A stretch of DNA of 64,000 nt from Methylophaga sp. (lineage in GTDB: Bacteria; Pseudomonadota; Gammaproteobacteria; Nitrosococcales; Methylophagaceae), in contig NVWQ02000066.1 in NCBI GenBank assembly GCA_002733715.2, forward strand, positions 1 to 64,000. Reading direction: 5' to 3'. The notes beneath the pieces were generated by a model. The model was not told the DNA's origin and did no database searches. It saw nothing but the letters and a program-made list of their open reading frames with translations. Shown in pieces: positions 1-64,000 of this stretch; position 1 is the first letter of the stretch; every line of letters starts with the position of its first letter. Both the position numbers and the translations under genes were made by a program.

Positions 1-273
1 ATTTTGTCTACCCCGTTGTTAGTCATTTATGACTTCCATATAACAAAAACCACAAGCCTACTGTAACGAATTTAGCCGTGATTGGATAGAGCAATTTTAT
101 TGGATCAGTTCAATTTGATTACTTCCAAATATGTCCATTTTCATCATCGAAATAAAAGCCTTCTTTATCATCTGTCAATAAGCATGCGAATTAACCCCAT
201 AAGTGGATCAGTTTTACCTGTTTATTAACAGGTCTTTATTAACGGTGTTTTAACGAACAGTCATCATAAATAA
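1..273. other. intergenic, no supported gene
   Basis: I see no convincing gene here. On the minus strand a roughly 20-codon open stretch ends at 119-121 and reads ...FYFDDENGHIWK-stop, which looks like the tail of a protein, but an in-frame stop lies just upstream, so at most it is a remnant. The sequence is AT-rich and leads into the promoter of the tetR-like gene. Confidence 0.5.
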
Positions 274-289
274 TTGACTGGTCAGTTAA
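274..289. promoter_or_regulatory. candidate TetR-family operator
   Basis: The imperfect palindrome TTGACTGGTCAGTTAA has half-sites TGACTGG and TCAGTTA, matching at 5 of 7 positions as an inverted repeat. It lies about 45 bp before the TetR-family start codon. Sites of this style are typical of TetR-family autoregulators, so it probably lets the product of 335-964 repress its own gene and the overlapping pump genes. This is inferred from position and symmetry only. Confidence 0.45.
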
Positions 290-334
290 ATAATAATAAT
301 ATTAACCGTAATTTTGTGATTTAGAGAATAAATT

Positions 335-964
335 ATGGGGCGTTCACCTACTAATACCAAAGCAAAACTTTTAGAAACAGCTAATGAACTGATATGGAAA
401 AGTAGTTATGGTTCAGTAAGTGTTGCTGAGATTTGTAAATGTTCTGGTGTGAATAAAGGTAGCTTTTACTATTATTTTTCATCGAAATCTGAATTAGCAG
501 CGACGGTTATGGAAGAGGCTTACCAAATGTATGAGCCTGAATTAATAAAAGTATTATCATCGCCCGTTCCTGCTATTAAGTGTTTTGAAAATCTAGCTTC
601 ATTTTTTTATGAAGAGCAACAAGCAGCGCTACAAAAATATGGGCGTGTATGCGGCTGTCCTTTTGCATCGCTGGGCTCTGAAATGGCAGGAAGTGAAGAG
701 CTGATACGCAAAAAAGTAGATGAGATCATTAATCGACAGGAAGAGGTATTCGGAAAGAGTCTACAACAAATGATCGATTCGGGCTATTTACCGAGTGAAA
801 CAAATATTTCAACAACGGCATCCGATTTACATATTTTTATTATGGGTAGCATGATGATGGCACGTATTCAAAATGATTTGACAGGTTTAAAGAGTAATAT
901 GGAATCTGGTTTTATAAGGATTTTAGGTTTAAATAGGCTGGTAGCCGAAGAGGAGCTCATATAA
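335..964 (+). CDS. TetR/AcrR family transcriptional regulator
   Basis: A 209-residue repressor with the TetR layout. The N-terminal helix-turn-helix spans about residues 28-48 (VSVAEICKCSGVNKGSFYYY), followed by the usual FSSKSEL segment. The all-helical C-terminal ligand/dimer domain contains a CGCPFASLGSEMA segment seen in many TetR members near efflux genes. The stop codon overlaps the ATG of the RND adaptor gene by one base, so the three genes 335-5355 form an operon. It presumably represses the pump until an unknown hydrophobic ligand binds. A candidate operator lies at 274-289. The ligand cannot be predicted. Confidence 0.9.
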   Translation: MGRSPTNTKAKLLETANELIWKSSYGSVSVAEICKCSGVNKGSFYYYFSSKSELAATVMEEAYQMYEPELIKVLSSPVPAIKCFENLASFFYEEQQAALQKYGRVCGCPFASLGSEMAGSEELIRKKVDEIINRQEEVFGKSLQQMIDSGYLPSETNISTTASDLHIFIMGSMMMARIQNDLTGLKSNMESGFIRILGLNRLVAEEELI

Positions 965-2133
965 TGATTGGTTTTAGTCATATTCCAAACTCTTTCAAAG
1001 CAAAGGTGACAAGATATTTTCAGATAGCCATCGCTGTGTTTGGAATTGCTTTCGTTCAAAATATACAAGCTGAAGATCAAGCTTCACCTATCGAGACTGC
1101 GCCCGAAGCAATGCCTGTTGAGGTTTCAATTATTGAAATGCAAACCATACGATTATGGAAAGAATTTTCAGGTAGGTTAGTTGCTGTAGATTATGTTGAA
1201 GTACGGCCTCAAGCAACGGGAGTGATTACGGAAATAAGGTTTAAAGACGGACAATTTGTAAAAAAAGGTGATGTTTTATGTGTTATCGATCCGCGTCCAC
1301 TTAAAGCTATTGTTGAGCAAAAGAATGCTGATTTAGCTGCTGCACAAAATAATTATACTTTGGCAGATAAGGAATTTATTAGAGCAAAAGACTTACTCAA
1401 TAAAAAAATTGTTTCTCAGCAATTCTACGATGAACGTATAAGTACCAAATTAGTGGCTGATTCAATGGTCAAGCGCGCTAGAGCCGAATTGTCTGAAGCG
1501 AAAATAAATTTAAGCTATGCCTATGTGAAAGCGCCTATTTCAGGTCGAGTCAGTAGAGCTGAATTAACAAAAGGCAACTTGGTTTCTGCTGGTCCTAATG
1601 CTCCATTAATTACTTCAATTGTATCAAGTGGCAGTATCTATGCTGATTTTGAAGTTGATGAACAAACGTATATTGATTATATATCTGTACAAGGTGCAGA
1701 TCAGAAAAGCCCAGTTAAACTTCAATTACAAAATAGCGAGGTTGTTTTTGTAGGACAATTCCACGCATTTGATAACAAGATAGATCCTGCTTCTGGAACC
1801 ATCCGTGCTCGCGCTATATTCGATAATCCTAAAGGAAGGTTATTACCTGGGATGTATGCAAGACTCAGACTGGGTAGTGCTACAGAGCAAAAAAGAATTC
1901 TAATTAGCGAGCGTGCAATCGGTACGGATCAAGATCGAAAGTTTGTCTATGTGGTTAATGCTGAAAACCAGTGTGTCTACCGTGAAGTACATCTTGGAAC
2001 TAGTATTGATGGACAACGAATTGTGCATTCTGGGCTTGTCGCAGGGGACAAAGTCATTATACGAGGTTTGATGCGTTTGCAGCCCAATATGCTTGTTGAG
2101 CCTATTGTGGTCTCTCGACCTACTAAGTCTTAA
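964..2133 (+). CDS. RND efflux periplasmic adaptor (membrane fusion protein)
   Basis: A 389-residue HlyD/AcrA-family protein linking the inner-membrane pump to an outer-membrane channel. After an N-terminal hydrophobic segment (about 19-37, ending QAEDQ) come the beta-barrel/lipoyl half motif VRPQATGVITEIRFKDGQFV, a coiled-coil hairpin (about 110-185, AAAQNNYTLADKEF onward) and the second lipoyl half (VKAPISGRVSRAELTKGNLV). No lipobox cysteine is visible, so it is anchored by an uncleaved helix or is free after cleavage. Translation is coupled to the TetR gene by a one-base overlap. No TolC-like gene is near, so a distant outer-membrane factor is needed. Confidence 0.92.
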   Translation: MIGFSHIPNSFKAKVTRYFQIAIAVFGIAFVQNIQAEDQASPIETAPEAMPVEVSIIEMQTIRLWKEFSGRLVAVDYVEVRPQATGVITEIRFKDGQFVKKGDVLCVIDPRPLKAIVEQKNADLAAAQNNYTLADKEFIRAKDLLNKKIVSQQFYDERISTKLVADSMVKRARAELSEAKINLSYAYVKAPISGRVSRAELTKGNLVSAGPNAPLITSIVSSGSIYADFEVDEQTYIDYISVQGADQKSPVKLQLQNSEVVFVGQFHAFDNKIDPASGTIRARAIFDNPKGRLLPGMYARLRLGSATEQKRILISERAIGTDQDRKFVYVVNAENQCVYREVHLGTSIDGQRIVHSGLVAGDKVIIRGLMRLQPNMLVEPIVVSRPTKS

Positions 2134-2202
2134 TTTAAAAATGATGAGCTTAGCATTATATTTATTTTATCTGTTGTCGTTTGTGTCTGAAGGTAATGAT
2201 CT

Positions 2203-5200
2203 ATGAGTTTTTCAAGTCATTTTATTGATCGCCCAATACTGGCTAGTGTAATTTCATTGTCAGTGTTTGTGTTTGGTTTGGTTGCCATGTTTCAATTACC
2301 TATTTCTGAATATCCAGAAGTGGCACCTCCTTCCGTTATTATCAACGCGTCTTTCCCAGGGGCAAATCCAGCAATAATTTCCGAAACTGTTGCTACACCA
2401 TTAGAAGAACAAATCAATGGTGTAGAAAATATGCTTTATATGAATTCATTAGCATCAACTGATGGCGAGTTAACGATGACGGTTACTTTTGCCATTGGTA
2501 CTGATCCTGATTTGTCACAACAGTTAGTGCAAAACCGTGTTTCGCAGGCACTTCCAAGATTACCTGAGATTACTCGTCAGTTGGGTGTTACTGTTACTAA
2601 AAGCTCGCCAGACTTAACGATGGTGGTACATTTACGCTCACCTAATGAGCGATATGACATGCTTTATTTGCGCAATTATGGCACTTTACATGTGCGTGAC
2701 CAATTAGCAAAAATATCAGGAATTGGGCAAGTTAGATTATTTGGATCGGGTGATTATGCAATGCGTATATGGCTCAACCCAGATAAAATTGCTGAACGTG
2801 AAATGACACCGAATGAAGTAGTTGAGGCGATTCGAGGTCAAAATATTCAGGTAGCGGCTGGGGTCATTGGCGGTCCTCCATATGGCGATATGGTTGAGCT
2901 TCAGCTACCGATTAATATTCAGGGTCGCTTACAAAGTGTTGAAGAGTTTGAACAAATACTGATTAAACGCGATAGCCACGGCACCATTACGCGACTGATC
3001 GATATCGCCCGCGTAGAAATGGATGCACAGAGTTATGGTTTGCGTTCTTTATTAAATAATAAGCCTGCTGTTGCGATTCCTATTTTTTCATCGCCAGGCG
3101 CTAATGCATTAAACATCTCTGATAATGTACGTTCAACAATGGAAAGACTAAAGCAGAACTTTCCTGAAGACATTGATTACAGCATTGTTTACGATCCCAC
3201 TATATTTGTTCGTAGCTCCATTAAATCAGTCATTATCACTTTGCTTGAAGCCATCGCACTGGTCGTATTCGTAGTTATTATTTTCTTGCAAACATGGCGA
3301 GCATCAATTATCCCCTTACTTGCTGTACCTGTTTCTATTGTGGGTACCTTCGCTTTTATGTACCTTTTTGGATTCTCAATTAATGTCTTATCATTATTTG
3401 GATTGATATTGGCGGTGGGGATAGTAGTTGATGATGCCATTGTTGTCGTAGAAAATGTTGAACGAAATATTCGCCAAGGCAAAACGCCTCGTGATGCAAC
3501 TATACAAGCAATGAAAGAAGTCACCAATCCAATTATTGCAACATCATTAGTTATTGCCGGTGTCTTCATTCCTATTGCTTTTATTAGCGGTTTATCAGGA
3601 TTATTTTATCAACAATTTGCATTAACAATTGTAATCGCAACCTTTATATCAACGTTAAATTCACTGACGTTGAGTCCTGCATTATGTGCTTTATTGTTAC
3701 GTTCACCTGATGCCCCAAAAGATAGATTAAGTAAAATAATGCAATTCCTATTTGGCTGGTTCTTTAATCTATTTAATAAGGTGTTTGATACCACTCAACA
3801 TGGCTATGCTAAAGGGGTGAGGATATTTGCATCGCGAAAATTTATTATGATGGTGATTTTCATTGGGCTTGTTGGTTTGACAGTGCAGAGCTTTAAGTGG
3901 GTGCCTCCTGGATATATTCCTGCGCAAGATAAGCAATATCTGATTAGCTTTGCACAATTACCAACAGGGGCAACACTAGATCGAACTGAACAGGTGTTGC
4001 GTGATATGGCAGATGCAGCAATGGCAGAAGAGGGGGTTGTCAGCGCGGTTCAATTTCCCGGGTTATCCGTCAATGGCTTTGTTAACTCTGCAAGTGCCGG
4101 TATTGTGTTTGTTACATTAGAAGATTTTGAAAATCGAGTGAGCCCTGAGTTAAGTGCAAATGCAATAGCCGGGCGGCTTCAAGAAAAATATAATGCTATT
4201 CAAGAGGCATTTATTGCTATATTTCCACCGCCACCCATAATGGGGCTTGGAACAACAGGGGGATTTAAGCTACAGGTACAAGATCGCGCTGATCAAGGTT
4301 ATAAAATTTTAGATGATGTGGTTAATGAAATCAAACAAAAGGCGAATAAAGATCCTGCTTTGATGCAAGTCTATTCCAATTATAATGTTAATGTCCCACA
4401 ACTATTGGCTAATCTTGATCGTACTAAAGCGGTACAGCTTGGGATTCCGGTGGAAGAAGTGTTTCGTACCATGCAAATTTATCTTGGCTCACTTTATATT
4501 AATGACTTCAACCAGTTTGGCCGTACATATCAAGTAATTGCTCAAGCAGATAAAGCATTCCGATCTTCTCCTGAAGATATCCTACGTCTACAAACACGTA
4601 ATTCTGATGGCCAAATGGTGCCTTTAAGTGCTGTTATAACTGTTGAAGAAACATTTGGCCCCGAAATTGCCATGCACTATAACGCCTATCGCTCAGCAGA
4701 TATCAACGGTAGTGCTTCACCAGGTTATTCCTCTGGGCAGGCACAGCAAGCAATTGTGAAAATATTAGATGAAACGCTACCTGCTGGGATGGATTACGAG
4801 TGGACAGAATTAACCTATCAGCAAATTTTAGCAGGCAATACAGCGATCTATATTTTTCCACTTTGCCTGTTTCTTGTTTTTCTAGTGCTTGCGGCCCAAT
4901 ACGAAAGCCTTGCTTTACCTTTAGCAATTATTCTAATAGTACCAATGAGCACATTGTCAGCGATGGTGGGTATTTATATATATGGCGGCGACAACAATAT
5001 ATTTACCCAAATAAGTTTGTTTTTACTTGCCGGCTTAGCCTCAAAAAATGCCATTCTCATTGTTGAATTTGCACACGCTTTAGAACGGCAGGGACGCACA
5101 ACGATAGAAGCTGCTGTCGAAGCTTCACGCTTACGCTTACGACCTATTTTAATGACTTCTTTTGCATTTATCTTAGGTGTTTTACCCTTAGCCCTTAGCC

Positions 5201-5355
5201 ATGGTGCAGGTTCGGAAATGAGACAAGCTATAGGTGTTGCCGTATTTTCTGGCATGTTAGGTGTTACATTTTTTGGTTTAATTTTTACTCCTGTATTCTA
5301 TGTGGTATTTCGAAAAGTCGAAATTTACTTTAAAAGGACAAAAGTAATAACATAA
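2203..5355 (+). CDS. RND multidrug efflux permease (HAE1 family)
   Basis: A 1050-residue inner-membrane proton/drug antiporter, the usual length for AcrB/MexB relatives. It starts SFSSHFIDRPILASVISL, the standard first helix. The proton-relay pair is present in helix 4 (GIVVDDAIVVVENVERN) and the helix-10 lysine in GLASKNAILIVEFA. Two large periplasmic loops follow helices 1 and 7, and the porter motif FPGANPAIISETVATPLEEQ is intact. It works with the adaptor encoded just upstream (69 bp gap). The start is supported by AAGG about 11 bases before the ATG. Substrates are unknown; AcrB-type pumps usually take amphiphilic drugs, dyes or detergents. Confidence 0.95.
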   Translation: MSFSSHFIDRPILASVISLSVFVFGLVAMFQLPISEYPEVAPPSVIINASFPGANPAIISETVATPLEEQINGVENMLYMNSLASTDGELTMTVTFAIGTDPDLSQQLVQNRVSQALPRLPEITRQLGVTVTKSSPDLTMVVHLRSPNERYDMLYLRNYGTLHVRDQLAKISGIGQVRLFGSGDYAMRIWLNPDKIAEREMTPNEVVEAIRGQNIQVAAGVIGGPPYGDMVELQLPINIQGRLQSVEEFEQILIKRDSHGTITRLIDIARVEMDAQSYGLRSLLNNKPAVAIPIFSSPGANALNISDNVRSTMERLKQNFPEDIDYSIVYDPTIFVRSSIKSVIITLLEAIALVVFVVIIFLQTWRASIIPLLAVPVSIVGTFAFMYLFGFSINVLSLFGLILAVGIVVDDAIVVVENVERNIRQGKTPRDATIQAMKEVTNPIIATSLVIAGVFIPIAFISGLSGLFYQQFALTIVIATFISTLNSLTLSPALCALLLRSPDAPKDRLSKIMQFLFGWFFNLFNKVFDTTQHGYAKGVRIFASRKFIMMVIFIGLVGLTVQSFKWVPPGYIPAQDKQYLISFAQLPTGATLDRTEQVLRDMADAAMAEEGVVSAVQFPGLSVNGFVNSASAGIVFVTLEDFENRVSPELSANAIAGRLQEKYNAIQEAFIAIFPPPPIMGLGTTGGFKLQVQDRADQGYKILDDVVNEIKQKANKDPALMQVYSNYNVNVPQLLANLDRTKAVQLGIPVEEVFRTMQIYLGSLYINDFNQFGRTYQVIAQADKAFRSSPEDILRLQTRNSDGQMVPLSAVITVEETFGPEIAMHYNAYRSADINGSASPGYSSGQAQQAIVKILDETLPAGMDYEWTELTYQQILAGNTAIYIFPLCLFLVFLVLAAQYESLALPLAIILIVPMSTLSAMVGIYIYGGDNNIFTQISLFLLAGLASKNAILIVEFAHALERQGRTTIEAAVEASRLRLRPILMTSFAFILGVLPLALSHGAGSEMRQAIGVAVFSGMLGVTFFGLIFTPVFYVVFRKVEIYFKRTKVIT

Positions 5356-5472
5356 ACTGAATTTTACGTATTGGATGCGGGTTAGTCCTTATTTTCTGAT
5401 GCATCTTTTGGCATATAAAGTTAAAGTACGTATAGTGTTTATATACCCATAATCACTATTGGCTTCATCTAA

Positions 5473-6186
5473 ATGAAAAATACTACTGTAAAACGCATTG
5501 AGCTGAATGATTTTATTTTAAATACAATGCGTCAGTGCATTCTTCTCCGACCTTTAGGAGTAGAAGATTTTGATGAGATTATAAAGACCTCTCGCGCAGT
5601 ACAACTCTCTGATAACAGTGTTCTGTTTGAGCAAGGAAATGAGCTCACTGACATTTATTTACTAATATCAGGTGGCGTTAAGATACAACGCTTAGCACCC
5701 AATGGCGATGAAAAAGTACTTGAGATTATTCGACCTGGACAAACGTTTGCTGAGGCAGTTTTGTTCTTCGGTGGGGCACAATACCCTGTCACCGCGGTTA
5801 CAGTATCTCCTTCTATTGTGGTAGGTATTAAAGCGGAAACCTATCTTAAGCTACTCCATGCATCTAATAGTTTATGTCTGAATTTACTAGGTAATTTAAG
5901 TCAACGATTGCATTGGATGGTGAATGAAATGGATAGGCTGACATTGCATAATGCAACATTTCGTTTGGTTGATTATTTATTGAGTCATATTCCTGTAGAT
6001 AGCAATGAACGCACAGGCGTTAGTCTTGCTGCACCTAAACATGTTATTGCATCACGCTTATCCATTAAGCCAGAGACACTATCTCGGACATTAAAAGAAC
6101 TTTCTAAACAAGGATTAATTAAATTAGAAGGTTCAGAAATTGAATTACTTGATATTGAAAAACTGCGCCAATTAATTTCTCTTTAA
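5473..6186 (+). CDS. Crp/Fnr-family regulator, Dnr/Nnr-like
   Basis: A 237-residue Crp/Fnr-superfamily activator directly upstream of norCB. The cyclic-nucleotide-binding-like barrel occupies about residues 25-120, then a dimerisation helix and a winged HTH. The recognition helix KPETLSR places E201, S204 and R205 as in Fnr and Dnr, which read TTGAT half-sites. It lacks the four-cysteine Fe-S cluster pattern of Fnr, so it is more likely a NO-sensing Dnr/NnrR-type protein than an oxygen sensor; in this group NO sensing through heme is known. TTGAT-type boxes lie before norC, the norE group, nirK and the cytochrome c gene in this window, which makes a local regulon very likely. No box is seen before this gene itself. 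Confidence 0.88.
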   Translation: MKNTTVKRIELNDFILNTMRQCILLRPLGVEDFDEIIKTSRAVQLSDNSVLFEQGNELTDIYLLISGGVKIQRLAPNGDEKVLEIIRPGQTFAEAVLFFGGAQYPVTAVTVSPSIVVGIKAETYLKLLHASNSLCLNLLGNLSQRLHWMVNEMDRLTLHNATFRLVDYLLSHIPVDSNERTGVSLAAPKHVIASRLSIKPETLSRTLKELSKQGLIKLEGSEIELLDIEKLRQLISL

Positions 6187-6230
6187 CTCTCCCTAAACCC
6201 TCCTTAAAAACGTGAACTATTTTGCATAAA

Positions 6231-6244
6231 TTGATGTAAGTCAA
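6231..6244. promoter_or_regulatory. Fnr/Dnr box and norC promoter
   Basis: TTGATGTAAGTCAA matches the Fnr/Dnr palindrome TTGAT-N4-ATCAA at 9 of 10 positions. Its centre (6237.5) is 41.5 bp before a predicted start at about 6279, and TATACT at 6267-6272 is a good -10. This is the class II activator geometry expected for Fnr/Dnr control of norCB. Confidence 0.82.
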
Positions 6245-6304
6245 TGCTGCTTAGTATTGCTTTTAATATACTCCTGTACTGAATTTGTAACTAGGAGACG
6301 TGTG

Positions 6305-6742
6305 ATGAGAGAAACCTTTACTAAGGGCATGGCCCGCAATATTTACTATGGGGGATCGGTGTTCTTCTTCTTAGTACTTATTGGGTTGACGGTAGACACC
6401 GTTAATCGATTACCCGCAACCGATAATCGAGAAAACCTAACTGAACAAGTCGCAGAAGGTAAGCGTGTTTGGGAAGTTAATAATTGTATTGGTTGTCATA
6501 CATTATTAGGTGAAGGTGCTTATTTTGCCCCAGAACTAGGAAATGTCTATACCCGTTTTGGTGAAAGCACTGATGCAATTAAAGGCTTCATCATGTCTCG
6601 CCCTGTAAATGGTATTCCTGGCCGCCGTAGCATGCCGCAGTTCAACTTAACAGAAGAAGAGTTAGAAGCGGTTGCACAGTTCTTAAAATATGTTGATGGC
6701 GTTAAAACAGCCAGAGACTGGCCACCAAATATTCAAGGTTAA
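6305..6742 (+). CDS. norC: nitric oxide reductase subunit C (cytochrome c)
   Basis: The small subunit of cNOR, which passes electrons to NorB in the membrane. It has one N-terminal anchor helix (about 16-30) and a periplasmic mono-heme domain with C61-I-G-C64-H65; the axial methionine is probably in RRSMPQFNL. An upstream in-frame ATG at 6257 exists, but the ATG at 6305 is chosen because CTAGGAG lies at the right distance and the 16 extra residues do not look like NorC. The resulting 145 residues are the family length. norB follows after 15 bp. Confidence 0.95.
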   Translation: MRETFTKGMARNIYYGGSVFFFLVLIGLTVDTVNRLPATDNRENLTEQVAEGKRVWEVNNCIGCHTLLGEGAYFAPELGNVYTRFGESTDAIKGFIMSRPVNGIPGRRSMPQFNLTEEELEAVAQFLKYVDGVKTARDWPPNIQG

Positions 6743-8137
<1,395 letters not shown>

Positions 8138-8161
8138 AAGTAAACATGAGTAGTGTTTAGA

Positions 8162-8194
8162 AATATACCGCCTTTATGGCGGTATATCTTTTTG
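8162..8194 (+). terminator. hairpin after norB
   Basis: The inverted repeat ATATACCGCC-TTTAT-GGCGGTATAT is followed directly by CTTTTT, the form of a Rho-independent terminator. It lies between norB and the small membrane-protein gene whose ribosome-binding site follows at once, so termination may be partial. Confidence 0.7.
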
Positions 8195-8206
8195 TAGGGA
8201 ATGAAA

Positions 8207-8575
8207 ATGAAGTCAAATAAATCACAACTAAAACGAGCGTCTAATGCGGCCTTAATGTCGTTATTGAATTTAACGGTTTTTCCTGTAGTAGGGTTTGTAG
8301 CATTGCTCTTTATGTACATAAAGACGGCGGAGTCCGACGCAATTGATCGTTACTATGTCGTGTTAGGCATAAAAACTAATGTAATTGCGGGTGCGGCACT
8401 TATTGTTGTGACGGGATTGATGATTTTATTGGGTGGTTTTGATTCACCATGGACATGGGTTTACGTGGTGTCTTACTTTGTCTTTGTCCACGCACTATTT
8501 ATTTTGTTTGCAACATGGACATTAACCCGATCATGGACAGGTGAAAAGCTTACAAGATCATTTCTTTCGAAATAA
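8207..8575 (+). CDS. small membrane protein of the nor cluster, function unknown
   Basis: A 122-residue protein with three predicted helices (about 17-36, 56-78 and 83-108) and a basic N-terminus (KSNKSQLKRASN). I do not recognise a named family. Its place between norCB and the norE-like gene suggests a role in assembly or maintenance of NO reductase, but that is inference from context. The second of two close ATGs (8201 and 8207) is preferred because TAGGGA would sit too close to the first. An Fnr-type box begins just after its stop codon. Confidence 0.75.
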   Translation: MKSNKSQLKRASNAALMSLLNLTVFPVVGFVALLFMYIKTAESDAIDRYYVVLGIKTNVIAGAALIVVTGLMILLGGFDSPWTWVYVVSYFVFVHALFILFATWTLTRSWTGEKLTRSFLSK

Positions 8576-8576
8576 T

Positions 8577-8590
8577 TTGATACGTATCAA
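8577..8590. promoter_or_regulatory. perfect Fnr/Dnr box before the norE group
   Basis: TTGATACGTATCAA is a perfect 14-bp palindrome and a 10/10 match to TTGAT-N4-ATCAA. With class II spacing the transcript would begin near 8625, with a weak -10 (CAGAAT, 8613-8618). That start falls at the left edge of the repeat at 8617-8824, so the repeat now forms most of the leader RNA of the norE-norF-hemerythrin-norQD genes. Confidence 0.8.
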
Positions 8591-8616
8591 GGCACAAATA
8601 CTACTGATGCATCAGA

Positions 8617-8824
8617 ATATACCCATGACCATTCAATTTGTAGATATTTGTTTTCGTCATCCTCGCGAACGCGGGGATCCATGGGCAGTGAAACTAGCCA
8701 ATATCGTTGGATTCCCGCTCGGCAATTGCTCCTGCATTGCCCTACTAAGTTACATCCATGTAACGATTTCGCGGGAATGACGGACTTTGTCAAAATATTT
8801 GCAACTTCATTTCACTTAGGTATA
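8617..8824. repeat. MITE-like composite palindromic repeat
   Basis: The outer left arm ATACCCATGACCATTCAATT (8619) is a variant of the arm seen in other gaps of this window; the right arm (ending GGTATA at 8824) is a diverged copy like that at 38896-38917. Inside is a hairpin whose ends, CGTCATCCTCGCGAAC (8655) and TTTCGCGGGAATGACG (to 8782), match as an inverted repeat. The core is related to the repeat at 22184-22263. It contains no transposase and lies between the Fnr box and the norE-like gene. Confidence 0.75.
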
Positions 8825-8889
8825 GAGCTATAACTAAACTAGAACCAAAACTACTGCCAGGCGACTTAGCTATTTGGTTTTTCATCTTT

Positions 8890-9399
8890 ATGGAATTGTT
8901 GGTATTTGGGATCTTCTTTATTGTTTATGCTGTGATGCGTTTACAGAATGTAGAAATGTTTAACCAATCCCAACTGACACTTAATAAAGAATTAGGTGCA
9001 GCCAATACTTTATTGCTGATTACTTCTAGTTATTTTGTAGTTCGAGCAGTGCATGCCATTAGGCAAGGTAACGTTAATAGTTGCATCCATTGGATTTATG
9101 CGGCGTTGCTTGGAGGATTAGGCTTTTTAATATTAAAGTCAGTGGAATATTATGATAAGTTTTCAGCCGGAATAAATTTAAGTAGCAATACGTTTTATAT
9201 GTTTTATCTATCACTGACGATGTTTCATTTTCTGCATGTGATTTTAGGCATGATTATTTTATTCGCCGTAGCAGTAAAAGCTAAACGTGGTGCATATAGC
9301 ACTCAAAATCACATAGGTGTAGAAACGGGCGCATCTTATTGGCATATGGTCGACTTAGTGTGGATTATTTTATTTCCACTGGTGTACATAATTCGATGA
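8890..9399 (+). CDS. norE: NorE-like heme-copper oxidase subunit III protein
   Basis: A membrane protein of the cytochrome c oxidase subunit III superfamily that accompanies NorCB and is known to support NOR activity without being a subunit of purified enzyme. The helices match NorE, and GASYWHMVDLVWIILFPLVY is the typical final helix. The first ATG (8890) lies inside the first helix. In the same frame upstream the sequence reads TKLEPKLLPGDLAIWFFIF, a normal NorE N-terminus, and the frame is open back to 8764 but contains no ATG, GTG or TTG. The likely natural start is at 8830, which now reads ATA. A repeat ends six bases before it. Start-codon loss, a rare start, or a sequencing error are all possible. 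The stop overlaps norF by four bases. Confidence 0.82.
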   Translation: MELLVFGIFFIVYAVMRLQNVEMFNQSQLTLNKELGAANTLLLITSSYFVVRAVHAIRQGNVNSCIHWIYAALLGGLGFLILKSVEYYDKFSAGINLSSNTFYMFYLSLTMFHFLHVILGMIILFAVAVKAKRGAYSTQNHIGVETGASYWHMVDLVWIILFPLVYIIR

Positions 9400-9656
9400 G
9401 AAAGTATTACAACATTCACACGATTTGGTTGTTAATGATGTTATTAACACTCACTACCTATTTTATAGGCGAATTGAGTTATCACGGTGTGGTAGCAGTA
9501 TTGTTTTTGCTGCTAACAGCGATGGTTAAAGGCGGTTTGATTATCCGTGATTTTATGGAATTAAAGGGAGTGTCTTTTTTATGGCGAGCAATAATGTATG
9601 GTTGGTTGACGATAGTTTGTCTAGGAATTTCAATAAGCTATGTCATTAGTATTTAA
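9396..9656 (+). CDS. norF: NorF-like cytochrome oxidase subunit IV family protein
   Basis: An 86-residue protein with three predicted helices (about 9-24, 28-47 and 63-84), resembling NorF and prokaryotic cytochrome c oxidase subunit IV (…YHGVVAVLFLLLTAMVKGGL then IIRDFMELK). An in-frame ATG at 9339 would overlap norE heavily; the ATG at 9396, overlapping the norE stop as ATGA, is the natural coupled start. It works with NorE in assembling or supporting active NO reductase. Confidence 0.8.
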   Translation: MRKYYNIHTIWLLMMLLTLTTYFIGELSYHGVVAVLFLLLTAMVKGGLIIRDFMELKGVSFLWRAIMYGWLTIVCLGISISYVISI

Positions 9657-9668
9657 AACAAGGAGTAG

Positions 9669-10124
9669 ATGATGTCATCGACTAAGGTTGTGCTGACTGC
9701 TGAGACAGTTCCACATGTTGCACTTGATATTATGAATAATACGCACTTTGAAGAGCTGGAATTGGTGAGGTCATTAGGTGAACTTATTACTCATTACCAA
9801 CAAGGTGATAACGACATTTTGAGTCAAGCCCTAAATGAATGGTTAGAACATACCCAAACTCATTTTTCCCGTGAGAATAAACTTATGGTCGATATTCAAT
9901 TCCCCATGTACCTTGTACATTCAGGCGAGCATGCTCAAGTTTTAGAAGAGATGGAATCTATAGTCACATCATGGAATAATGATCATGATATTGCATTACT
10001 CTCAGAATATGTTTTTACGGCTTGGCCACAATGGTTTCAACAACATGTAAATTCAATGGATATGGTCACGGCACAATTTGCTGTTATGAATGGCTATGAT
10101 CCACATAAATCAGCACAGGATTAA
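9669..10124 (+). CDS. bacteriohemerythrin in the nor operon
   Basis: A 151-residue soluble hemerythrin-family protein. All seven expected diiron ligands are visible: H26, H65, E69, H84, H88, H126 and D131 (motifs NTHFEE, HTQTHFSREN, HSGEHAQV and HVNSMD). Such proteins bind O2 reversibly and can bind or process NO. AGGAG lies at 9661-9665 before a double ATG (9669 or 9672). It sits 12 bp after norF and 2 bp before norQ, so it is part of the nor transcription unit. A role in sensing, buffering or delivering NO/O2 near NOR, or in iron supply, is inferred from context. Confidence 0.9.
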   Translation: MMSSTKVVLTAETVPHVALDIMNNTHFEELELVRSLGELITHYQQGDNDILSQALNEWLEHTQTHFSRENKLMVDIQFPMYLVHSGEHAQVLEEMESIVTSWNNDHDIALLSEYVFTAWPQWFQQHVNSMDMVTAQFAVMNGYDPHKSAQD

Positions 10125-10126
10125 AT

Positions 10127-10921
10127 ATGAGTGAAAAGAGTACAGACATTCCCTATTATCAAGCTCAGAATAACGAAGTTGAGTTATTTGAGCATGCTTA
10201 TAATAATCAGTTGCCACTACTGATCAAAGGACCAACTGGCTGTGGTAAAACACGGTTTATTGAACATATGGCCGCTAAGCTCGGTCGGCCTTTATATACT
10301 ATTGCTTGTCACGATGATCTGACTGCAGCTGATTTAGTAGGACGACATTTAATTGGTGACGGTGAGACCTACTGGCATGATGGGCCATTAACTAAAGCCG
10401 TGCGTGAAGGAGCCATTTGTTATTTAGATGAAGTGGTTGAAGCCCGTAAAGATACAACTGTTGTATTACATCCACTATCAGATGACCGACGAATATTACC
10501 TATTGAACGTACCGGTGAGGTATTAAAAGCGCCGCCCGAATTTATGCTGGTTGTATCCTATAACCCGGGTTATCAGAACTTGCTTAAAGGCATGAAACCA
10601 TCAACTCGCCAGCGTTTTATTGCGATGCGTTTTGATTATCCTGATAGTGAGACAGAAATCAAGATCGTTCAAAAAGAGACAGAGATAGATACAACGACTG
10701 CTTCACAACTTATTGACTTAGCGCATGCCTTACGTATATTAAAAGATCATGATTTAGAAGAGTCGGCATCGACACGATTGCTAGTCTATGCGGCGACATT
10801 AATTAAATCTGGCTGTAATCCGGTTGAAGCCTGCCGTGCTGCGATTATTGAGCCACTAAGCGATGATGAAGAAACAGTAGAAGCGTTAATGGAAGTGGTT
10901 AAAGCGAAATTAGGAGAATAA
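10127..10921 (+). CDS. norQ: NorQ/CbbQ-type AAA+ ATPase
   Basis: A 264-residue MoxR-group AAA+ ATPase. Walker A is G35-PTGCGK-T42, Walker B is AICYLDEV (about 97-104), and the sensor-1 region is FMLVVSYNPGYQ. NorQ acts with NorD (VWA protein, 11489-13324) as a chaperone needed to make active NO reductase, probably by helping insert the non-heme iron. The length and the start right after the hemerythrin stop are normal. In most nor clusters norQ and norD adjoin; here two small genes lie between them. Confidence 0.95.
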   Translation: MSEKSTDIPYYQAQNNEVELFEHAYNNQLPLLIKGPTGCGKTRFIEHMAAKLGRPLYTIACHDDLTAADLVGRHLIGDGETYWHDGPLTKAVREGAICYLDEVVEARKDTTVVLHPLSDDRRILPIERTGEVLKAPPEFMLVVSYNPGYQNLLKGMKPSTRQRFIAMRFDYPDSETEIKIVQKETEIDTTTASQLIDLAHALRILKDHDLEESASTRLLVYAATLIKSGCNPVEACRAAIIEPLSDDEETVEALMEVVKAKLGE

Positions 10922-10925
10922 TGAG

Positions 10926-11300
10926 ATGAAAGAGTATTCACCTAAAGATAATACGGCTGCATTTGCAGAAGCCTTTTTGATAGGTAATTTGTTGTTTGTA
11001 GGTGTTTTTTATATTGCATTATGGGTGCTTTATTTTTTGCGATATAAATCCACATCTGATGTAGGTAAAAAACATTTAAGCCAAGCACTAATAGCGAGTA
11101 GTCTGAGCACCATTATTTTTCTTTCAATTAATGTCTTTATTTTGCTGACAGATGGCTATCACTCACTCCGGGCATTATTTGGTTTGGAATTATATTATAT
11201 GTTGATTGTACCGCTGTTTTTAGCCGCAGGTATTATGGCATTTACCAAAGCAATAAAAGACTTGGAGTTTAATTATCCGCTGATTGGACAGCTATCCTAA
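10926..11300 (+). CDS. nor-cluster membrane protein, function unknown
   Basis: A 124-residue protein with three predicted helices (about 17-39, 55-76 and 83-104) and a short soluble tail. I do not recognise the family. It is preceded by AGGAG at the end of norQ, and its stop codon overlaps the ATG of the zinc-ribbon gene by one base, so the two are translated together. The position between norQ and norD implies a part in NO reductase maturation, but nothing in the sequence shows a mechanism. Confidence 0.75.
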   Translation: MKEYSPKDNTAAFAEAFLIGNLLFVGVFYIALWVLYFLRYKSTSDVGKKHLSQALIASSLSTIIFLSINVFILLTDGYHSLRALFGLELYYMLIVPLFLAAGIMAFTKAIKDLEFNYPLIGQLS

Positions 11301-11485
11301 TGGCTAAGTGCCATCATTGTGGCCGTGAAGTAAAGGCAGAAGATACTGTCTGTGCAAGTTGTGGGATTCCTTTGCCCCCACATCATGCCGATAAACGACG
11401 ACGTACGTTTATTCCTTGGTTTATTGCATTAGTGATATTTTGTTTTGTGATGATGTGGTGGCTACCACCTAATTGGACATCGTAG
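11300..11485 (+). CDS. small zinc-ribbon membrane protein
   Basis: A 61-residue protein. The N-terminal zinc ribbon is C4-x2-C7 and C18-x2-C21 (AKCHHCGREV and VCASCGIPLPP). After a basic patch (DKRRR) a single C-terminal helix (FIPWFIALVIFCFVMMWWL) anchors it, leaving the ribbon in the cytoplasm. It overlaps the preceding gene by one base and lies three bases before norD. A metal-related or docking function for NorQ/NorD is a guess from context. Confidence 0.78.
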   Translation: MAKCHHCGREVKAEDTVCASCGIPLPPHHADKRRRTFIPWFIALVIFCFVMMWWLPPNWTS

Positions 11486-11488
11486 CCT

Positions 11489-13324
11489 ATGCTTGAAGAA
11501 TTAGTAGGATCGACATGGCATCGATTTATTACCAACAAAGCGGCTACACATTATCCTGAAGCGGTTGTTTATTTAGATGACATTCGATTGATGGCAGGTA
11601 TCTTTTTTCGTGCATTAGGTGGTGAAGGCGGCTTGCATGTTGAAAGCTCAACGGATTCTGAAGTGTATGCTAAACGTTCGGTATTGCAGCGTATTGCGGG
11701 CATAGGCAAACAAACACAATATGCGTGGCGTGATGAAGAGACATTACGATTACCGGCGAGCATCGCTTTATTCCCCTCAAAGCAGTTAAATAAAGATTTG
11801 TATTTATGGCTAACAGCTCTATCTGTAGTGGATGTTGAAACAGGGGATTGGATCAGCCGAAACCAAAAGCGAACAGCTAAGATCTTATCTATCTGGCCCG
11901 GCTTAAAGAGTCGTTATAAAGCACTGGTAGATGCACATTTGCAGCAGCGTCCTAATCCAACTGATTTATCAGAACGGGAAGCAAAACAAGAGCAGACGAT
12001 TCGCACAGCACTACTGGATCCTAGCCAGTCTACCCGTTTAGAATATGCTAAGCGGCCACCACAGCCAGTATCGCTCTGGTTGCATCCATCACCGCCACCG
12101 ATGGAGTTTAATAACACGGCCGCGATTCATGATCCTGATCTGCCAGAAGCAGTAAAAGAAAAGAAAGATCAGAAAAAACAAAAAAAACGTAAGTCTGGCA
12201 ATCGAACGGATATGCCAGAAGGCAATGATGGTTTGATGAGTTTTCGGCTTGAAAGTTTATGGAGTTGGGGTGAATACAGTAAAGTCGATCGCACAAGCAC
12301 CGACGATGACGACGATGACGCGATGCAAACAGCCGAAGACATGGACAATATTACCGTTGCCCAAGATAGTGAAACGACTGCGAGCAAAATCAAACTAGAT
12401 CTGGATTTACCATCGAGTCAATATGACGATATTGTACTAGGAGAAGGAATTCCTATTGATGAATGGGATTACAAAAAGCAAGTGATGCAAAAAGATCACT
12501 GTCGAATTATACCGATGACTTCACGGGATACTGAAGCGGTTGAATTGCCAAAAAATCTACAAACACAAGCTAGAAAAATTCGCCGACAGTTTGAAATATT
12601 ACGACCGCAGCGCCATTGGCTAAGTCGTCAAAATGAAGGCACTGAGCTTGATTTAGAAAGTTATATCAATTTTTTAAGTGATCGCAAACACGGTCATGTT
12701 AATAGTGATACGCCTGTTTATCGTGATTTACGTAATGAAACACGTGACTTATCTTGCTTATTACTTGCAGATTTATCGCTGTCGACAGATGCACACATCA
12801 ATAACACATCGCGTGTGGTCGACGTAATACGTGATGCTTTATTCTTGTTTTCAGAAGCACTGAGTGTAACGGGTGACAGGTTTGCTTTGCATGGCTTTTC
12901 CTCCCGTAATCGTAGTCATGTGCGTTTTTATGACATTAAGGGCTTTGATGATAAGTACAATGATATTAGTCGAGGTTACATTAATGCCATTAGACCTGGT
13001 TACTATACGCGAATGGGGGCCGCCATCCGTCACGCCACTAAGCTGCTAGAAAAAGAAGCGTCTACTCAAAAATTACTATTGATTATTACCGATGGTAAAC
13101 CCAACGATTTAGATAAGTACGAAGGTCGTTATGGTGTCGAAGATACACGACAAGCAATCCTAGAAGCGGAAAAAAAAGGCCTACAACCTTTCTGCGTTAC
13201 GATAGATGAAAAAGCAGAAGATTACCTGCCTTATTTATTTGGTAAAAATGCTTATATTTTGATAAAAAATGCAGCTGAATTGCCTGCAAAGTTGCCTCTA
13301 CTATACTTACGGTTGACACGGTAA
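11489..13324 (+). CDS. norD: NorD, VWA-domain activator of NO reductase
   Basis: A 611-residue NorD/CbbO-family protein that partners the NorQ ATPase. The C-terminal von Willebrand A domain has an intact metal site D428-x-S430-x-S432 (ADLSLST), a later T in the YYTRMGAAIRHA segment and D in LLIITDGKPND. The central part contains a highly charged linker (KEKKDQKKQKKRKS at about 225 and a run of six Asp at about 270) that is likely unstructured. It is needed with NorQ for active NorCB. The start just after the zinc-ribbon stop (3 bp) fits the operon. Confidence 0.95.
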   Translation: MLEELVGSTWHRFITNKAATHYPEAVVYLDDIRLMAGIFFRALGGEGGLHVESSTDSEVYAKRSVLQRIAGIGKQTQYAWRDEETLRLPASIALFPSKQLNKDLYLWLTALSVVDVETGDWISRNQKRTAKILSIWPGLKSRYKALVDAHLQQRPNPTDLSEREAKQEQTIRTALLDPSQSTRLEYAKRPPQPVSLWLHPSPPPMEFNNTAAIHDPDLPEAVKEKKDQKKQKKRKSGNRTDMPEGNDGLMSFRLESLWSWGEYSKVDRTSTDDDDDDAMQTAEDMDNITVAQDSETTASKIKLDLDLPSSQYDDIVLGEGIPIDEWDYKKQVMQKDHCRIIPMTSRDTEAVELPKNLQTQARKIRRQFEILRPQRHWLSRQNEGTELDLESYINFLSDRKHGHVNSDTPVYRDLRNETRDLSCLLLADLSLSTDAHINNTSRVVDVIRDALFLFSEALSVTGDRFALHGFSSRNRSHVRFYDIKGFDDKYNDISRGYINAIRPGYYTRMGAAIRHATKLLEKEASTQKLLLIITDGKPNDLDKYEGRYGVEDTRQAILEAEKKGLQPFCVTIDEKAEDYLPYLFGKNAYILIKNAAELPAKLPLLYLRLTR

Positions 13325-13396
13325 AAGACATTATTTAAACATAATGGGCGAAATAACATGAATTTCTATTATTTGTGTGGCATAACTCATAATTCA

Positions 13397-13410
13397 TTGA
13401 TCTAAATCAA
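13397..13410. promoter_or_regulatory. perfect Fnr/Dnr box and nirK promoter
   Basis: TTGATCTAAATCAA is a 10/10 match to TTGAT-N4-ATCAA. The centre (13403.5) lies 41.5 bp before a predicted start at about 13445, and CATAAT at 13433-13438 serves as the -10. This is class II activator geometry, so nirK should respond to the same Dnr-like regulator as norC. Confidence 0.88.
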
Positions 13411-13488
13411 GGCTGTCCTTTAATTTAAGTTACATAATTCAGCCCATGTAAGAGCTGTTTTTTTATTTTTAAATTTGGAGAAAGTATT

Positions 13489-14610
13489 GTGATTAAGTTA
13501 AAAAAATTAGGGTTAAGCATGGCAATAGCCGCCTCTTTAGTGGCGTTTTCTGCACCGTCATTTTCTGGCGAAGAAATGGAAGTGGGTAAGGTCGCTGTAG
13601 AGGCACAGATACAAGGGCTTGAGCGAGTAACACAAACCTTAGTTGCTCCACCTTTTTTACCAGAACACAATCAGGTAGCTGTAGGTGGCCCCAAAATTGT
13701 CGAAATGACAATGACCATTGTTGAGAAAGAAATGGAAATTGCACCCGGCGCATTTGTTCAAGCGTTAACGTTTGAGGGTACTAATCCGGGCCCAATGATT
13801 GTGGCTCATGTTGGTGACTACGTTGAGTTGACATTGAAAAACCCAGCAACAAATTCAATGCTTCACAATATTGATTTTCATGCCGCAACAGGCGCACTAG
13901 GCGGTGGTGGCTTAACAAATGTGGCTCCTGGTCAACAAGTTGTACTTCGTTTTAAAGCGACTAAAGCCGGCGTATTTGTTTATCACTGTGCACCAGGTGG
14001 TGTAATGATTCCTTACCATGTTGTTTCAGGTATGAATGGTGCCATTATGATTTTGCCTCGTGAAGGTCTAAAAGATGAAAAAGGCAACGCGGTTAGTTAT
14101 GACAAAGCCTATTATGTGGGTGAGCAAGATTGGTATCTTCCAAAAGGTGAAGATGGCAAGTATAAACGTTATGCCGCACCTGCAGCAGCAATGGGCGAAA
14201 CCTTAGAAGTAATGAAAACGTTGATACCGACACATCTGACATTTAACGGTAAGGTAGGTGCCTTGACGGGTGAGAATGCAATGACTGCAAAAGTGGGTGA
14301 AACAGTATTATTCCTTCATTCACAAGCAAATCGTGATACTCGAATCCATTTGATTGGTGGTCATGGTGATTTGGTTTGGACAGGTGGTTCATTTGATGAT
14401 GTGCCAACAACTAACCGCGAAACATGGCAGATTGGTGGTGGTGAAGCGGCAGCTGCACTGTACACATTCCAACAACCTGGCATTTATGTTTACATCAACC
14501 ATAACTTAATTGAAGGTGTTATGTTGGGTGCGGCGGCACATGTTTCTGTTGAAGGTGAATGGAATAATGATTTGATGGAACAGGTTTCAAAACCTGGCCC
14601 TATTCAATAA
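13489..14610 (+). CDS. nirK: copper-containing nitrite reductase
   Basis: A periplasmic trimeric enzyme reducing nitrite to NO. The 373-residue precursor begins at GTG (GGAG 9 bases before) with a signal peptide to about residue 26 (AAS...[10 protein letters not shown]). Type 1 copper ligands are H126, C167, H177 and M182; type 2 ligands are H131, H166 and H287; the catalytic pair is D129 and H249. The C167-to-H177 loop ([11 protein letters not shown]) is one residue longer than the CAPPGMVPWH type of Alcaligenes NirK. It has its own Fnr-type promoter. Downstream copper-chaperone-like genes probably help load it. Confidence 0.96.
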
Positions 14611-14639
14611 GATAAAGCTATCAAAAAAGTAGATTTAAG

Positions 14640-15527
14640 ATGAAAAGCTTAGTTAAACCTACTTTAGTAATAATTCTGTTTTTTGTGGGAGTTGTAGCAG
14701 CAGCTCCCACAGAAATAGATGAGCGGGTTAGATACACTTCGTCACTAAATGTAATGGCTTCCATGCTGATGAATTGGTACGGTAGTTTGATTGTAAAAGA
14801 TCAGCGAATACAATTTTCACCCATCGATTCAAAATGGATTGATTACCGTTCTAGCTATCCTGAAAACATTACACACATAAAAATTATTAGTACGGATCTG
14901 AAAAAGATCACCAAAGCTAATAAGTATCAGTTTACGATTAATACTCGTATTAATTCAAAAGACACTGAGGGGGCACACAGCCAGCTAATAAGTGAAACCT
15001 TTAATTTTCATGTTCCATTATTAGCCAATCCTCTGATTGAGAAAATAACTAGAGAACAGTCTGAAGAAATGGCTTATCTCGATATTTCAGACTATAGCCG
15101 CTCACACTATAAGGCACGACATTTTGCCTATGCATGGTTGGCTTATTTAGACGGTGTAGATGATGTCAAGCAAGTCATTAATTCCGAACAATGGATGGAT
15201 GTTGCGGAGTATTCATTGAAAATAGGGCGAGATGAGATACATGGTTCTATTGCTTTCACACTAAAAGAAAGACAGAAATATTTGGCAAAAGGTGGTCATT
15301 TATTAGGTTCAGTCAATGTAACAGAAGTAGACGGTAAGGCTGATCATTTTATATTAGATCTTATTTCAGAGTGGAAAGGCATTAACCAAGAAGGTAAAAC
15401 TGTTTTGGCAAAAGTTCATCAACAAATTGAAATTCAAATACAAGAAAATAATGAATGGAAAATCATCTCCATTAAAGAAGAGCACTTACTTCCAGATATC
15501 GCACCATGGTCAGGATTCCTATGTTAA
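14640..15527 (+). CDS. secreted protein of the nirK operon, function unknown
   Basis: A 295-residue protein with a signal peptide (KSLVKPTLVIILFFVGVVAAA, cleavage near 22) and a soluble remainder with no cysteine pairs, heme motif or membrane helix before the tail. I do not recognise a family. It starts 29 bp after nirK, and its stop overlaps the SCO1-like start (ATGTTAA), so it belongs to the nirK transcript. The C-terminal half (about 170-290) reads like an NTF2- or lipocalin-like beta-rich fold with WKIISIKEEHLLPD, but this is only an impression. It may be a periplasmic partner of nitrite or copper metabolism. Confidence 0.7.
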   Translation: MKSLVKPTLVIILFFVGVVAAAPTEIDERVRYTSSLNVMASMLMNWYGSLIVKDQRIQFSPIDSKWIDYRSSYPENITHIKIISTDLKKITKANKYQFTINTRINSKDTEGAHSQLISETFNFHVPLLANPLIEKITREQSEEMAYLDISDYSRSHYKARHFAYAWLAYLDGVDDVKQVINSEQWMDVAEYSLKIGRDEIHGSIAFTLKERQKYLAKGGHLLGSVNVTEVDGKADHFILDLISEWKGINQEGKTVLAKVHQQIEIQIQENNEWKIISIKEEHLLPDIAPWSGFLC

Positions 15528-16165
15528 AACAAATAAAAAACATCACTCTTATCCTTGTACTAAGCTATTTTTCTAGCATTTCGGCAGCTGAACTAAAACC
15601 AGTTGAAATGCCCATATTAAGTGGTGTCGGTGGAAACTTTTCAGCAGTTGATGCTGATGGCAAAGATATTGAATTTAATGACTATAACGGCAAGGTAATA
15701 GTGATAGCATTTGGTTATACAAATTGTGCTGACATTTGTCCTTTTACGCTGGGTTATTTAAAGTCGCTGTATAGTAAGTTAAGCCTTGAAGAGCAGCAAC
15801 GTGTACGCATTATTTTTGTTACTATCGACCCAAAATATGATACGCCGGGCCATTTAAAATCATTTATTGGTCATTTTAATGAAGATTTTATTGGACTATC
15901 TGGAACGCAAGAGCAAATTGATTACATCGTGTCACTTTATCAAGCACAGTACAATAAACTTTCATCTGTAACAGTGCTTACAGACTATGTAAGAAGGGTG
16001 AACCCAAAAGAAGATACAGATAAGTCGGAAGACAAAACGTCTCTCTACAGCCATACCGTCACACTATATCTTATTGATAAAGATGGTTTTACCCGAAGTT
16101 TAGAATACACAGGCACACCTAAAGATGAATTTGTCACCAAAATACGAGTATTGATCGATGAATAA
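15521..16165 (+). CDS. SCO1/SenC family copper-binding protein
   Basis: A 214-residue thioredoxin-fold copper chaperone held in the membrane by its N-terminal helix or secreted. The copper ligands are the C69-ADI-C73-P motif and H178 (YSHTVTLYLID). GNFSAVDADGKDIEFNDYNGK and VIVIAFGYTNC are typical SCO segments. Two starts are possible; ATG 15521 is preferred because it overlaps the previous stop and yields a clean signal (MLKQIKNITLILVLSYF), while 15506 adds five residues. In this context it may supply copper to NirK or to an oxidase. Confidence 0.9.
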   Translation: MLKQIKNITLILVLSYFSSISAAELKPVEMPILSGVGGNFSAVDADGKDIEFNDYNGKVIVIAFGYTNCADICPFTLGYLKSLYSKLSLEEQQRVRIIFVTIDPKYDTPGHLKSFIGHFNEDFIGLSGTQEQIDYIVSLYQAQYNKLSSVTVLTDYVRRVNPKEDTDKSEDKTSLYSHTVTLYLIDKDGFTRSLEYTGTPKDEFVTKIRVLIDE

Positions 16166-16607
16166 TGGGTTTAAAAATAGTATTGTTATTTTATTGATAT
16201 TGTTTTCTTGGATATCGAACCTTTCCGCCGAGAGTGGCCCTGACATTCAGTTCGAAAACTTTTGGATTGTTCAGCCGCCAAATGTGGCGAGGAGTACTGC
16301 CGGTTATGGCATTATTAAAAACACGGGTGATGAGGCCGATACACTGATTAGAGTTTGCAGTGAAGCTGCAGAGGTAATGCTACATCAAACAAAAATAGAA
16401 TCAGGCATGGCAAAAATGGTGCATATGACAAATACCGTTATTGAGCCGAATTCTGAGTTAGTATTAGAACCGATGTCATTTCATTTGATGTTTATGGGCT
16501 TATCGGATGTGATGTTTGAAGAAGGCGCTGAAATAACACTATTATTCGAATTTGAGAAGTCGGGTGAAATAGAGGTTAAATTACCAATACGATCAAGCTG
16601 GCAATAA
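16158..16607 (+). CDS. PCuAC-type periplasmic copper chaperone
   Basis: A 149-residue protein with a signal peptide (about 1-24, ending LSAESGP) and a PCuAC (DUF461) domain. The copper-site pattern is visible: H in EVMLHQTKIESGMAKM, the following methionines, and HLM in EPMSFHLMFMGL. These proteins deliver Cu(I) to CuA sites or related copper enzymes, often with SCO proteins. The start overlaps the SCO1-like stop by eight bases, so the pair is translated together. A two-sided hairpin at 16606-16645 ends the unit. Confidence 0.88.
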   Translation: MNNGFKNSIVILLILFSWISNLSAESGPDIQFENFWIVQPPNVARSTAGYGIIKNTGDEADTLIRVCSEAAEVMLHQTKIESGMAKMVHMTNTVIEPNSELVLEPMSFHLMFMGLSDVMFEEGAEITLLFEFEKSGEIEVKLPIRSSWQ

Positions 16608-16645
16608 AATACCCCATGAGAAATAAATCTCACAGGGAGTATTTT
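16606..16645. terminator. bidirectional terminator between convergent genes
   Basis: AAAATACCCC pairs with GGGAGTATTTT (one bulge), with an inner GAGA/TCTC stem. A and T runs on the two sides allow it to stop transcription from both the nirK operon (plus) and the cytochrome c gene (minus). Confidence 0.7.
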
Positions 16646-16654
16646 GGGTATAGA

Positions 16655-16960
16655 TTAAAGACCGCTATAATAAGCAGCAAGATTATCAATATCTTCATCC
16701 GTTAAGGCAGCCGCCATTGGCGACATCATTGGATCTTTACGAACACCATCTCTAAAAGCTTTTATTTGTTTGACTAAGTAGCCATTTTTTTGACCTTTTA
16801 AGTTAGGCCACATATCTGTGGCACTTGTACCGTCAGCACCATGACAAGCCATGCAAGAAGCTGATTTAACTTTACCTGCAGCGGCATCGCCAGCAGCCAT
16901 TGTATTCGCACTCAAAAATAATAGGCTAGAAGTTAGCAAAATAACGATTTTATTGTTCAT
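16655..16960 (-). CDS. small periplasmic cytochrome c (c553/c552 type)
   Basis: A 101-residue class I cytochrome c. It has a signal peptide with cleavage near MAA-GD (residue 23), the heme motif C36-MAC-H40, and a distal methionine in DPMMSPMAAAL. The ATG at 16960 has CGGAG eight bases upstream on the minus strand; a further in-frame ATG at 16993 is rejected. The promoter carries an Fnr-type box (17027-17040), so it belongs to the nitrite/NO regulon. A likely role is to carry electrons to NirK or NorC. Confidence 0.9.
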   Translation of the reverse strand: MNNKIVILLTSSLLFLSANTMAAGDAAAGKVKSASCMACHGADGTSATDMWPNLKGQKNGYLVKQIKAFRDGVRKDPMMSPMAAALTDEDIDNLAAYYSGL

Positions 16961-16998
16961 GATTTTCTCCGGAATTATCAATAAATTAAACAAGTAGG

Positions 16999-17040
16999 AT
17001 TATATCATAACGGCCCTAACTCTTAATTGACCTATATCAA
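16999..17040 (-). promoter_or_regulatory. Fnr/Dnr box and -10 of the cytochrome c gene
   Basis: Read on the minus strand, TTGATATAGGTCAA (17027-17040) matches the Fnr/Dnr palindrome at 9 of 10 positions, and TATAAT at 16999-17004 is a perfect -10. The box centre lies 41.5 bp before a predicted start at about 16992. This is the same class II layout as at norC and nirK. Confidence 0.85.
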
Positions 17041-17178
17041 AGTTACTGGAACAATTGGAGGCATTCCACCTAGGCAGTTACTGGATGCGGCATAAACCTC
17101 TATTCTTGACTTAGGTTAATAATGGGGGGATTACAGAATGACGAAAAATGAACTAAAGTCTCTTTTTCAAAGTTCAGG

Positions 17179-17505
17179 TTATTGAGATGTTTTACTGACT
17201 ATAAATATATGAATTATACTAATTAACCAAGTCACAATCATTACGGTGAAGGCATTGTTTAAAAGCTGTGTATCATGCTGTGAAATTAAGCTCAAAAGTG
17301 TTGTGAAATCAGGCTGAACTCCGCCACTCTTAATATCTTCAATAATTTGAAATGTTATTTTAAAAATATTCGATAGAATAAAATAAAGCCCCATTGTTGA
17401 AATGATAATAAAAATGATTCCACTAGTGGAACGTTTTAAGAAAATTTGCCCAGCACCGGGGTAGACGAAAGCAGATAATAAAAGTGCTTTTGTTAATTTA
17501 GTCAT
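17179..17505 (-). CDS. small membrane protein, function unknown
   Basis: A 108-residue protein with three predicted helices: a short first hydrophobic segment with the YPGAGQIFL signature seen in TM2-like small membrane proteins, a second helix (GIIFIIISTMGLYFILSNIF) and a C-terminal helix (VMIVTWLISIIHIFIV). No catalytic motif is visible. Its ATG overlaps the stop codon of the broken DUF7079-like gene (ATGA), showing that the two were once translated together with the lipoprotein gene upstream. Confidence 0.72.
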   Translation of the reverse strand: MTKLTKALLLSAFVYPGAGQIFLKRSTSGIIFIIISTMGLYFILSNIFKITFQIIEDIKSGGVQPDFTTLLSLISQHDTQLLNNAFTVMIVTWLISIIHIFIVSKTSQ

Positions 17506-17885
17506 TTTTCATCCTCGGCAAGAAATAATTTTTCTAATGTAGCCCAATGTTCTTTAGTTGCATAGAACATTCCTGCGTGACTAATAAAAACCGAAATTTC
17601 CCCCAGGTTTTTGGTTTACTAAGATTCTGTTGAATTTTGTTATGTAGTCCAGTTTCGTCAAATCCGGCCCATTTGCCAGCCACAACGAGTAAGTTTTGCT
17701 ATACAACAGGGGGCAACTTCATGCTGGTAAATATGTTTTAGCTCAGCTAGGGAATAACCACTTTGTTTCACCTCACGAGCGATATAATTAAGTGTCATTT
17801 GTGATATTTCAGTATCGAGCCATAAATCTGAAAAAGCAGTCCACAGTAGTTTTCTTTTTTCGAGATCAACAGCCTTAAATGTCAT
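17502..17885 (-). pseudogene. DUF7079-like gene broken by frameshifts and a stop
   Basis: The first 75 codons (17885 down to 17658) read a protein with LLWTAFSDLWLDTEI and REVKQSGYSLAELKHIYQHE, which resembles DUF7079 proteins. After HEV near 17715 the similarity moves to another frame: PPVV-stop-QNLLVVAGKWAGFDET, followed by GLHNKIQQNLSKPKTWG. Near 17600 it moves again, to EISVFISHAGMFYATKEH and then WATLEKLFLAEDEK-stop. That final stop (17502-17504) overlaps the next ATG exactly as an intact gene would. So at least two frameshifts and one in-frame TAG have disabled it. Sequencing error cannot explain all three easily, but re-reading is warranted. The start overlaps the lipoprotein stop by one base. 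Confidence 0.78.
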
Positions 17886-18340
17886 TATTCGAAGTAGTTA
17901 CTGTAATTGTTTAGATAATAGTTAACTTTTTCTGCAGACTCAATACAACCTGTTTCTGTTAGTTCATTCAGAGCAGGGATGTAGCCAGTAAGGAAAATGT
18001 GCAGTTGGTCATGTTCAGCATCAACCATAGTACAACCTTGAATCAGGCTATCAAGCTGTAAGGTAAGCTTATTTCCAAGTGCTTGCAGTTCTTCTGTCGT
18101 TGAGGAGCTGAGGTCAAGCGATGTAATATTGACTTTCATTGCCGCTAGAATGGAGCGAGTATGCTCATCCATTTGCCATTTTTTACCATTATTGAGCATC
18201 ATGTCAGCAATTTTAGAATAATCCACATCAACTGTGTCAGGTGTAGCGTGCTGCTGATGTATTTCATCACTGTTATCACTACATGAGATAAGGAAAAATG
18301 ACATTGCTAGAATGGCAATTAAGGAGAAGAACGATTTCAT
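17885..18340 (-). CDS. lipoprotein of unknown function
   Basis: A 151-residue protein with a lipoprotein signal: FFLISC with the lipid-bearing cysteine near residue 20 and SDNS following, which suggests outer-membrane sorting. The mature part is helical and acidic, with two more cysteines (GCTMVD and GCIESA) that could form a disulfide. I do not recognise a family. It is the first gene of a small minus-strand unit with the DUF7079 pseudogene and the membrane protein, and lies 15 bp downstream of mfd, so it may be read through from mfd. Confidence 0.72.
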   Translation of the reverse strand: MKSFFSLIAILAMSFFLISCSDNSDEIHQQHATPDTVDVDYSKIADMMLNNGKKWQMDEHTRSILAAMKVNITSLDLSSSTTEELQALGNKLTLQLDSLIQGCTMVDAEHDQLHIFLTGYIPALNELTETGCIESAEKVNYYLNNYSNYFE

Positions 18341-18355
18341 TTATAATTCCTAGGT

Positions 18356-21300
18356 TTATTTTGCTAAATCATCTAGCAGTTTATTTAATACTAACAAGCG
18401 ACTATCAGCATCTTCCATATTTTCAGTAAAGCGTAATTTATCTTGGCCATCAAGTTTATATTTAGCCGGTTGAGATTGAATCAGTTGAATAATGGTCATT
18501 GGCTCAATGTTCGGTTCTTTTTCAAATAGAATACGACCACCTTGATCATAAACATCAATTTTACGAACTCCTAATGCTTTGGCTTTAAAACGTAGTTCAT
18601 GAATTGCAAATAAGGTTTGAATTTGTTCTGGCAATAAGCCAAAACGGTCAATCATTTCAACTTGTAATTCGCGTAATGCTTCACTGTCTTTTGCTGCTGA
18701 AATACGTTTATACAATACTAATCGGCTATGGACATCAGGTAAATAGTCGCTTGGTATAAGTGCAGGTACATGTAAGTCTATTTCAATAAACTGGCGATCA
18801 AGCCCATCAACACTTGGATCTTTCCCAGATTTGAGAGCGGTAACAGCCCGTTCTAATAATTCATTATAAAGCCCAAAACCAATTTCTTGCATTTGACCGC
18901 TTTGTTCATCGCCTAATAATTCACCGGCACCACGAATTTCCATATCATGTGTGGCCAAGGTGAATCCCGCACCTAAATCTTCGATTGATTCAATAGCTTC
19001 TAAACGCTTAATGGCATCTTTAGTCATCGATTTTTCTGGAGGAACAAGTAAATAAGCATAGGCACGATGATGAGAGCGACCAACCCGTCCGCGAATTTGA
19101 TAAAGCTGGGCAAGTCCGAGTTTATCAGCGCGATCAATAAAAATTGTGTTGGCTGAAGGAATATCAATTCCCGTTTCGATAATAGTGGTGCAAACCAATA
19201 CATTAAAACGCTGATGATAAAAATCAAGCATCATATGTTCAAGATCACGTTCACGCATTTGGCCATGAGCAACACCGACTTTTGCTTCGGGAACTATTTG
19301 CTCAAGTTCACGTGCGATACGATCGATATCATCGACCCTGTTATGAAGGAAGTAGACTTGTCCGCCACGTTTTATTTCACGCAATATACCTTCGCGGATA
19401 GTGTCATTATCCCATTGTTGTACAAAGGTTTTGATTGCTAGGCGCCGTGCTGGTGGTGTGGCAATAATCGATAAATCACGAATGCCTGAAATCGACATAT
19501 TTAAGGTGCGAGGAATAGGGGTGGCCGTTAGTGTCAGCACATCGATTTCAGCACGATATTTTTTGATTTGTTCTTTTTGGCTGACACCAAAGCGGTGCTC
19601 TTCATCAAGAATAAACAAACCTAGTCGTTTGGGATTAATATCCTGCTGAATAAGCTTATGAGTGCCAATAATAATATCGGCTTTGCCATCAGTCATCGCT
19701 TCTTTGACTTGATCAATTTGTTTTTTAGTTTGAAAGCGTGACGTCACTTCAATATGAACAGGCCAATCGGCAAAGCGATCTTTAAAGTTTTCGTAATGCT
19801 GTTTCGCGAGTAGGGTTGTTGGCACTAAAATCATCACTTGTTTGCCAGATTGTGTGGCTAAAAAGGCGGCACGCATCGCTACCTCAGTCTTACCAAAGCC
19901 TACATCACCACAAATTAGGCGATCCATCGGCGTATCAGATGTCATGTCTTTGATTACATCATCAATAGCATCTTGCTGATCAGGTGTCGTTTCAAAGGGG
20001 AACTGCGATGCAAATACGGCATAACTGTCATCGGGTTTATCGAGTGGCGCTTTTTTATGGGCAGCACGTTGAGCATAAAGATCGAGTAACTCTGCTGCAA
20101 TATCGCGTACTTTTTCAGCTGCCTTACGGCGTGCTTTTTCCCATTGGCCGGAGCCCAGTCTATGTAAGGGTGCTAATTCAGGAGCTGCACCAGAATAACG
20201 ACTTATAAGATCTAAAGCGGCAACAGGCACATATAATTTATCGCCCTTGGCATATTCGAGTGTGACATATTCAGTGACGATATCACCGACATCTAGCGTT
20301 TGCAGGCCGAGATAGCGACCGACACCGTGATCTTCATGAACAACCGCATCACCAATGGTGAGTTCAGCAAGGTTTTTAATAACCGCATCGGCATCACGCT
20401 TTTTACGACTACGGCGGCGACGTTGCATCACTTGCTGACCGAACAGTTGTGGCTCAGCGATAATGGCAATGTTAGCGTCTTGTAATATTAAGCCCTGCTC
20501 TAAAGGTGCAACCGTAATACCTAAAGGTGTATCATCGGCTAAAAAAGCATCCCAGTTGTCATATACTTTGGGTGAAATAGCATTATCATCTAATAACTCA
20601 AGTAGCGTTTCTCGTCGCCCTGCAGTTTCAGCTGCAAATAGAATACGGCCATCAAAGTTATCAATAAAGCGTGTCAATGCCTCACAGGTTTTATCATGTT
20701 GAGCATTTAAAGTAAGCTGAGGCGGAATAGTCGTCGCATAGTTATGATTGCCCGCCGCCGCATCTAATTCAAATGATTGAGCATGGATGCGACGATATTG
20801 TTTGAATCGAGAAAATAACTGGTCAACAGGGAAGAACACGTTATTAGGTGTCAGCAAAGGTCGTTCAGGATCGACTTGATGCTGCTGAAAGCGTTGTTCA
20901 ATCTCTTGCCAAAAATCGTTTGCAGCCTGATGCGGATCATTAATATTAATTAGTAGCGTAGATTCAGGTAAATAATCCATCAAACTACTAGTTTGTTCAA
21001 AAAACAACGGTAAGTAATATTCAATACCACCTGGCATATTACCGGCAGTGACTTCACGATAAATTAAGCTTTTTTGCGGATCGCCTTCAAAATGCTGACG
21101 AAATTGTTGGCGGAATAAATCAATACTGTTATCAGTAGTCGGAAATTCACGTGCGGGTAGCATTTGAATAGAATCAAGCGTTTCGATAGAACGCTGAGTA
21201 TCAGGATCAAAGGTTCTTAATGTATCGATTTCATCATCAAATAAATCAATTCGAAAGGGTAACTTACTGCCCATTGGATATAAATCAATAATCGCCCCAC

Positions 21301-21817
21301 GAACTGCAAATTCACCGTGTTCCATCACTTGCGATACATAGCGATAACCGGCTTTTTCTAATCGACTACGCCATTCGTTAATATCAAACAGATCACCCGT
21401 TGATAATTTAAGCGAATTGCCTTCTAAAAATGCACGAGGAGCCAGTCTATGCATCAACGTTGCAATGGGTACGAAAAGTAAGCCACGCTCAAAATCAGGC
21501 AATTGATGCAAAGTTTCTAGCCGTTCTGAAATAATATCCTGATGCGGAGAGAACGTATCGTAAGGCAGTGTTTCCCAATCAGGAAAATGCAATACATTTA
21601 ATGATTGTTTGCCCATATAAAAACGGGTTTCAATTTCTAAGCGGTGAGCAGTTGCCGTATCGTCAGTTAAGACTAGAACAGGACCATCGTGTTGCTGTGC
21701 AGCCTTGGCTAATAACAAACCCTGAGCACTGCCATAAAGCTGACCGGCACGAAATAGCTGGCTACTTTTTGTCGGAAGCTTGAGGGGCAATGAAGTAAAT
21801 TTTGTTGAAGCGGGCAT
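18356..21817 (-). CDS. mfd: transcription-repair coupling factor
   Basis: A 1153-residue Mfd that removes RNA polymerase stalled at DNA lesions and recruits UvrA. Domains in order: UvrB-homology region (about 10-350), RNA-polymerase-interacting CarD-like domain (about 480-570, GDAVVHEDHGVGRYLGL), and an SF2 translocase with Walker A GDVGFGKTEVAMRAAF and Walker B LFILDEEHRFGVSQKEQ. The TRG motif region is GRVGRSHHRAYAYLL, followed by the C-terminal D7 domain. Length is normal. uvrC lies divergently, separated by a small gene, which is a coherent DNA-repair neighbourhood. Confidence 0.98.
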   Translation of the reverse strand: MPASTKFTSLPLKLPTKSSQLFRAGQLYGSAQGLLLAKAAQQHDGPVLVLTDDTATAHRLEIETRFYMGKQSLNVLHFPDWETLPYDTFSPHQDIISERLETLHQLPDFERGLLFVPIATLMHRLAPRAFLEGNSLKLSTGDLFDINEWRSRLEKAGYRYVSQVMEHGEFAVRGAIIDLYPMGSKLPFRIDLFDDEIDTLRTFDPDTQRSIETLDSIQMLPAREFPTTDNSIDLFRQQFRQHFEGDPQKSLIYREVTAGNMPGGIEYYLPLFFEQTSSLMDYLPESTLLININDPHQAANDFWQEIEQRFQQHQVDPERPLLTPNNVFFPVDQLFSRFKQYRRIHAQSFELDAAAGNHNYATTIPPQLTLNAQHDKTCEALTRFIDNFDGRILFAAETAGRRETLLELLDDNAISPKVYDNWDAFLADDTPLGITVAPLEQGLILQDANIAIIAEPQLFGQQVMQRRRRSRKKRDADAVIKNLAELTIGDAVVHEDHGVGRYLGLQTLDVGDIVTEYVTLEYAKGDKLYVPVAALDLISRYSGAAPELAPLHRLGSGQWEKARRKAAEKVRDIAAELLDLYAQRAAHKKAPLDKPDDSYAVFASQFPFETTPDQQDAIDDVIKDMTSDTPMDRLICGDVGFGKTEVAMRAAFLATQSGKQVMILVPTTLLAKQHYENFKDRFADWPVHIEVTSRFQTKKQIDQVKEAMTDGKADIIIGTHKLIQQDINPKRLGLFILDEEHRFGVSQKEQIKKYRAEIDVLTLTATPIPRTLNMSISGIRDLSIIATPPARRLAIKTFVQQWDNDTIREGILREIKRGGQVYFLHNRVDDIDRIARELEQIVPEAKVGVAHGQMRERDLEHMMLDFYHQRFNVLVCTTIIETGIDIPSANTIFIDRADKLGLAQLYQIRGRVGRSHHRAYAYLLVPPEKSMTKDAIKRLEAIESIEDLGAGFTLATHDMEIRGAGELLGDEQSGQMQEIGFGLYNELLERAVTALKSGKDPSVDGLDRQFIEIDLHVPALIPSDYLPDVHSRLVLYKRISAAKDSEALRELQVEMIDRFGLLPEQIQTLFAIHELRFKAKALGVRKIDVYDQGGRILFEKEPNIEPMTIIQLIQSQPAKYKLDGQDKLRFTENMEDADSRLLVLNKLLDDLAK

Positions 21818-21946
21818 AAAACCTAAACTATTGAACTATCGATAACATATCATTTTCCCATAAACAGCCAATATACCCAAGCAGATTTATTCCACATGAA
21901 TATTATGTGATAATGGACAGAGATTCTAATATTTAGCGGATGGACG

Positions 21947-22159
21947 GTGACAAAAATGGTGAAACGGACAGAAAATGTTGTATTACTTAAAACAATTGGC
22001 ACGATAGAACTAATTGCAGGTGTTGCCATGATTTATTTCTTTCGTGATGAAATTCCTGCTTTGATTGGTGGCGTGGTGTTGCTTGGTTTAGCTGCCAATA
22101 GCTTTTACCAAGCGCATAAATGTTATAAACGTCAATACGCCCCAAAGAAGGATGATTGA
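21947..22159 (+). CDS. small two-helix membrane protein, function unknown
   Basis: A 70-residue protein with two predicted helices (about 15-30, IGTIELIAGVAMIYFF, and 35-52, ALIGGVVLLGLAANSFY) and a basic tail. The start could be GTG 21947 or ATG 21956; neither has a strong Shine-Dalgarno site. No family is recognised. It is divergent from mfd, and a palindromic repeat separates it from uvrC. Confidence 0.55.
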   Translation: MTKMVKRTENVVLLKTIGTIELIAGVAMIYFFRDEIPALIGGVVLLGLAANSFYQAHKCYKRQYAPKKDD

Positions 22160-22183
22160 CTCTAAAGTCATTGGAAATAAGTG

Positions 22184-22263
22184 TGTCATCCTCGCGCATG
22201 CGGGGATCCATGGTCAGTAGAAATAGCCATTATCGTTGGATTCCCGCGTTCGCGAGAATGACG
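22184..22263. repeat. palindromic intergenic repeat
   Basis: An 80-bp element with inverted ends TGTCATCCTCGCGCATGCGG and CCGCGTTCGCGAGAATGACG and a centre CCATGGTCAGTAGAAATAGC. It is closely related to the core of the repeat at 8655-8782 (shared GGGGATCCATGG, CAGT, AAATAGCCA/ACTAGCCA and TATCGTTGGATTCCCGC). It lies in front of uvrC and could fold in its leader RNA. Confidence 0.8.
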
Positions 22264-22297
22264 GTGAGGATCTAAATGATTACCGGATTTGTACTTT

Positions 22298-24133
22298 ATG
22301 ACCGATGAGGTAACTGACGAGACCAATAAGTTTGATTCAGCGGCATTTCTAAAAGGGCTCACTTCACGCCCTGGTATTTACCGTATGCTGGACGATACGG
22401 GTACCATTATTTATATTGGTAAGGCCAAAAATCTTAAAAAACGTGTTTCGAGTTATTTTCGAAAAACAGGATTAACATCTAAAACACGGGTGATGGCCGC
22501 GCAAATTGCCACTATCGAAACCACGGTAACGCATACCGAAAATGAAGCATTGATCCTTGAAAACAACCTTATCAAGGAGTTTATGCCGCGCTATAACATT
22601 CTGTTACGCGATGATAAAACCTATCCCTATTTATTTATTTCTGATCATGCTTTCCCTCGTTTAAGTTTACATCGCGGTACTAAGCGCAAAAAGGGAAGAT
22701 ATTTTGGGCCCTATCCCAGTGCTGGTGCTGTGCGAGAAAGTTTAAGCTTATTACAAAAACTGTTTCCTGTTCGCCAATGCGATGAAAGTTATTATCAAAA
22801 TCGTTCACGGCCTTGTCTGCAATATCAAATAAAACGCTGTACTGCGCCATGTGTGGGCTTAGTGACTGAGCAACAATATGCAGAAGATATTGCACACACG
22901 ATTTTGTTTTTAGAAGGTAAAAACCAGCAAGTTATTGATACTTTATCGCAGCAAATGGAACAGGCTTCAGTCGATTTGAATTTTGAGAAAGCGGCATTAG
23001 CTAGAGATAAAATCATTAGCCTACGCCGTGTGCAAGAACGCCAGTATGTCAGTTCTGATCAAGGTGATTTAGATGTGTTAGCAGCAGTTATCCGTGATGG
23101 TACAGCCATTGTTGAAGTGTGCTTTATTCGTGGGGGGCGCAATTTAGGGACTAAAAGCTATTTTCCTAAAGGCTCGTCAGATAGTACGCCAGAAGTACTG
23201 CTCGCAGCATTTATTCCTCAATATTACTTAGGCAAAGATATCCCCAGCGAAATTCTATTAAGTCATAAAGCGGATGATATGGCGTTAATTCAAGATGTAT
23301 TAAAGTCTGAGTCGCAACACCGTGTCCAACTGCGTTGTCCACAACGCGGAATGAGTGTGCGCTGGATGAAAATGGCACTAACCAACGCTGAAATCAGCTT
23401 AAATCAACGGCTTAGTAGCCGTGCTAATTTATTGCAGCGTTTTGAAATGCTACAAAAAGTGCTTGAATTAGATGAAATGCCTAAACGACTAGAATGTTTT
23501 GATATTAGTCATACCGGTGGTGAAAGAACCGTTGCATCGTGTGTAGTTTTTGGTCTTGAAGGTGCAATTAAAACGGATTATCGCAAATTTAATATTGAAG
23601 GCATTACTGGTGGTGATGATTATGCTGCAATGAATCAAGCGCTGACTCGCCGATTTACCCGCTTGCAAAAGGGTGAAGGCAAGCGACCAGACTTATTATT
23701 AATAGATGGTGGTAAGGGCCAGATCTCAGAAGCTAAAGCGGTAATGAAAGAATTACAACTTGATATTGATATATTAGGTATTGCTAAAGGCCCTGAACGA
23801 AGGCCGGGCGAAGAAACGTTATTTTTAGTGGGGCGAGCTGGAGAAATTGAACTGCCAGCAGATTCACCTGCGTTACATTTATTACAGCAGGTGCGAGATG
23901 AAGCACATCGTTTTGCAATAACCGGTCATCGCCAACGCCGAGCTAAAGCACGTAGAACTTCGTCTCTAGAGGGTATTGATGGTATGGGACCGAAGCGACG
24001 ACAGAAGTTATTGCAACAATTTGGCGGCTTGCAAGAAATCAAACGAGCAGGGGTAGAAGATCTGTCTCGTGTCGATGGAATCAGCCAAGCTTTAGCTCAA
24101 AAAGTATATGATATTTTTCATGGTGAGAAATAA
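22298..24133 (+). CDS. uvrC: excinuclease ABC subunit C
   Basis: The dual-incision nuclease of nucleotide excision repair. The GIY-YIG domain is N-terminal (SRPGIYRMLDDTGTIIYIG with KAKNLKKRV), the UVR motif is at about 195-235 (SVDLNFEKAALARDKI), the RNase H-like C-nuclease domain includes CFDISHTGGE, and the tandem helix-hairpin-helix is at the C-terminus (EGIDGMGPKRRQKLLQQFGG). The ATG at 22298 gives 611 residues; a TTG three codons earlier is less likely. Length is normal. Confidence 0.97.
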   Translation: MTDEVTDETNKFDSAAFLKGLTSRPGIYRMLDDTGTIIYIGKAKNLKKRVSSYFRKTGLTSKTRVMAAQIATIETTVTHTENEALILENNLIKEFMPRYNILLRDDKTYPYLFISDHAFPRLSLHRGTKRKKGRYFGPYPSAGAVRESLSLLQKLFPVRQCDESYYQNRSRPCLQYQIKRCTAPCVGLVTEQQYAEDIAHTILFLEGKNQQVIDTLSQQMEQASVDLNFEKAALARDKIISLRRVQERQYVSSDQGDLDVLAAVIRDGTAIVEVCFIRGGRNLGTKSYFPKGSSDSTPEVLLAAFIPQYYLGKDIPSEILLSHKADDMALIQDVLKSESQHRVQLRCPQRGMSVRWMKMALTNAEISLNQRLSSRANLLQRFEMLQKVLELDEMPKRLECFDISHTGGERTVASCVVFGLEGAIKTDYRKFNIEGITGGDDYAAMNQALTRRFTRLQKGEGKRPDLLLIDGGKGQISEAKAVMKELQLDIDILGIAKGPERRPGEETLFLVGRAGEIELPADSPALHLLQQVRDEAHRFAITGHRQRRAKARRTSSLEGIDGMGPKRRQKLLQQFGGLQEIKRAGVEDLSRVDGISQALAQKVYDIFHGEK

Positions 24134-24165
24134 CCTTGTGAAAATGGTATATTAAACAAAATTAT

Positions 24166-24264
24166 CGTCATTGATCCTTCGGTTACTTCGTTTCGGTAAG
24201 CTTGTAGCTGAGATCCATGAAATTAAAATATAGATTCTGGCCTAAAATATACCGGAATATGACA
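24166..24264. repeat. intergenic repeat, CGTCATTGATCCT type
   Basis: Begins CGTCATTGATCCTTCGGTTA and continues CTTCGTTTCGG, then a GTAGCTGAGATCC segment, closing with AAAATATACCGGAATATGAC. The left half is shared with copies at 28513, 33694 and 36933. It fills the gap between uvrC and pgsA. Confidence 0.75.
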
Positions 24265-24282
24265 ATGTTGAAGTGAAACCAA

Positions 24283-24852
24283 ATGCTAAATTTACCTAAT
24301 ATTTTAAGTTTATTAAGAATTGCCTTGATACCGGTATTAATCGGCATTTACTTCTTGCCATATGAATCAGCGCCATTATGGGCAACCATTGTATTTGTCA
24401 TTGCCTCTTTGACCGACTGGTTAGACGGCTATTTAGCTCGAAAATGGAATCAAACTTCGCCATTTGGGGCATTTATTGATCCTGTGGCAGATAAACTGAT
24501 TGTTACGGTTGCATTGGTATTGGTGCTCTTTAAAACACCTACATGGTATATATTGATACCCGTGGTCATTATTATAGGACGAGAAATCACTATTTCGGCA
24601 TTGCGAGAATGGATGGCAGAATTAGGCCAGCGTAATGCAATAAAAGTATCGAATATGGGTAAGTTAAAAACGATATTTCAAATGGTATCTATTGGCTGTT
24701 TGATTTTTTATAATCCATTGCTTGGATTGCCAATATTCGATATTGGAATTGGTTTACTTTATATTGCAGCCGCATTAACACTGAGCTCAATGTACAACTA
24801 TATAAAAGCAGCGTGGCCGATGATGACATCAGACCTTGACAGGAATAAATAA
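24283..24852 (+). CDS. pgsA: CDP-diacylglycerol-glycerol-3-phosphate 3-phosphatidyltransferase
   Basis: Makes phosphatidylglycerophosphate from CDP-diacylglycerol, the committed step to phosphatidylglycerol and cardiolipin. The 189-residue, multi-helix inner-membrane enzyme carries the complete CDP-alcohol phosphotransferase signature D-x2-DG-x2-AR-x8-G-x3-D-x3-D as DWLDGYLARKW, then FGAFIDPVADK. The start LNLPNILSLLRIALIPVLI is standard. The uvrC-pgsA-tRNA-Gly order is common in gammaproteobacteria. Its last codons overlap the tRNA promoter. Confidence 0.96.
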   Translation: MLNLPNILSLLRIALIPVLIGIYFLPYESAPLWATIVFVIASLTDWLDGYLARKWNQTSPFGAFIDPVADKLIVTVALVLVLFKTPTWYILIPVVIIIGREITISALREWMAELGQRNAIKVSNMGKLKTIFQMVSIGCLIFYNPLLGLPIFDIGIGLLYIAAALTLSSMYNYIKAAWPMMTSDLDRNK

Positions 24853-24863
24853 CAGCCTATAAT
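24836..24863 (+). promoter_or_regulatory. consensus sigma-70 promoter of tRNA-Gly
   Basis: A perfect -35 TTGACA (24836-24841) and a perfect -10 TATAAT (24858-24863) are separated by 16 bp, followed by the GC-rich discriminator GCACCTC, typical of stringently controlled stable-RNA promoters. The -35 lies inside the last codons of pgsA. Confidence 0.9.
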
Positions 24864-24876
24864 GCACCTCTTCTTT

Positions 24877-24952
<76 letters not shown>

Positions 24953-24958
24953 AATACT

Positions 24959-24994
24959 AAAAAAAGCCGTAGTTTTTAACTACGGCTTTTTTTG
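24959..24994 (+). terminator. Rho-independent terminator after tRNA-Gly
   Basis: GCCGTAGTT (24966-24974) pairs with AACTACGGC (24978-24986) around a TTT loop, with an A run before and a T run after the stem. It is a strong terminator, able to work in either direction. Confidence 0.93.
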
Positions 24995-25122
24995 TTTTAA
25001 TTGTCGAAGCTACTCCCTCTGTATGATATCGGCATACCATTTTCTCATATATAATTACTTCTTTAAGCCGTGTTTGGTATATCCTTGTGGCCAATTTGGC
25101 CAACATTATAGAGAGCGGTAGC

Positions 25123-25974
25123 ATGGCTGTTCAACAGTTAAAGCAACAATTATTCAAACTCCATCAAAACAAATTATTTGAGTTTGTAGTGATCGGGATC
25201 ATTATTTTTTCGGCCTTAGTAACAGGGGCAAGAACCTATAATATTGATTCAACGATGACAAATGTCGTTGCATGGTTGGATATGTTTATCACCGTGTTTT
25301 TTTTGGTGGAAATACTCATCCGTCTGGCTGCAGAACCTCGCTTTTTTGATTTTTTTAAAAAAGGCTGGAATATATTTGATTTTATAATCGTTACGATTAG
25401 TCTGATACCTATAGAAGGCAACGACAGTGTATTGCTTGCTCGATTATTACGAATATTTAGAGTATTACGTTTAGTTTCCGTCATTCCTGAATTACGCCTT
25501 TTAATTAGTGCGTTAATCAAAGCCTTGCCAAGAATGGGCTACATTGTTTTATTAATGTTTATCATTTTCTATATCTATGGAGCAATTGGTAGCTTGATGT
25601 TTGAGAGCATTAATCCAGTACTGTGGGGCGATATTTCTATTGCGATGTTAACCTTGTTTCGTATCGCTACATTTGAAGATTGGACTGACATAATGTATGA
25701 AACGATGGTTGAATTTCCACTAAGCTGGATTTTCTATTTAACCTTTATTTTTCTCACTGCATTTGTTTTTCTTAATATGATGATAGGTGTCATCCTTGAT
25801 GTAATGCAGCGAGAGCAGGAAGAATACTATCGTGAAACGGGTGAGGGTGAAGTAGGTGAAGTTCACTGGATAAAGGAGCATACTTCACAAATAGAACAGC
25901 GTTTAGAAAGAATAGAATCTTTATTGCTAGAAAATAGAGGAAAAAGTTCTACAATAGAGCAAGAAGATAAGTAA
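25123..25974 (+). CDS. voltage-gated-type cation channel, single-domain
   Basis: A 283-residue, six-helix ion-transport protein of the bacterial voltage-gated sodium channel superfamily (four copies make a channel). S4 has regularly spaced arginines (LLARLLRIFRVLRLVSVIPE). The pore filter is T183-FEDWT-D189, with three acidic residues rather than the LESW of NaChBac. After S6 there is an acidic neck and a C-terminal coiled coil (HTSQIEQRLERIESLLLENR) that should hold the tetramer. The ATG at 25123 is chosen over an upstream TTG at 25087 because GAGAG precedes it and the N-terminus then fits. Calcium preference is possible but not shown. Confidence 0.9.
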   Translation: MAVQQLKQQLFKLHQNKLFEFVVIGIIIFSALVTGARTYNIDSTMTNVVAWLDMFITVFFLVEILIRLAAEPRFFDFFKKGWNIFDFIIVTISLIPIEGNDSVLLARLLRIFRVLRLVSVIPELRLLISALIKALPRMGYIVLLMFIIFYIYGAIGSLMFESINPVLWGDISIAMLTLFRIATFEDWTDIMYETMVEFPLSWIFYLTFIFLTAFVFLNMMIGVILDVMQREQEEYYRETGEGEVGEVHWIKEHTSQIEQRLERIESLLLENRGKSSTIEQEDK

Positions 25975-26009
25975 GCAGACTTCTGGATAAGAGAATTTAG
26001 TTTATGTAT

Positions 26010-26115
26010 CGTCATCCCCGCGATGACCGTGTAAATAAATTGAAACATTTGTCATCTCGACGTTAAGAGAGATCTTAGGGTGCTGTAAGATCCCTCCACT
26101 GCAGTCGGGATGACA
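26010..26115. repeat. intergenic repeat, GTCATCTCGACG type
   Basis: Two parts: a short hairpin CGTCATCCCCGCGATGACC and the block GTCATCTCGACGTTAAGAGA ... GATCCCTCCACTGCAGTC-GGGATGAC. The second block and the connecting GACCGTGTAAATAAATTGAA are nearly identical to 38793-38885, so these are two copies of one roughly 110-bp element. It lies in the 332-bp gap after the ion channel, directly followed by the MITE at 26122. Confidence 0.82.
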
Positions 26116-26121
26116 GTTAAT

Positions 26122-26269
26122 CTATACCCGTGATCATTCAATGTGTGAATTTTCGCTCCTCCGTCACTCCGGTATGTTTTAAGCCGGAGTCTTACTTATG
26201 CGGAGATCCCGGCTTAAAATATACCGGGATGACGAGGATTTTTTGCAAATTGAATGATCACGGGTATAG
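26122..26269. repeat. MITE-like element with perfect terminal inverted repeats
   Basis: A 148-bp element with perfect 21-bp inverted ends; the outer 20 bases inside the first base are TATACCCGTGATCATTCAAT. Within is a second hairpin, CGTCACTCCGGTATGTTTTA at 26162 against TAAAATATACCGGGATGACG ending 26234. No coding capacity. This is the clearest member of the family and a good query for finding others. Confidence 0.9.
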
Positions 26270-26306
26270 AACTGCGAATTAGCACACTATTTGGGCATCA
26301 TTGAAA

Positions 26307-27092
26307 ATGACTAAATTACACCGCTACACTTTCATTGGGCTTTTGTTGATATGCATTGTATTAGCGTTAGTACCATTTGAAGACAAAATCAATACTCAGT
26401 TAACCCATATGCTGACGGTGACATTGGCGGTATATGCTGTGGCTAGAGGTTTAAATGCCGTTGTGTCTATGGCACAAGGCACGGAACTTTCAATTGAGCC
26501 TTTGGGCGTGGGTGTTACCTTAGCACCGGGTGAGATCCTTGATCCGCTAAATGATTTGATTGAGCAAGTTTCAACTGTGTTATTGGTTGCCTCAGCTTCA
26601 ATCGGTGTGCAGAAAATTGTGGTGGCTATGGGCGACATTGATACTTTTAGATGGATTATTGTTGCCTTGTCTTTAGTGAGTATGACAACATTATTTATCA
26701 AAAGAATACCTAGTAAAGCACGAAATATTTTAATTAAAATAGTATTGATTGCTACATTATTGCGCTGTGTAGTACCGATTATGGTGCTGGTGACTAATTA
26801 CACGCAAGAATGGTTGTCATATGATCGTGAGCAAGCGATAACGGTGCTGGTGAATACACAGCAAGAGGTAACGGTGTTAAACCAATCAAATAGTGAAAAT
26901 CAAAGTTGGTTTGAAGGCGTTAAGAACAGCTTAGATATTGATGCCCGTCTTGAGGCGGTGAAACAACAAGCCGAACAGGCGATTGAAGCATCAATTTATA
27001 TTTTGTCAGAGTTTGTTTTGGTGTTTGTATTGTTGCCGATTTTATTGGGCTTTGTATTGCTATTTGTAATGCGAAAGTTAACGGTAAGCTAG
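26307..27092 (+). CDS. membrane protein, function unknown
   Basis: A 261-residue protein with about six predicted helices: near 6-22 (FIGLLLICIVLALVPF), 36-54, 88-108, 119-136, 144-165, and a C-terminal helix after a soluble part of about 60 residues (QQEVTVLNQSNSEN onward). I do not recognise a domain. ATG 26307 is preferred to TTG 26301. It ends 16 bp before the DUF2130 gene and probably shares its transcript. The N-terminal region up to GEILDPLNDLIEQVS is the most conserved-looking part. Confidence 0.7.
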   Translation: MTKLHRYTFIGLLLICIVLALVPFEDKINTQLTHMLTVTLAVYAVARGLNAVVSMAQGTELSIEPLGVGVTLAPGEILDPLNDLIEQVSTVLLVASASIGVQKIVVAMGDIDTFRWIIVALSLVSMTTLFIKRIPSKARNILIKIVLIATLLRCVVPIMVLVTNYTQEWLSYDREQAITVLVNTQQEVTVLNQSNSENQSWFEGVKNSLDIDARLEAVKQQAEQAIEASIYILSEFVLVFVLLPILLGFVLLFVMRKLTVS

Positions 27093-27108
27093 AAGAGAGA
27101 GGATACCC

Positions 27109-28389
27109 TTGAGTCAGAAAATAATTTTAAATTCAGAAGATACGATAAATTGTCCAAAGTGCGAACAATCATTTGCCTTGCGCGAAGGCTTGTCTCAGCA
27201 TTTGATTGAGCAGTATGAGTCAGAATATGATGCGATGCTGACCAAGGAACGTGCAGAGTTAGAGCAACAAGTAGCTAAAGAACAAGAGCGTAAACTATCC
27301 AAGCAGTTTCAAACCAAATTGGCTGATTTAAAAGAGCAACTAGACGATAGTAAGCAAGCACAAATTAAAGCTAAATCTCAAATTGAAATAGCCAAAAAGA
27401 AAGCGGCACAAGATGCACGTGAAGATGCATTGTTTGAAGTGACATCATTGAAAGATGAAGTGGCCAACAAAGATAAAAGATTGGCTGAGTTTAGAGAAGC
27501 TGAACTTAACCTTCGTAAAGAGAAGAGCTTACTCGAACAGCAAAAGGCTGATTTAGCAGTGGAAGTTGAACGAAAAATTGCAGCAGAACGCCATGCCATA
27601 GAAGCAAAAATAAATGAGTCATTTAGTTTAAAAGAGGCTGAATATAGGAAGAAAATATCAGATGCCCAAAAATCAAATGAAGAACTCACTCGCAAGCTTG
27701 AGCAAGGCTCTCAACAGCTTCAAGGTGAAGTGTTAGAGCTGGAAGTTGAATCATTACTGCAACAATCCTATCCGCTAGACATCATCGAACCCGTAAAAAA
27801 AGGAGCGCGAGGTGCTGATGTGATTCATCATGTGAAACTGCGATCGGGCACGTTGTGTGGCAAGATTATTTGGGAGACTAAACGGGCAGAAAATTGGTCA
27901 AATAATTGGGTACCCAAGCTCAAAGAAGATTTACAACGTGAAAATGGTGACATTGCGGTCTTGGTGAGCACCGCATTCCCAGCAGGTATTAGTGAACCTA
28001 TGGTTCAACATGAAGGAATCTGGCTAGTTCGACCTGAGTTGGTACAAGGTTTGTCTGCAGCGTTACGTACTGTATTGATTGAGTCCCAGCGTCAGAAATC
28101 AGTAAGTGATGGTAAAGGCGAGCAAATGGAAGCATTGTTTGATTATGTAACCAGTAATCAATTTGCCCAGCGTATTCGTAGTGTAGTTGAAAATTATGAA
28201 GTGATGCGCAGTGATCTTGAAAAAGAAAAAGCCGCTATGCAACGACTGTGGAAAAAGCGTGAAACCCAAATTAGCCGAATTTCAGATCAAATGTTATCGG
28301 TGTGTGGTGAACTTCAAGGAATATCAGCTACATCGTTGCCCATGTTAGATAATATTGCAGGGTTAGATTTTGCGTTGGATGACGAATAA
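27109..28389 (+). CDS. DUF2130 domain-containing protein
   Basis: A 426-residue protein starting at TTG with AGAGAGAGG well placed. It begins with a zinc-finger-like pair (INCPKCEQSF), then a long coiled coil (about 35-215, rich in KEQ and EAE), then the DUF2130 core with VESLLQQSYPLDIIEPVKKG and KIIWETKRAENWSNNWV, a restriction-endonuclease-like fold with D/E-x-K (WETK). The family is widespread; a nuclease-like activity has been suggested from its fold but its role is unknown. Confidence 0.85.
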   Translation: MSQKIILNSEDTINCPKCEQSFALREGLSQHLIEQYESEYDAMLTKERAELEQQVAKEQERKLSKQFQTKLADLKEQLDDSKQAQIKAKSQIEIAKKKAAQDAREDALFEVTSLKDEVANKDKRLAEFREAELNLRKEKSLLEQQKADLAVEVERKIAAERHAIEAKINESFSLKEAEYRKKISDAQKSNEELTRKLEQGSQQLQGEVLELEVESLLQQSYPLDIIEPVKKGARGADVIHHVKLRSGTLCGKIIWETKRAENWSNNWVPKLKEDLQRENGDIAVLVSTAFPAGISEPMVQHEGIWLVRPELVQGLSAALRTVLIESQRQKSVSDGKGEQMEALFDYVTSNQFAQRIRSVVENYEVMRSDLEKEKAAMQRLWKKRETQISRISDQMLSVCGELQGISATSLPMLDNIAGLDFALDDE

Positions 28390-28394
28390 ACCCA

Positions 28395-28482
28395 CCCCAT
28401 CACACTCGTATGTTGCTGAGCGGGAGTCTAATTCTAGTGTATACATTATAGAGATCCCCGATAAAAGATCTCGGGGATGACG
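28395..28482. repeat. palindromic intergenic repeat
   Basis: Runs from CACCCCATCACACTCGTATG to AGATCTCGGGGATGACG. The segment AGATCCCCGATAAAAGATCT is also found at 36829-36848, so the right half is shared with that repeat. It may act as a terminator-like hairpin after the DUF2130 gene. Confidence 0.68.
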
Positions 28483-28512
28483 TAGAGGGGTATATATCCA
28501 TGTGAAATTATT

Positions 28513-28606
28513 CGTCATTGATCCTACGGTTACTTCGTTTCGGCAGTCTTTTAGCCAGAATCTGAGTGCAAGCAACACTTTCCCCAGCAACATATGGGTG
28601 TGATGA
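28513..28606. repeat. intergenic repeat, CGTCATTGATCCT type
   Basis: Begins CGTCATTGATCCTACGGTTA and continues CTTCGTTTCGGCAG, as at 24166, 33694 and 36933; it ends near GGTGTGATGAAG. It lies 3' of galU in the gap between convergent genes. Confidence 0.68.
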
Positions 28607-28628
28607 AGAAAGTACATCAATAACAATG

Positions 28629-29480
28629 TTACTTTTTATACGTTGTTTCATAATAGTGATTAGTCGCTTCAATAAAGCCCTCAACACTCCCACAATCAAA
28701 GCGTTGGCCTTTAAACTTAACGGCAAGCACTTGACGATCTTTTGCCAACTCCCTTAGAGCATCAGTAATTTGAATTTCACCATTTGCACCGGGTTTTGTT
28801 TTACGTAAATAGTCAAAAATTTCAGGCGTTAAAATATAACGCCCAATAATTGCCATATTGGTGGGAGCATCTTCGGGCTGAGGTTTTTCAACCATGTCGT
28901 GTACGTGATAAATACCATCTGCAATTTCATCGCCTGAAATAATACCGTAACTAGCGGTGTCTTCTATTGGCACTTCTTCAATAGCGATAATGCTGCATTG
29001 ATAACGTGCGTATAATTTAGCTAATTGACCCAATGCACGCATATCATCACCGTCAGTCGGTGCGGCACACAAGTCATCGGCTAAGACAACTGCAAAAGGC
29101 TCAGTACCAATCATCGGTTCGCCAGTTAAAATAGCATGGCCTAGACCGAGCATTTCACGCTGGCGCATAAATATAAAATCACACGAGTCCATAAGCTCGC
29201 GAATATCTTCTAAATATTTTTCTTTAGATGTGCCTTTGATTTCATGTTCTAACTCATAGTTATTATCAAAGTGATCCGCTATTGCGCGCTTTCCTCGACC
29301 GACAATAAAACCAATTTGAGTCATCCCCGCTTCTAAAGCTTCTTCTACACCATATTGAATCAGCGGTTTATTAACAATGGGTAGCATTTCTTTAGGCATG
29401 GCCTTAGTGGCGGGCAAGAACCGTGTTCCATAGCCTGCTGCGGGAAAGAGACATTTACGAATAAGGGGCGAGTTTGCCAT
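28629..29480 (-). CDS. galU: UTP-glucose-1-phosphate uridylyltransferase
   Basis: Makes UDP-glucose, the precursor for UDP-galactose (GalE) and UDP-glucuronate (Ugd), both encoded nearby. The 283 residues start with the nucleotidyltransferase loop AAGYGTRFLPATKAMPKEML. Further motifs: LGLGHAILTGEPMIG, the metal-binding VVLADDLC, and VEKPQPEDAPTNMAIIGRY. Normal length. It is divergent from galE, with a 134-bp promoter region between them. Confidence 0.95.
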   Translation of the reverse strand: MANSPLIRKCLFPAAGYGTRFLPATKAMPKEMLPIVNKPLIQYGVEEALEAGMTQIGFIVGRGKRAIADHFDNNYELEHEIKGTSKEKYLEDIRELMDSCDFIFMRQREMLGLGHAILTGEPMIGTEPFAVVLADDLCAAPTDGDDMRALGQLAKLYARYQCSIIAIEEVPIEDTASYGIISGDEIADGIYHVHDMVEKPQPEDAPTNMAIIGRYILTPEIFDYLRKTKPGANGEIQITDALRELAKDRQVLAVKFKGQRFDCGSVEGFIEATNHYYETTYKK

Positions 29481-29614
29481 AATTGAATGTTATCCTTTGT
29501 AGATAAAGTTAAGCTAATGCTTACCGATAAGTAATATAAGCTAGAAATTAAATGAATTACAGGTTTAACTCAAGTAAAATTTAATTAAGTTAAATGTCTT
29601 AAAGGTTGAATAAC

Positions 29615-30628
29615 GTGAGTATATTAGTGTTAGGTGGTGCAGGTTATATTGGGTCGCACACCTGTGTTGAACTGGTTCAGGCTGGTTATGATGTCGTTGT
29701 TTTCGATAATTTCTGCAACTCCTCTGCTGAATCACTAGCAAGGGTTGAAGTAATTACAGGTAAAAACATAACACTAATTAAGGCTGACGTAAGAGATAAA
29801 AGTGCATTACAACAGGTTTTTAAACAATATAAAATTGATGCAGCAATACATTTTGCAGGTTTAAAAGCGGTAGGTGAGTCGGTGTCAAATCCACTAAAAT
29901 ACTATGACAATAACTTTAATGCCACAGTAACCCTTTGTGAAGTTATGGCAGAGTTTGATTGTAAAAACCTGATTTTCAGCTCATCAGCAACGGTGTATGG
30001 CGACGCTGATGAGATGCCAATTAAAGAAGATGCACCACTTTCTGCAACAAATCCATATGGTCGTTCTAAGTTAATGATTGAAGATTTGCTCAGAGACCTT
30101 GCTGTTTCAGATAATAACTGGAATGCTGTGATTTTGAGATATTTTAATCCTGTGGGTGCGCACGATTCTGGGTTAATTGGCGAAGACCCGACAGGCATCC
30201 CTAATAATTTAATGCCTTATATTTCTCAAGTTGCAGGTGGAACTTTAGAGTGTTTAAGCGTTTATGGCGGGGATTATGACACGGTAGATGGTACAGGTGT
30301 TCGTGATTATATCCATGTTGTTGATTTGGCTAAAGGTCATCTGAAAGCATTAAATTACCTGTTAAATAACAAAGGTGTTATTAGCATAAATCTAGGTACC
30401 GGAGTGGGGTATTCAGTGCTAGAAATGGTTAATGCTTTTCAAAAAGCTTCAGGCAAGGAAATTAAGTATAAAAGAGTAGGTCGTAGACCTGGAGACGTTG
30501 CAGTGTGCTATGCTGACGCGTCGTTAGCTAAAGTGAAGCTTGGATGGAAAGCAGAGCTTGGATTAAATAGAATGTGTCAAGATTCTTGGCGGTGGCAAGA
30601 GAATAATCCTATAGGCTATAAAAGCTGA
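29615..30628 (+). CDS. galE: UDP-glucose 4-epimerase
   Basis: Interconverts UDP-glucose and UDP-galactose. The extended short-chain dehydrogenase has the NAD loop GGAGYIGSHT at its start, catalytic Ser/Thr in FSSSATVYG, and the Tyr/Lys pair in NPYGRSKLMIED. The GTG at 29615 (337 residues) is preferred over the TTG at 29606 because AAAGG at 29601-29605 is correctly spaced only for the GTG. It heads the sugar-nucleotide genes of the polysaccharide locus; manC follows after 23 bp. Confidence 0.95.
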   Translation: MSILVLGGAGYIGSHTCVELVQAGYDVVVFDNFCNSSAESLARVEVITGKNITLIKADVRDKSALQQVFKQYKIDAAIHFAGLKAVGESVSNPLKYYDNNFNATVTLCEVMAEFDCKNLIFSSSATVYGDADEMPIKEDAPLSATNPYGRSKLMIEDLLRDLAVSDNNWNAVILRYFNPVGAHDSGLIGEDPTGIPNNLMPYISQVAGGTLECLSVYGGDYDTVDGTGVRDYIHVVDLAKGHLKALNYLLNNKGVISINLGTGVGYSVLEMVNAFQKASGKEIKYKRVGRRPGDVAVCYADASLAKVKLGWKAELGLNRMCQDSWRWQENNPIGYKS

Positions 30629-30651
30629 AATAATCAAAGGTAACGATAAGA

Positions 30652-32052
30652 ATGATTCCAGTAATCATGTCAGGAGGCAGTGGTACGCGACTATGGCCAC
30701 TTTCTCGTAAAAATAAACCCAAGCAATTTTTGAATTTGTTTGGCACATCATCTTTATTCCAGAACACGCTAACACGATTAGAAGGCGTACCATCTCTTGA
30801 TGCTCCCATTATCGTATGTAATAACGAACATCGTTTTATGGTTGCAGAACAGCTGCATGAAATTAACAGCAATAATGCAACAATTATTCTCGAACCTTGT
30901 GCCAGAAATACAGCGCCAGCAATTGTAGTCGCCGCCTTACAAGCTCAATCCAATGGCAAAGATCCATTATTATTAGTTTTGGCAGCCGATCATGTTATTC
31001 ATGAACAAGCCGCATTTCATCAGGCGATTGTAAAAGCAAAAACAGCGGCAGAGCAAGGTAAACTGGTCACGTTTGGCATTATTCCTACTAGTGCCCACAC
31101 CGGCTTTGGATATATTGAAGCGCAAGAAAAAAACATGATAAGTAAGGTTAAAGGTTTTGTGGAAAAACCTGATTCTGAAACAGCTAAACGCTATGTTGAT
31201 TCGGGAAACTATTACTGGAATAGTGGAATGTTTATGTTTAAAGCATCGACAATCATAGAAGAATTAGAACGTCTCGCACCTGACATTTTGCTAAGTTGCC
31301 AGCAGGCATTAACACAGTCAAAAACCGATCTTGATTTTATTCGATTAGACAAAAAAGAATTTGAAACATGCCCGTCAGACTCATTAGATTATGCCGTAAT
31401 GGAAAAAACGGATAAAGCCGTAGTTATCCCATTGAATGCGGGTTGGAGCGATGTAGGCTCTTGGTCATCACTATGGGAAAATCACAATAAGGATCAAGAT
31501 AATAACGTCAGTATTGGCGATGTGACACTTGAAAATGTAACTAATTCATATATTCACAGCGAACATCGATTGGTCAGTGTTCTAGGCTTAGATAATATTA
31601 TTATCGTTGAAACACCAGATGTAGTGATGGTGGCAAGCAAAGACCAAGCTGAAAATATAAAAATAGTAGTAGAACAATTGCAGAAACAAAACCGTGATGA
31701 AGCAACGATGCATCGTAAAGGATATAGGCCTTGGGGTTATTATGATGCTATTGATAGCGGTGAACGCTTTCAGGTTAAACGTATCTCAGTGAATCCTGGT
31801 GCATCGCTATCGTTACAACTACATCATCATCGAGCTGAACATTGGGTTGTAGTCAAAGGTATTGCTGAAGTAACCTGCGGCGATAAAGTTACATTATTAA
31901 GCGAAAATGAATCCACATTTATACCTGTAGGTGTAAAACATCGCTTGCATAACCCTGGGCGTGTGCCGGTAGAAATTATTGAAATACAGTCGGGTGAATA
32001 TTTAGGTGAAGACGACATTGTCCGGTTTGATGATGTATACAATAGGGCTTAG
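30652..32052 (+). CDS. manC: mannose-1-phosphate guanylyltransferase / mannose-6-phosphate isomerase
   Basis: A bifunctional type II PMI-GMP enzyme producing GDP-mannose. The 466 residues include the pyrophosphorylase motif SGGSGTRLWPLSRKNKPKQF at the start, FGYIEAQEK, the FVEKPD region (about 180) and NSGMFMF, then a C-terminal cupin isomerase domain with LQLHHHRAEHWVVVKG and the closing EIIEIQSGEYLGEDDIVR. It implies mannose or a GDP-mannose-derived sugar in the polymer. Confidence 0.95.
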   Translation: MIPVIMSGGSGTRLWPLSRKNKPKQFLNLFGTSSLFQNTLTRLEGVPSLDAPIIVCNNEHRFMVAEQLHEINSNNATIILEPCARNTAPAIVVAALQAQSNGKDPLLLVLAADHVIHEQAAFHQAIVKAKTAAEQGKLVTFGIIPTSAHTGFGYIEAQEKNMISKVKGFVEKPDSETAKRYVDSGNYYWNSGMFMFKASTIIEELERLAPDILLSCQQALTQSKTDLDFIRLDKKEFETCPSDSLDYAVMEKTDKAVVIPLNAGWSDVGSWSSLWENHNKDQDNNVSIGDVTLENVTNSYIHSEHRLVSVLGLDNIIIVETPDVVMVASKDQAENIKIVVEQLQKQNRDEATMHRKGYRPWGYYDAIDSGERFQVKRISVNPGASLSLQLHHHRAEHWVVVKGIAEVTCGDKVTLLSENESTFIPVGVKHRLHNPGRVPVEIIEIQSGEYLGEDDIVRFDDVYNRA

Positions 32053-32111
32053 TATGAGGTTATTACAATGTATCGCCAAGCAACTTGAAGATGTAGCTTT
32101 TCAACTCCGTC

Positions 32112-32254
32112 ATCCCGAGATCATTCAATTTGCAAAAAAAACTCGTCATCCCGGTATGTTTTAAGCCGGGATCTCCGCACAAGAAAGACTCCGGCTTAAA
32201 ACATACCGGAGTGACGGAGGAGCAAAAATGCACAGATTGAATGATAACTGGTAT
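32112..32254. repeat. MITE-like element
   Basis: Outer arms are diverged copies of the 26122 element (GATCATTCAATTTGCA on the left; CAGATTGAATGATAACTGGT on the right). The inner hairpin is CGTCATCCCGGTATGTTTTA against TAAAACATACCGGAGTGACG, nearly identical to that of 26162-26234. It lies between manC and the initiating transferase. Confidence 0.85.
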
Positions 32255-32277
32255 CACAGTATAGGATAGAAAAATAA

Positions 32278-33687
32278 ATGGCTCGTCAAGGTAAAATTAG
32301 ACGTTACGACTCAAAAATAAATGCAATTTCACGTCTTATAGATAGTGGCATCATACTGCTGACATTTTTTGCATTAATTGATATTTTCCAAGTAGTGTGG
32401 CAGCCCCTCTATGTCTGGGGATTGCTATTTTCAATTCTTTTATTTAATTTCTTTGCTGAATCTCAAGATGCCTATCGTTCATGGCGCGGCACAAATCTGA
32501 GAGAAGAAATTGAAATAGTCTTAATCTCATGGGTTACGGGAATTTGTGTATTAGTTTTATTAGATGTCTTTGTTATTCATTCTCATGTTTATTCAGAACC
32601 TTTTATTGCGGTATGGATTATAGCTACACCTATCGAGTTAATAGCATGGCATGCAATGGTCAGGATGGCATTAGGTATCTTACGTTCGAAAGGCTACAAC
32701 ACACGTAAAATAGCAATTGTGGGTGCCACGCCATTAGGAAAACGTTTAGAATTTGCCTTTAATAAAATGGATTGGTCGGGTTATCGTTTTGTAGGTTATT
32801 ACGATGATAGAAAAATAAAAAATACCGAGGGTGAATCACGGTTTGAACCTGTAACTATTGAAGGTAATATTGAGCAGCTGATAGAAGACTGCAAACAAGG
32901 AAAGGTTGACTCGGTCTACATAACCTTAGCGATGGCAGCTGAACATCGTATTAAAGGCTTAGTAGAAAAACTAGCGGACAGCACAGTCTCGGTCTATTTT
33001 GTGCCTGATTTTTTCACATTTAACTTGCTTAATTCTCGTTGGATCGACCACCAAGGCATCACCGCGGTTAGTATTTATGATTCGCCGTTTACAGGCTTAG
33101 ACAGTACGATAAAAAGATTAGAAGATATTCTATTAAGCATTGTTATTTTATGTATTGTTGCATTGCCAATGTTGGCGATTGCCATAGCAATCAAATTAAC
33201 GTCAAAAGGCCCGGTGCTCTTTAAGCAAAACCGCTATGGTATTGATGGAGAAAAGATTAGGGTGTGGAAGTTTCGATCGATGACAGTTGCTGATGATGGA
33301 AGCAATATAGTGCAAGCCACTAAAGGCGATAGTCGCATTACCCCGTTTGGCGCTTTTTTAAGGAGGACATCGCTAGACGAGCTGCCACAATTCTTTAATG
33401 CCTTAAGCGGAGATATGTCGATAGTAGGCCCTAGACCTCACGCCGTGGCGCATAATGAAGAATATAGATCGAAAATACAAGGCTATATGCTGAGACATAA
33501 AGTGAAGCCAGGAATCACGGGCTTAGCTCAAATTAATGGCTTTAGAGGTGAGACCGACACCTTAGATAAAATGGAAGGCCGTATACATTATGATTTGCAG
33601 TATATTCAGTCATGGTCTTTATGGTTGGATTTGAAGATTATATTTTTAACAATTTTCAAAGGGTTCACTGATAAAAATGCCTATTAA
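32278..33687 (+). CDS. undecaprenyl-phosphate glucose phosphotransferase (WcaJ family)
   Basis: The initiating transferase: it moves a hexose-1-phosphate (usually glucose) from UDP-sugar to undecaprenyl phosphate. The 469 residues contain four or five N-terminal helices, a CoA-binding-like domain (KIAIVGATPLGKRLEFAF), then the catalytic polyisoprenyl-phosphate hexose-1-phosphotransferase domain with KFRSM, RRTSLDELPQFFNALSGDMS, VGPRPHA and KPGITGLAQINGFRGET. This starts the repeat unit of the exopolysaccharide. An intergenic MITE precedes it. Confidence 0.93.
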   Translation: MARQGKIRRYDSKINAISRLIDSGIILLTFFALIDIFQVVWQPLYVWGLLFSILLFNFFAESQDAYRSWRGTNLREEIEIVLISWVTGICVLVLLDVFVIHSHVYSEPFIAVWIIATPIELIAWHAMVRMALGILRSKGYNTRKIAIVGATPLGKRLEFAFNKMDWSGYRFVGYYDDRKIKNTEGESRFEPVTIEGNIEQLIEDCKQGKVDSVYITLAMAAEHRIKGLVEKLADSTVSVYFVPDFFTFNLLNSRWIDHQGITAVSIYDSPFTGLDSTIKRLEDILLSIVILCIVALPMLAIAIAIKLTSKGPVLFKQNRYGIDGEKIRVWKFRSMTVADDGSNIVQATKGDSRITPFGAFLRRTSLDELPQFFNALSGDMSIVGPRPHAVAHNEEYRSKIQGYMLRHKVKPGITGLAQINGFRGETDTLDKMEGRIHYDLQYIQSWSLWLDLKIIFLTIFKGFTDKNAY

Positions 33688-33693
33688 ATAAAC

Positions 33694-33848
33694 CGTCATT
33701 GATCCTACGGTTGCTTCGTTTCAGCAGGCTTGTAGCTGGGATCTCCGCACAAGCAAGACTCGGGCTAAGCTTGTGTTCAGCTTGACTGGGTAAGCATACC
33801 GGAGTGACGGAAGAGCGAAAATCCACACATTGAATGATCACGGGTATA
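33694..33848. repeat. intergenic repeat with MITE right arm
   Basis: Begins CGTCATTGATCCTACGGTTG (the family of 24166), passes through GGGATCTCCGCACAAG shared with the 32112 element, and ends CACATTGAATGATCACGGGT plus ATAT, the right arm of the 26122 element. It is thus a mosaic of two repeat types. It starts the 562-bp gap before the VPLPA-CTERM gene. Confidence 0.78.
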
Positions 33849-33867
33849 TTATTACTAACTGTCCACC

Positions 33868-33920
33868 CCTAGAATTAGGGTATATTACTCTAAACCCTTA
33901 CGTTGTATAATTATCGTAAG
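33868..33920. promoter_or_regulatory. two palindromes, possible operators/promoter
   Basis: CCCTAGAATTAGGG (33868-33881) is a near-perfect palindrome, and CTTACG-N12-CGTAAG (33897-33920) surrounds TATAAT. Both lie upstream of the riboswitch. They look like regulator-binding sites, the second overlapping a -10-like hexamer, but no partner is known. Confidence 0.4.
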
Positions 33921-34005
33921 TTTGATTTAAGGAGCATAGTGCGATCTTTTCTGACTAGTACCAAAGTACAATAGTTATTAGTTTTGATTTGCTATATTCT
34001 TAAAC

Positions 34006-34043
34006 ACATCTACCGAGATATTTTGGTTTTATAAGGTAGATGT
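34006..34043. other. inverted repeat in the riboswitch upstream region
   Basis: ACATCTACC (34006-34014) and GGTAGATGT (34035-34043) form a perfect 9-bp inverted repeat with a 20-bp loop. No T run follows, so it is not a typical terminator. It may be a protein-binding site, or an RNA hairpin if transcription begins further upstream. Confidence 0.4.
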
Positions 34044-34129
34044 AATCTTATTGTCATAGGTATTTTATATGATAGTAATTGCTATAAATCGGAAAGATTG
34101 TTTTATAGTATTTTTTTAAAATTTAGTTA

Positions 34130-34203
34130 AAAAGCCAAACCTGTTGTGAAGCAGGGGCGGAAAGTTTCAGGTCTTAGGTTTTTTGTAAGATGGCTGGGCT
34201 GCA
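34130..34203 (+). ncRNA. candidate cyclic-di-GMP-I (GEMM) riboswitch
   Basis: The pattern follows the GEMM-I aptamer closely. P1 is AGCC (34133-34136) with GGCT (34197-34200), then CAAACC. A six-pair hairpin CCTGTT/AGCAGG is closed by the GNRA tetraloop GTGA (34146-34149). The core GGCGGAAAG (34156-34164) corresponds to GACGCAAAG, followed by a receptor-like TTTCAGG. A second hairpin TCTTA/TAAGA leads to TGGCTGGGCT, matching the GG(U)AGCCGGGUU closing strand. It ends 46 bp before the ATG of the VPLPA-CTERM gene, so c-di-GMP probably controls that gene. A promoter with TTGCTA and TATAGT (34079-34109) could drive it. The direction of control is not evident. Confidence 0.75.
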
Positions 34204-34249
34204 TTACTTAAGTTTTTTTGTTTTTTTATATTCTAAAAGGAATATTATT

Positions 34250-34867
34250 ATGAAAAAAGTAATGCTATTTATAGTGAGTGCAGTATTTTCTGTAACCGCT
34301 AACGCAGCGAGTTTTGATTTTGCAGCGATTGCAAATATGGGCGAGTATGGCGCTCCTTCCATTGGTTTTACAGATGGTGGAATTACCGTAACAGCTACGG
34401 CTCCAGGCGCGAATGCATATTTGGATGCAGGAAACGCGGGTTTAGGTGTATGTCAAGTACTTGGTGGCACTGGTGGTGATCAATGTGTCCCTGGAAATGA
34501 TGATAATATTGAATCTGGTGAAAATTTAGTATTGACATTTAATGGTGAAATTGAACTAACTGAGTTTAGTTTTGTAAATGGTGCTCATCAATTAGATTTT
34601 ACAGATGGATTCTTTTCATTATTTATTGATGGTATCGCAGCGTTTACAAATGAAGCACTGGCAAATGGTGTGTTTGGTGTGTTTACGGGCTCTTGGATAG
34701 GAACTGAATTCAGTTTTGTAAATACAAGTGCTGATGAAAATAATACTGCACAGCAATTTTACCTCAGCGGTGTTACAGCAGTGCCAGTACCAGCGGCATT
34801 GTTCTTGTTTGCACCAGCTCTATTAGGTTTCATGGGTTTACGTCGTAAAGCTAAATTAGCGGCATAA
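34250..34867 (+). CDS. VPLPA-CTERM sorting-signal surface protein
   Basis: A 205-residue exported protein: signal peptide to about 20 (KKVMLFIVSAVFSVTANAAS), a beta-rich body resembling other PEP-CTERM family proteins, and a C-terminal sorting tail made of VPVPAALF, a hydrophobic helix (LFAPALLGFMG) and the basic end RRKAKLAA. Exosortase XrtD (60198-61724) recognises VPLPA tails, so this is its likely substrate. A further in-frame ATG at 34190 is inside the riboswitch and has no ribosome-binding site; ATG 34250 has AAAGGAA. A terminator follows. Confidence 0.9.
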   Translation: MKKVMLFIVSAVFSVTANAASFDFAAIANMGEYGAPSIGFTDGGITVTATAPGANAYLDAGNAGLGVCQVLGGTGGDQCVPGNDDNIESGENLVLTFNGEIELTEFSFVNGAHQLDFTDGFFSLFIDGIAAFTNEALANGVFGVFTGSWIGTEFSFVNTSADENNTAQQFYLSGVTAVPVPAALFLFAPALLGFMGLRRKAKLAA

Positions 34868-34903
34868 GTTCGTAAATTTGAGCTAACAATATTGTTTGTT
34901 TAA

Positions 34904-34931
34904 GAAAAGGGGAGCTTCGGCTCCCTTTTTT
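34904..34931 (+). terminator. Rho-independent terminator with UUCG loop
   Basis: GGGAGC (34910-34915) pairs with GCTCCC (34920-34925) around a TTCG tetraloop and is followed by six T's. It ends the VPLPA-CTERM transcript, so the export genes downstream need another promoter or read-through. Confidence 0.93.
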
Positions 34932-34982
34932 GTTTTAATTAATGCTATGATATGTTTAACTTTTAGATAAGGATGTAAATAT

Positions 34983-35540
34983 ATGTTTTCAAAGATATTA
35001 CGAAGCAGCCTAGTGCTAGCACTGTTTTTTGTTTTAGCCGGTACAGCTATTGCGGAAGAGCGTTATTTATTAAATGCGGGTGATGTGCTTGAAGTTTCAG
35101 TGTGGAATGAAGAAACCTTACAAAAACAAGTGATTATTTTACCTGATGGTATGATCTCATTTCCTTTAGCAGGCCAGCTGATGGCGCAAGGTAAATCAGT
35201 TACGGATGTGCAAAATGCGTTGAAAGAAAAATTAATGGAATATTTGTCGGATCCAGTAGTAACCGTTTCGGTAATCAATGTTGCAGGAAATAGCGTTCAT
35301 ATTATGGGCAAGGTTAATACGCCAGGTTCATTTGTAATGAGTCAAAGATTAGATGTGATGCAAGCATTGAGTTTGGCTGGCGGTTTATCACCTTACGCTG
35401 AAGAGAATAATATTATTGTGCTGCGACGAACAGGTAACAAGCAACAAACTATTCCAGTTCATTATGCTGCGATTAAAAAAGGCCGCGATTTAAATACAAA
35501 TATTGTATTAAAAAGTGGCGATGTCATAGTCATCCCTTAA
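34983..35540 (+). CDS. polysaccharide export protein, short Wza-like type
   Basis: A 185-residue periplasmic/outer-membrane protein with a signal peptide (ending AIAEERYLL), a Poly_export domain (LLNAGDVLEVSVWNEETLQK then PDGMISFPLAGQLMAQGKS) and an SLBB domain (VHIMGKVNTPGSFVMSQRLD then LSLAGGLSPYAEENNIIVLR). It lacks the lipobox and the C-terminal helix of E. coli Wza, as is normal for exosortase-linked loci. It should form part of the export conduit with the barrel protein that starts 17 bp downstream. Confidence 0.92.
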   Translation: MFSKILRSSLVLALFFVLAGTAIAEERYLLNAGDVLEVSVWNEETLQKQVIILPDGMISFPLAGQLMAQGKSVTDVQNALKEKLMEYLSDPVVTVSVINVAGNSVHIMGKVNTPGSFVMSQRLDVMQALSLAGGLSPYAEENNIIVLRRTGNKQQTIPVHYAAIKKGRDLNTNIVLKSGDVIVIP

Positions 35541-35557
35541 GCGACTGATAATTACTG

Positions 35558-36721
35558 ATGATAAATAAAAAAATACTTTTAGCATTAATATTAGCTATCT
35601 ACACCCAGCTAAGTCTGGCAGCAGAATGGTCATTGACCTCAGCCTTAAATCCATCAGTTGAATATGATGATAATGTATTTTTGAGTGAAAATGAGCAAAG
35701 CAGTATGCACTATGCTGTGACACCGACAGCAGTTGTAACTCGTGCAGTTGATAATATGCTGACAAGCTTAAGTGTAGGTTATCAAATAGATCGGTACACA
35801 TCCTTATCGTCGGATAATGATACTGAAAATCCCTTTATAAGATTTAATAGTTCATATAGTACTGAGCGAAGTCAGTATGACTTATCTGCCAGCTACCAAG
35901 AGGCAACGTCACGCTCAACAGCTGTTGAAGATACAGGTGATTTTTCTACGCAGTCGATCAATCGAACACGTTCAATTTCCCCTTCGTTTAGTTACCAATG
36001 GACAGAACGAGATACATTATCATTTAGTGGCTCATACCTAGAAAGATTGTCATCAACAACCAGCTTTGCTGATACAGAAACAAAATCAATAACGGCCGGC
36101 TGGCAACACCAGTTTAGCGAAAGGTTGAGCGCGGGTCTAAACGGAACGTTCTCAAATTATAAGTCCGATGGGCTAACGCTTTCTACTGATGATGATAACT
36201 ATAATCTATCAACGAGCATGACCTATGCGCTATCAGAGTTATGGAGCCTCACAGGCAATGTAGGCGCACGAAAGCTTAATAGTGAGAGAACGTCGACACT
36301 GACAGGAATAACTAACGATGATACGAGTACAGGTTCAACCTTTGGATTTTCAGCAATACGAACAGATGATATAAATACTTATACGATAAACTTATCAAGA
36401 GATTTGTCTCCATCAGGTACGGGTGATGTGAATGAAAGTGATCGAATTAATGCTTCTTGGTCACATAATATCTCTGATCGTTTGACTGCAAATATGGCTG
36501 CAAGTTATCAAGAAACGACTTCTGCATTAAGGGATTCTAATGGAAAACGAAAAAATGTTAATTTTACTCCATCACTACGCTGGCAGCTTGAAAGAAACTT
36601 AAATTTAAATTTTAAATACAGTTATCGCAAACAAACTCAAGAATCAGGCCGTTCTGCCGATAGCAATGCTGTGAGTGTCACATTAAATTATAACTGGGAC
36701 GGTATCCGAATCTCACGGTAG
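35558..36721 (+). CDS. outer-membrane beta-barrel protein of exosortase-type EPS loci
   Basis: A 387-residue protein with a signal peptide (to about 21, LSLAAEWS) and a body of alternating amphipathic strands rich in S, T, N and Y ending with aromatic residues. These run to the end NYNWDGIRISR, as in the large beta-barrels found beside export genes in PEP-CTERM EPS clusters. Repeated elements such as SYSTERSQYDLSASYQE and SASWSHNISDRLTANMAAS-like strands suggest an even-stranded barrel of about 16-18 strands. It likely provides the outer-membrane pore or surface docking. Confidence 0.82.
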   Translation: MINKKILLALILAIYTQLSLAAEWSLTSALNPSVEYDDNVFLSENEQSSMHYAVTPTAVVTRAVDNMLTSLSVGYQIDRYTSLSSDNDTENPFIRFNSSYSTERSQYDLSASYQEATSRSTAVEDTGDFSTQSINRTRSISPSFSYQWTERDTLSFSGSYLERLSSTTSFADTETKSITAGWQHQFSERLSAGLNGTFSNYKSDGLTLSTDDDNYNLSTSMTYALSELWSLTGNVGARKLNSERTSTLTGITNDDTSTGSTFGFSAIRTDDINTYTINLSRDLSPSGTGDVNESDRINASWSHNISDRLTANMAASYQETTSALRDSNGKRKNVNFTPSLRWQLERNLNLNFKYSYRKQTQESGRSADSNAVSVTLNYNWDGIRISR

Positions 36722-36758
36722 TAAGCTCGTAGGGATGATCTTACAGCCACTATTTGAA

Positions 36759-36895
36759 CGTCATTCCGGCAGGCTTACCCAGTCGAGCCGAGCACAAGAT
36801 TAGCCGGAGTCTCTAGCTGAATGAAATAGATCCCCGATAAAAGATCTCGAGGATGACGGAGTAGAAAAACAGGTAGTATGAGTGATCAGCGGTAT
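36759..36895. repeat. MITE-like palindromic repeat
   Basis: Begins CGTCATTCCGGCAGGCTTAC and closes AGATCCCCGATAAAAGATCT then CGAGGATGACG (to 36858), with a right arm GTGATCAGCGGTATA resembling the 26122 family. It is the first of two elements filling the 389-bp gap between the barrel and chain-length genes; beyond these repeats I see nothing in this gap. Confidence 0.72.
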
Positions 36896-36898
36896 ACA

Positions 36899-37064
36899 CC
36901 CATGTTGCTTCAATTTGCAGTTCTTACCACGTCGTCATTGATCCTTCGGTTACTACGTTTTGGTAGGCTTGTAGCCGGAATCAGAGTATAAACAAGACTC
37001 CCGCTAACTACATGCGGGAGTGACGGAAGAACGAGAATCTGCAGATTGAGTGATCACGAGTATA
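36899..37064. repeat. MITE-like repeat, CGTCATTGATCCT core
   Basis: The left arm CATGTTGCTTCAATTTGCAG, the core CGTCATTGATCCTTCGGTTA (36933) to CGGGAGTGACG (37025), and the right arm AGATTGAGTGATCACGAGTA to 37062 together form a mosaic like 33694-33848. It ends 47 bp before the wzz-like start. Confidence 0.78.
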
Positions 37065-37110
37065 GATATATTAGCCATTTTGTCTAAGTAAATAGGTAGT
37101 TAGGAATACA

Positions 37111-38733
37111 ATGGAAGAAGAAGTTAAAGAGCTAGGCGATTATCTGGATATAATACGACGGCATAAATACTGGGTATTGATCCCTGCGGTTATATTAATT
37201 GCTTTAAGCGGATTAGTTGCTTATTTATTGCCGGCCACCTATAAGTCAGAAGGTTTAATTCTGATTGAATCACAAGAAATCCCCAATGATTTAGTGCGTT
37301 CAACAGTGACTAGCTATGCTGATCAGCGTATTGAAGTGATTAAACAACGGATCATGACTACTTCTAAAATCATGGTGCTAGTTAGAAAGTATAATCTTTA
37401 TCCAGATCTACGTAAAAAATCTCCGATTTCAGAAATAGTGGGCTTATTTCGTGAGAATATTGCAGTAACAATGGTGGAAGCGAATGTAACGGATCCGCGT
37501 AGTGGTCGTGCTCGGCGTGCGACGATTGCTTTTAAAGTCTCATTTATGGATAAGTCACCACAATTAGCTCAAAAAGTAGCCAATGATTTAGTAACTGAAT
37601 TTTTGGTTGAAAATACACGGGTCCGAACTGATCGAGCAAGTGAAACAACTAAATTTTTAGAAGCAGAAGCAAACAAACTCCAAAAACAAATTCAATTAAC
37701 AGAAAAGAAAATCGCTGAATTTAAAGACGAATATAGCGATAGTCTGCCAGAGCTATTAGAGCATAATTTATCAGTAATAGAGCGGATGCAAACGGAGTTA
37801 TCCTATAATCAAAATCAAATTCGGGCACTAAAAGATCTTACGACTACATTACGTACAGAGCTGGTAAACATTAACCCATATGTGACACAAAAAATACTGG
37901 GGGCAGGTGCTCAGCTGTCGGTAGAAACAGCTGCGCAAAAACTAGCACGAGCACAAACTGAGCATGATCGACTATCAGCAAAATATTCAGCTAATCATCC
38001 TGACATAAAAGCGTTAAACAATCAGATCTCAGATCTTGAAAAGCAAGTTAAAGAAGAAGCCAACTCGATAGATAAGCCATCATCAAATGGTCAGTTTAGA
38101 CGAACACGGAATCCTCTTTATGGCCAATTCAGTGCAAAAATAAATGCATCAGAACGAGAAGCAATTCGATTGCAAGAACGTAATGAAGTTATAAAACAAA
38201 AAATAGCCGATTATGATGAACGCATTGTTCGCACCCATCAGGTCAAGCGAGCCTATGACGATTTAACACGTGACCATGAAAATAAGCTTAGAAAATATGA
38301 AGAATTGAGATCAAAACAGCTCGAAGCAGAATTGGCACAAAACCTTGAGTCTGAAAACAAAGGTGAAAGCTTTACCTTAATAGAGCCCCCTTTAATACCA
38401 AGCAAGTCAGAAAAACCAGATCGTGTAAAACTATTTGTAATGGGAGTAGTTGCCTCAATTGGAGCAGGTTTAGGTTTAGCGCTATTGATTGAAATGCTAT
38501 TTGGCGGTGTCCGAGGCTACAATCAAATGACCCGTATCCTTGGTAATGCACCGTTAGTAGTTATCCCCATGATAACAACGATGCAAGATGTTCAAAAACG
38601 GGCAAGGAGTAGACTGAAAATAGTTGTGGCAGCTATCGTACTGCTAGGATTATGCGTTGCTGGTTTTCATTACTGGGTGATGGATCTTGAAGTGTTTTGG
38701 TTCAAACTTTTACGAAAAATAAGTTTATTGTAA
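37111..38733 (+). CDS. Wzz/GumC-type chain-length determinant
   Basis: A 540-residue inner-membrane protein controlling polymer length. The first helix is at about 16-37 (HKYWVLIPAVILIALSGLVA), followed by the Wzz domain. A long periplasmic coiled coil (about 180-420, AETTKF...LEAELAQNLESENKGE) ends at the P-rich motif IEPPLIPSKSEKPDR. The second helix is near 445-465, and an extra C-terminal helix lies at about 510-530. No kinase domain is fused; the separate ATPase gene at 39134 should partner it. Confidence 0.92.
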   Translation: MEEEVKELGDYLDIIRRHKYWVLIPAVILIALSGLVAYLLPATYKSEGLILIESQEIPNDLVRSTVTSYADQRIEVIKQRIMTTSKIMVLVRKYNLYPDLRKKSPISEIVGLFRENIAVTMVEANVTDPRSGRARRATIAFKVSFMDKSPQLAQKVANDLVTEFLVENTRVRTDRASETTKFLEAEANKLQKQIQLTEKKIAEFKDEYSDSLPELLEHNLSVIERMQTELSYNQNQIRALKDLTTTLRTELVNINPYVTQKILGAGAQLSVETAAQKLARAQTEHDRLSAKYSANHPDIKALNNQISDLEKQVKEEANSIDKPSSNGQFRRTRNPLYGQFSAKINASEREAIRLQERNEVIKQKIADYDERIVRTHQVKRAYDDLTRDHENKLRKYEELRSKQLEAELAQNLESENKGESFTLIEPPLIPSKSEKPDRVKLFVMGVVASIGAGLGLALLIEMLFGGVRGYNQMTRILGNAPLVVIPMITTMQDVQKRARSRLKIVVAAIVLLGLCVAGFHYWVMDLEVFWFKLLRKISLL

Positions 38734-38770
38734 CTATTAGCTGGATATATGAAGCTGTAGAAAAATACTT

Positions 38771-38918
38771 CATCATTCCCACAAAAAAGGGAATGACCGT
38801 GTAAATAAATTGCAACATTTGTCATCTCGACGTTAGGATAGATCTTGGAGTGCCGCAAGATCCCTCCACTACGGTCGGGATGACGAGTATTAGCTGCAAC
38901 TTCATGTATCACGGGTAT
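38771..38918. repeat. intergenic repeat, GTCATCTCGACG type, with arm
   Basis: A copy of the element at 26010-26115: GACCGTGTAAATAAATTG, then GTCATCTCGACGTTAGGATA, then TCCCTCCACTACGGTCGGGA and TGACG (38885). It is followed by an outward arm (CAACTTCATGTATCACGGGT) that directly abuts the mirrored left arm of the next element. Confidence 0.85.
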
Positions 38919-39064
38919 ATACCCGTGATCATTCAAGTTGCAGTTTTTTATCCGTCATTGCGAACGCAGTGCGGCAATCCAGCTCTGCCCAGACTAGATT
39001 GCTTCGCGTTGCTCGCAATGACGGTGTATTATTAACACCTGCATCTTCATTGATTATGGGTATA
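38919..39064. repeat. MITE-like element with CGTCATTGCGA core
   Basis: Outer arms: ATACCCGTGATCATTCAAGT on the left and TCTTCATTGATTATGGGTAT on the right. The inner hairpin is CGTCATTGCGAACGCAGTGC (38953) with its partner GCGTTGCTCGCAATGACG (to 39023). The inner part resembles the widely dispersed CGTCATTGCGAGC palindromes known from many bacteria. Confidence 0.85.
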
Positions 39065-39104
39065 TAACGTAGCTAGCACACTCAAGTATGGGTGCTAAAA
39101 ATTT

Positions 39105-39128
39105 ACAAATTGAATGATTACGAGTATA
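39105..39128. repeat. solo MITE right arm at a start codon
   Basis: ACAAATTGAATGATTACGAG followed by TATA is a right arm of the 26122 family without a matching left half close by. It ends five bases before the ATG of the tyrosine-kinase-like gene, so the arm supplies that gene's ribosome-binding region. Confidence 0.65.
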
Positions 39129-39133
39129 AAACA

Positions 39134-39967
39134 ATGGATAGAATACAAAAAGCGTTAGATAAAGCAAAGGCAAAACATAGCGAACAAGCTATTATTGACG
39201 TGCCTAGCACGAACGAAGAAAACGCTATTAGTTCACCAATAGACCCGCTAAAGTCACCTATTGATAATATTTCATATCAGCAAACACGGGTTGTCGAAAC
39301 ATCAAGAGATCATTTAGAAAGTAACCGTATTATTGCTGGTATGTATGGAAACCCACAGTCTACCGTGTTTCGCATGCTGCGAACGCAAGTCCTACAGAAA
39401 ATGCGAGCGAATAATTGGCAAACGATTGCAATTACTTCTCCGACAGCAGGGGAAGGAAAATCATTGGTAGCGTCCAACTTGGCTATTGCAATAGCAATGG
39501 AGCTTAATCAAACGGTAATGTTAGTTGATATGGACCTACGTAATCCAACATTAAATAAATATTTTGATCTAAACGCTGAACTAGGGTTGAAGGATTATTT
39601 GGAGCAAAACCTAGAGCTGAAAGATGTACTCATTAACCCTGGTATTAAACGAATGGTTATCCTTCCAGGGAAAGGACGAGCAGAAGACTCAGCAGAGTTA
39701 TTATCTAGCCCTAAGATGGCAAACTTAGTTGCAGAATTAAAAGCACAATATGATTCACGCTTGATTATTTTTGATGTACCACCGCTTTTGCAAACGGATG
39801 ATGTGCTTTTATCATCCAAGTATTTTGATTGTAGCTTACTGGTATTAGAAGATGGCAAAAATAAAGAATCTGAAATTACTAAAGCATTACAGATGTTAGA
39901 GAATAACAACTTGATTGGTTCAGTGTTGAATAAGTCTAATAAACCACCCACACACCAGTATTATTAA
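39134..39967 (+). CDS. CpsD/EpsG-like tyrosine-kinase family ATPase
   Basis: A 277-residue P-loop ATPase of the bacterial tyrosine kinase/ParA group that regulates polymerisation with Wzz. Walker A is in TSPTAGEGKSLVASNLA, Walker A' is VMLVDMDLRNP, and Walker B is RLIIFDVPPL. The N-terminus MDRIQKALDKAKAKH is typical for exosortase-locus kinases. It ends with HQYY, only two tyrosines instead of the usual cluster, so autophosphorylation capacity is uncertain. ATG 39134 is preferred; the ATG at 39092 lies in repeat DNA. Confidence 0.9.
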   Translation: MDRIQKALDKAKAKHSEQAIIDVPSTNEENAISSPIDPLKSPIDNISYQQTRVVETSRDHLESNRIIAGMYGNPQSTVFRMLRTQVLQKMRANNWQTIAITSPTAGEGKSLVASNLAIAIAMELNQTVMLVDMDLRNPTLNKYFDLNAELGLKDYLEQNLELKDVLINPGIKRMVILPGKGRAEDSAELLSSPKMANLVAELKAQYDSRLIIFDVPPLLQTDDVLLSSKYFDCSLLVLEDGKNKESEITKALQMLENNNLIGSVLNKSNKPPTHQYY

Positions 39968-39969
39968 AA

Positions 39970-40866
39970 ATGTATACAGAACACTTTGGTTTAGTTCATA
40001 AGCCTTTTAACCTAGTCCCTGACCCAGCATTTTTTTATCTGAGTCCTAACCATAGAAAAGCATTAACTATGCTGGAATATGGCCTAATGAGTCAGGCTGG
40101 CTTTACGGTTGTAACAGGTGAAATAGGCGCAGGGAAAACAACATTAATCCGAAAATTACTGAAAAAAATTGCAAAAAATTGTGTTATTGGCTTAATCAAT
40201 AATACCCATGAATCATTTGGCGAGTTAATGACTTGGGTACTAGATGCACTCGATATCGAATCAAATGCAACAGACAATGCAGGACGCTATCGAGATTATA
40301 TTAACTTTGTAGTAGAGCAACATGCACAAGGACGACGCGTTGTATTAATCGTCGACGAAGCACAGAACTTATCAGTCCAGGCATTGGAGGAGTTACGTTT
40401 GCTATCTAATATCAATATTGATTCAGATATTTTTATGCAAATAATTCTGACAGGCCAACCTGAATTAATTGAAAAACTAAATCAACCAGAATTAGAGCAG
40501 TTTGCCCAGCGAATTGGAGTAGAATATCACCTTAAAGCACTCAACCACCCTGAAACACAACGCTATATTGAATATCGATTACAAATAGCAGGGGCAAAAA
40601 ACTATAGAGATATTTTTAGCGACCAAGCCTGCGCGATGATTTATTGTTATAGTGAAGGCATTCCACGTCGAATTAACAGCCTATGTGATTTTGCCTTAGT
40701 TTACGCATTTGCTGATGATAAGCAGACTGTTGATGCAGCCATAATCACTGAAATGATGAAAGAGAAGAAAGCGACGCGTATAATACAAACAAAGAAAGAT
40801 GAAAATGCAGATGTGAAACGCGTCAAAGATTGGCTACTAGAAAAACACAAGATTGCATTAATATAA
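39970..40866 (+). CDS. ExeA-like AAA ATPase of exosortase EPS loci
   Basis: A 298-residue AAA ATPase similar to ExeA/GspA and to the PEP-CTERM-system ATPase family. It starts YTEHFGLVHKPFNLVPDPAF, followed by LSPNHRKALTMLEYGL. Walker A is GEIGAGKTT (about 51-59), Walker B is VVLIVDEAQNLS, and sensor-like RRINSLCDFAL is near the C-terminus. It lacks the C-terminal peptidoglycan-binding part of ExeA. It is two bases downstream of the kinase gene, so both are co-translated. Likely role: energising or positioning the export machinery. Confidence 0.9.
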   Translation: MYTEHFGLVHKPFNLVPDPAFFYLSPNHRKALTMLEYGLMSQAGFTVVTGEIGAGKTTLIRKLLKKIAKNCVIGLINNTHESFGELMTWVLDALDIESNATDNAGRYRDYINFVVEQHAQGRRVVLIVDEAQNLSVQALEELRLLSNINIDSDIFMQIILTGQPELIEKLNQPELEQFAQRIGVEYHLKALNHPETQRYIEYRLQIAGAKNYRDIFSDQACAMIYCYSEGIPRRINSLCDFALVYAFADDKQTVDAAIITEMMKEKKATRIIQTKKDENADVKRVKDWLLEKHKIALI

Positions 40867-40952
40867 AAATATGTGGGCTATCTCGCATAATCACAAGTAT
40901 AAGATAAGTATCATGCACTTCACTGACAGCATTGTACCTAATGAGGATAATC

Positions 40953-42842
40953 ATGAAGAATTTACTTCCAATAGCACTATTGATTTTAGCAAGCACTTCA
41001 AGTTATGGCGCATTTAATTCCGATGGAAATTCAAATGGAAGTGGATACAGTGGTGGGTATAAAACTGACATTCGAAACGGTGGGTATAATACTGACGACA
41101 GCCGAGACAATTACTACGCAGATGACATTGATGATGCTAACTCTGGGGCTGAGGCTGCACCAAAAGTAAATAATACAAGTAAGCCGGCTAGTTCCGCTCC
41201 AGCAGCGGCAATCACTAAAGTAAAAGAGGATAACCCCGTTGCTGTTGTCCCGAAAAGTAACCCAGATGCAGGCAAAAAAATTCAAAAAGTGACAAAAGGG
41301 GGTGTGGTTACCTACTCATGGGCTTCTTCTGATCAGTTGGCACAAAATGAACCAGATTCAGAAGTAGAAATAATAAAAGTAGATAACTCCGGGTTCAGCA
41401 ATGGGGTGACATTATTACCGACAGCGTCAACCTGTAGAGTAGAAAATATTGGTGTGAATACGGCGAACTTAGTGTATTACGGTAGTGCAATGCCATTTAA
41501 AGACTTGGCAAAAATGACCGCGCCATGGGATGCAGATTCTCCACTTGATGTTGATGCGAATGGTTATATAAAATCACTCGGCGCGGATAAAGCTCGTACG
41601 ATTATTACTGATGATAACTGGGGGCGTGATGCAAATGATAAAAGGTATGTGGTTTTATATGATGGCGAAGGCAAGTTAGATTTTCACCTAATTAAGCCTA
41701 AAGTGATTAAGTCCGAACCTGGCCGAATTGAGATAGAGCTGCAGTATGGGCGGGCAGGAATGTTGCAGACATCTACTAATCCAGCTAATTATTTACGTAA
41801 TATTAGAATAGTGCCGATAGAGAATGAACAAGATTATGATAAAACAATAACGAGAAAGGAATATAGAGACGCATGGAATGGTGTTGGCGTTATGAGATAT
41901 TTAAATTCTCAAAGAACAAACAATTCTACAGAAGTGGAGTGGAGTGACCGGCAAAAAGGGACCACATTTGGTGCAAAAAAAGGCCAATCATTAGAAGATA
42001 TTATTCAAATGTCAAATGAAATGAATACCTCGCCATGGTTGTTGGTGCCCCACCTTGCTAATGATGATTATTTTAGACAAATGGCTATATATGTGAGAGA
42101 TAATTTAAATCCAAGCTTGAAAGTGCATATTGAATATAGTAATGAAACATGGAATTTTGGTTTCCAGCAAGCCCAATATTTATATCAACTATCGCAAAAA
42201 AATGGTACTTCTCGTCAAACAGAGTATGGCCTGAGGTCTAAAAAATTATTTGATGTATGGGGTGAGGTCTTTGGAGGAAACGATAGATTGGTTCGGGTTA
42301 TTGGAACACAATTATTCTACCCTTGGATATCAGAACAGATTATGAAAACACCTGGTCTGGCAGACTCTGTTGATGCATTGGCGGTTGGTTATTATATTGG
42401 TCATGAATTTTCAGATGATGAACTGATTCAGAAGGTCGTAAATATGACGGATGAAGAGGTTTTTGATCATTTACATAATGTAAGCCTTCCAGCTGCAGAA
42501 AAAGTATTAACAGAACAAAAAGCTATTGCAGAACAGCATAATGTTAAATTAATTGCTTATGAAGCAGGCCAGCATCTTCTCGTGGGGCATAAATGGAGAG
42601 AAGATACACAAATCGTGAATCGGTTTGTTGAGCTAAACCGCTCTCCTAAAATGTATCAACTATATCTAGATATGTATAAGCAGTGGAATGACGTAGGTGG
42701 TGAACTAATAGTGTGGTTCCAAACTACCTATAAGCCAGGTAAGTGGGGTAATTGGGGGTTATTGGAAAATATTTCTCAAGACCCTTCAAGCGCACCTAAA
42801 TTTCGGGCATTTAAGAAAATTTTAAGTGATAATGGTTGCTGA
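40953..42842 (+). CDS. secreted glycosidase-like protein of the EPS locus
   Basis: A 629-residue exported protein. The signal peptide is about 1-20 (KNLLPIALLILASTSSYG), followed by a low-complexity region of about 110 residues rich in G, S, N, D and A (SDGNSNGSGYSGGYKTD). The large C-terminal domain has MSNEMNTSPWLLVPHLANDD and LKVHIEYSNETWNFGFQ, and resembles TIM-barrel glycoside hydrolase-like proteins. The Glu in EYSNETWN and the later Glu in LIAYEAGQHLL are plausible acid/base and nucleophile. ATG 40953 has GAGG nearby. It may trim or bind the polysaccharide. No family number can be given. Confidence 0.7.
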   Translation: MKNLLPIALLILASTSSYGAFNSDGNSNGSGYSGGYKTDIRNGGYNTDDSRDNYYADDIDDANSGAEAAPKVNNTSKPASSAPAAAITKVKEDNPVAVVPKSNPDAGKKIQKVTKGGVVTYSWASSDQLAQNEPDSEVEIIKVDNSGFSNGVTLLPTASTCRVENIGVNTANLVYYGSAMPFKDLAKMTAPWDADSPLDVDANGYIKSLGADKARTIITDDNWGRDANDKRYVVLYDGEGKLDFHLIKPKVIKSEPGRIEIELQYGRAGMLQTSTNPANYLRNIRIVPIENEQDYDKTITRKEYRDAWNGVGVMRYLNSQRTNNSTEVEWSDRQKGTTFGAKKGQSLEDIIQMSNEMNTSPWLLVPHLANDDYFRQMAIYVRDNLNPSLKVHIEYSNETWNFGFQQAQYLYQLSQKNGTSRQTEYGLRSKKLFDVWGEVFGGNDRLVRVIGTQLFYPWISEQIMKTPGLADSVDALAVGYYIGHEFSDDELIQKVVNMTDEEVFDHLHNVSLPAAEKVLTEQKAIAEQHNVKLIAYEAGQHLLVGHKWREDTQIVNRFVELNRSPKMYQLYLDMYKQWNDVGGELIVWFQTTYKPGKWGNWGLLENISQDPSSAPKFRAFKKILSDNGC

Positions 42843-42980
42843 TTACAGCCTTAAATCAGGATAAGAAAATATAGGTGGTTTGTGACTACTATAGCAAGAA
42901 ATCATGAAACATCGGATATTAGTGAACGTAAAATGAAAACGTGGTAAATTAAGACGTTAAGATATGTAAGATACTAAAAA

Positions 42981-44372
42981 ATGGGAAATGGACTGGCGTA
43001 CACTATATTAGCAATTTGGCCTTTGGTTGCTATTTATTTATATAGAACAAGGTCGATACAGGTTGCGACTCTTTGGACAATCTTTGCTGGCTTAATGGTG
43101 CTCCCTGTTAAAACAGCCGTTGATTTGCCCATGTTACCAGAAGTGGGGAAAGACACTGCTCCAGTTATTGCGGCGTTAATTGGGTGTTGGCTGGTAAAGC
43201 GGCAACATATCTCATACTTCAAACAATTAGGTAAAATAAAATATCTTGTTTTATTGTATTTGATCGTACCGTTTGTTACTGCAGGTTTAAATAGCGATGC
43301 GGTTTTTACTGGCGGATGGTATCTTCCAAGTTTGACATATTATGATGGAGTCTCATCTGTTATTAATCAGTTTTTACTGATAGTTCCATTTTTTATTGGG
43401 AGACAGTTTTTTAAAACATACGATCATCAATTGTTGATGTTTAAAATACTTGCTATAGCGGGTTTAGTATACTCACTCCCTATTTTATTTGAAGTAAGAA
43501 TGAGCCCTCAACTTCATTTGTGGATTTATGGGTACTTCCCAGGTAGCTTTGGTCAACAGATGCGTTTAGATGGTTTCAGGCCTGTTGTTTTTATGGGACA
43601 TGGTTTGACGGTTTCATTTTTTATTGCGATAGCATTACTGTCAGCAATAACTCTATGGAAAAACCAAATCAGACTCCGTTTATTTTCTCCAGCAATTCGG
43701 GTTTATTACTTAGCCATTATTTTAGTGCTATGTAAAAGTGTTGGAGCTCTAGTTTACGGAGTCTTAGCTTTTGCTTTGATTAAATGGACAAAACCTAAAA
43801 GGCAGCATCAAATTGCTGTGGTTCTAGCTTGTTTGACATTGTTTTATCCACTAATGTCAATTATGAATGTATTTCCACATCAACCTATTATTGAGATGGC
43901 TTCATCGGTAGATGAAGAACGGGCTCAATCCTTACAGTTCCGGTTTGATAATGAAGAGATTTTATTAGAGCATGCTAGAGAGAGAATTTTCTTTGGGTGG
44001 GGTGGCTGGGGACGTAATCGTGTATACGATCAAGAAACAGGTAAAGATATTTCTGTAACGGATGGGCGGTGGATCATTACGTTTGGCCAATTTGGAATTT
44101 TAGGTTTTATTGCAGAATTTGGATTTTTGGCTCTGACAATATTCCGATCTTATATAGCGTCTAAACGACTCAAGTCAAAGTCTGAACAACCATTATTGGC
44201 TGCACATGCTCTCATGGTAGGGATAATCATGATTGATCAGCTGCCTAATTCCTCACTGTCTCCTTGGCTATGGCTCTTAGCAGGTATCCTATTGGGGCGT
44301 AGCGAAGCCATTATTTATCAGAGTAGGGATAATGCATTTAGTAAACAAAATATAGCGAAGAGTAGTGGATAA
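42981..44372 (+). CDS. O-antigen ligase/polymerase-like membrane protein (Wzy-type)
   Basis: A 463-residue protein with about eleven predicted helices and a larger periplasmic loop late in the chain (about 305-365, containing RFDNEEILLEHARERIFFG and WGGWGRNRVYD). The following ITFGQFGILGFIAEFGFL is a pattern typical of Wzy/WaaL-family proteins. In this locus it is the best candidate to polymerise the repeat units. It overlaps the flippase gene by eight bases. Confidence 0.8.
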   Translation: MGNGLAYTILAIWPLVAIYLYRTRSIQVATLWTIFAGLMVLPVKTAVDLPMLPEVGKDTAPVIAALIGCWLVKRQHISYFKQLGKIKYLVLLYLIVPFVTAGLNSDAVFTGGWYLPSLTYYDGVSSVINQFLLIVPFFIGRQFFKTYDHQLLMFKILAIAGLVYSLPILFEVRMSPQLHLWIYGYFPGSFGQQMRLDGFRPVVFMGHGLTVSFFIAIALLSAITLWKNQIRLRLFSPAIRVYYLAIILVLCKSVGALVYGVLAFALIKWTKPKRQHQIAVVLACLTLFYPLMSIMNVFPHQPIIEMASSVDEERAQSLQFRFDNEEILLEHARERIFFGWGGWGRNRVYDQETGKDISVTDGRWIITFGQFGILGFIAEFGFLALTIFRSYIASKRLKSKSEQPLLAAHALMVGIIMIDQLPNSSLSPWLWLLAGILLGRSEAIIYQSRDNAFSKQNIAKSSG

Positions 44373-45708
44373 AAAAAAAATAATTACCGCCGGTACTTGG
44401 GTTATTGGGATTTTTGGTTTAAGTCAGCTTTTACGATTAGGTTCTAATTTAGTTGTTACAAGGCTATTAGAGCCAGAAATGTTTGGTCTAATGGCAATTG
44501 TTTACGTGTTGAGTCAAGGCGTTTATATGTTTTCTGACTTGGGTTTCTGGGCTTTTATTGTCAGGCATAAACGAGGCACGGATCCATCAGTTCTCAATAC
44601 AGTTTGGACTATGCAGGTGATACGTGGGTGGATTATATTCCTAATTATTCTACTCATGGCGGCATTAATGGTTGTAATAAATACTAGAACTCAGATAGAT
44701 ATGGGAGCTGTTTATGGTAATAATATCTTACCGTATTTGCTGATTGTAGTCGCTTTTACTGCTGCTATACAAGGCTATAAAACTATGGCGCCAGCAATAG
44801 TGAGTAGAGAATTAAAGAGAGGACGATTAGAGCTCATTGATTTGATTTCACAATTCTGTGGAATCGTTGTCATGTTAGTGTGGGCGTGGAACTTCCCCTC
44901 TATATGGGCTTTAGTTTCTGCAGCAGTTATAGCATCAATAGTAAGTTTGTTATTAACGTATCATTTTTATCAATACAGACAAAAATTCGAGTGGGACACT
45001 ACTGTTGCAAAAGAGGTTTATAATTTTGGAAAATGGATTTTCATTGCAACAGTTTTAACTTATCTTGCACAGCAAGGAGATAGACTGATTTTTGCTAGTT
45101 ACCTGTCAGCAGCAGAGATAGGGGTATATAGTATTGCATTTATGATTTTCAGCGTATTTAACAATATCATACAGCAGTTAACATCAAAAATTTGGTTTCC
45201 AGTATTAAGTGATGTAGCTTTGAAGAAGCGAGGCCAATTAAAAGATAAATATTATATGATCAGGCTGAGGCAGGATTTTATTGTTTTTTTTGGGATAGGT
45301 ATATTAATTGCTATTGCGCCAGTATTAATAGAGTTTTTATACGATGAACGGTACCATGGTGCAGGGTCAATCATGAAAGTTTTATCTTTTTCTTTGGTGG
45401 GCTTATGCCTATCTGCTGTAGGCTTAGAATGCCTAAGTGCTTTAAGTATAACTAAAATCAGAATGAAAATTATGCTTTATAGGGCTTTATCCATTTTTGT
45501 GGGATTACCCATTTTATTTTATTATTATGGATTTTTAGGCGCGCTTTGGGGGGTGGTTTTAGGAAATTTCATATCATTACCTGTTCAATATCTTGAAATG
45601 AAAAAACAAAAAATATTCTCGTTGTTTTTAGAGCTTAGATTGATACCTATGGTTGGAGTAGGTTATTTATTTGCCGAGTTAATATTGAGCTATACAGTTC
45701 ATATTTAA
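44365..45708 (+). CDS. oligosaccharide flippase (Wzx, MOP superfamily)
   Basis: A 447-residue protein with 12-14 predicted helices, starting at GTG inside the end of the polymerase gene. TRLLEPEMFGLMAIVYVLSQ and LAQQGDRLIFASYLSAAEIG, followed by VYSIAFMIFS, are hallmarks of the polysaccharide flippase family. It should move the undecaprenyl-linked repeat unit across the inner membrane before Wzy polymerisation. Confidence 0.92.
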   Translation: MDKKKIITAGTWVIGIFGLSQLLRLGSNLVVTRLLEPEMFGLMAIVYVLSQGVYMFSDLGFWAFIVRHKRGTDPSVLNTVWTMQVIRGWIIFLIILLMAALMVVINTRTQIDMGAVYGNNILPYLLIVVAFTAAIQGYKTMAPAIVSRELKRGRLELIDLISQFCGIVVMLVWAWNFPSIWALVSAAVIASIVSLLLTYHFYQYRQKFEWDTTVAKEVYNFGKWIFIATVLTYLAQQGDRLIFASYLSAAEIGVYSIAFMIFSVFNNIIQQLTSKIWFPVLSDVALKKRGQLKDKYYMIRLRQDFIVFFGIGILIAIAPVLIEFLYDERYHGAGSIMKVLSFSLVGLCLSAVGLECLSALSITKIRMKIMLYRALSIFVGLPILFYYYGFLGALWGVVLGNFISLPVQYLEMKKQKIFSLFLELRLIPMVGVGYLFAELILSYTVHI

Positions 45709-45751
45709 TCTAAAAATTGTTTAAATTATAGAACTGTAGATATACTGACTG

Positions 45752-46984
45752 ATGAACAAAAAACTAAATATCACATACTTATCGCCGGGCTGGCCTTTAA
45801 GTGCATACCCTAATGGAATTGTGGCCTATATTAAAAGTATTATTTCAGGGTTTGATGACAATGTAGAAGCGAGCATTATTGCTCATCGAGTTCAAGGCCA
45901 AACCTTAGAATCCATTATAAATTTGTCACAATTAATTCAGAAAAAGAGCTTTAATGATAAATTACAGGATAAAATATTATTTCATACTAAAGTACCATTT
46001 GCCCAGCAGAAATTATACGAACGAAGAATAAAAGGTGTAAGCAACTTGATAACTCAAGCTATGGGAATGCTACCTGATGAGCCTGACTTGATAGAGATTG
46101 AAGAATCATTTGGTTATGGGCAATGGTTGACTGCAAGTACCGACATACCTGTTATTACAAGGTTGCACGGTCCATGGTTTATTATGGCGGGAATGCAAAG
46201 TGAAGAAGATGACTCTTACGCTGCTAGAGTTCGTTGTGAAGGAAATGCTATTAAGTTATCACAAGGTATTACAGCGCCTAGTCTTGATGTTTTAAATAAG
46301 GTGCGGGAATATTATAATTGCTTATTACCTGAGGCAAAAGTTATTCCTAATCCAGCGCCAGCTGTAGCAGTAAATGAGCAGTGGAAGCTCGAATGTAGCC
46401 TAAAACAAACAATACTATTTGTTGGGCGATTTGATTTAACTAAAGGTGGTGATTTGGCCATAGATGCTTTTCGAATCATCGCAAATCATAATAGAGAAAT
46501 TGAACTTATATTTGTCGGTCCTGATAGAGGGGTACCCATTAAAGGCAAGATTTATTCATTTGAGGGGTATATAGAAAAATTTGTTCCTGAAGCATCAATT
46601 AAAGATCGCATACAGTTTTTAGGCCATTGTGAAACAGAGAAAATTGCAGCATTAAGAAAAACATCAACGGTAACGATGATGACATCTCGTTACGATAATT
46701 TCCCCATGTCCTTACTAGAAGCAATAGCAACGGGTTCTCCAGTTATTTGTACTGCTGTTGGGGGTATGAAAGAAATTATTATTAATGATTTTAATGGCCT
46801 GTTAGCAGATCCTGAATCGGCGAATAGTATTGCTGAGAATGTATTAACACTTTTAGGTGATGTTGATAAAATGAAAACAATGTCAAAGAATGCAATAAAA
46901 GATAGTCAAGAAAGGTTTTCAGCAAGTGTAGTCGCTAAGCAAACTGAAGAATATTACAGAAGTATTTTAACGGACCAACCCTAA
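45752..46984 (+). CDS. glycosyltransferase family 4-type
   Basis: A 410-residue GT-B glycosyltransferase. The N-terminal acceptor domain begins LNITYLSPGWPLSAYPNGIV. The C-terminal nucleotide-sugar domain has ILFVGRFDLTKGGDLAIDAF, and the E-x7-E region is FPMSLLEAIATGSPVICTAV. No signal or membrane helix, so it works at the inner face of the membrane. Sugar donor and acceptor cannot be told from sequence. Confidence 0.9.
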   Translation: MNKKLNITYLSPGWPLSAYPNGIVAYIKSIISGFDDNVEASIIAHRVQGQTLESIINLSQLIQKKSFNDKLQDKILFHTKVPFAQQKLYERRIKGVSNLITQAMGMLPDEPDLIEIEESFGYGQWLTASTDIPVITRLHGPWFIMAGMQSEEDDSYAARVRCEGNAIKLSQGITAPSLDVLNKVREYYNCLLPEAKVIPNPAPAVAVNEQWKLECSLKQTILFVGRFDLTKGGDLAIDAFRIIANHNREIELIFVGPDRGVPIKGKIYSFEGYIEKFVPEASIKDRIQFLGHCETEKIAALRKTSTVTMMTSRYDNFPMSLLEAIATGSPVICTAVGGMKEIIINDFNGLLADPESANSIAENVLTLLGDVDKMKTMSKNAIKDSQERFSASVVAKQTEEYYRSILTDQP

Positions 46985-46996
46985 GAGACTAATAAG

Positions 46997-47800
46997 ATGA
47001 AATTGATAAATCCAATTGATCGAAAAGAGTTTAAAAAGACATTTCTAGAGATGGAACCATATCCTCATTTTTGTATAGATAATTTTCTAGAAGAGGAGTT
47101 TGCAAATGAGGTTTATGAATCATTTCCAGCTTATCAAGAAGCTCAAAAACTTGGAAAGGAATTTTCTGCAGTTAATGAAAAAAAGAAAATCCAGATTACA
47201 GATTCTTCGAAATTTCCAGCTGCAATAAAAAAATTAAATGATTTGTTATCTTCTCAAGAATACGTTGATATGTGGTCAGAATTAACGGGAGTTCCAAACC
47301 TTTTAGCTGATGCTGGTTTGGTTGGGGGAGGTATTCATGAAACGAATTCAGGGGGACATTTGGATGTGCATGTGGATTTTAATTTTAATGAGGAAAATCA
47401 ATCGTATAGGCGATTAAATATCCTTATTTACTTCAATAAGGATTGGAAGGAAGAATATGGTGGATATTTGGATGTATGGGATAATAATGTCAAAAAACGT
47501 TATGGATATTTTGAACCGAAATTTAACCGTGCTTGCGGTTTTTTGACGAGTGAAATTAGCTTTCATGGTGTAACACCGTTAACTTGTCCACCTGATGTCA
47601 TGAGAAGATCATTTGCAACGTATTACTATACAAAAGAAATGCCTGAAGGCTGGGCTGGGAGTAAACACACCACGATTTTTAAAGCTCGACCAGAAGAGTG
47701 GGCAAAAAGCAAAATTCTAATGCCTGCAGAGCGTCTTTTCCGCGGCACCAAGAAATTTATTCGATCGGCTAAAGATACCATTAAGTCTATAATCAAGTAG
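46997..47800 (+). CDS. 2OG-Fe(II) oxygenase-like protein
   Basis: A 267-residue protein with the prolyl-4-hydroxylase/2OG oxygenase pattern. The iron ligands H-x-D are in GGHLDVHVDFNF and the distal His in SFHGVTPLTCPPD; the arginine expected to bind 2-oxoglutarate is in MRRSFATYYYT. The N-terminus MEPYPHFCIDNFLEEEFANE matches the family. Its C-terminal 35 residues are basic (RLFRGTKKFIRSAKDTIKS). It may hydroxylate a sugar, lipid or protein in EPS assembly; the substrate is unknown. It lies 12 bp after the preceding glycosyltransferase gene. Confidence 0.8.
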   Translation: MKLINPIDRKEFKKTFLEMEPYPHFCIDNFLEEEFANEVYESFPAYQEAQKLGKEFSAVNEKKKIQITDSSKFPAAIKKLNDLLSSQEYVDMWSELTGVPNLLADAGLVGGGIHETNSGGHLDVHVDFNFNEENQSYRRLNILIYFNKDWKEEYGGYLDVWDNNVKKRYGYFEPKFNRACGFLTSEISFHGVTPLTCPPDVMRRSFATYYYTKEMPEGWAGSKHTTIFKARPEEWAKSKILMPAERLFRGTKKFIRSAKDTIKSIIK

Positions 47801-47838
47801 AAGAGTAATGAGAAATTTAATTATTTTGAAATGTGTTT

Positions 47839-48849
47839 ATGACTACCAGTGAATGTTCTAATGTTAGAGAGAAGTCAACAGTTGGAATCGTCATTGTTAA
47901 TTATAAAACTTCAGAACTGGCGATTGAATGTATACGATCCCTCAATAATGAACGTGAATCAAATCGGTTTAAAATAATAATTGTAGATAACGATTCACAA
48001 GATAATTCTTTCGAGGAAATGACTTCAGCCGTTCTATCAGAAGGATGGGAGGGCTGGGTTAAGGTACAATCTTCAGGATTTAATGGTGGATTTTCTTTTG
48101 GAAATAATTTTGCAATTAAGCAATTTATGAAGAAAAAAAAGAGTCCTGATTTTATTTACTTACTTAATCCCGATACAGTCGTTTATGATAATGCAATAAA
48201 AAACTTAGTTTCATTTTTGGTTGAGCACCCTGAAGTCGGCATAGCGGGAAGCCGAATTGAAGATGGTGATGGATCACCAGTGCATTCATCATTTAGATTT
48301 CATAGTTGGATAACAGAGTTAAATAGAGGCTTTAGTTTAGGCATACTAACAAGGTTGTTAAAACCGTGGATTAGCTCAGATATTATACCTGACCGTCCTG
48401 AGAAAGCAGATTGGGTATCTGGGGCTAGTATGATGATTCGTAGCGCTATGTTTGAAGACATAGGGTTGCTAGATGAATCTTATTTTATGTATTTTGAAGA
48501 AACAGATTTTTGCCTTAGAACTCTTCGGTCCGGCTGGGAATGTTGGTATGTTCCTAGCAGTAAAGTAGTACACTTTGTAGGGCAAAGCTCGGGAATTAAT
48601 AATACGGGCATGACAAAAAGAATGCCACAGTATTGGTTTGACTCTCGGCGGCGATATTTTTTAAAAAATTATGGCGTCATTCATACCATAGCTGCAGATT
48701 TTTGTTGGCTTATTGGCTTTTCCTCTTGGAAATTGAGAAACATACTGCAACGCAAGGAGGATAATCACCCGCCTCGATTGCTACGAGACTTTTTTAGAAA
48801 CAGCATTTTTGTTAAAGGGATAAGTGTCGCCCCTAATAAAGTAGAATAA
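47839..48849 (+). CDS. glycosyltransferase family 2 (rhamnosyltransferase-like)
   Basis: A 336-residue GT-A enzyme. The N-terminal VGIVIVNYKTSELAIECIRS and IIVDNDSQDNSFEEM are followed by the metal-binding LLNPDTVVYDN and the acceptor segment DWVSGASMMIRSAMFEDIGL with DESYFMYFEETDFCLR. The W/E-rich middle is typical of the rhamnosyl/galactofuranosyl branch, but the donor is unproven. Start ATG 47839 or GTG 47833; neither has a clear Shine-Dalgarno site. Confidence 0.9.
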   Translation: MTTSECSNVREKSTVGIVIVNYKTSELAIECIRSLNNERESNRFKIIIVDNDSQDNSFEEMTSAVLSEGWEGWVKVQSSGFNGGFSFGNNFAIKQFMKKKKSPDFIYLLNPDTVVYDNAIKNLVSFLVEHPEVGIAGSRIEDGDGSPVHSSFRFHSWITELNRGFSLGILTRLLKPWISSDIIPDRPEKADWVSGASMMIRSAMFEDIGLLDESYFMYFEETDFCLRTLRSGWECWYVPSSKVVHFVGQSSGINNTGMTKRMPQYWFDSRRRYFLKNYGVIHTIAADFCWLIGFSSWKLRNILQRKEDNHPPRLLRDFFRNSIFVKGISVAPNKVE

Positions 48850-49001
48850 GGGAAGAAGAGAGCTAATTTTTATAGTCGTAAAGATCATTGCTACAATATT
48901 GTAAAAAAACTGTGATTGAACATTCCTTAAGGGAATATTTTGAAGCCGTTTAGTTAACTGTTGCTAGTATTTCATCTATAGTCAAAGCGGAGGTTTATTT
49001 G

Positions 49002-50177
49002 ATGGGGAAAAAGTATGATGTTATGTATATTGAAGGGCCAGGAGATATCGTTGAATCATTTTGTCGCTGGAGTAATAAAGAAGATTTATTAACTGAAACT
49101 TCAAGAACGTACAGTGGGCAACTTTTTGATTTTTGCTCAGAAAAAAAATTGAAGGCATATATTGTTTCTTTCCATCATAAAAAAAGAGTCAAAGTTACGT
49201 CAAATTTTTATGTAGAGAATAGGCCTAAAACCATTTTTGGTAAAGGCGTTTTATATCATTTATCTCAAATTGTGTATGGTCTGAAAATAGTTGTTTTAGC
49301 GGTACGACATCGGCCTAAGTATTTAGATGTCACTTCAGGGGTTACTTATTGGTTTATGTTATCCCCATTAAATCTTTTTGGTATAAAAATTGTCCCCCAT
49401 ATGCACAATTGTTTATGGCCTCCAGGCTTTCCTCCCACAGGATTAATTCGGCAAGTTTTATCTAAGCTAGATGGCTGGTTTTTTAGGCGTATAGCTACGA
49501 TGTCTATATGTGTATCGCCTGCGATCCAGCAGCAAATTGAACTAGTTGCTGGTGAAGGTTCTAGACCAGTTTACCAGTTTAGGCCATTATTTTATCGCAA
49601 GGATTTTGCATCTACGCCTTTACCCATTCCACACAATGAAAAACCCTTTAAAATTGTATTTGCCGGCAGGGTTGAGCGAAATAAAGGCGTTTTTGATTTA
49701 TTGGAAATAGCGGAACAGTTAAAAGACGAAGATATGATTATTGAAATTAATGGTGATGGTGGAGCATTAGAAGAATTGATCCAAGTAAGTGAACATAAAG
49801 GATTAAATGATATCGTCACGATCAATGGGAATCTAGAGAGACCACAGTTGCTGAAAGCTTATGCCTCTGCTCATATTGTTATTGTGCCAACGCGAAGTGA
49901 TTTTGATGAGGGGTTAGCGAAAGTTGCTGTAGAAGCTATTTTATTAAATCGCCCTGTCATATGCAGTTCTGTCGTCCCAGCAGTTGATGTTCTTCACGGT
50001 GCCGTTGTTAGTGTAGCCGCTGATCAAATAGAAGGTTATGCTCAATGTATAAGGAAATTAATGTTTGATGAAGACTATTATTTATCACTTTGCCAAAGTT
50101 GTGAACCTTTGAAGGAACAATTTCTGGATGGCTCTACAGGCTTATCGCCTTTATTAGGAAAAATATTGGATTTTTAA
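49002..50177 (+). CDS. glycosyltransferase family 4-type
   Basis: A 391-residue GT-B enzyme. The N-terminal half is unusual, with MYIEGPGDIVESFCRWSN and HMHNCLWPPGFPP. The donor domain has IVFAGRVERNKGVFDLLEIA, and IVIVPTRSDFDEGLAKVAVE has the E-x7-E-type region. GCGGAGG is eight bases before the ATG. It follows a 150-bp gap without a gene and is likely another repeat-unit glycosyltransferase. Confidence 0.88.
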   Translation: MGKKYDVMYIEGPGDIVESFCRWSNKEDLLTETSRTYSGQLFDFCSEKKLKAYIVSFHHKKRVKVTSNFYVENRPKTIFGKGVLYHLSQIVYGLKIVVLAVRHRPKYLDVTSGVTYWFMLSPLNLFGIKIVPHMHNCLWPPGFPPTGLIRQVLSKLDGWFFRRIATMSICVSPAIQQQIELVAGEGSRPVYQFRPLFYRKDFASTPLPIPHNEKPFKIVFAGRVERNKGVFDLLEIAEQLKDEDMIIEINGDGGALEELIQVSEHKGLNDIVTINGNLERPQLLKAYASAHIVIVPTRSDFDEGLAKVAVEAILLNRPVICSSVVPAVDVLHGAVVSVAADQIEGYAQCIRKLMFDEDYYLSLCQSCEPLKEQFLDGSTGLSPLLGKILDF

Positions 50178-50255
50178 TGGACCAAACATTTAGCATGGAC
50201 AGTGACAACTGTTTTTCATTGAAATAATTTATGAAAGTAGAAAGATTAAAGCCTA

Positions 50256-51308
50256 ATGATTAGTAATAATAGGAACGAGTATTTTTTACTTTTTGATTGG
50301 CTACGCATAATATTAGCAATTATTGTCGCACTTGGTCATGATGATGTAATTCAATGGCAACATGCAGGAAATTTATCTGTTCAGGTTTTTTTCGCATTAA
50401 GTGGCTGGCTAATAGGTGGGATTTTATTAGGTACAAAAGAAGAGGAATTGCCGAGGTTCTTTTTTAACCGTGTAACGCGAATATGGATACCTTACTTAAT
50501 CGCAATTTTTTTGATGATTTGTGCTAGCTTTCTAAAAGATGACTTAACAGCAAAATGGTTGGAAATAGTCTTTTACAAAATCACTTTTGTTTACAACTTG
50601 TTTGGAACATCGCAATTGGAAGAGTTTAAGCACTTAATGCCTTTGCAAGGCTCCGTAAGTCATTTCTGGAGTATTTGTGCAGAAGAGCAATTTTATTTGT
50701 TAGCTCCCCTTATAATCGTTTTGATGCCAGTCCGAATTGGAAAATCACTACTCCTTTGGCTGATTATTAGCATGCTAGCTATTAGTTTTAATGCTTATGC
50801 TGCCATTGCATTAGGCGTTTTGGCTTCAATACTAAAAGCCTCTTTTGGTAATTGGCATATGAGTAACAAGTCCATTGTTTTATTGTGCATTTCTTTATTT
50901 ATGTCTATAACGTTCATGTATGTTGAATCGACCCTTTATATTTATGTTGCACCGATTTTTTCTATTGTGTTGGTATTGTTGTTGGCTCGGCCTGGCCCAA
51001 AGAATAAAATTTCACAGTTTTTAGGGGGTATGTCATATCCTTTTTACCTCAATCATTGGATAGGTATATTCTGTGCTCATGCGATTTTAGACCCTTTTGG
51101 GATGCGTGATGGCTCATTAAGTAAGGTTATTGCTCTGGCTCTCAATCTTATTATTGCTGCGGTTTTATACTATTTAGTTGATTCTAATATTCGTAAGTAT
51201 CGCACTTCATGGTTTACTTTTTCTCGTGGCATTAGTTCTACTGTTGCCGCATACGGTCTAATGATAATGGGTTTATTTGGAGGGCTAGTCATTTTTAATG
51301 TTAGTTAA
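50256..51308 (+). CDS. acyltransferase 3 family membrane protein
   Basis: A 350-residue protein with about ten predicted helices, of the OafA/NodX acyltransferase 3 group that O-acylates surface sugars. The family signature NEYFLLFDWLRIILAIIVAL, then GHDDVIQW and SVQVFFALSGWLIGGIL, is at the N-terminus, and SVSHFWSICAEEQFYLLAPL gives the second signature. Catalytic His is near residue 29. It has no fused SGNH domain. It likely adds an acetyl or succinyl group to the exopolysaccharide from the cytoplasmic acyl donor. Confidence 0.9.
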   Translation: MISNNRNEYFLLFDWLRIILAIIVALGHDDVIQWQHAGNLSVQVFFALSGWLIGGILLGTKEEELPRFFFNRVTRIWIPYLIAIFLMICASFLKDDLTAKWLEIVFYKITFVYNLFGTSQLEEFKHLMPLQGSVSHFWSICAEEQFYLLAPLIIVLMPVRIGKSLLLWLIISMLAISFNAYAAIALGVLASILKASFGNWHMSNKSIVLLCISLFMSITFMYVESTLYIYVAPIFSIVLVLLLARPGPKNKISQFLGGMSYPFYLNHWIGIFCAHAILDPFGMRDGSLSKVIALALNLIIAAVLYYLVDSNIRKYRTSWFTFSRGISSTVAAYGLMIMGLFGGLVIFNVS

Positions 51309-51355
51309 AGGATAAACTTGGTAAAATATTAGCGTGTGAGGCAGTGTAAATATAA

Positions 51356-52354
51356 ATGGATAATTTAGAAAAAATTGGTATTGTCATTATTGGTCGGAAT
51401 GAAGATAAACGCTTGCAACTTTGTTTTGATTCAATGAATGGCCTCGAGTGTGCAAAGGTTTATGTTGATTCTTGCTCGACAGATAGTAGCATTGCCATTG
51501 CAGAGTCTAATCAAATAGAAATAATAGAGCTTGATTTGGCTAAGCCTTTATCTGCAGCTAGAGCGCGAAATGAAGGTTTTCAAAGGTTAGTACAGTTAAA
51601 TCCAAGCATTGAGTTCGTACAATTTATTGATGGTGATTGTACCTTGTTAGCAGGTTGGATTGAAGTCGCAAGTAATGCCTTAATAAACAATTCACAGCGT
51701 GCAGCTGTGATAGGACATTTATTAGAGCGTAATATTGAGGCTTCCTCTTATAATCGACTGTGCGCTTTAGAGTGGCGTTCTGCGCCTGGTGATTTGAGTG
51801 ATTTTGGCGCATTGGGAGGGATATCAATGATTCGGACATCAGTATTTAAAGAGTTAGGTGGATTTAACCCTGAGGTAATCGCTGGCGAAGATTCTGAGTT
51901 TGGTGTTCGAATGGGGTTGGCTGGCTACAAAGTGACAAAGCTAGATCAACAGATGGCGACACATGATGCGAATATTCTTAAGTTTAGCCAATGGTGGAAA
52001 AGGTCTGTGAGGGCGGGCCACGCAATTGGACAGCGAGCTTTTATTAACGGTGACAGTGCCCATAGAGACTGCATGAAAGAGCGTAATAGTACTCTTTTTT
52101 GGGGCGGGTTGATCCCGTTACTGATTGTTGTATTATTACCTTTTACTCAAGGTTACAGTCTTTTATTAGTTGGAGCCTATTTTTATCTAGGCTATCGGGT
52201 GATTACATTCCGCTTAAAGCTGGGGGATTCACTGAGTGATGCTTGGTTTTATACCAAGTTTTTATTATTATCGAAGTTCGCAAATATGGTGGGGTTAATG
52301 AAATTTAATTTCAATAAACTATCTGAGCGATATGAAATTATTGAATATAAGTAA
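51356..52354 (+). CDS. glycosyltransferase family 2
   Basis: A 332-residue GT-A enzyme. GIVIIGRNEDKRLQLCFDSM and VYVDSCSTDSSIAIAES open the fold; FVQFIDGDCTLLAGW contains the D-x-D-like metal site, and GGFNPEVIAGEDSEFGVRMG is the acceptor part. Two C-terminal helices (about 238-290) keep it membrane-bound. Substrates unknown; one of the EPS transferases. Confidence 0.9.
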   Translation: MDNLEKIGIVIIGRNEDKRLQLCFDSMNGLECAKVYVDSCSTDSSIAIAESNQIEIIELDLAKPLSAARARNEGFQRLVQLNPSIEFVQFIDGDCTLLAGWIEVASNALINNSQRAAVIGHLLERNIEASSYNRLCALEWRSAPGDLSDFGALGGISMIRTSVFKELGGFNPEVIAGEDSEFGVRMGLAGYKVTKLDQQMATHDANILKFSQWWKRSVRAGHAIGQRAFINGDSAHRDCMKERNSTLFWGGLIPLLIVVLLPFTQGYSLLLVGAYFYLGYRVITFRLKLGDSLSDAWFYTKFLLLSKFANMVGLMKFNFNKLSERYEIIEYK

Positions 52355-52371
52355 CAAGGAACAAATAGAAA

Positions 52372-54498
52372 ATGAGTAGTAAACGCTGGAAAGTAGGGTT
52401 GTTGGGAGCTGGGTACATTATTGATGTGCATGCTAAGTCACTTATTAATCAAGATAATGTTGATATTGTTGCCGTTTGTGATCACTCGGTAGCTAGAGCT
52501 GAAAGCGCGGCATTATCTTTTAATATCCCTCAAGTTTTTAGCTCTCTTGATGAGATGTTAAAAACGGATTTAGATGCGGTACATATTCTATTACCCCCTG
52601 ACTTACATTTTGATTGCGCTAAACAAATTATAGAAAGTGGTCGACATGTCTTTTTGGAAAAACCGATGGGGACGAATCAGAAAGAATGTCAGGCATTAGA
52701 TGACCTCGCCAAAGAGCATAATGTTAAAGTTAGTGTGAATCATAACTTTGTTTTTCTATCTTCATATGAAAAATTACGAGAAGATGTAGCTGATGGTGTT
52801 ATTGGTAAGTTAGATCATGTCAATATTAACTGGTTTTCCGCTCTACCACAGATTCAATTTGGACCTTTTAATATTTGGATGTTACAAAAGCCTGAAAATT
52901 TAATTTTTGAGTTAGGCCCTCATCTTATTGCCTTTTTAGTCGATTTATTGGGTGTTCCTGATGATCTGAAAGTGGATGTTTCCTTACCTATTGATTTGCC
53001 CGGTGGTAACAGAGTTTATAGACATTGGCACATATATGGTAACTGTGGAAAAACAAGCTTTGACTTGAATTTATCAGTTATCCCAGGGTACACGGATAAA
53101 AGAATCAGTGTACGTGGACATGCTGCAACAGCGACATGCTTGTTCGATAGAGACATTTATTATATTGATGAACCTAGTGGCGCGGGTTTACTTTTTGATA
53201 ATTTCTTGAGTGTTAAAAATGTTGCTTGGCAAGTAGGAAAAAATAGTATTAAAAACTTATTTAAGTCAGTTAAGGGAACACTACAGAAATCTCCTAGTGC
53301 CAATCCTTTTGGTGAATGCATTAACAAAAATATTCATGCTTTCTATCAAACCTTAGAGGGACAGTATGACGATACACGAATGTTAGCAGAGTTTGGTGTT
53401 AAGGTTATTTCCGTTTGTGAAAGAATTGCGGAGCAAGCCGTGTTTAGCGCCAGTGATAAGACTAATGAGGAGTGGAATGTCTTACCTGCATTAACACAAC
53501 CGACAGTATTAGTACTGGGTGGATCAGGATTTATTGGCAGCTACCTTGTTAAATCATTGACCGAAAAAGGATTGGGAGTGCGGGTTGTTACTCGAGGATT
53601 AGGTGCAGCAAATATTGCGCTTAAGGGATTGCCTGTTGAATTAATCCAAGGTGATTTAGCCAGCGCCGAATTTATGGATGAGGCCTTAGAAGGAATTGAT
53701 GTGGTTTATCATTTGGCTAAGGCTAACGGTGATAATTGGGCAGATTATTACAAGCATGATGTTTTAGTGACTCAAAATATTGCTGAGCGCGCCTTAGCTA
53801 AAGGCGTTAAACGTTTTATCTATACAGGAACAATTGATTCGTATTATTCAGCAGACTCAGCTGAAGTGATTACGATGGATACCCTTGTTGACCCAAAGAT
53901 AAAAAGCAGAAATCACTATGCTCGCTCTAAAGCTACATGTGAAGCTTTATTAACAGAAATATTTAATAATCAAGGCTTACCGCTAGTTATTTTTCGGCCA
54001 GGCGTTGTCATTGGCAAAGGTTGTCCGCCTGCCCACTGGGGGGTTGGTATGTTCCAATCTGAAACGCGAATGCAGTTTTGGGGCAGCGGTGAAACTAAGT
54101 TACCTTTAGTTTTAGTTGAAGATGTTGCTAGTGCATTAACATTAGGCATAGACAAACCTAATATTGAAGGTAAAACATTTTTGCTGACGGATGGTCCCTT
54201 TTTAAGTGGAAAAGAATATGTAGATATTGTTTCTAAAGAAATTGGAACTAAAATACGCAGTGAATCGACTTCTATTTTAAAATTCTATTTGATAGATATG
54301 GTAAAAGAAGCTGCAAAAAATTTAATCAATCATCCTAATAAAAGGCGGCCAACTTATCGAGACTGGGATTCAAGAAGTCATCGAGCTCAATACGATAGTT
54401 CAAAGACTCAAGATATTTTAGGCTGGAAGCCAGCGGGTACTCGAGATCTGATTATTAAGAAAGGTGTCATCGATGCTGCTCGTGAATATTTCCGTTGA
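52372..54498 (+). CDS. Gfo/Idh/MocA oxidoreductase fused to an NAD-dependent epimerase
   Basis: A 708-residue two-part enzyme. Residues about 1-360 form a Gfo/Idh/MocA oxidoreductase (VGLLGAGYIIDVHAKSL with HVFLEKPMGTNQKECQ). From about 377 a second Rossmann domain begins (VLVLGGSGFIGSYLVKSL), continuing with the catalytic YARSK (about 516) of the extended SDR epimerase/dehydratase family. These are normally separate genes. A fusion suggests channelling of a sugar-nucleotide intermediate, for example oxidation followed by epimerisation. Product unknown. Confidence 0.9.
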   Translation: MSSKRWKVGLLGAGYIIDVHAKSLINQDNVDIVAVCDHSVARAESAALSFNIPQVFSSLDEMLKTDLDAVHILLPPDLHFDCAKQIIESGRHVFLEKPMGTNQKECQALDDLAKEHNVKVSVNHNFVFLSSYEKLREDVADGVIGKLDHVNINWFSALPQIQFGPFNIWMLQKPENLIFELGPHLIAFLVDLLGVPDDLKVDVSLPIDLPGGNRVYRHWHIYGNCGKTSFDLNLSVIPGYTDKRISVRGHAATATCLFDRDIYYIDEPSGAGLLFDNFLSVKNVAWQVGKNSIKNLFKSVKGTLQKSPSANPFGECINKNIHAFYQTLEGQYDDTRMLAEFGVKVISVCERIAEQAVFSASDKTNEEWNVLPALTQPTVLVLGGSGFIGSYLVKSLTEKGLGVRVVTRGLGAANIALKGLPVELIQGDLASAEFMDEALEGIDVVYHLAKANGDNWADYYKHDVLVTQNIAERALAKGVKRFIYTGTIDSYYSADSAEVITMDTLVDPKIKSRNHYARSKATCEALLTEIFNNQGLPLVIFRPGVVIGKGCPPAHWGVGMFQSETRMQFWGSGETKLPLVLVEDVASALTLGIDKPNIEGKTFLLTDGPFLSGKEYVDIVSKEIGTKIRSESTSILKFYLIDMVKEAAKNLINHPNKRRPTYRDWDSRSHRAQYDSSKTQDILGWKPAGTRDLIIKKGVIDAAREYFR

Positions 54499-54557
54499 TT
54501 GCAAACAGTGCTGTTTTTAAATAGTCATTTAGTCTCTTAATATTTTATGGTGCAGTT

Positions 54558-55040
54558 ATGGTTTCATCGGTAACACCAGATTGGTCTCGTGAAGAAAAAA
54601 GTTTTTTTTCATGGTCGCCCTCTCGATCTTTATTAGCGAGCATTCGATCTTATCAAGCTTATAATGACCGTGGAGGAATTTGGCTTGTGTTAAGACAGCT
54701 TACTGTCTTGCGACACAGGTTCTGGAGTATTGTTACAGGGGCGGATATTCCTTTGAATTGTCAGTTAGGTGGTGGGCTTTTGATTCCTCATCCAAATGGC
54801 ATCGTTATACATCCAGACGTAAAGGTCGGTTGTAACTGTTTAATTTTTCAGCAGGTTACTCTTGGGGCAACAAAAAGTGGAGTCCCTCATATTGGTGGGC
54901 ATGTTGATATTGGTGCAGGAGCTAAAGTACTAGGCTCAATTCTTATTGGAGATGACGTATTGATAGGCGCTAATTCGGTCGTGCTTAAAAATGTACCAAA
55001 TGGTAAAACTGTAGTAGGTATACCAGCAGAAATAAAGTAA
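54558..55040 (+). CDS. serine O-acetyltransferase-like hexapeptide protein
   Basis: A 160-residue protein with a left-handed beta-helix of hexapeptide repeats (IPLNCQLGGGLLIPHPNGIV then GANSVVLKNVPNGKTVVGIP) and the CysE-like PHPNGIVIHPDVKVGCNCLI. It is shorter than housekeeping CysE and lacks its long helical N-domain. Given its place among EPS genes it more likely acetylates a sugar than serine, though annotation pipelines will call it serine acetyltransferase. Confidence 0.82.
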   Translation: MVSSVTPDWSREEKSFFSWSPSRSLLASIRSYQAYNDRGGIWLVLRQLTVLRHRFWSIVTGADIPLNCQLGGGLLIPHPNGIVIHPDVKVGCNCLIFQQVTLGATKSGVPHIGGHVDIGAGAKVLGSILIGDDVLIGANSVVLKNVPNGKTVVGIPAEIK

Positions 55041-55180
55041 ATTAGAGATATTACGATTTAATAATGTGATGAATATGGAGTATGTAATATCAGATTGTCG
55101 ATGAGTACTGTGTTCCAAGACGTACTGCTAGATTAAGCTTTAGTAGTCATGAGATAAGAATAATTAATCAATGGAAGTAT

Positions 55181-56356
55181 ATGATGGGGTTTAAAATAAC
55201 CATAGTTGGTACTGGATATGTAGGACTCTCATTAGCTCTGCTTTTAGCAAAAAATAATGAAGTAGTCGCGCTAGATATTATCGAAGAAAAAATTAAATTA
55301 TTGCAAAATAATCAATCACCCATTGCTGATGCTGAAATTGAAGATTATTTAGTTAATAAGACGTTGAATTTTCGTGCAACAGTGGATAAAAAAGTAGCGT
55401 ACGCCGATGCTGACTATATTATTATTGCTACACCTACTGATTATGATGAAGAAACAAATTATTTTAATACGTCCACTGTTGAATCAGTAATTAAAGATAT
55501 TGTTGAATTAAATCCTAGTGCGATCATGATAATAAAATCAACTGTTCCTGTTGGTTATACAAAAAAAATAAAGGAGGAATTTGATACAGATAACATTATT
55601 TTCTCTCCCGAGTTCTTGCGAGAAGGCAAAGCGTTATATGATAATTTATACCCTTCACGAATAATCATTGGAGAGCAATCAGAACGTGCTACTACTTTTG
55701 CACGCTTGTTAGTTGACGGTGCGGATAAAAAAGATATAACCGTTTTATATACAGATTCAACAGAGGCAGAAGGGATCAAACTATTCTCAAATACGTATTT
55801 AGCAATGCGTATTTCTTATTTTAATGAATTAGATTCGTATTGTGAGACACACGGGCTGAATAGCAAGCAAGTGATTAATGGTGTAGGTCTAGATCCGCGT
55901 ATCGGGGATCAATATAACAACCCTTCTTTTGGTTATGGAGGCTATTGCCTTCCAAAAGATACAAAGCAGTTATTGGCGAACTATCAAGATGTGCCTAGTA
56001 ATATTATTAAGGCTATTGTTGATTCAAATACAACACGAAAAGACTTTATTGCAACTCAAATTATAAATAAAAATCCTAAAATAGTGGGTATTTATAGACT
56101 CATTATGAAACAAGGCTCTGATAATTTCCGATCTTCAGCCATTCAAGGAATAATGAAACGAATTAAAGCTAAGGGTATAGAAGTTGTAGTGTATGAACCT
56201 GAAATACGAGAAAGTGAATTTTTCCATTCAAAAGTGATTACTAACTTGGATGAGTTTAAAGCCTTAGCTGATGTGATAGTGGCTAATCGTCTGTCGGATG
56301 AGATCAAAGATTGTGGAGAGAAGATTTATACTCGCGACATCTTTGGAAAAGATTAA
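55181..56356 (+). CDS. ugd: UDP-glucose/nucleotide-sugar dehydrogenase (Ugd)
   Basis: Oxidises UDP-glucose to UDP-glucuronate, or a related sugar, in two NAD-dependent steps. The 391 residues start [20 protein letters not shown]. Motifs include the binding site [20 protein letters not shown] and the catalytic cysteine in [15 protein letters not shown]; the substrate-binding motif [13 protein letters not shown] is like those of enterobacterial Ugd. It supplies an acidic sugar to the polymer. Two adjacent ATGs (55181 and 55184) are possible; GGAAG sits before the first. Confidence 0.93.
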
Positions 56357-56481
56357 ATGTTTACTAATTGAGTTTGAATAATGGAATATCAAAAGCTAAA
56401 TTTTTCTACGGTTGACTATGACTAGCCATATTTGTTATTTATGAATACATTTACTACTATTATTAAAGTGCGAAAATATTT

Positions 56482-57687
56482 ATGCATCTAGCCTATTTTA
56501 CCAATCAGTATCCTAAAGTCAGTCATAGCTTTATTCGTCGTGAAATTTTAGCACTGGAGCAATTAGGTCACAGTGTTGAACGTTTTGCTTTGCGTTCTGA
56601 TGAGGCTGAGTTAGTTGATCCTGCCGATCAGTTAGAATTTAGTAAAACGGCTTATATTTTATCTGACTCGAAATTAAGTATTGTTTTACAAGCATTTGGG
56701 GTGTTGATTCTTCATCCCATAAAATTTATTATGACTTTATTGGTTGCGGTTAAACTTGGTTTTCGTTCTGATCGTGGCATATTAAGGCATATTGCATATT
56801 TTGTTGAAAGTTGTGTTTTATTAAAATGGCAATTACGAAATGATATTGAGCATATTCATGCCCATTTTGGCACTAACTCTACTACGGTAGTGCTGTTTGC
56901 CTATTTATTAGGTGGAGTAGGATACAGTTTTACAGTACATGGACCTGAAGAATTTGATAAGCCTGAGTTTATTTCACTCGCAGAAAAAATTAAACATAGT
57001 CGGTTTGTGGTGGCTATTAGTTCGTATGGTCGCAGTCAACTATTCAGATGGATCCCTCTAGAGCAATGGCACAAGGTGAAGGTTGTTCATTGTGGTTTAG
57101 ATGATGCCTTTTTAATGAATAATAGTAAAGAACCAAACCTATCAAATCAGCTGGTTTGTGTTGGCCGTTTGTGTGAGCAAAAGGGTCAATTATTGTTGTT
57201 GGAATCGATGAAGGAGCTATCTGATTCAGGAATAGATTGTAAGCTTGTTTTAGCTGGTGATGGTCCGATGCGTGCTGAAGTAGAGCGCCGAATTGTAGCT
57301 TATGAACTGTCTGATAGAGTCGAAATAACGGGCTGGATCTCCAGTGAACAAGTGAAAAAAATATTGATAGAGTCTCGCGGCTTAGTTTTACCGAGCTTTG
57401 CTGAAGGCTTGCCTGTTGTTATTATGGAAGCCTTGGCTTTATGTCGCCCCGTGATTACAACCTATGTAGCGGGGATTCCCGAGCTAGTCAAAGATGGTGA
57501 AAATGGCTGGTTAATACCTGCGGGTGATAGTGAGGCGCTAACAAGTGCAATACGAGCAATGCTTGAAGCGAACAGCCAGAAACTGACAACTATGGGGATA
57601 AATGGCTTCAAAGCCGTGAATGAGCAGCATAACATCAAAATTGAAGCTGCTAAGCTTGGGCGATATTTTGAACAAGGGATTCACTAG
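56482..57687 (+). CDS. glycosyltransferase family 4 (colanic-acid WcaL-like)
   Basis: A 401-residue GT-B enzyme with the WcaL-like N-terminus MHLAYFTNQYPKVSHSFIRR, acceptor-domain IEHIHAHFGTNSTTVVLFAY, and donor-domain LVCVGRLCEQKGQLLLLESM. The E-x7-E site is in PSFAEGLPVVIMEALALCRP. It sits one base before the next glycosyltransferase, showing tight coupling. Confidence 0.92.
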   Translation: MHLAYFTNQYPKVSHSFIRREILALEQLGHSVERFALRSDEAELVDPADQLEFSKTAYILSDSKLSIVLQAFGVLILHPIKFIMTLLVAVKLGFRSDRGILRHIAYFVESCVLLKWQLRNDIEHIHAHFGTNSTTVVLFAYLLGGVGYSFTVHGPEEFDKPEFISLAEKIKHSRFVVAISSYGRSQLFRWIPLEQWHKVKVVHCGLDDAFLMNNSKEPNLSNQLVCVGRLCEQKGQLLLLESMKELSDSGIDCKLVLAGDGPMRAEVERRIVAYELSDRVEITGWISSEQVKKILIESRGLVLPSFAEGLPVVIMEALALCRPVITTYVAGIPELVKDGENGWLIPAGDSEALTSAIRAMLEANSQKLTTMGINGFKAVNEQHNIKIEAAKLGRYFEQGIH

Positions 57688-57688
57688 T

Positions 57689-58888
57689 ATGTGGTTCCAG
57701 TTGCTTTTTCTGTTTTTTACTATACTACTATCAATTCCTCTATTAGTGATTGGTCTGGAATTATTAATTACATTGCTGAGTAATAAACCAGCTTTATTAT
57801 CTCCGAAAGGCAATGAAGCTCAACCAACAATGAAAATATTAATGCCAGCCCATAATGAGGCTGATATTATTGTTAAAACATTATCAGTATTAATAAAACA
57901 GGGCATTAAAGTTAGTGATATTATTGTCGTAGCTGATAATTGTACTGATAGCACTGCTGAAATTTCGGAAAACCTTGGAACGACCGTGTTAGAACGATTC
58001 AATGATGAGCTACGTGGTAAAGGGTTTGCACTTGATCACGGCCTTCAATATATAAAGGCAGAGACTCCTCCTCCCGATGTTGTGGTTATATTAGATGCAG
58101 ATTGTGAAATTGATTCCAGCAGCCTAAAAACTTTGGTAAATGGTTGTTATAAGCAACAGCGACCAGTGCAAGCACTTTATTTGATGCGAAAGAGTGAAGA
58201 AGATTCATTAGCTCGTCGGGTTGCTGGTTTTGCTTGGCTTGTAAAGAATAAGGTACGCCCTATTGCGGTAAGCATACTAACATTACCTATTACTTTGACG
58301 GGAACAGGAATGGCGTTTCCTTGGAAAGTAATTGCAGATGTTAATGTTGCTCATGGCAATATAGTTGAAGATATGCAGCTTGGTATTGATTGCACTCTTG
58401 CTGGATTCCCGCCTATATTGTGTGAGCATGCCACTGTCTATAGTGACTTCCCTGAACAGGGCAGTGATGCTGAAAAAACTCAAAGAACACGTTGGGAACA
58501 TGGCCATTTAATAACTATTATTCAACAGGCTCCTAAGTTGATTAAACAGGCAATAATTCGCAAGGACTGGCGATTATTAGGCTTGGCTTTAGATATCGGT
58601 GTACCACCATTGTCACTGCTAGTGTTGCTTTCCGTTATCGGACTACTTTTTTTGGCTATATATTCATGCATTGTAAGCAGTTATGCTGCGTTCTTGGTAC
58701 TTCTAACTAGCTTCTCATTTTTTGCAATTATGTTAATAATGGCATGGTGGAAATTCGGCCGTGAATATTTAACATTAAAAGAATTATTCAAGATCCCTGT
58801 TTATATTATTTCAAAAATAGCAATTTATATACTGTTTCTATTTAAGCGCCAGAAGTCTTGGATCAGAACATCTAGGAAAGCTAAATAA
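57689..58888 (+). CDS. glycosyltransferase family 2, multi-helix (cellulose-synthase-like)
   Basis: A 399-residue membrane GT-A enzyme: an N-terminal helix (LLFLFFTILLSIPLLVIGL), a catalytic domain with KILMPAHNEADIIVKTL, VVILDADCEIDSSSL and the Q/RxxRW-like TQRTRWEHGHLI, then three C-terminal helices. The ATG at 57689 is used because AAGGGA is well placed and an earlier in-frame ATG lies inside the previous gene. Such enzymes add a sugar processively or once at the membrane; the type is not clear here. Confidence 0.92.
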   Translation: MWFQLLFLFFTILLSIPLLVIGLELLITLLSNKPALLSPKGNEAQPTMKILMPAHNEADIIVKTLSVLIKQGIKVSDIIVVADNCTDSTAEISENLGTTVLERFNDELRGKGFALDHGLQYIKAETPPPDVVVILDADCEIDSSSLKTLVNGCYKQQRPVQALYLMRKSEEDSLARRVAGFAWLVKNKVRPIAVSILTLPITLTGTGMAFPWKVIADVNVAHGNIVEDMQLGIDCTLAGFPPILCEHATVYSDFPEQGSDAEKTQRTRWEHGHLITIIQQAPKLIKQAIIRKDWRLLGLALDIGVPPLSLLVLLSVIGLLFLAIYSCIVSSYAAFLVLLTSFSFFAIMLIMAWWKFGREYLTLKELFKIPVYIISKIAIYILFLFKRQKSWIRTSRKAK

Positions 58889-59043
58889 CCTGAACTCTGG
58901 ATAAGGAAAAAACTGTCTTAGCTCCAACAAACTCTGTCATTCCTGTATGTTTTTAGCGGGAATCTAGTATCTCTAACTTAGATCCCGGCTAAAAGCTTAC
59001 CGGGATGACAAAAAATAAGCTAAATTTTTATCTAGAATTCAGG
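58889..59043. repeat. MITE-like element with a second type of outer arm
   Basis: A 155-bp element. Outer arms CCTGAACTCTGGATA and TATCTAGAATTCAGG match at 13 of 15 as inverted repeats and differ from the TATACCC-type arms. The inner hairpin TGTCATTCCTGTATGTTTTT (58935) to AAAAGCTTACCGGGATGACA (59010) is of the GTCATcccgGTATG type found at 26162 and 32144. It ends seven bases before the ATG at 59051, so its last bases (CAGG) act as the ribosome-binding site. Confidence 0.82.
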
Positions 59044-59050
59044 CTGATTC

Positions 59051-60169
59051 ATGAAAAATAAAATAGAGTTCTTTTTGGATAGGGACGTGTATAGCATTCT
59101 TGGTTTGCCTTTTGATTTCGTTTCTCTGGATGATGCGATAGACATAGTAGGCAAAGCAATTGAACAAGAGCAACCTTGTTTTTTATCTACGCCAAATCTT
59201 AATTTTGCAATAGCTACACAATCTGATGATGCTTTTTTTCAATCTGTTGTCGAGAGTGATTTAAGTGTTGCTGATGGAATGCCTTTGATATGGGTTGCTA
59301 AACTATTGGGTATTCCATTACCTGAACGTGTTGCAGGGTCTACTTTGTTTGATGAGTTGTCTAAACAGGAAGGTATATCAAAAAAAATAAGGGTATTTTT
59401 CTTTGGCGGTCAACAGGGTGTAGCTGAACTCGCCCATCAAAAATTAAATGAAACTAGTGTGGCAATGGAAAGTTGTGGTTTTTATGATCCGGGCTTTGTC
59501 TTTGTTGATGAAATGAGTGATTCGAGAATTATAGAGCAGATCAATCGTTGTGAACCTGATTTTATTGTAGTGGCTTTAGGTGCCAGAAAAGGACAAGAAT
59601 GGATTCAGAAAAATAAAGAAAAATTAAATGCGCCTGTAATTAGTCATCTGGGAGCTGTAATTAATTTTGTGGCAGGTAATGTGGAGCGAGCTCCCGTTGT
59701 ATGGCAACGTTTTGGGATGGAGTGGTTATGGAGGATCCGTCAGGAGCCTACATTGTGGAAGCGATATTTATTTGATGGGTTCGCATTTTTACGATTACTA
59801 GTTTTGAATGTATTACCACTAGCGATATATGATCGTATATTACGTCGTTCAGAATGTTTTAATGAGGCATGTGAAATTGAGCTTGAGCCAAAACAAAAAG
59901 TTAAAATAAAGTTAATGGGCAGCATTCATCATCAAACTATGCAACAATTAAAACAAGAACTATCAATAGTCATTGAAGAATATGAGGATGATGTCGTTAT
60001 AGAGTGTGAACAACTAACTTATGTCGATAGTGCTTTTATTGCCACGATGTTATTATTTCAACGTTATTTGAACAAACAAGGGCGCGCCTTAGTTTTAGAT
60101 AATGTATCATCAAGAATTATTAGAATATTACGATTGAGTAGCGCTATAAAGCGTTTCACGTTACTCTAA
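59051..60169 (+). CDS. WecG/TagA/CpsF glycosyltransferase fused to a STAS domain
   Basis: A 372-residue protein. Residues about 10-245 are a WecG/TagA-type glycosyltransferase (FLSTPNLNFAIATQSDD, VADGMPLIWVAKLLG, DFIVVALGARKGQEW, PVISHLGAVINFVAG). Residues about 283-372 are a STAS domain (VKIKLMGSIHHQTMQQL onward, YVDSAFIATMLLFQRYL), the fold of anti-sigma antagonists. In SpoIIAA the phosphorylated serine is in DSSGLG; here that place reads DSAFIA, so it may not be phosphorylatable. WecG enzymes usually lack a STAS domain. It may tie the sugar transfer to a partner-switching signal. Confidence 0.88.
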   Translation: MKNKIEFFLDRDVYSILGLPFDFVSLDDAIDIVGKAIEQEQPCFLSTPNLNFAIATQSDDAFFQSVVESDLSVADGMPLIWVAKLLGIPLPERVAGSTLFDELSKQEGISKKIRVFFFGGQQGVAELAHQKLNETSVAMESCGFYDPGFVFVDEMSDSRIIEQINRCEPDFIVVALGARKGQEWIQKNKEKLNAPVISHLGAVINFVAGNVERAPVVWQRFGMEWLWRIRQEPTLWKRYLFDGFAFLRLLVLNVLPLAIYDRILRRSECFNEACEIELEPKQKVKIKLMGSIHHQTMQQLKQELSIVIEEYEDDVVIECEQLTYVDSAFIATMLLFQRYLNKQGRALVLDNVSSRIIRILRLSSAIKRFTLL

Positions 60170-60197
60170 AGCCCATGCAGAAATCAGGAGCACTCTT

Positions 60198-61724
60198 TTG
60201 CTAAGTGTAAAACAAACAGTTTTCTTTTCCATCGCACTTTTATTGGCGGTGGTCGCATATTGGAATGGTTTAGCTGATGCTGTTTTCCGTTGGGGTAATC
60301 AGGAAGAATATAGTCACGGGTTTCTAATTCCTCTGGTTTCATTGTATATTTTGTGGGAAAAGAAAGCGCAAATACAAGCAGCGATGGGGCCACCATTATG
60401 GTCAGGTCTTTTTATTATTTTGGTTGCGATTGCTATCTTTATAGTGGGTGAAATAAGTGCGTTATTTCTCTTAATTCAATATTCATTTGTGATGGTGCTA
60501 TTAGGCCTTTCTATGGTCACAATAGGCAGAGCAACAAAATATACAGCAGCGCCTATTCTATTATTGCTTTTTGCTATTCCACTACCTTATGTGATCGAGG
60601 TGTTGTTAACGGCCAAGTTACAGCTTATTTCTTCTGAGTTGGGCGTTGCTTTTATTCGTCTTTTCCAGATCCCCGTTTTTTTAGAAGGTAACGTGATTGA
60701 TCTGGGTGTTTATCAGTTACAGGTTGTTGAGGCATGTAGTGGTCTGAGATATTTATTTCCGTTAATGAGTTTAGGCTTTATTGTTGCCTATTTCTATCAA
60801 GTATCATTCTGGAAGCGTGCTATTGTCTTTTTAGCGACGATTCCCGTAACGATTTTAATGAACAGCTTTAGGATTGGTGCGATTGGGGTGTTGGTAGATA
60901 ACTGGGGCATATCGATGGCCGAAGGTTTTTTACATGACTTTGAAGGCTGGATTATTTTTATGGCCTGCGCCGTAATTCTGTTTTTATTAATCTGGATAAT
61001 GGAGAAGTTGACTAATAAAAATGGTTCATTAGCGGCTGTTTTTGGTGTGGTCGATGTGGTTGAACCTGCCAAGGGTGAACAATATTCATCTGATAATAGA
61101 ATAAATAAGCCGCTATTATTGACGATTATCATGCTTGTTTCGGTGTTAGTGATGACTCAAGTTATTGATAAGCGAGTGGAGAAGATACCGGGACATGTAT
61201 CATTTGTTAATTTCCCTTTGACATTAAATAGTTGGCGTGGGCAGCACGATACACTAGATAAAGATGTGGTGACTAAGCTGGGGATGACAGACTATTTATT
61301 GGCTAATTATAGTAATGGCAAACAACCTCCTGTGAATTTTTATGTTGCCTATTATGAGTCGCAGAGAAAAGGGCTCTCTCCGCATTCGCCTCGTGTATGT
61401 ATACCGGGTGGAGGCTGGGAAATTTCAGTATTTGAGCGGATTGTAGTCGATGGTTATCCTGTTAACAGGTCGGTTATTAAAAAAGGTGAACAAACCCAGT
61501 TGGTTTATTACTGGTTTCAAGAACGTGGCAGAATCATTGCTAATGAATATATTAAAAAATGGTATTTATTCTTAGATGCATTATTTGAGAATAGAACCGA
61601 TGGCAGCTTAATTCGAGTAGTAACAAATGTTGCACCGAATGAAACATTGGACGAAGCTGATGCGCGCATATTAGATTTTATGGCGATAGCTAAACCCGAA
61701 TTAAAACAGTATCTTTTGGATTAA
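60198..61724 (+). CDS. xrtD: VPLPA-CTERM-specific exosortase XrtD with EpsI domain
   Basis: A membrane transpeptidase-like protein-sorting enzyme of 508 residues, starting at TTG after CAGGAG. About eight helices carry the exosortase triad: C180 (VVEACSGLRYLFPL), R225 (MNSFRIGAIGVLV) and H246 (LHDFEGWIIFMAC). The N-terminal EYSHGFLIPLVSLYILWEK is also characteristic. Residues about 300-508 form the EpsI domain (KGLSPHSPRVCIPGGGWEIS). XrtD recognises VPLPA tails such as the one encoded at 34250-34867. It should cut the tail and possibly attach the protein to a surface glycan. Confidence 0.93.
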   Translation: MLSVKQTVFFSIALLLAVVAYWNGLADAVFRWGNQEEYSHGFLIPLVSLYILWEKKAQIQAAMGPPLWSGLFIILVAIAIFIVGEISALFLLIQYSFVMVLLGLSMVTIGRATKYTAAPILLLLFAIPLPYVIEVLLTAKLQLISSELGVAFIRLFQIPVFLEGNVIDLGVYQLQVVEACSGLRYLFPLMSLGFIVAYFYQVSFWKRAIVFLATIPVTILMNSFRIGAIGVLVDNWGISMAEGFLHDFEGWIIFMACAVILFLLIWIMEKLTNKNGSLAAVFGVVDVVEPAKGEQYSSDNRINKPLLLTIIMLVSVLVMTQVIDKRVEKIPGHVSFVNFPLTLNSWRGQHDTLDKDVVTKLGMTDYLLANYSNGKQPPVNFYVAYYESQRKGLSPHSPRVCIPGGGWEISVFERIVVDGYPVNRSVIKKGEQTQLVYYWFQERGRIIANEYIKKWYLFLDALFENRTDGSLIRVVTNVAPNETLDEADARILDFMAIAKPELKQYLLD

Positions 61725-61744
61725 TGAATTAAAGAGTGAAAGAA

Positions 61745-64000
61745 ATGAAAGTAATTAAATATGTAGGAATAGCTAGCTTATTGCTGAGCCTTTTAGTGGG
61801 TTGTGGCTCTTCGGCTGATAGTGCCGCTGGTTTTGTGGAAAGTGGTAAAGCCTTAGTGGAAGAAGGCAAGACTGCAAAGGCTAGGCTGGAGTTTAAAAAT
61901 GCAATTCAGATTGACCCTCGCATGGCTGAGCCTTTTTATCAGTTAGCTTTGCTTGATGAGAAAGAGCAGAAATGGAAAGGCATGTTTGCTAACCTGACAA
62001 CTGTTGAGCAATTAGATCCTACACACTACGATGCCATTGTTAAATTAGGCCAAATTCATTTATTAGCCGGCAATTTTGACATTGCTTTAGAAAAAGCCAA
62101 CAAAGTGTTGGATGCAGACAAAACTAAGGTGATGGCATGGGTTTTACGTGCAACAGTTGCGATGAAACAGCAAAATTTAGGATCGGCTATGGCAGATGCC
62201 GAGCAGGCGCTCAGCTTGGATTCGGAAAATATTGAGGCATTATCAGTTAAAGCATTGATTTTAAACCTTCAGGATAAACCAACAGAAGCGTTAGCTCTTC
62301 TAGATAAAGCATTAGCAATAGATTCTGAACAATTATCGCTAACAATGATTCAGCTATCAATTTTAGAAAAACAAAAAGATTATGCTGCGGTTGAAAAAAC
62401 CTATCGTAAATTATTAACACAACGTCCTGATGAGCGTTGGGTGGCAATGGCATTAGCGAAGTTGCTCAATATACAAGATCGTTATCCAGATGCTAAACAG
62501 GTGTTAGAGCAATATGTAGCGGATCATGAAGACGATAAAGAGGCTAAATTATTATTGGTGGCACTGGTAAAAACAAAAAGCCCAGAACAAGCCATTACTT
62601 TATTAGAGAGTTATATAGAAAAGGATAAGGAGAATTACGGGCTTTATTTTGCTAAAGCTAAACTACTTTTAGATTTAGGAAGAAGTGATGAAGTAATTGC
62701 TGGCTTAAAGGAGATTGCAAGTCTAGATGTTGATGGTAATGACGGACGTCGAGCAACAATGATGTTGGCAGGACATGACTTTAAACAAGGTGATGTTGAA
62801 TCTGCTCAACAGAAAGTAACTGAAGTTTTGGCGGTGGCGCCAGAAGATGAAGCCGCACTATTGTTAAAAGCTAGAATTGAACTCATTAACAAAAATGTGG
62901 ATACTGCGGTAACGGATTTACGACTTATTTTAAGAAATAACCCTGAATCAGATCAGGCGCTTGTTTTATTAGCCCAAGCTTATATCAATACCGGTTCAAC
63001 AGAATTAGCAGATGATAACTTTCGTCAAGCTTTGACTGTTAACCCAGGTAATACGGTAGCGGCTTTATTTGTTGCTAATAAGTTAATGAAAGAGAGGGAC
63101 TTGGAGCGTACAGAAGAAGTTTTGACAACAGCGTTGGCAACGGCGACAAATAAAGAACCGTTATTGCAAGCGTTAGCGCAAGTAAAGATCTTGAAAAAAG
63201 ATTGGGAAGGTACGCAATCTGTAGTAGATTCCCTTCGTGTTGATAAGGAAGATTCTGCATTAACCTTGTACCTTGACGGTCAAATAGCACAAGGTCGGGA
63301 ACGTTATGAGGATGCGATAGAAGCTTATAAAGCTGCATTGGTTAAAAATCCGGGTTTGATACGCGCATTGCAAGGTTTAGGGTTCAGTTATTTGAAGCTG
63401 GATCAGCGCTCTCAGTTATTAGATTACCTGAATACTTTTATTGAGAATAACCCAGAACAGATAGCAAGTTATGGTGTGTTAGCAAATATGTACTCTCAAG
63501 ATAAAGAGTGGGATAAAGCGATTGTAACGCTCAACAAAGGCTTAACTGCTGAACCTAAATGGCAAGGTGGTTATAGCGCTTTAGCCGCTGTTTATTTTTC
63601 TCAGGATGATTATGAAAATGCAATGGCAACGTATCAAAGAGGGATAGACAATACGACTAACAATGTATTATTTAGACTGCAAATGGCTTCAGCCAGTGAG
63701 CAGCATGGAGATTATGACAAGGCAAAATCAATATATGAAGACATTTTGGCTAAGGATGCCAATATTGAGCCGGCAATTAATAACTTAGCAAGCTTGTTAA
63801 CTGATCAATTCCAAAGTGAAGACAACTTGCAAAAAGCAAAAGAATTGTCTGAACAGTTTTCATCAGCAACACAACCTTTCTATTTAGATACATATGCGTG
63901 GACACGCGTATTGCTAGGGGAATTGGACAAGGCGCAGACGGTTTTGGAACGTGTGGTGTCATTATCACCTGATGTAGCTGTGTTTAACTACCATTTGGGT
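61745..64000 (+). CDS. PrsT-like TPR lipoprotein of the exosortase system (partial)
   Basis: An open frame of 752 codons running off the window with no stop. The lipoprotein signal is KVIKYVGIASLLLSLLVGCG, with the lipid cysteine near residue 20. The rest is a long array of tetratricopeptide repeats (ALVEEGKTAKARLEFKNAIQ, AEQALSLDSENIEALSVKAL, FRQALTVNPGNTVAALFVAN, YKAALVKNPGLIRALQGLGF). It resembles the PEP-CTERM-system TPR lipoprotein (PrsT), which is about 900 residues, so 100-200 are probably missing. It starts 20 bp after xrtD. It likely organises export or sorting at the inner face of the outer membrane. Confidence 0.93.
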   Translation, partial: MKVIKYVGIASLLLSLLVGCGSSADSAAGFVESGKALVEEGKTAKARLEFKNAIQIDPRMAEPFYQLALLDEKEQKWKGMFANLTTVEQLDPTHYDAIVKLGQIHLLAGNFDIALEKANKVLDADKTKVMAWVLRATVAMKQQNLGSAMADAEQALSLDSENIEALSVKALILNLQDKPTEALALLDKALAIDSEQLSLTMIQLSILEKQKDYAAVEKTYRKLLTQRPDERWVAMALAKLLNIQDRYPDAKQVLEQYVADHEDDKEAKLLLVALVKTKSPEQAITLLESYIEKDKENYGLYFAKAKLLLDLGRSDEVIAGLKEIASLDVDGNDGRRATMMLAGHDFKQGDVESAQQKVTEVLAVAPEDEAALLLKARIELINKNVDTAVTDLRLILRNNPESDQALVLLAQAYINTGSTELADDNFRQALTVNPGNTVAALFVANKLMKERDLERTEEVLTTALATATNKEPLLQALAQVKILKKDWEGTQSVVDSLRVDKEDSALTLYLDGQIAQGRERYEDAIEAYKAALVKNPGLIRALQGLGFSYLKLDQRSQLLDYLNTFIENNPEQIASYGVLANMYSQDKEWDKAIVTLNKGLTAEPKWQGGYSALAAVYFSQDDYENAMATYQRGIDNTTNNVLFRLQMASASEQHGDYDKAKSIYEDILAKDANIEPAINNLASLLTDQFQSEDNLQKAKELSEQFSSATQPFYLDTYAWTRVLLGELDKAQTVLERVVSLSPDVAVFNYHLG

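Follow-up and report, generated by a model that had tools for sequence, protein, structure and literature searches.

A Probable Translational c-di-GMP-I Riboswitch before an Exosortase-Type Surface Protein Gene of Methylophaga and an Apparent Family-Wide Set of Such Switches

In the 64,000-nucleotide stretch of Methylophaga DNA analyzed here (the window), a c-di-GMP-I riboswitch aptamer lies shortly before the gene of a secreted protein with an exosortase-type sorting tail, and the strand at the end of this aptamer shows conserved pairing with the start region of the gene. The reading we prefer, at a probability of about 0.6, is that the riboswitch controls translation of this exosortase-sorted protein as an ON switch and belongs to a family-wide set that serves such cargo. 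The first-pass annotation had covered this one gene; the evidence shows that the set extends across the Methylophaga family, a group of marine methanol-eating bacteria.

Results

When the whole window was scanned with cmscan, RF01051 (c-di-GMP-I) was the sole riboswitch family above its gathering score, with a match that spanned the full model (positions 1 to 87 of 87) and exceeded the gathering score of 35 bits by a wide margin (Table 1). The first-pass annotation had placed the element in the GEMM-I class by its layout and had proposed a covariance check, which bears out the assignment. The layout itself was recovered as well, evident by a six-pair P2 stem, CCTGTT/AGCAGG, enclosing a GTGA (GNRA) loop, followed by the GGCGGAAAG core, the P3 hairpin as the second hairpin, and the closing TGGCTGGGCT strand. 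The aptamer does stand shortly before the gene, with a slightly smaller gap than the 46 bp initially given: 43 nt separate the end of the RF01051 model from the ATG at position 34250.

According to the Rfam alignment, with the numbering of PMC3764141 and PMC4744006, the window aptamer has G20, A47, and C92, the residues that contact the ligand in Vc2 (PMC4744006, PMC3764141), and the positions of the interhelical C44-G83 pair are kept. At the base of P2, C21-G46 is found in place of G21-C46, i.e., pairing is preserved with the identity of the bases exchanged. Given 23 GGDEF-domain matches in the genome, production of c-di-GMP is plausible, and this dinucleotide is the probable ligand of what appears, by class, to be a genuine c-di-GMP-I riboswitch. 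A search for the P1 helix, which is not part of the RF01051 model, returned no P1 that beat swapped partners and no conserved P1 competing with the start-region hairpin, the latter a point against the reading we prefer. In a promoter scan, the region directly 5′ of the aptamer contained no good sigma-70 site, and to name TATAGT at 34104-34109 as the promoter element of this switch would be only a guess.

The gene behind the aptamer encodes a 205-aa protein with a signal-peptide-like N terminus (MKKVMLFIVSAVFSVTANA) and the extreme C-terminal end AVPVPAALFLFAPALLGFMGLRRKAKLAA. Its tail, AVPVPAALFLFAPALLGFMGLRRKA, consists of VPVPAA, a helix, and RRK, as the first-pass annotation had described, and has the VPxPA motif, hydrophobic helix, and basic end of sorting tails; it also matches a profile built from the tails of switch-linked genes of the genus, which includes near-identical tails. 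The accompanying name, VPLPA-CTERM protein, did not stand in its formal sense. TIGR03370, the general VPLPA-CTERM model, gave 14.1 bits for the 205-aa protein, under a cut-off of 25.35 bits that no tail in the genome reached, and for this reason we refer to the protein as exosortase-type rather than as a formal VPLPA-CTERM member. Relatives of the protein were found in Methylophaga assemblies and gammaproteobacterial metagenome-assembled genomes. A terminator-like hairpin and then a wza-like export gene follow on the 3′ side. The exosortase XrtD, which would process the 205-aa product, is encoded in the same polysaccharide locus, as had been claimed, at a measured distance of 25 kb downstream of the switch-linked gene rather than 26 kb. 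Because the terminator-like hairpin separates the sorted-protein gene from the wza-like gene, and because the expression platform is translational in appearance, control of this protein apart from the polysaccharide enzymes is plausible.

Table 1. Coordinates of the features in the window
Feature	Position	Strand	Evidence
Inverted repeat ACCCCTAGAATTAGGGTATA, possible regulator site	33865..33884	.	CCCC-N-GGGG type
TAGTACCAAAGTACAATA, possible regulator site common to sorted-protein genes	33956..33973	+	Genome and genus motif counts
c-di-GMP-I riboswitch aptamer (RF01051)	34124..34206	+	55.3 bits vs gathering score 35, E 4.4e-08
P2 hairpin with GTGA (GNRA) loop	34140..34155	+	Sequence and Rfam alignment
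GCATTACTT, strand just 3′ of the aptamer core with the C92 equivalent; 5′ half of the proposed anti-start helix	34201..34209	+	
Probable ribosome-binding site AAAAGGA	34235..34241	+	Sequence, 9 nt before ATG
Secreted protein with exosortase-type sorting tail, 205 aa	34250..34867	+	Translation; tail profile E 5.9e-15
AAGTAATGC, codons 3-6; 3′ half of the proposed anti-start helix	34257..34265	+	9/9 pairs with 34201-34209
Sorting tail AVPVPAALFLFAPALLGFMGLRRKA	34778..34852	+	Tail profile
Terminator-like hairpin behind the sorted-protein gene	34904..34931	+	12 pairs, then T run
Exosortase XrtD with EpsI domain	60198..61724	+	TIGR04152 553.9 bits, cut-off 400

Apparently, c-di-GMP-I switches form a near-exclusive regulon for exosortase-sorted cargo in the Methylophaga family. 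All seven RF01051 matches in the 2.83-Mb genome precede genes with VPxPA-helix-RRK tails, and 13 tails of this type were counted in the genome, seven with a switch. Across the genus, 71 matches were found in 18 genomes; 62 of them precede an intact sorted-protein gene, two a degenerate one, and seven none. Among the matches listed for sister genera, 82 of 91 precede sorting tails by pattern, and all 91 sampled were assigned to sorted-protein genes, four of these by homology (three MINKQRQ genes and L178). The other pattern-negative cases comprise three with the tail further downstream (two of the five MINKQRQ genes and the MQTQSL gene) and two, L166 and L124, in which the sequence ends inside the tail, L124 having a complete, near-identical copy. 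Related sequences in these family counts are not independent.

Elsewhere in the phylum, none of the 61 canonical-type matches of the phylum and order sample precedes a sorting tail, many of the downstream genes being incomplete in the sequence examined. One phylum control, L188, was rejected as a sorted-protein gene, as it has a match to the tail pattern only and not a sorting tail. Outside the family, PEP-CTERM-like tails follow two of the nine C21-type matches (L211 and L242). Within the family, XrtD and the switch are found together in 27 genomes, the switch only in eight, XrtD only in two, and neither in 20 (Fisher p 4e-7, for genomes that share descent and are in some cases incomplete).

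The same aptamer subtype recurs throughout the family, with C21-G46 instead of G21-C46 in 160 of 162 members, G20 in all 162, C92 in 155, and A47 in nearly all; canonical G21-C46 is the majority form among matches outside the family. We take C21-G46 to mark a subtype since G21-C46 is not a stated family requirement. The two canonical copies within the family, L018 and L027 (G007 and G009), lie upstream of a longer secreted-type protein of another kind, which shows no sorting tail in the portion read.

A helix between the strand just 3′ of the aptamer core and codons 3-6 is conserved at the start region. In a set of 52 genes like that of the window, with an MKKxM start and from 23 genomes, this helix had a mean of 8.71 out of 9 pairs, with the next best register at 5.98, and compensatory changes were observed: G-C at pair 1 gives way to A-U, while G-C, G-U, A-U, and U-A are all found at pair 6. 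At other switch-linked genes, the post-aptamer strand has the ribosome-binding site as its partner, with better pairing than in swapped combinations (p 2e-4); of the 25 strong cases, 24 include the C92 equivalent in this helix. The median distance from aptamer to ATG was 19 nt. A terminator scan of the window found none between the aptamer and the ATG. Translational control is favored by this pairing of the post-aptamer strand with the start region, together with the absence of such a terminator.

We propose that, when the ligand is absent, nucleotides 34201-34209, including the C that would pair with c-di-GMP, pair with codons 3-6, and that the resulting helix shuts the ribosome-binding site and the start codon into a hairpin. 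When c-di-GMP is bound, the same nucleotides would belong to the aptamer, the hairpin would be weakened, and more protein would be translated. The ON direction is favored because C92 cannot both bind the ligand and close the hairpin. We put at roughly even odds the broader proposal that, throughout the family, the cargo of one exosortase system is served almost exclusively by the C21-G46 subtype as a translational ON switch, in which C92 and its neighbors pair with either the ribosome-binding site or codons 3-6.

The same riboswitch and regulon could also operate in the opposite direction, with the ligand-bound aptamer stacking on and stabilizing the start hairpin, or acting kinetically, such that c-di-GMP represses. 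Vc2 itself turns translation OFF (PMC9262584), and structure prediction shows that a folded aptamer is compatible with most of the start-region helix; when the aptamer was forced in Vienna folding, access to the ribosome site went from 0.50 to 0.53, no clear gain, and the calculation did not decide between ON and OFF. However, an OFF switch would need the C92 equivalent to bind the ligand and close the helix simultaneously, and the 5′ flank, which also bears on this alternative, paired with the ribosome-binding site no better than swapped partners did. Repression is a serious but rather unlikely alternative to the ON switch.

Considerably less probable is that the exchanged pair alters ligand preference and that another cyclic dinucleotide, e.g., cGAMP, is the natural ligand. 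The near-uniform C21-G46 of the family would fit this idea, as the affinity and selectivity of the aptamer can shift when single positions in lower P2 are changed (PMC9262584), yet G20, which is A in the cGAMP-binding G20A form, is invariant in the family, and A47 and C92 are kept as counted above. Lastly, the 55.3 bits of the window aptamer compared to 75-84 bits for canonical copies in other taxa might point to a degenerate or nonfunctional relic, a reading that we consider very improbable, however, given that the pocket residues, the GNRA loop, and the gene association are conserved across the genomes of the family. The ON switch for c-di-GMP remains the reading we prefer.

Further upstream, two motifs may constitute a second layer of control. 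The segment TAGTACNNNRGTACARTA, located at 33956-33973, occurs at eight sites in the genome with at most one mismatch, seven of them beside sorted-protein genes: five before switch-linked genes and two beside switch-less ones, the eighth site being inside an unrelated gene. In the genus, this motif lies within 400 nt of 35 of 58 switch-linked genes (at most two mismatches), with 0 of 58 for the reversed pattern, and by simple pattern it is rarer in sister genera. The CCCC-N-GGGG repeat was found at most 300 nt upstream of 17 of the 58 genes and downstream of none, with 0.53 expected from shuffles. That both motifs are conserved and that some stand at switch-less sorted-protein genes suggests a putative transcription factor regulon.

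Several individual loci are described here in their own right. At L030 (G018:C16:340831), the switch precedes a sorted-protein gene that has decayed, and the search of this genome yielded no XrtD, a state that would fit ongoing loss of the system. The switch and upstream motif at L036 (G002:C17:150850) stand before an open reading frame of ~53 aa, membrane-protein-like and without a sorting tail. At L250 and L254 (G053 and G036), a switch-linked sorted protein of 1125 aa is followed by genes for a LuxR-type response regulator and an apparent hybrid sensor kinase, which together are candidates for a regulator pair. Four c-di-GMP-I aptamers, L016 (G013:C7:213941), L025 (G011:C8:1961), L035 (G025:C16:41925), and L098 (G018:C18:303593), have no gene behind them; each has a terminator-like hairpin within about 10 nt on its 3′ side and most have a promoter-like TTGACC just 5′. 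Possibly these are small RNAs that bind c-di-GMP and stand by themselves. Their neighbors are presumably a DUF808-like gene or a convergent ahpF-like gene.

Discussion

The window aptamer resembles Vc2 of Vibrio cholerae (c-di-GMP-I/GEMM-I, RF01051) in its three-way junction, P2 GNRA loop, and P3, with G20, A47, C92, C44, and G83 shared and the model matched in full length. Unlike Vc2, it has C21-G46, no conserved P1 helix was found, the segment that follows C92 is the pairing partner of the start region, and its direction is probably ON, whereas Vc2 is OFF (PMC9262584).

c-di-GMP riboswitches before VPLPA- and PEP-CTERM genes were reported in 2025 for Methylophaga nitratireducenticrescens GP59 (PMC12530212); the single feature is thus already known. 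Ribo4-Ribo7 of that strain, most of which had higher RNA levels in reactor biofilm, are like the switch described here in aptamer class, VPLPA-CTERM/PEP-CTERM genes, and polysaccharide locus (PMC12530212). That study gives the switch-flanking genes and transcript levels, with three of the seven switches assigned to other genes, and is without a dedicated regulon, the swapped pair, or an expression platform. The C-terminal sorting tail, the exosortase, and the linkage to polysaccharide genes are features of PEP-CTERM/exosortase sorting (Haft 2006, PMC1569441; PMC9850573). The PEP-CTERM gene of PMC9850573 depends on RpoN for transcription, whereas an RNA switch and a different upstream motif are found here. 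Our search of the open-licence literature turned up no description of the near-exclusive regulon, of the C21-G46 subtype, or of the platform at the start region, and the regulon and its platform appear to be new.

The swapped pocket pair bears on how much variation the c-di-GMP-I aptamer class tolerates. To our knowledge, few regulatory inputs to exosortase cargo have been described. If true, the switch-per-cargo layout would tie much of the sorted surface proteome to c-di-GMP at the level of translation, apart from polysaccharide synthesis, in bacteria of a kind that dominates some denitrifying biofilm reactors.
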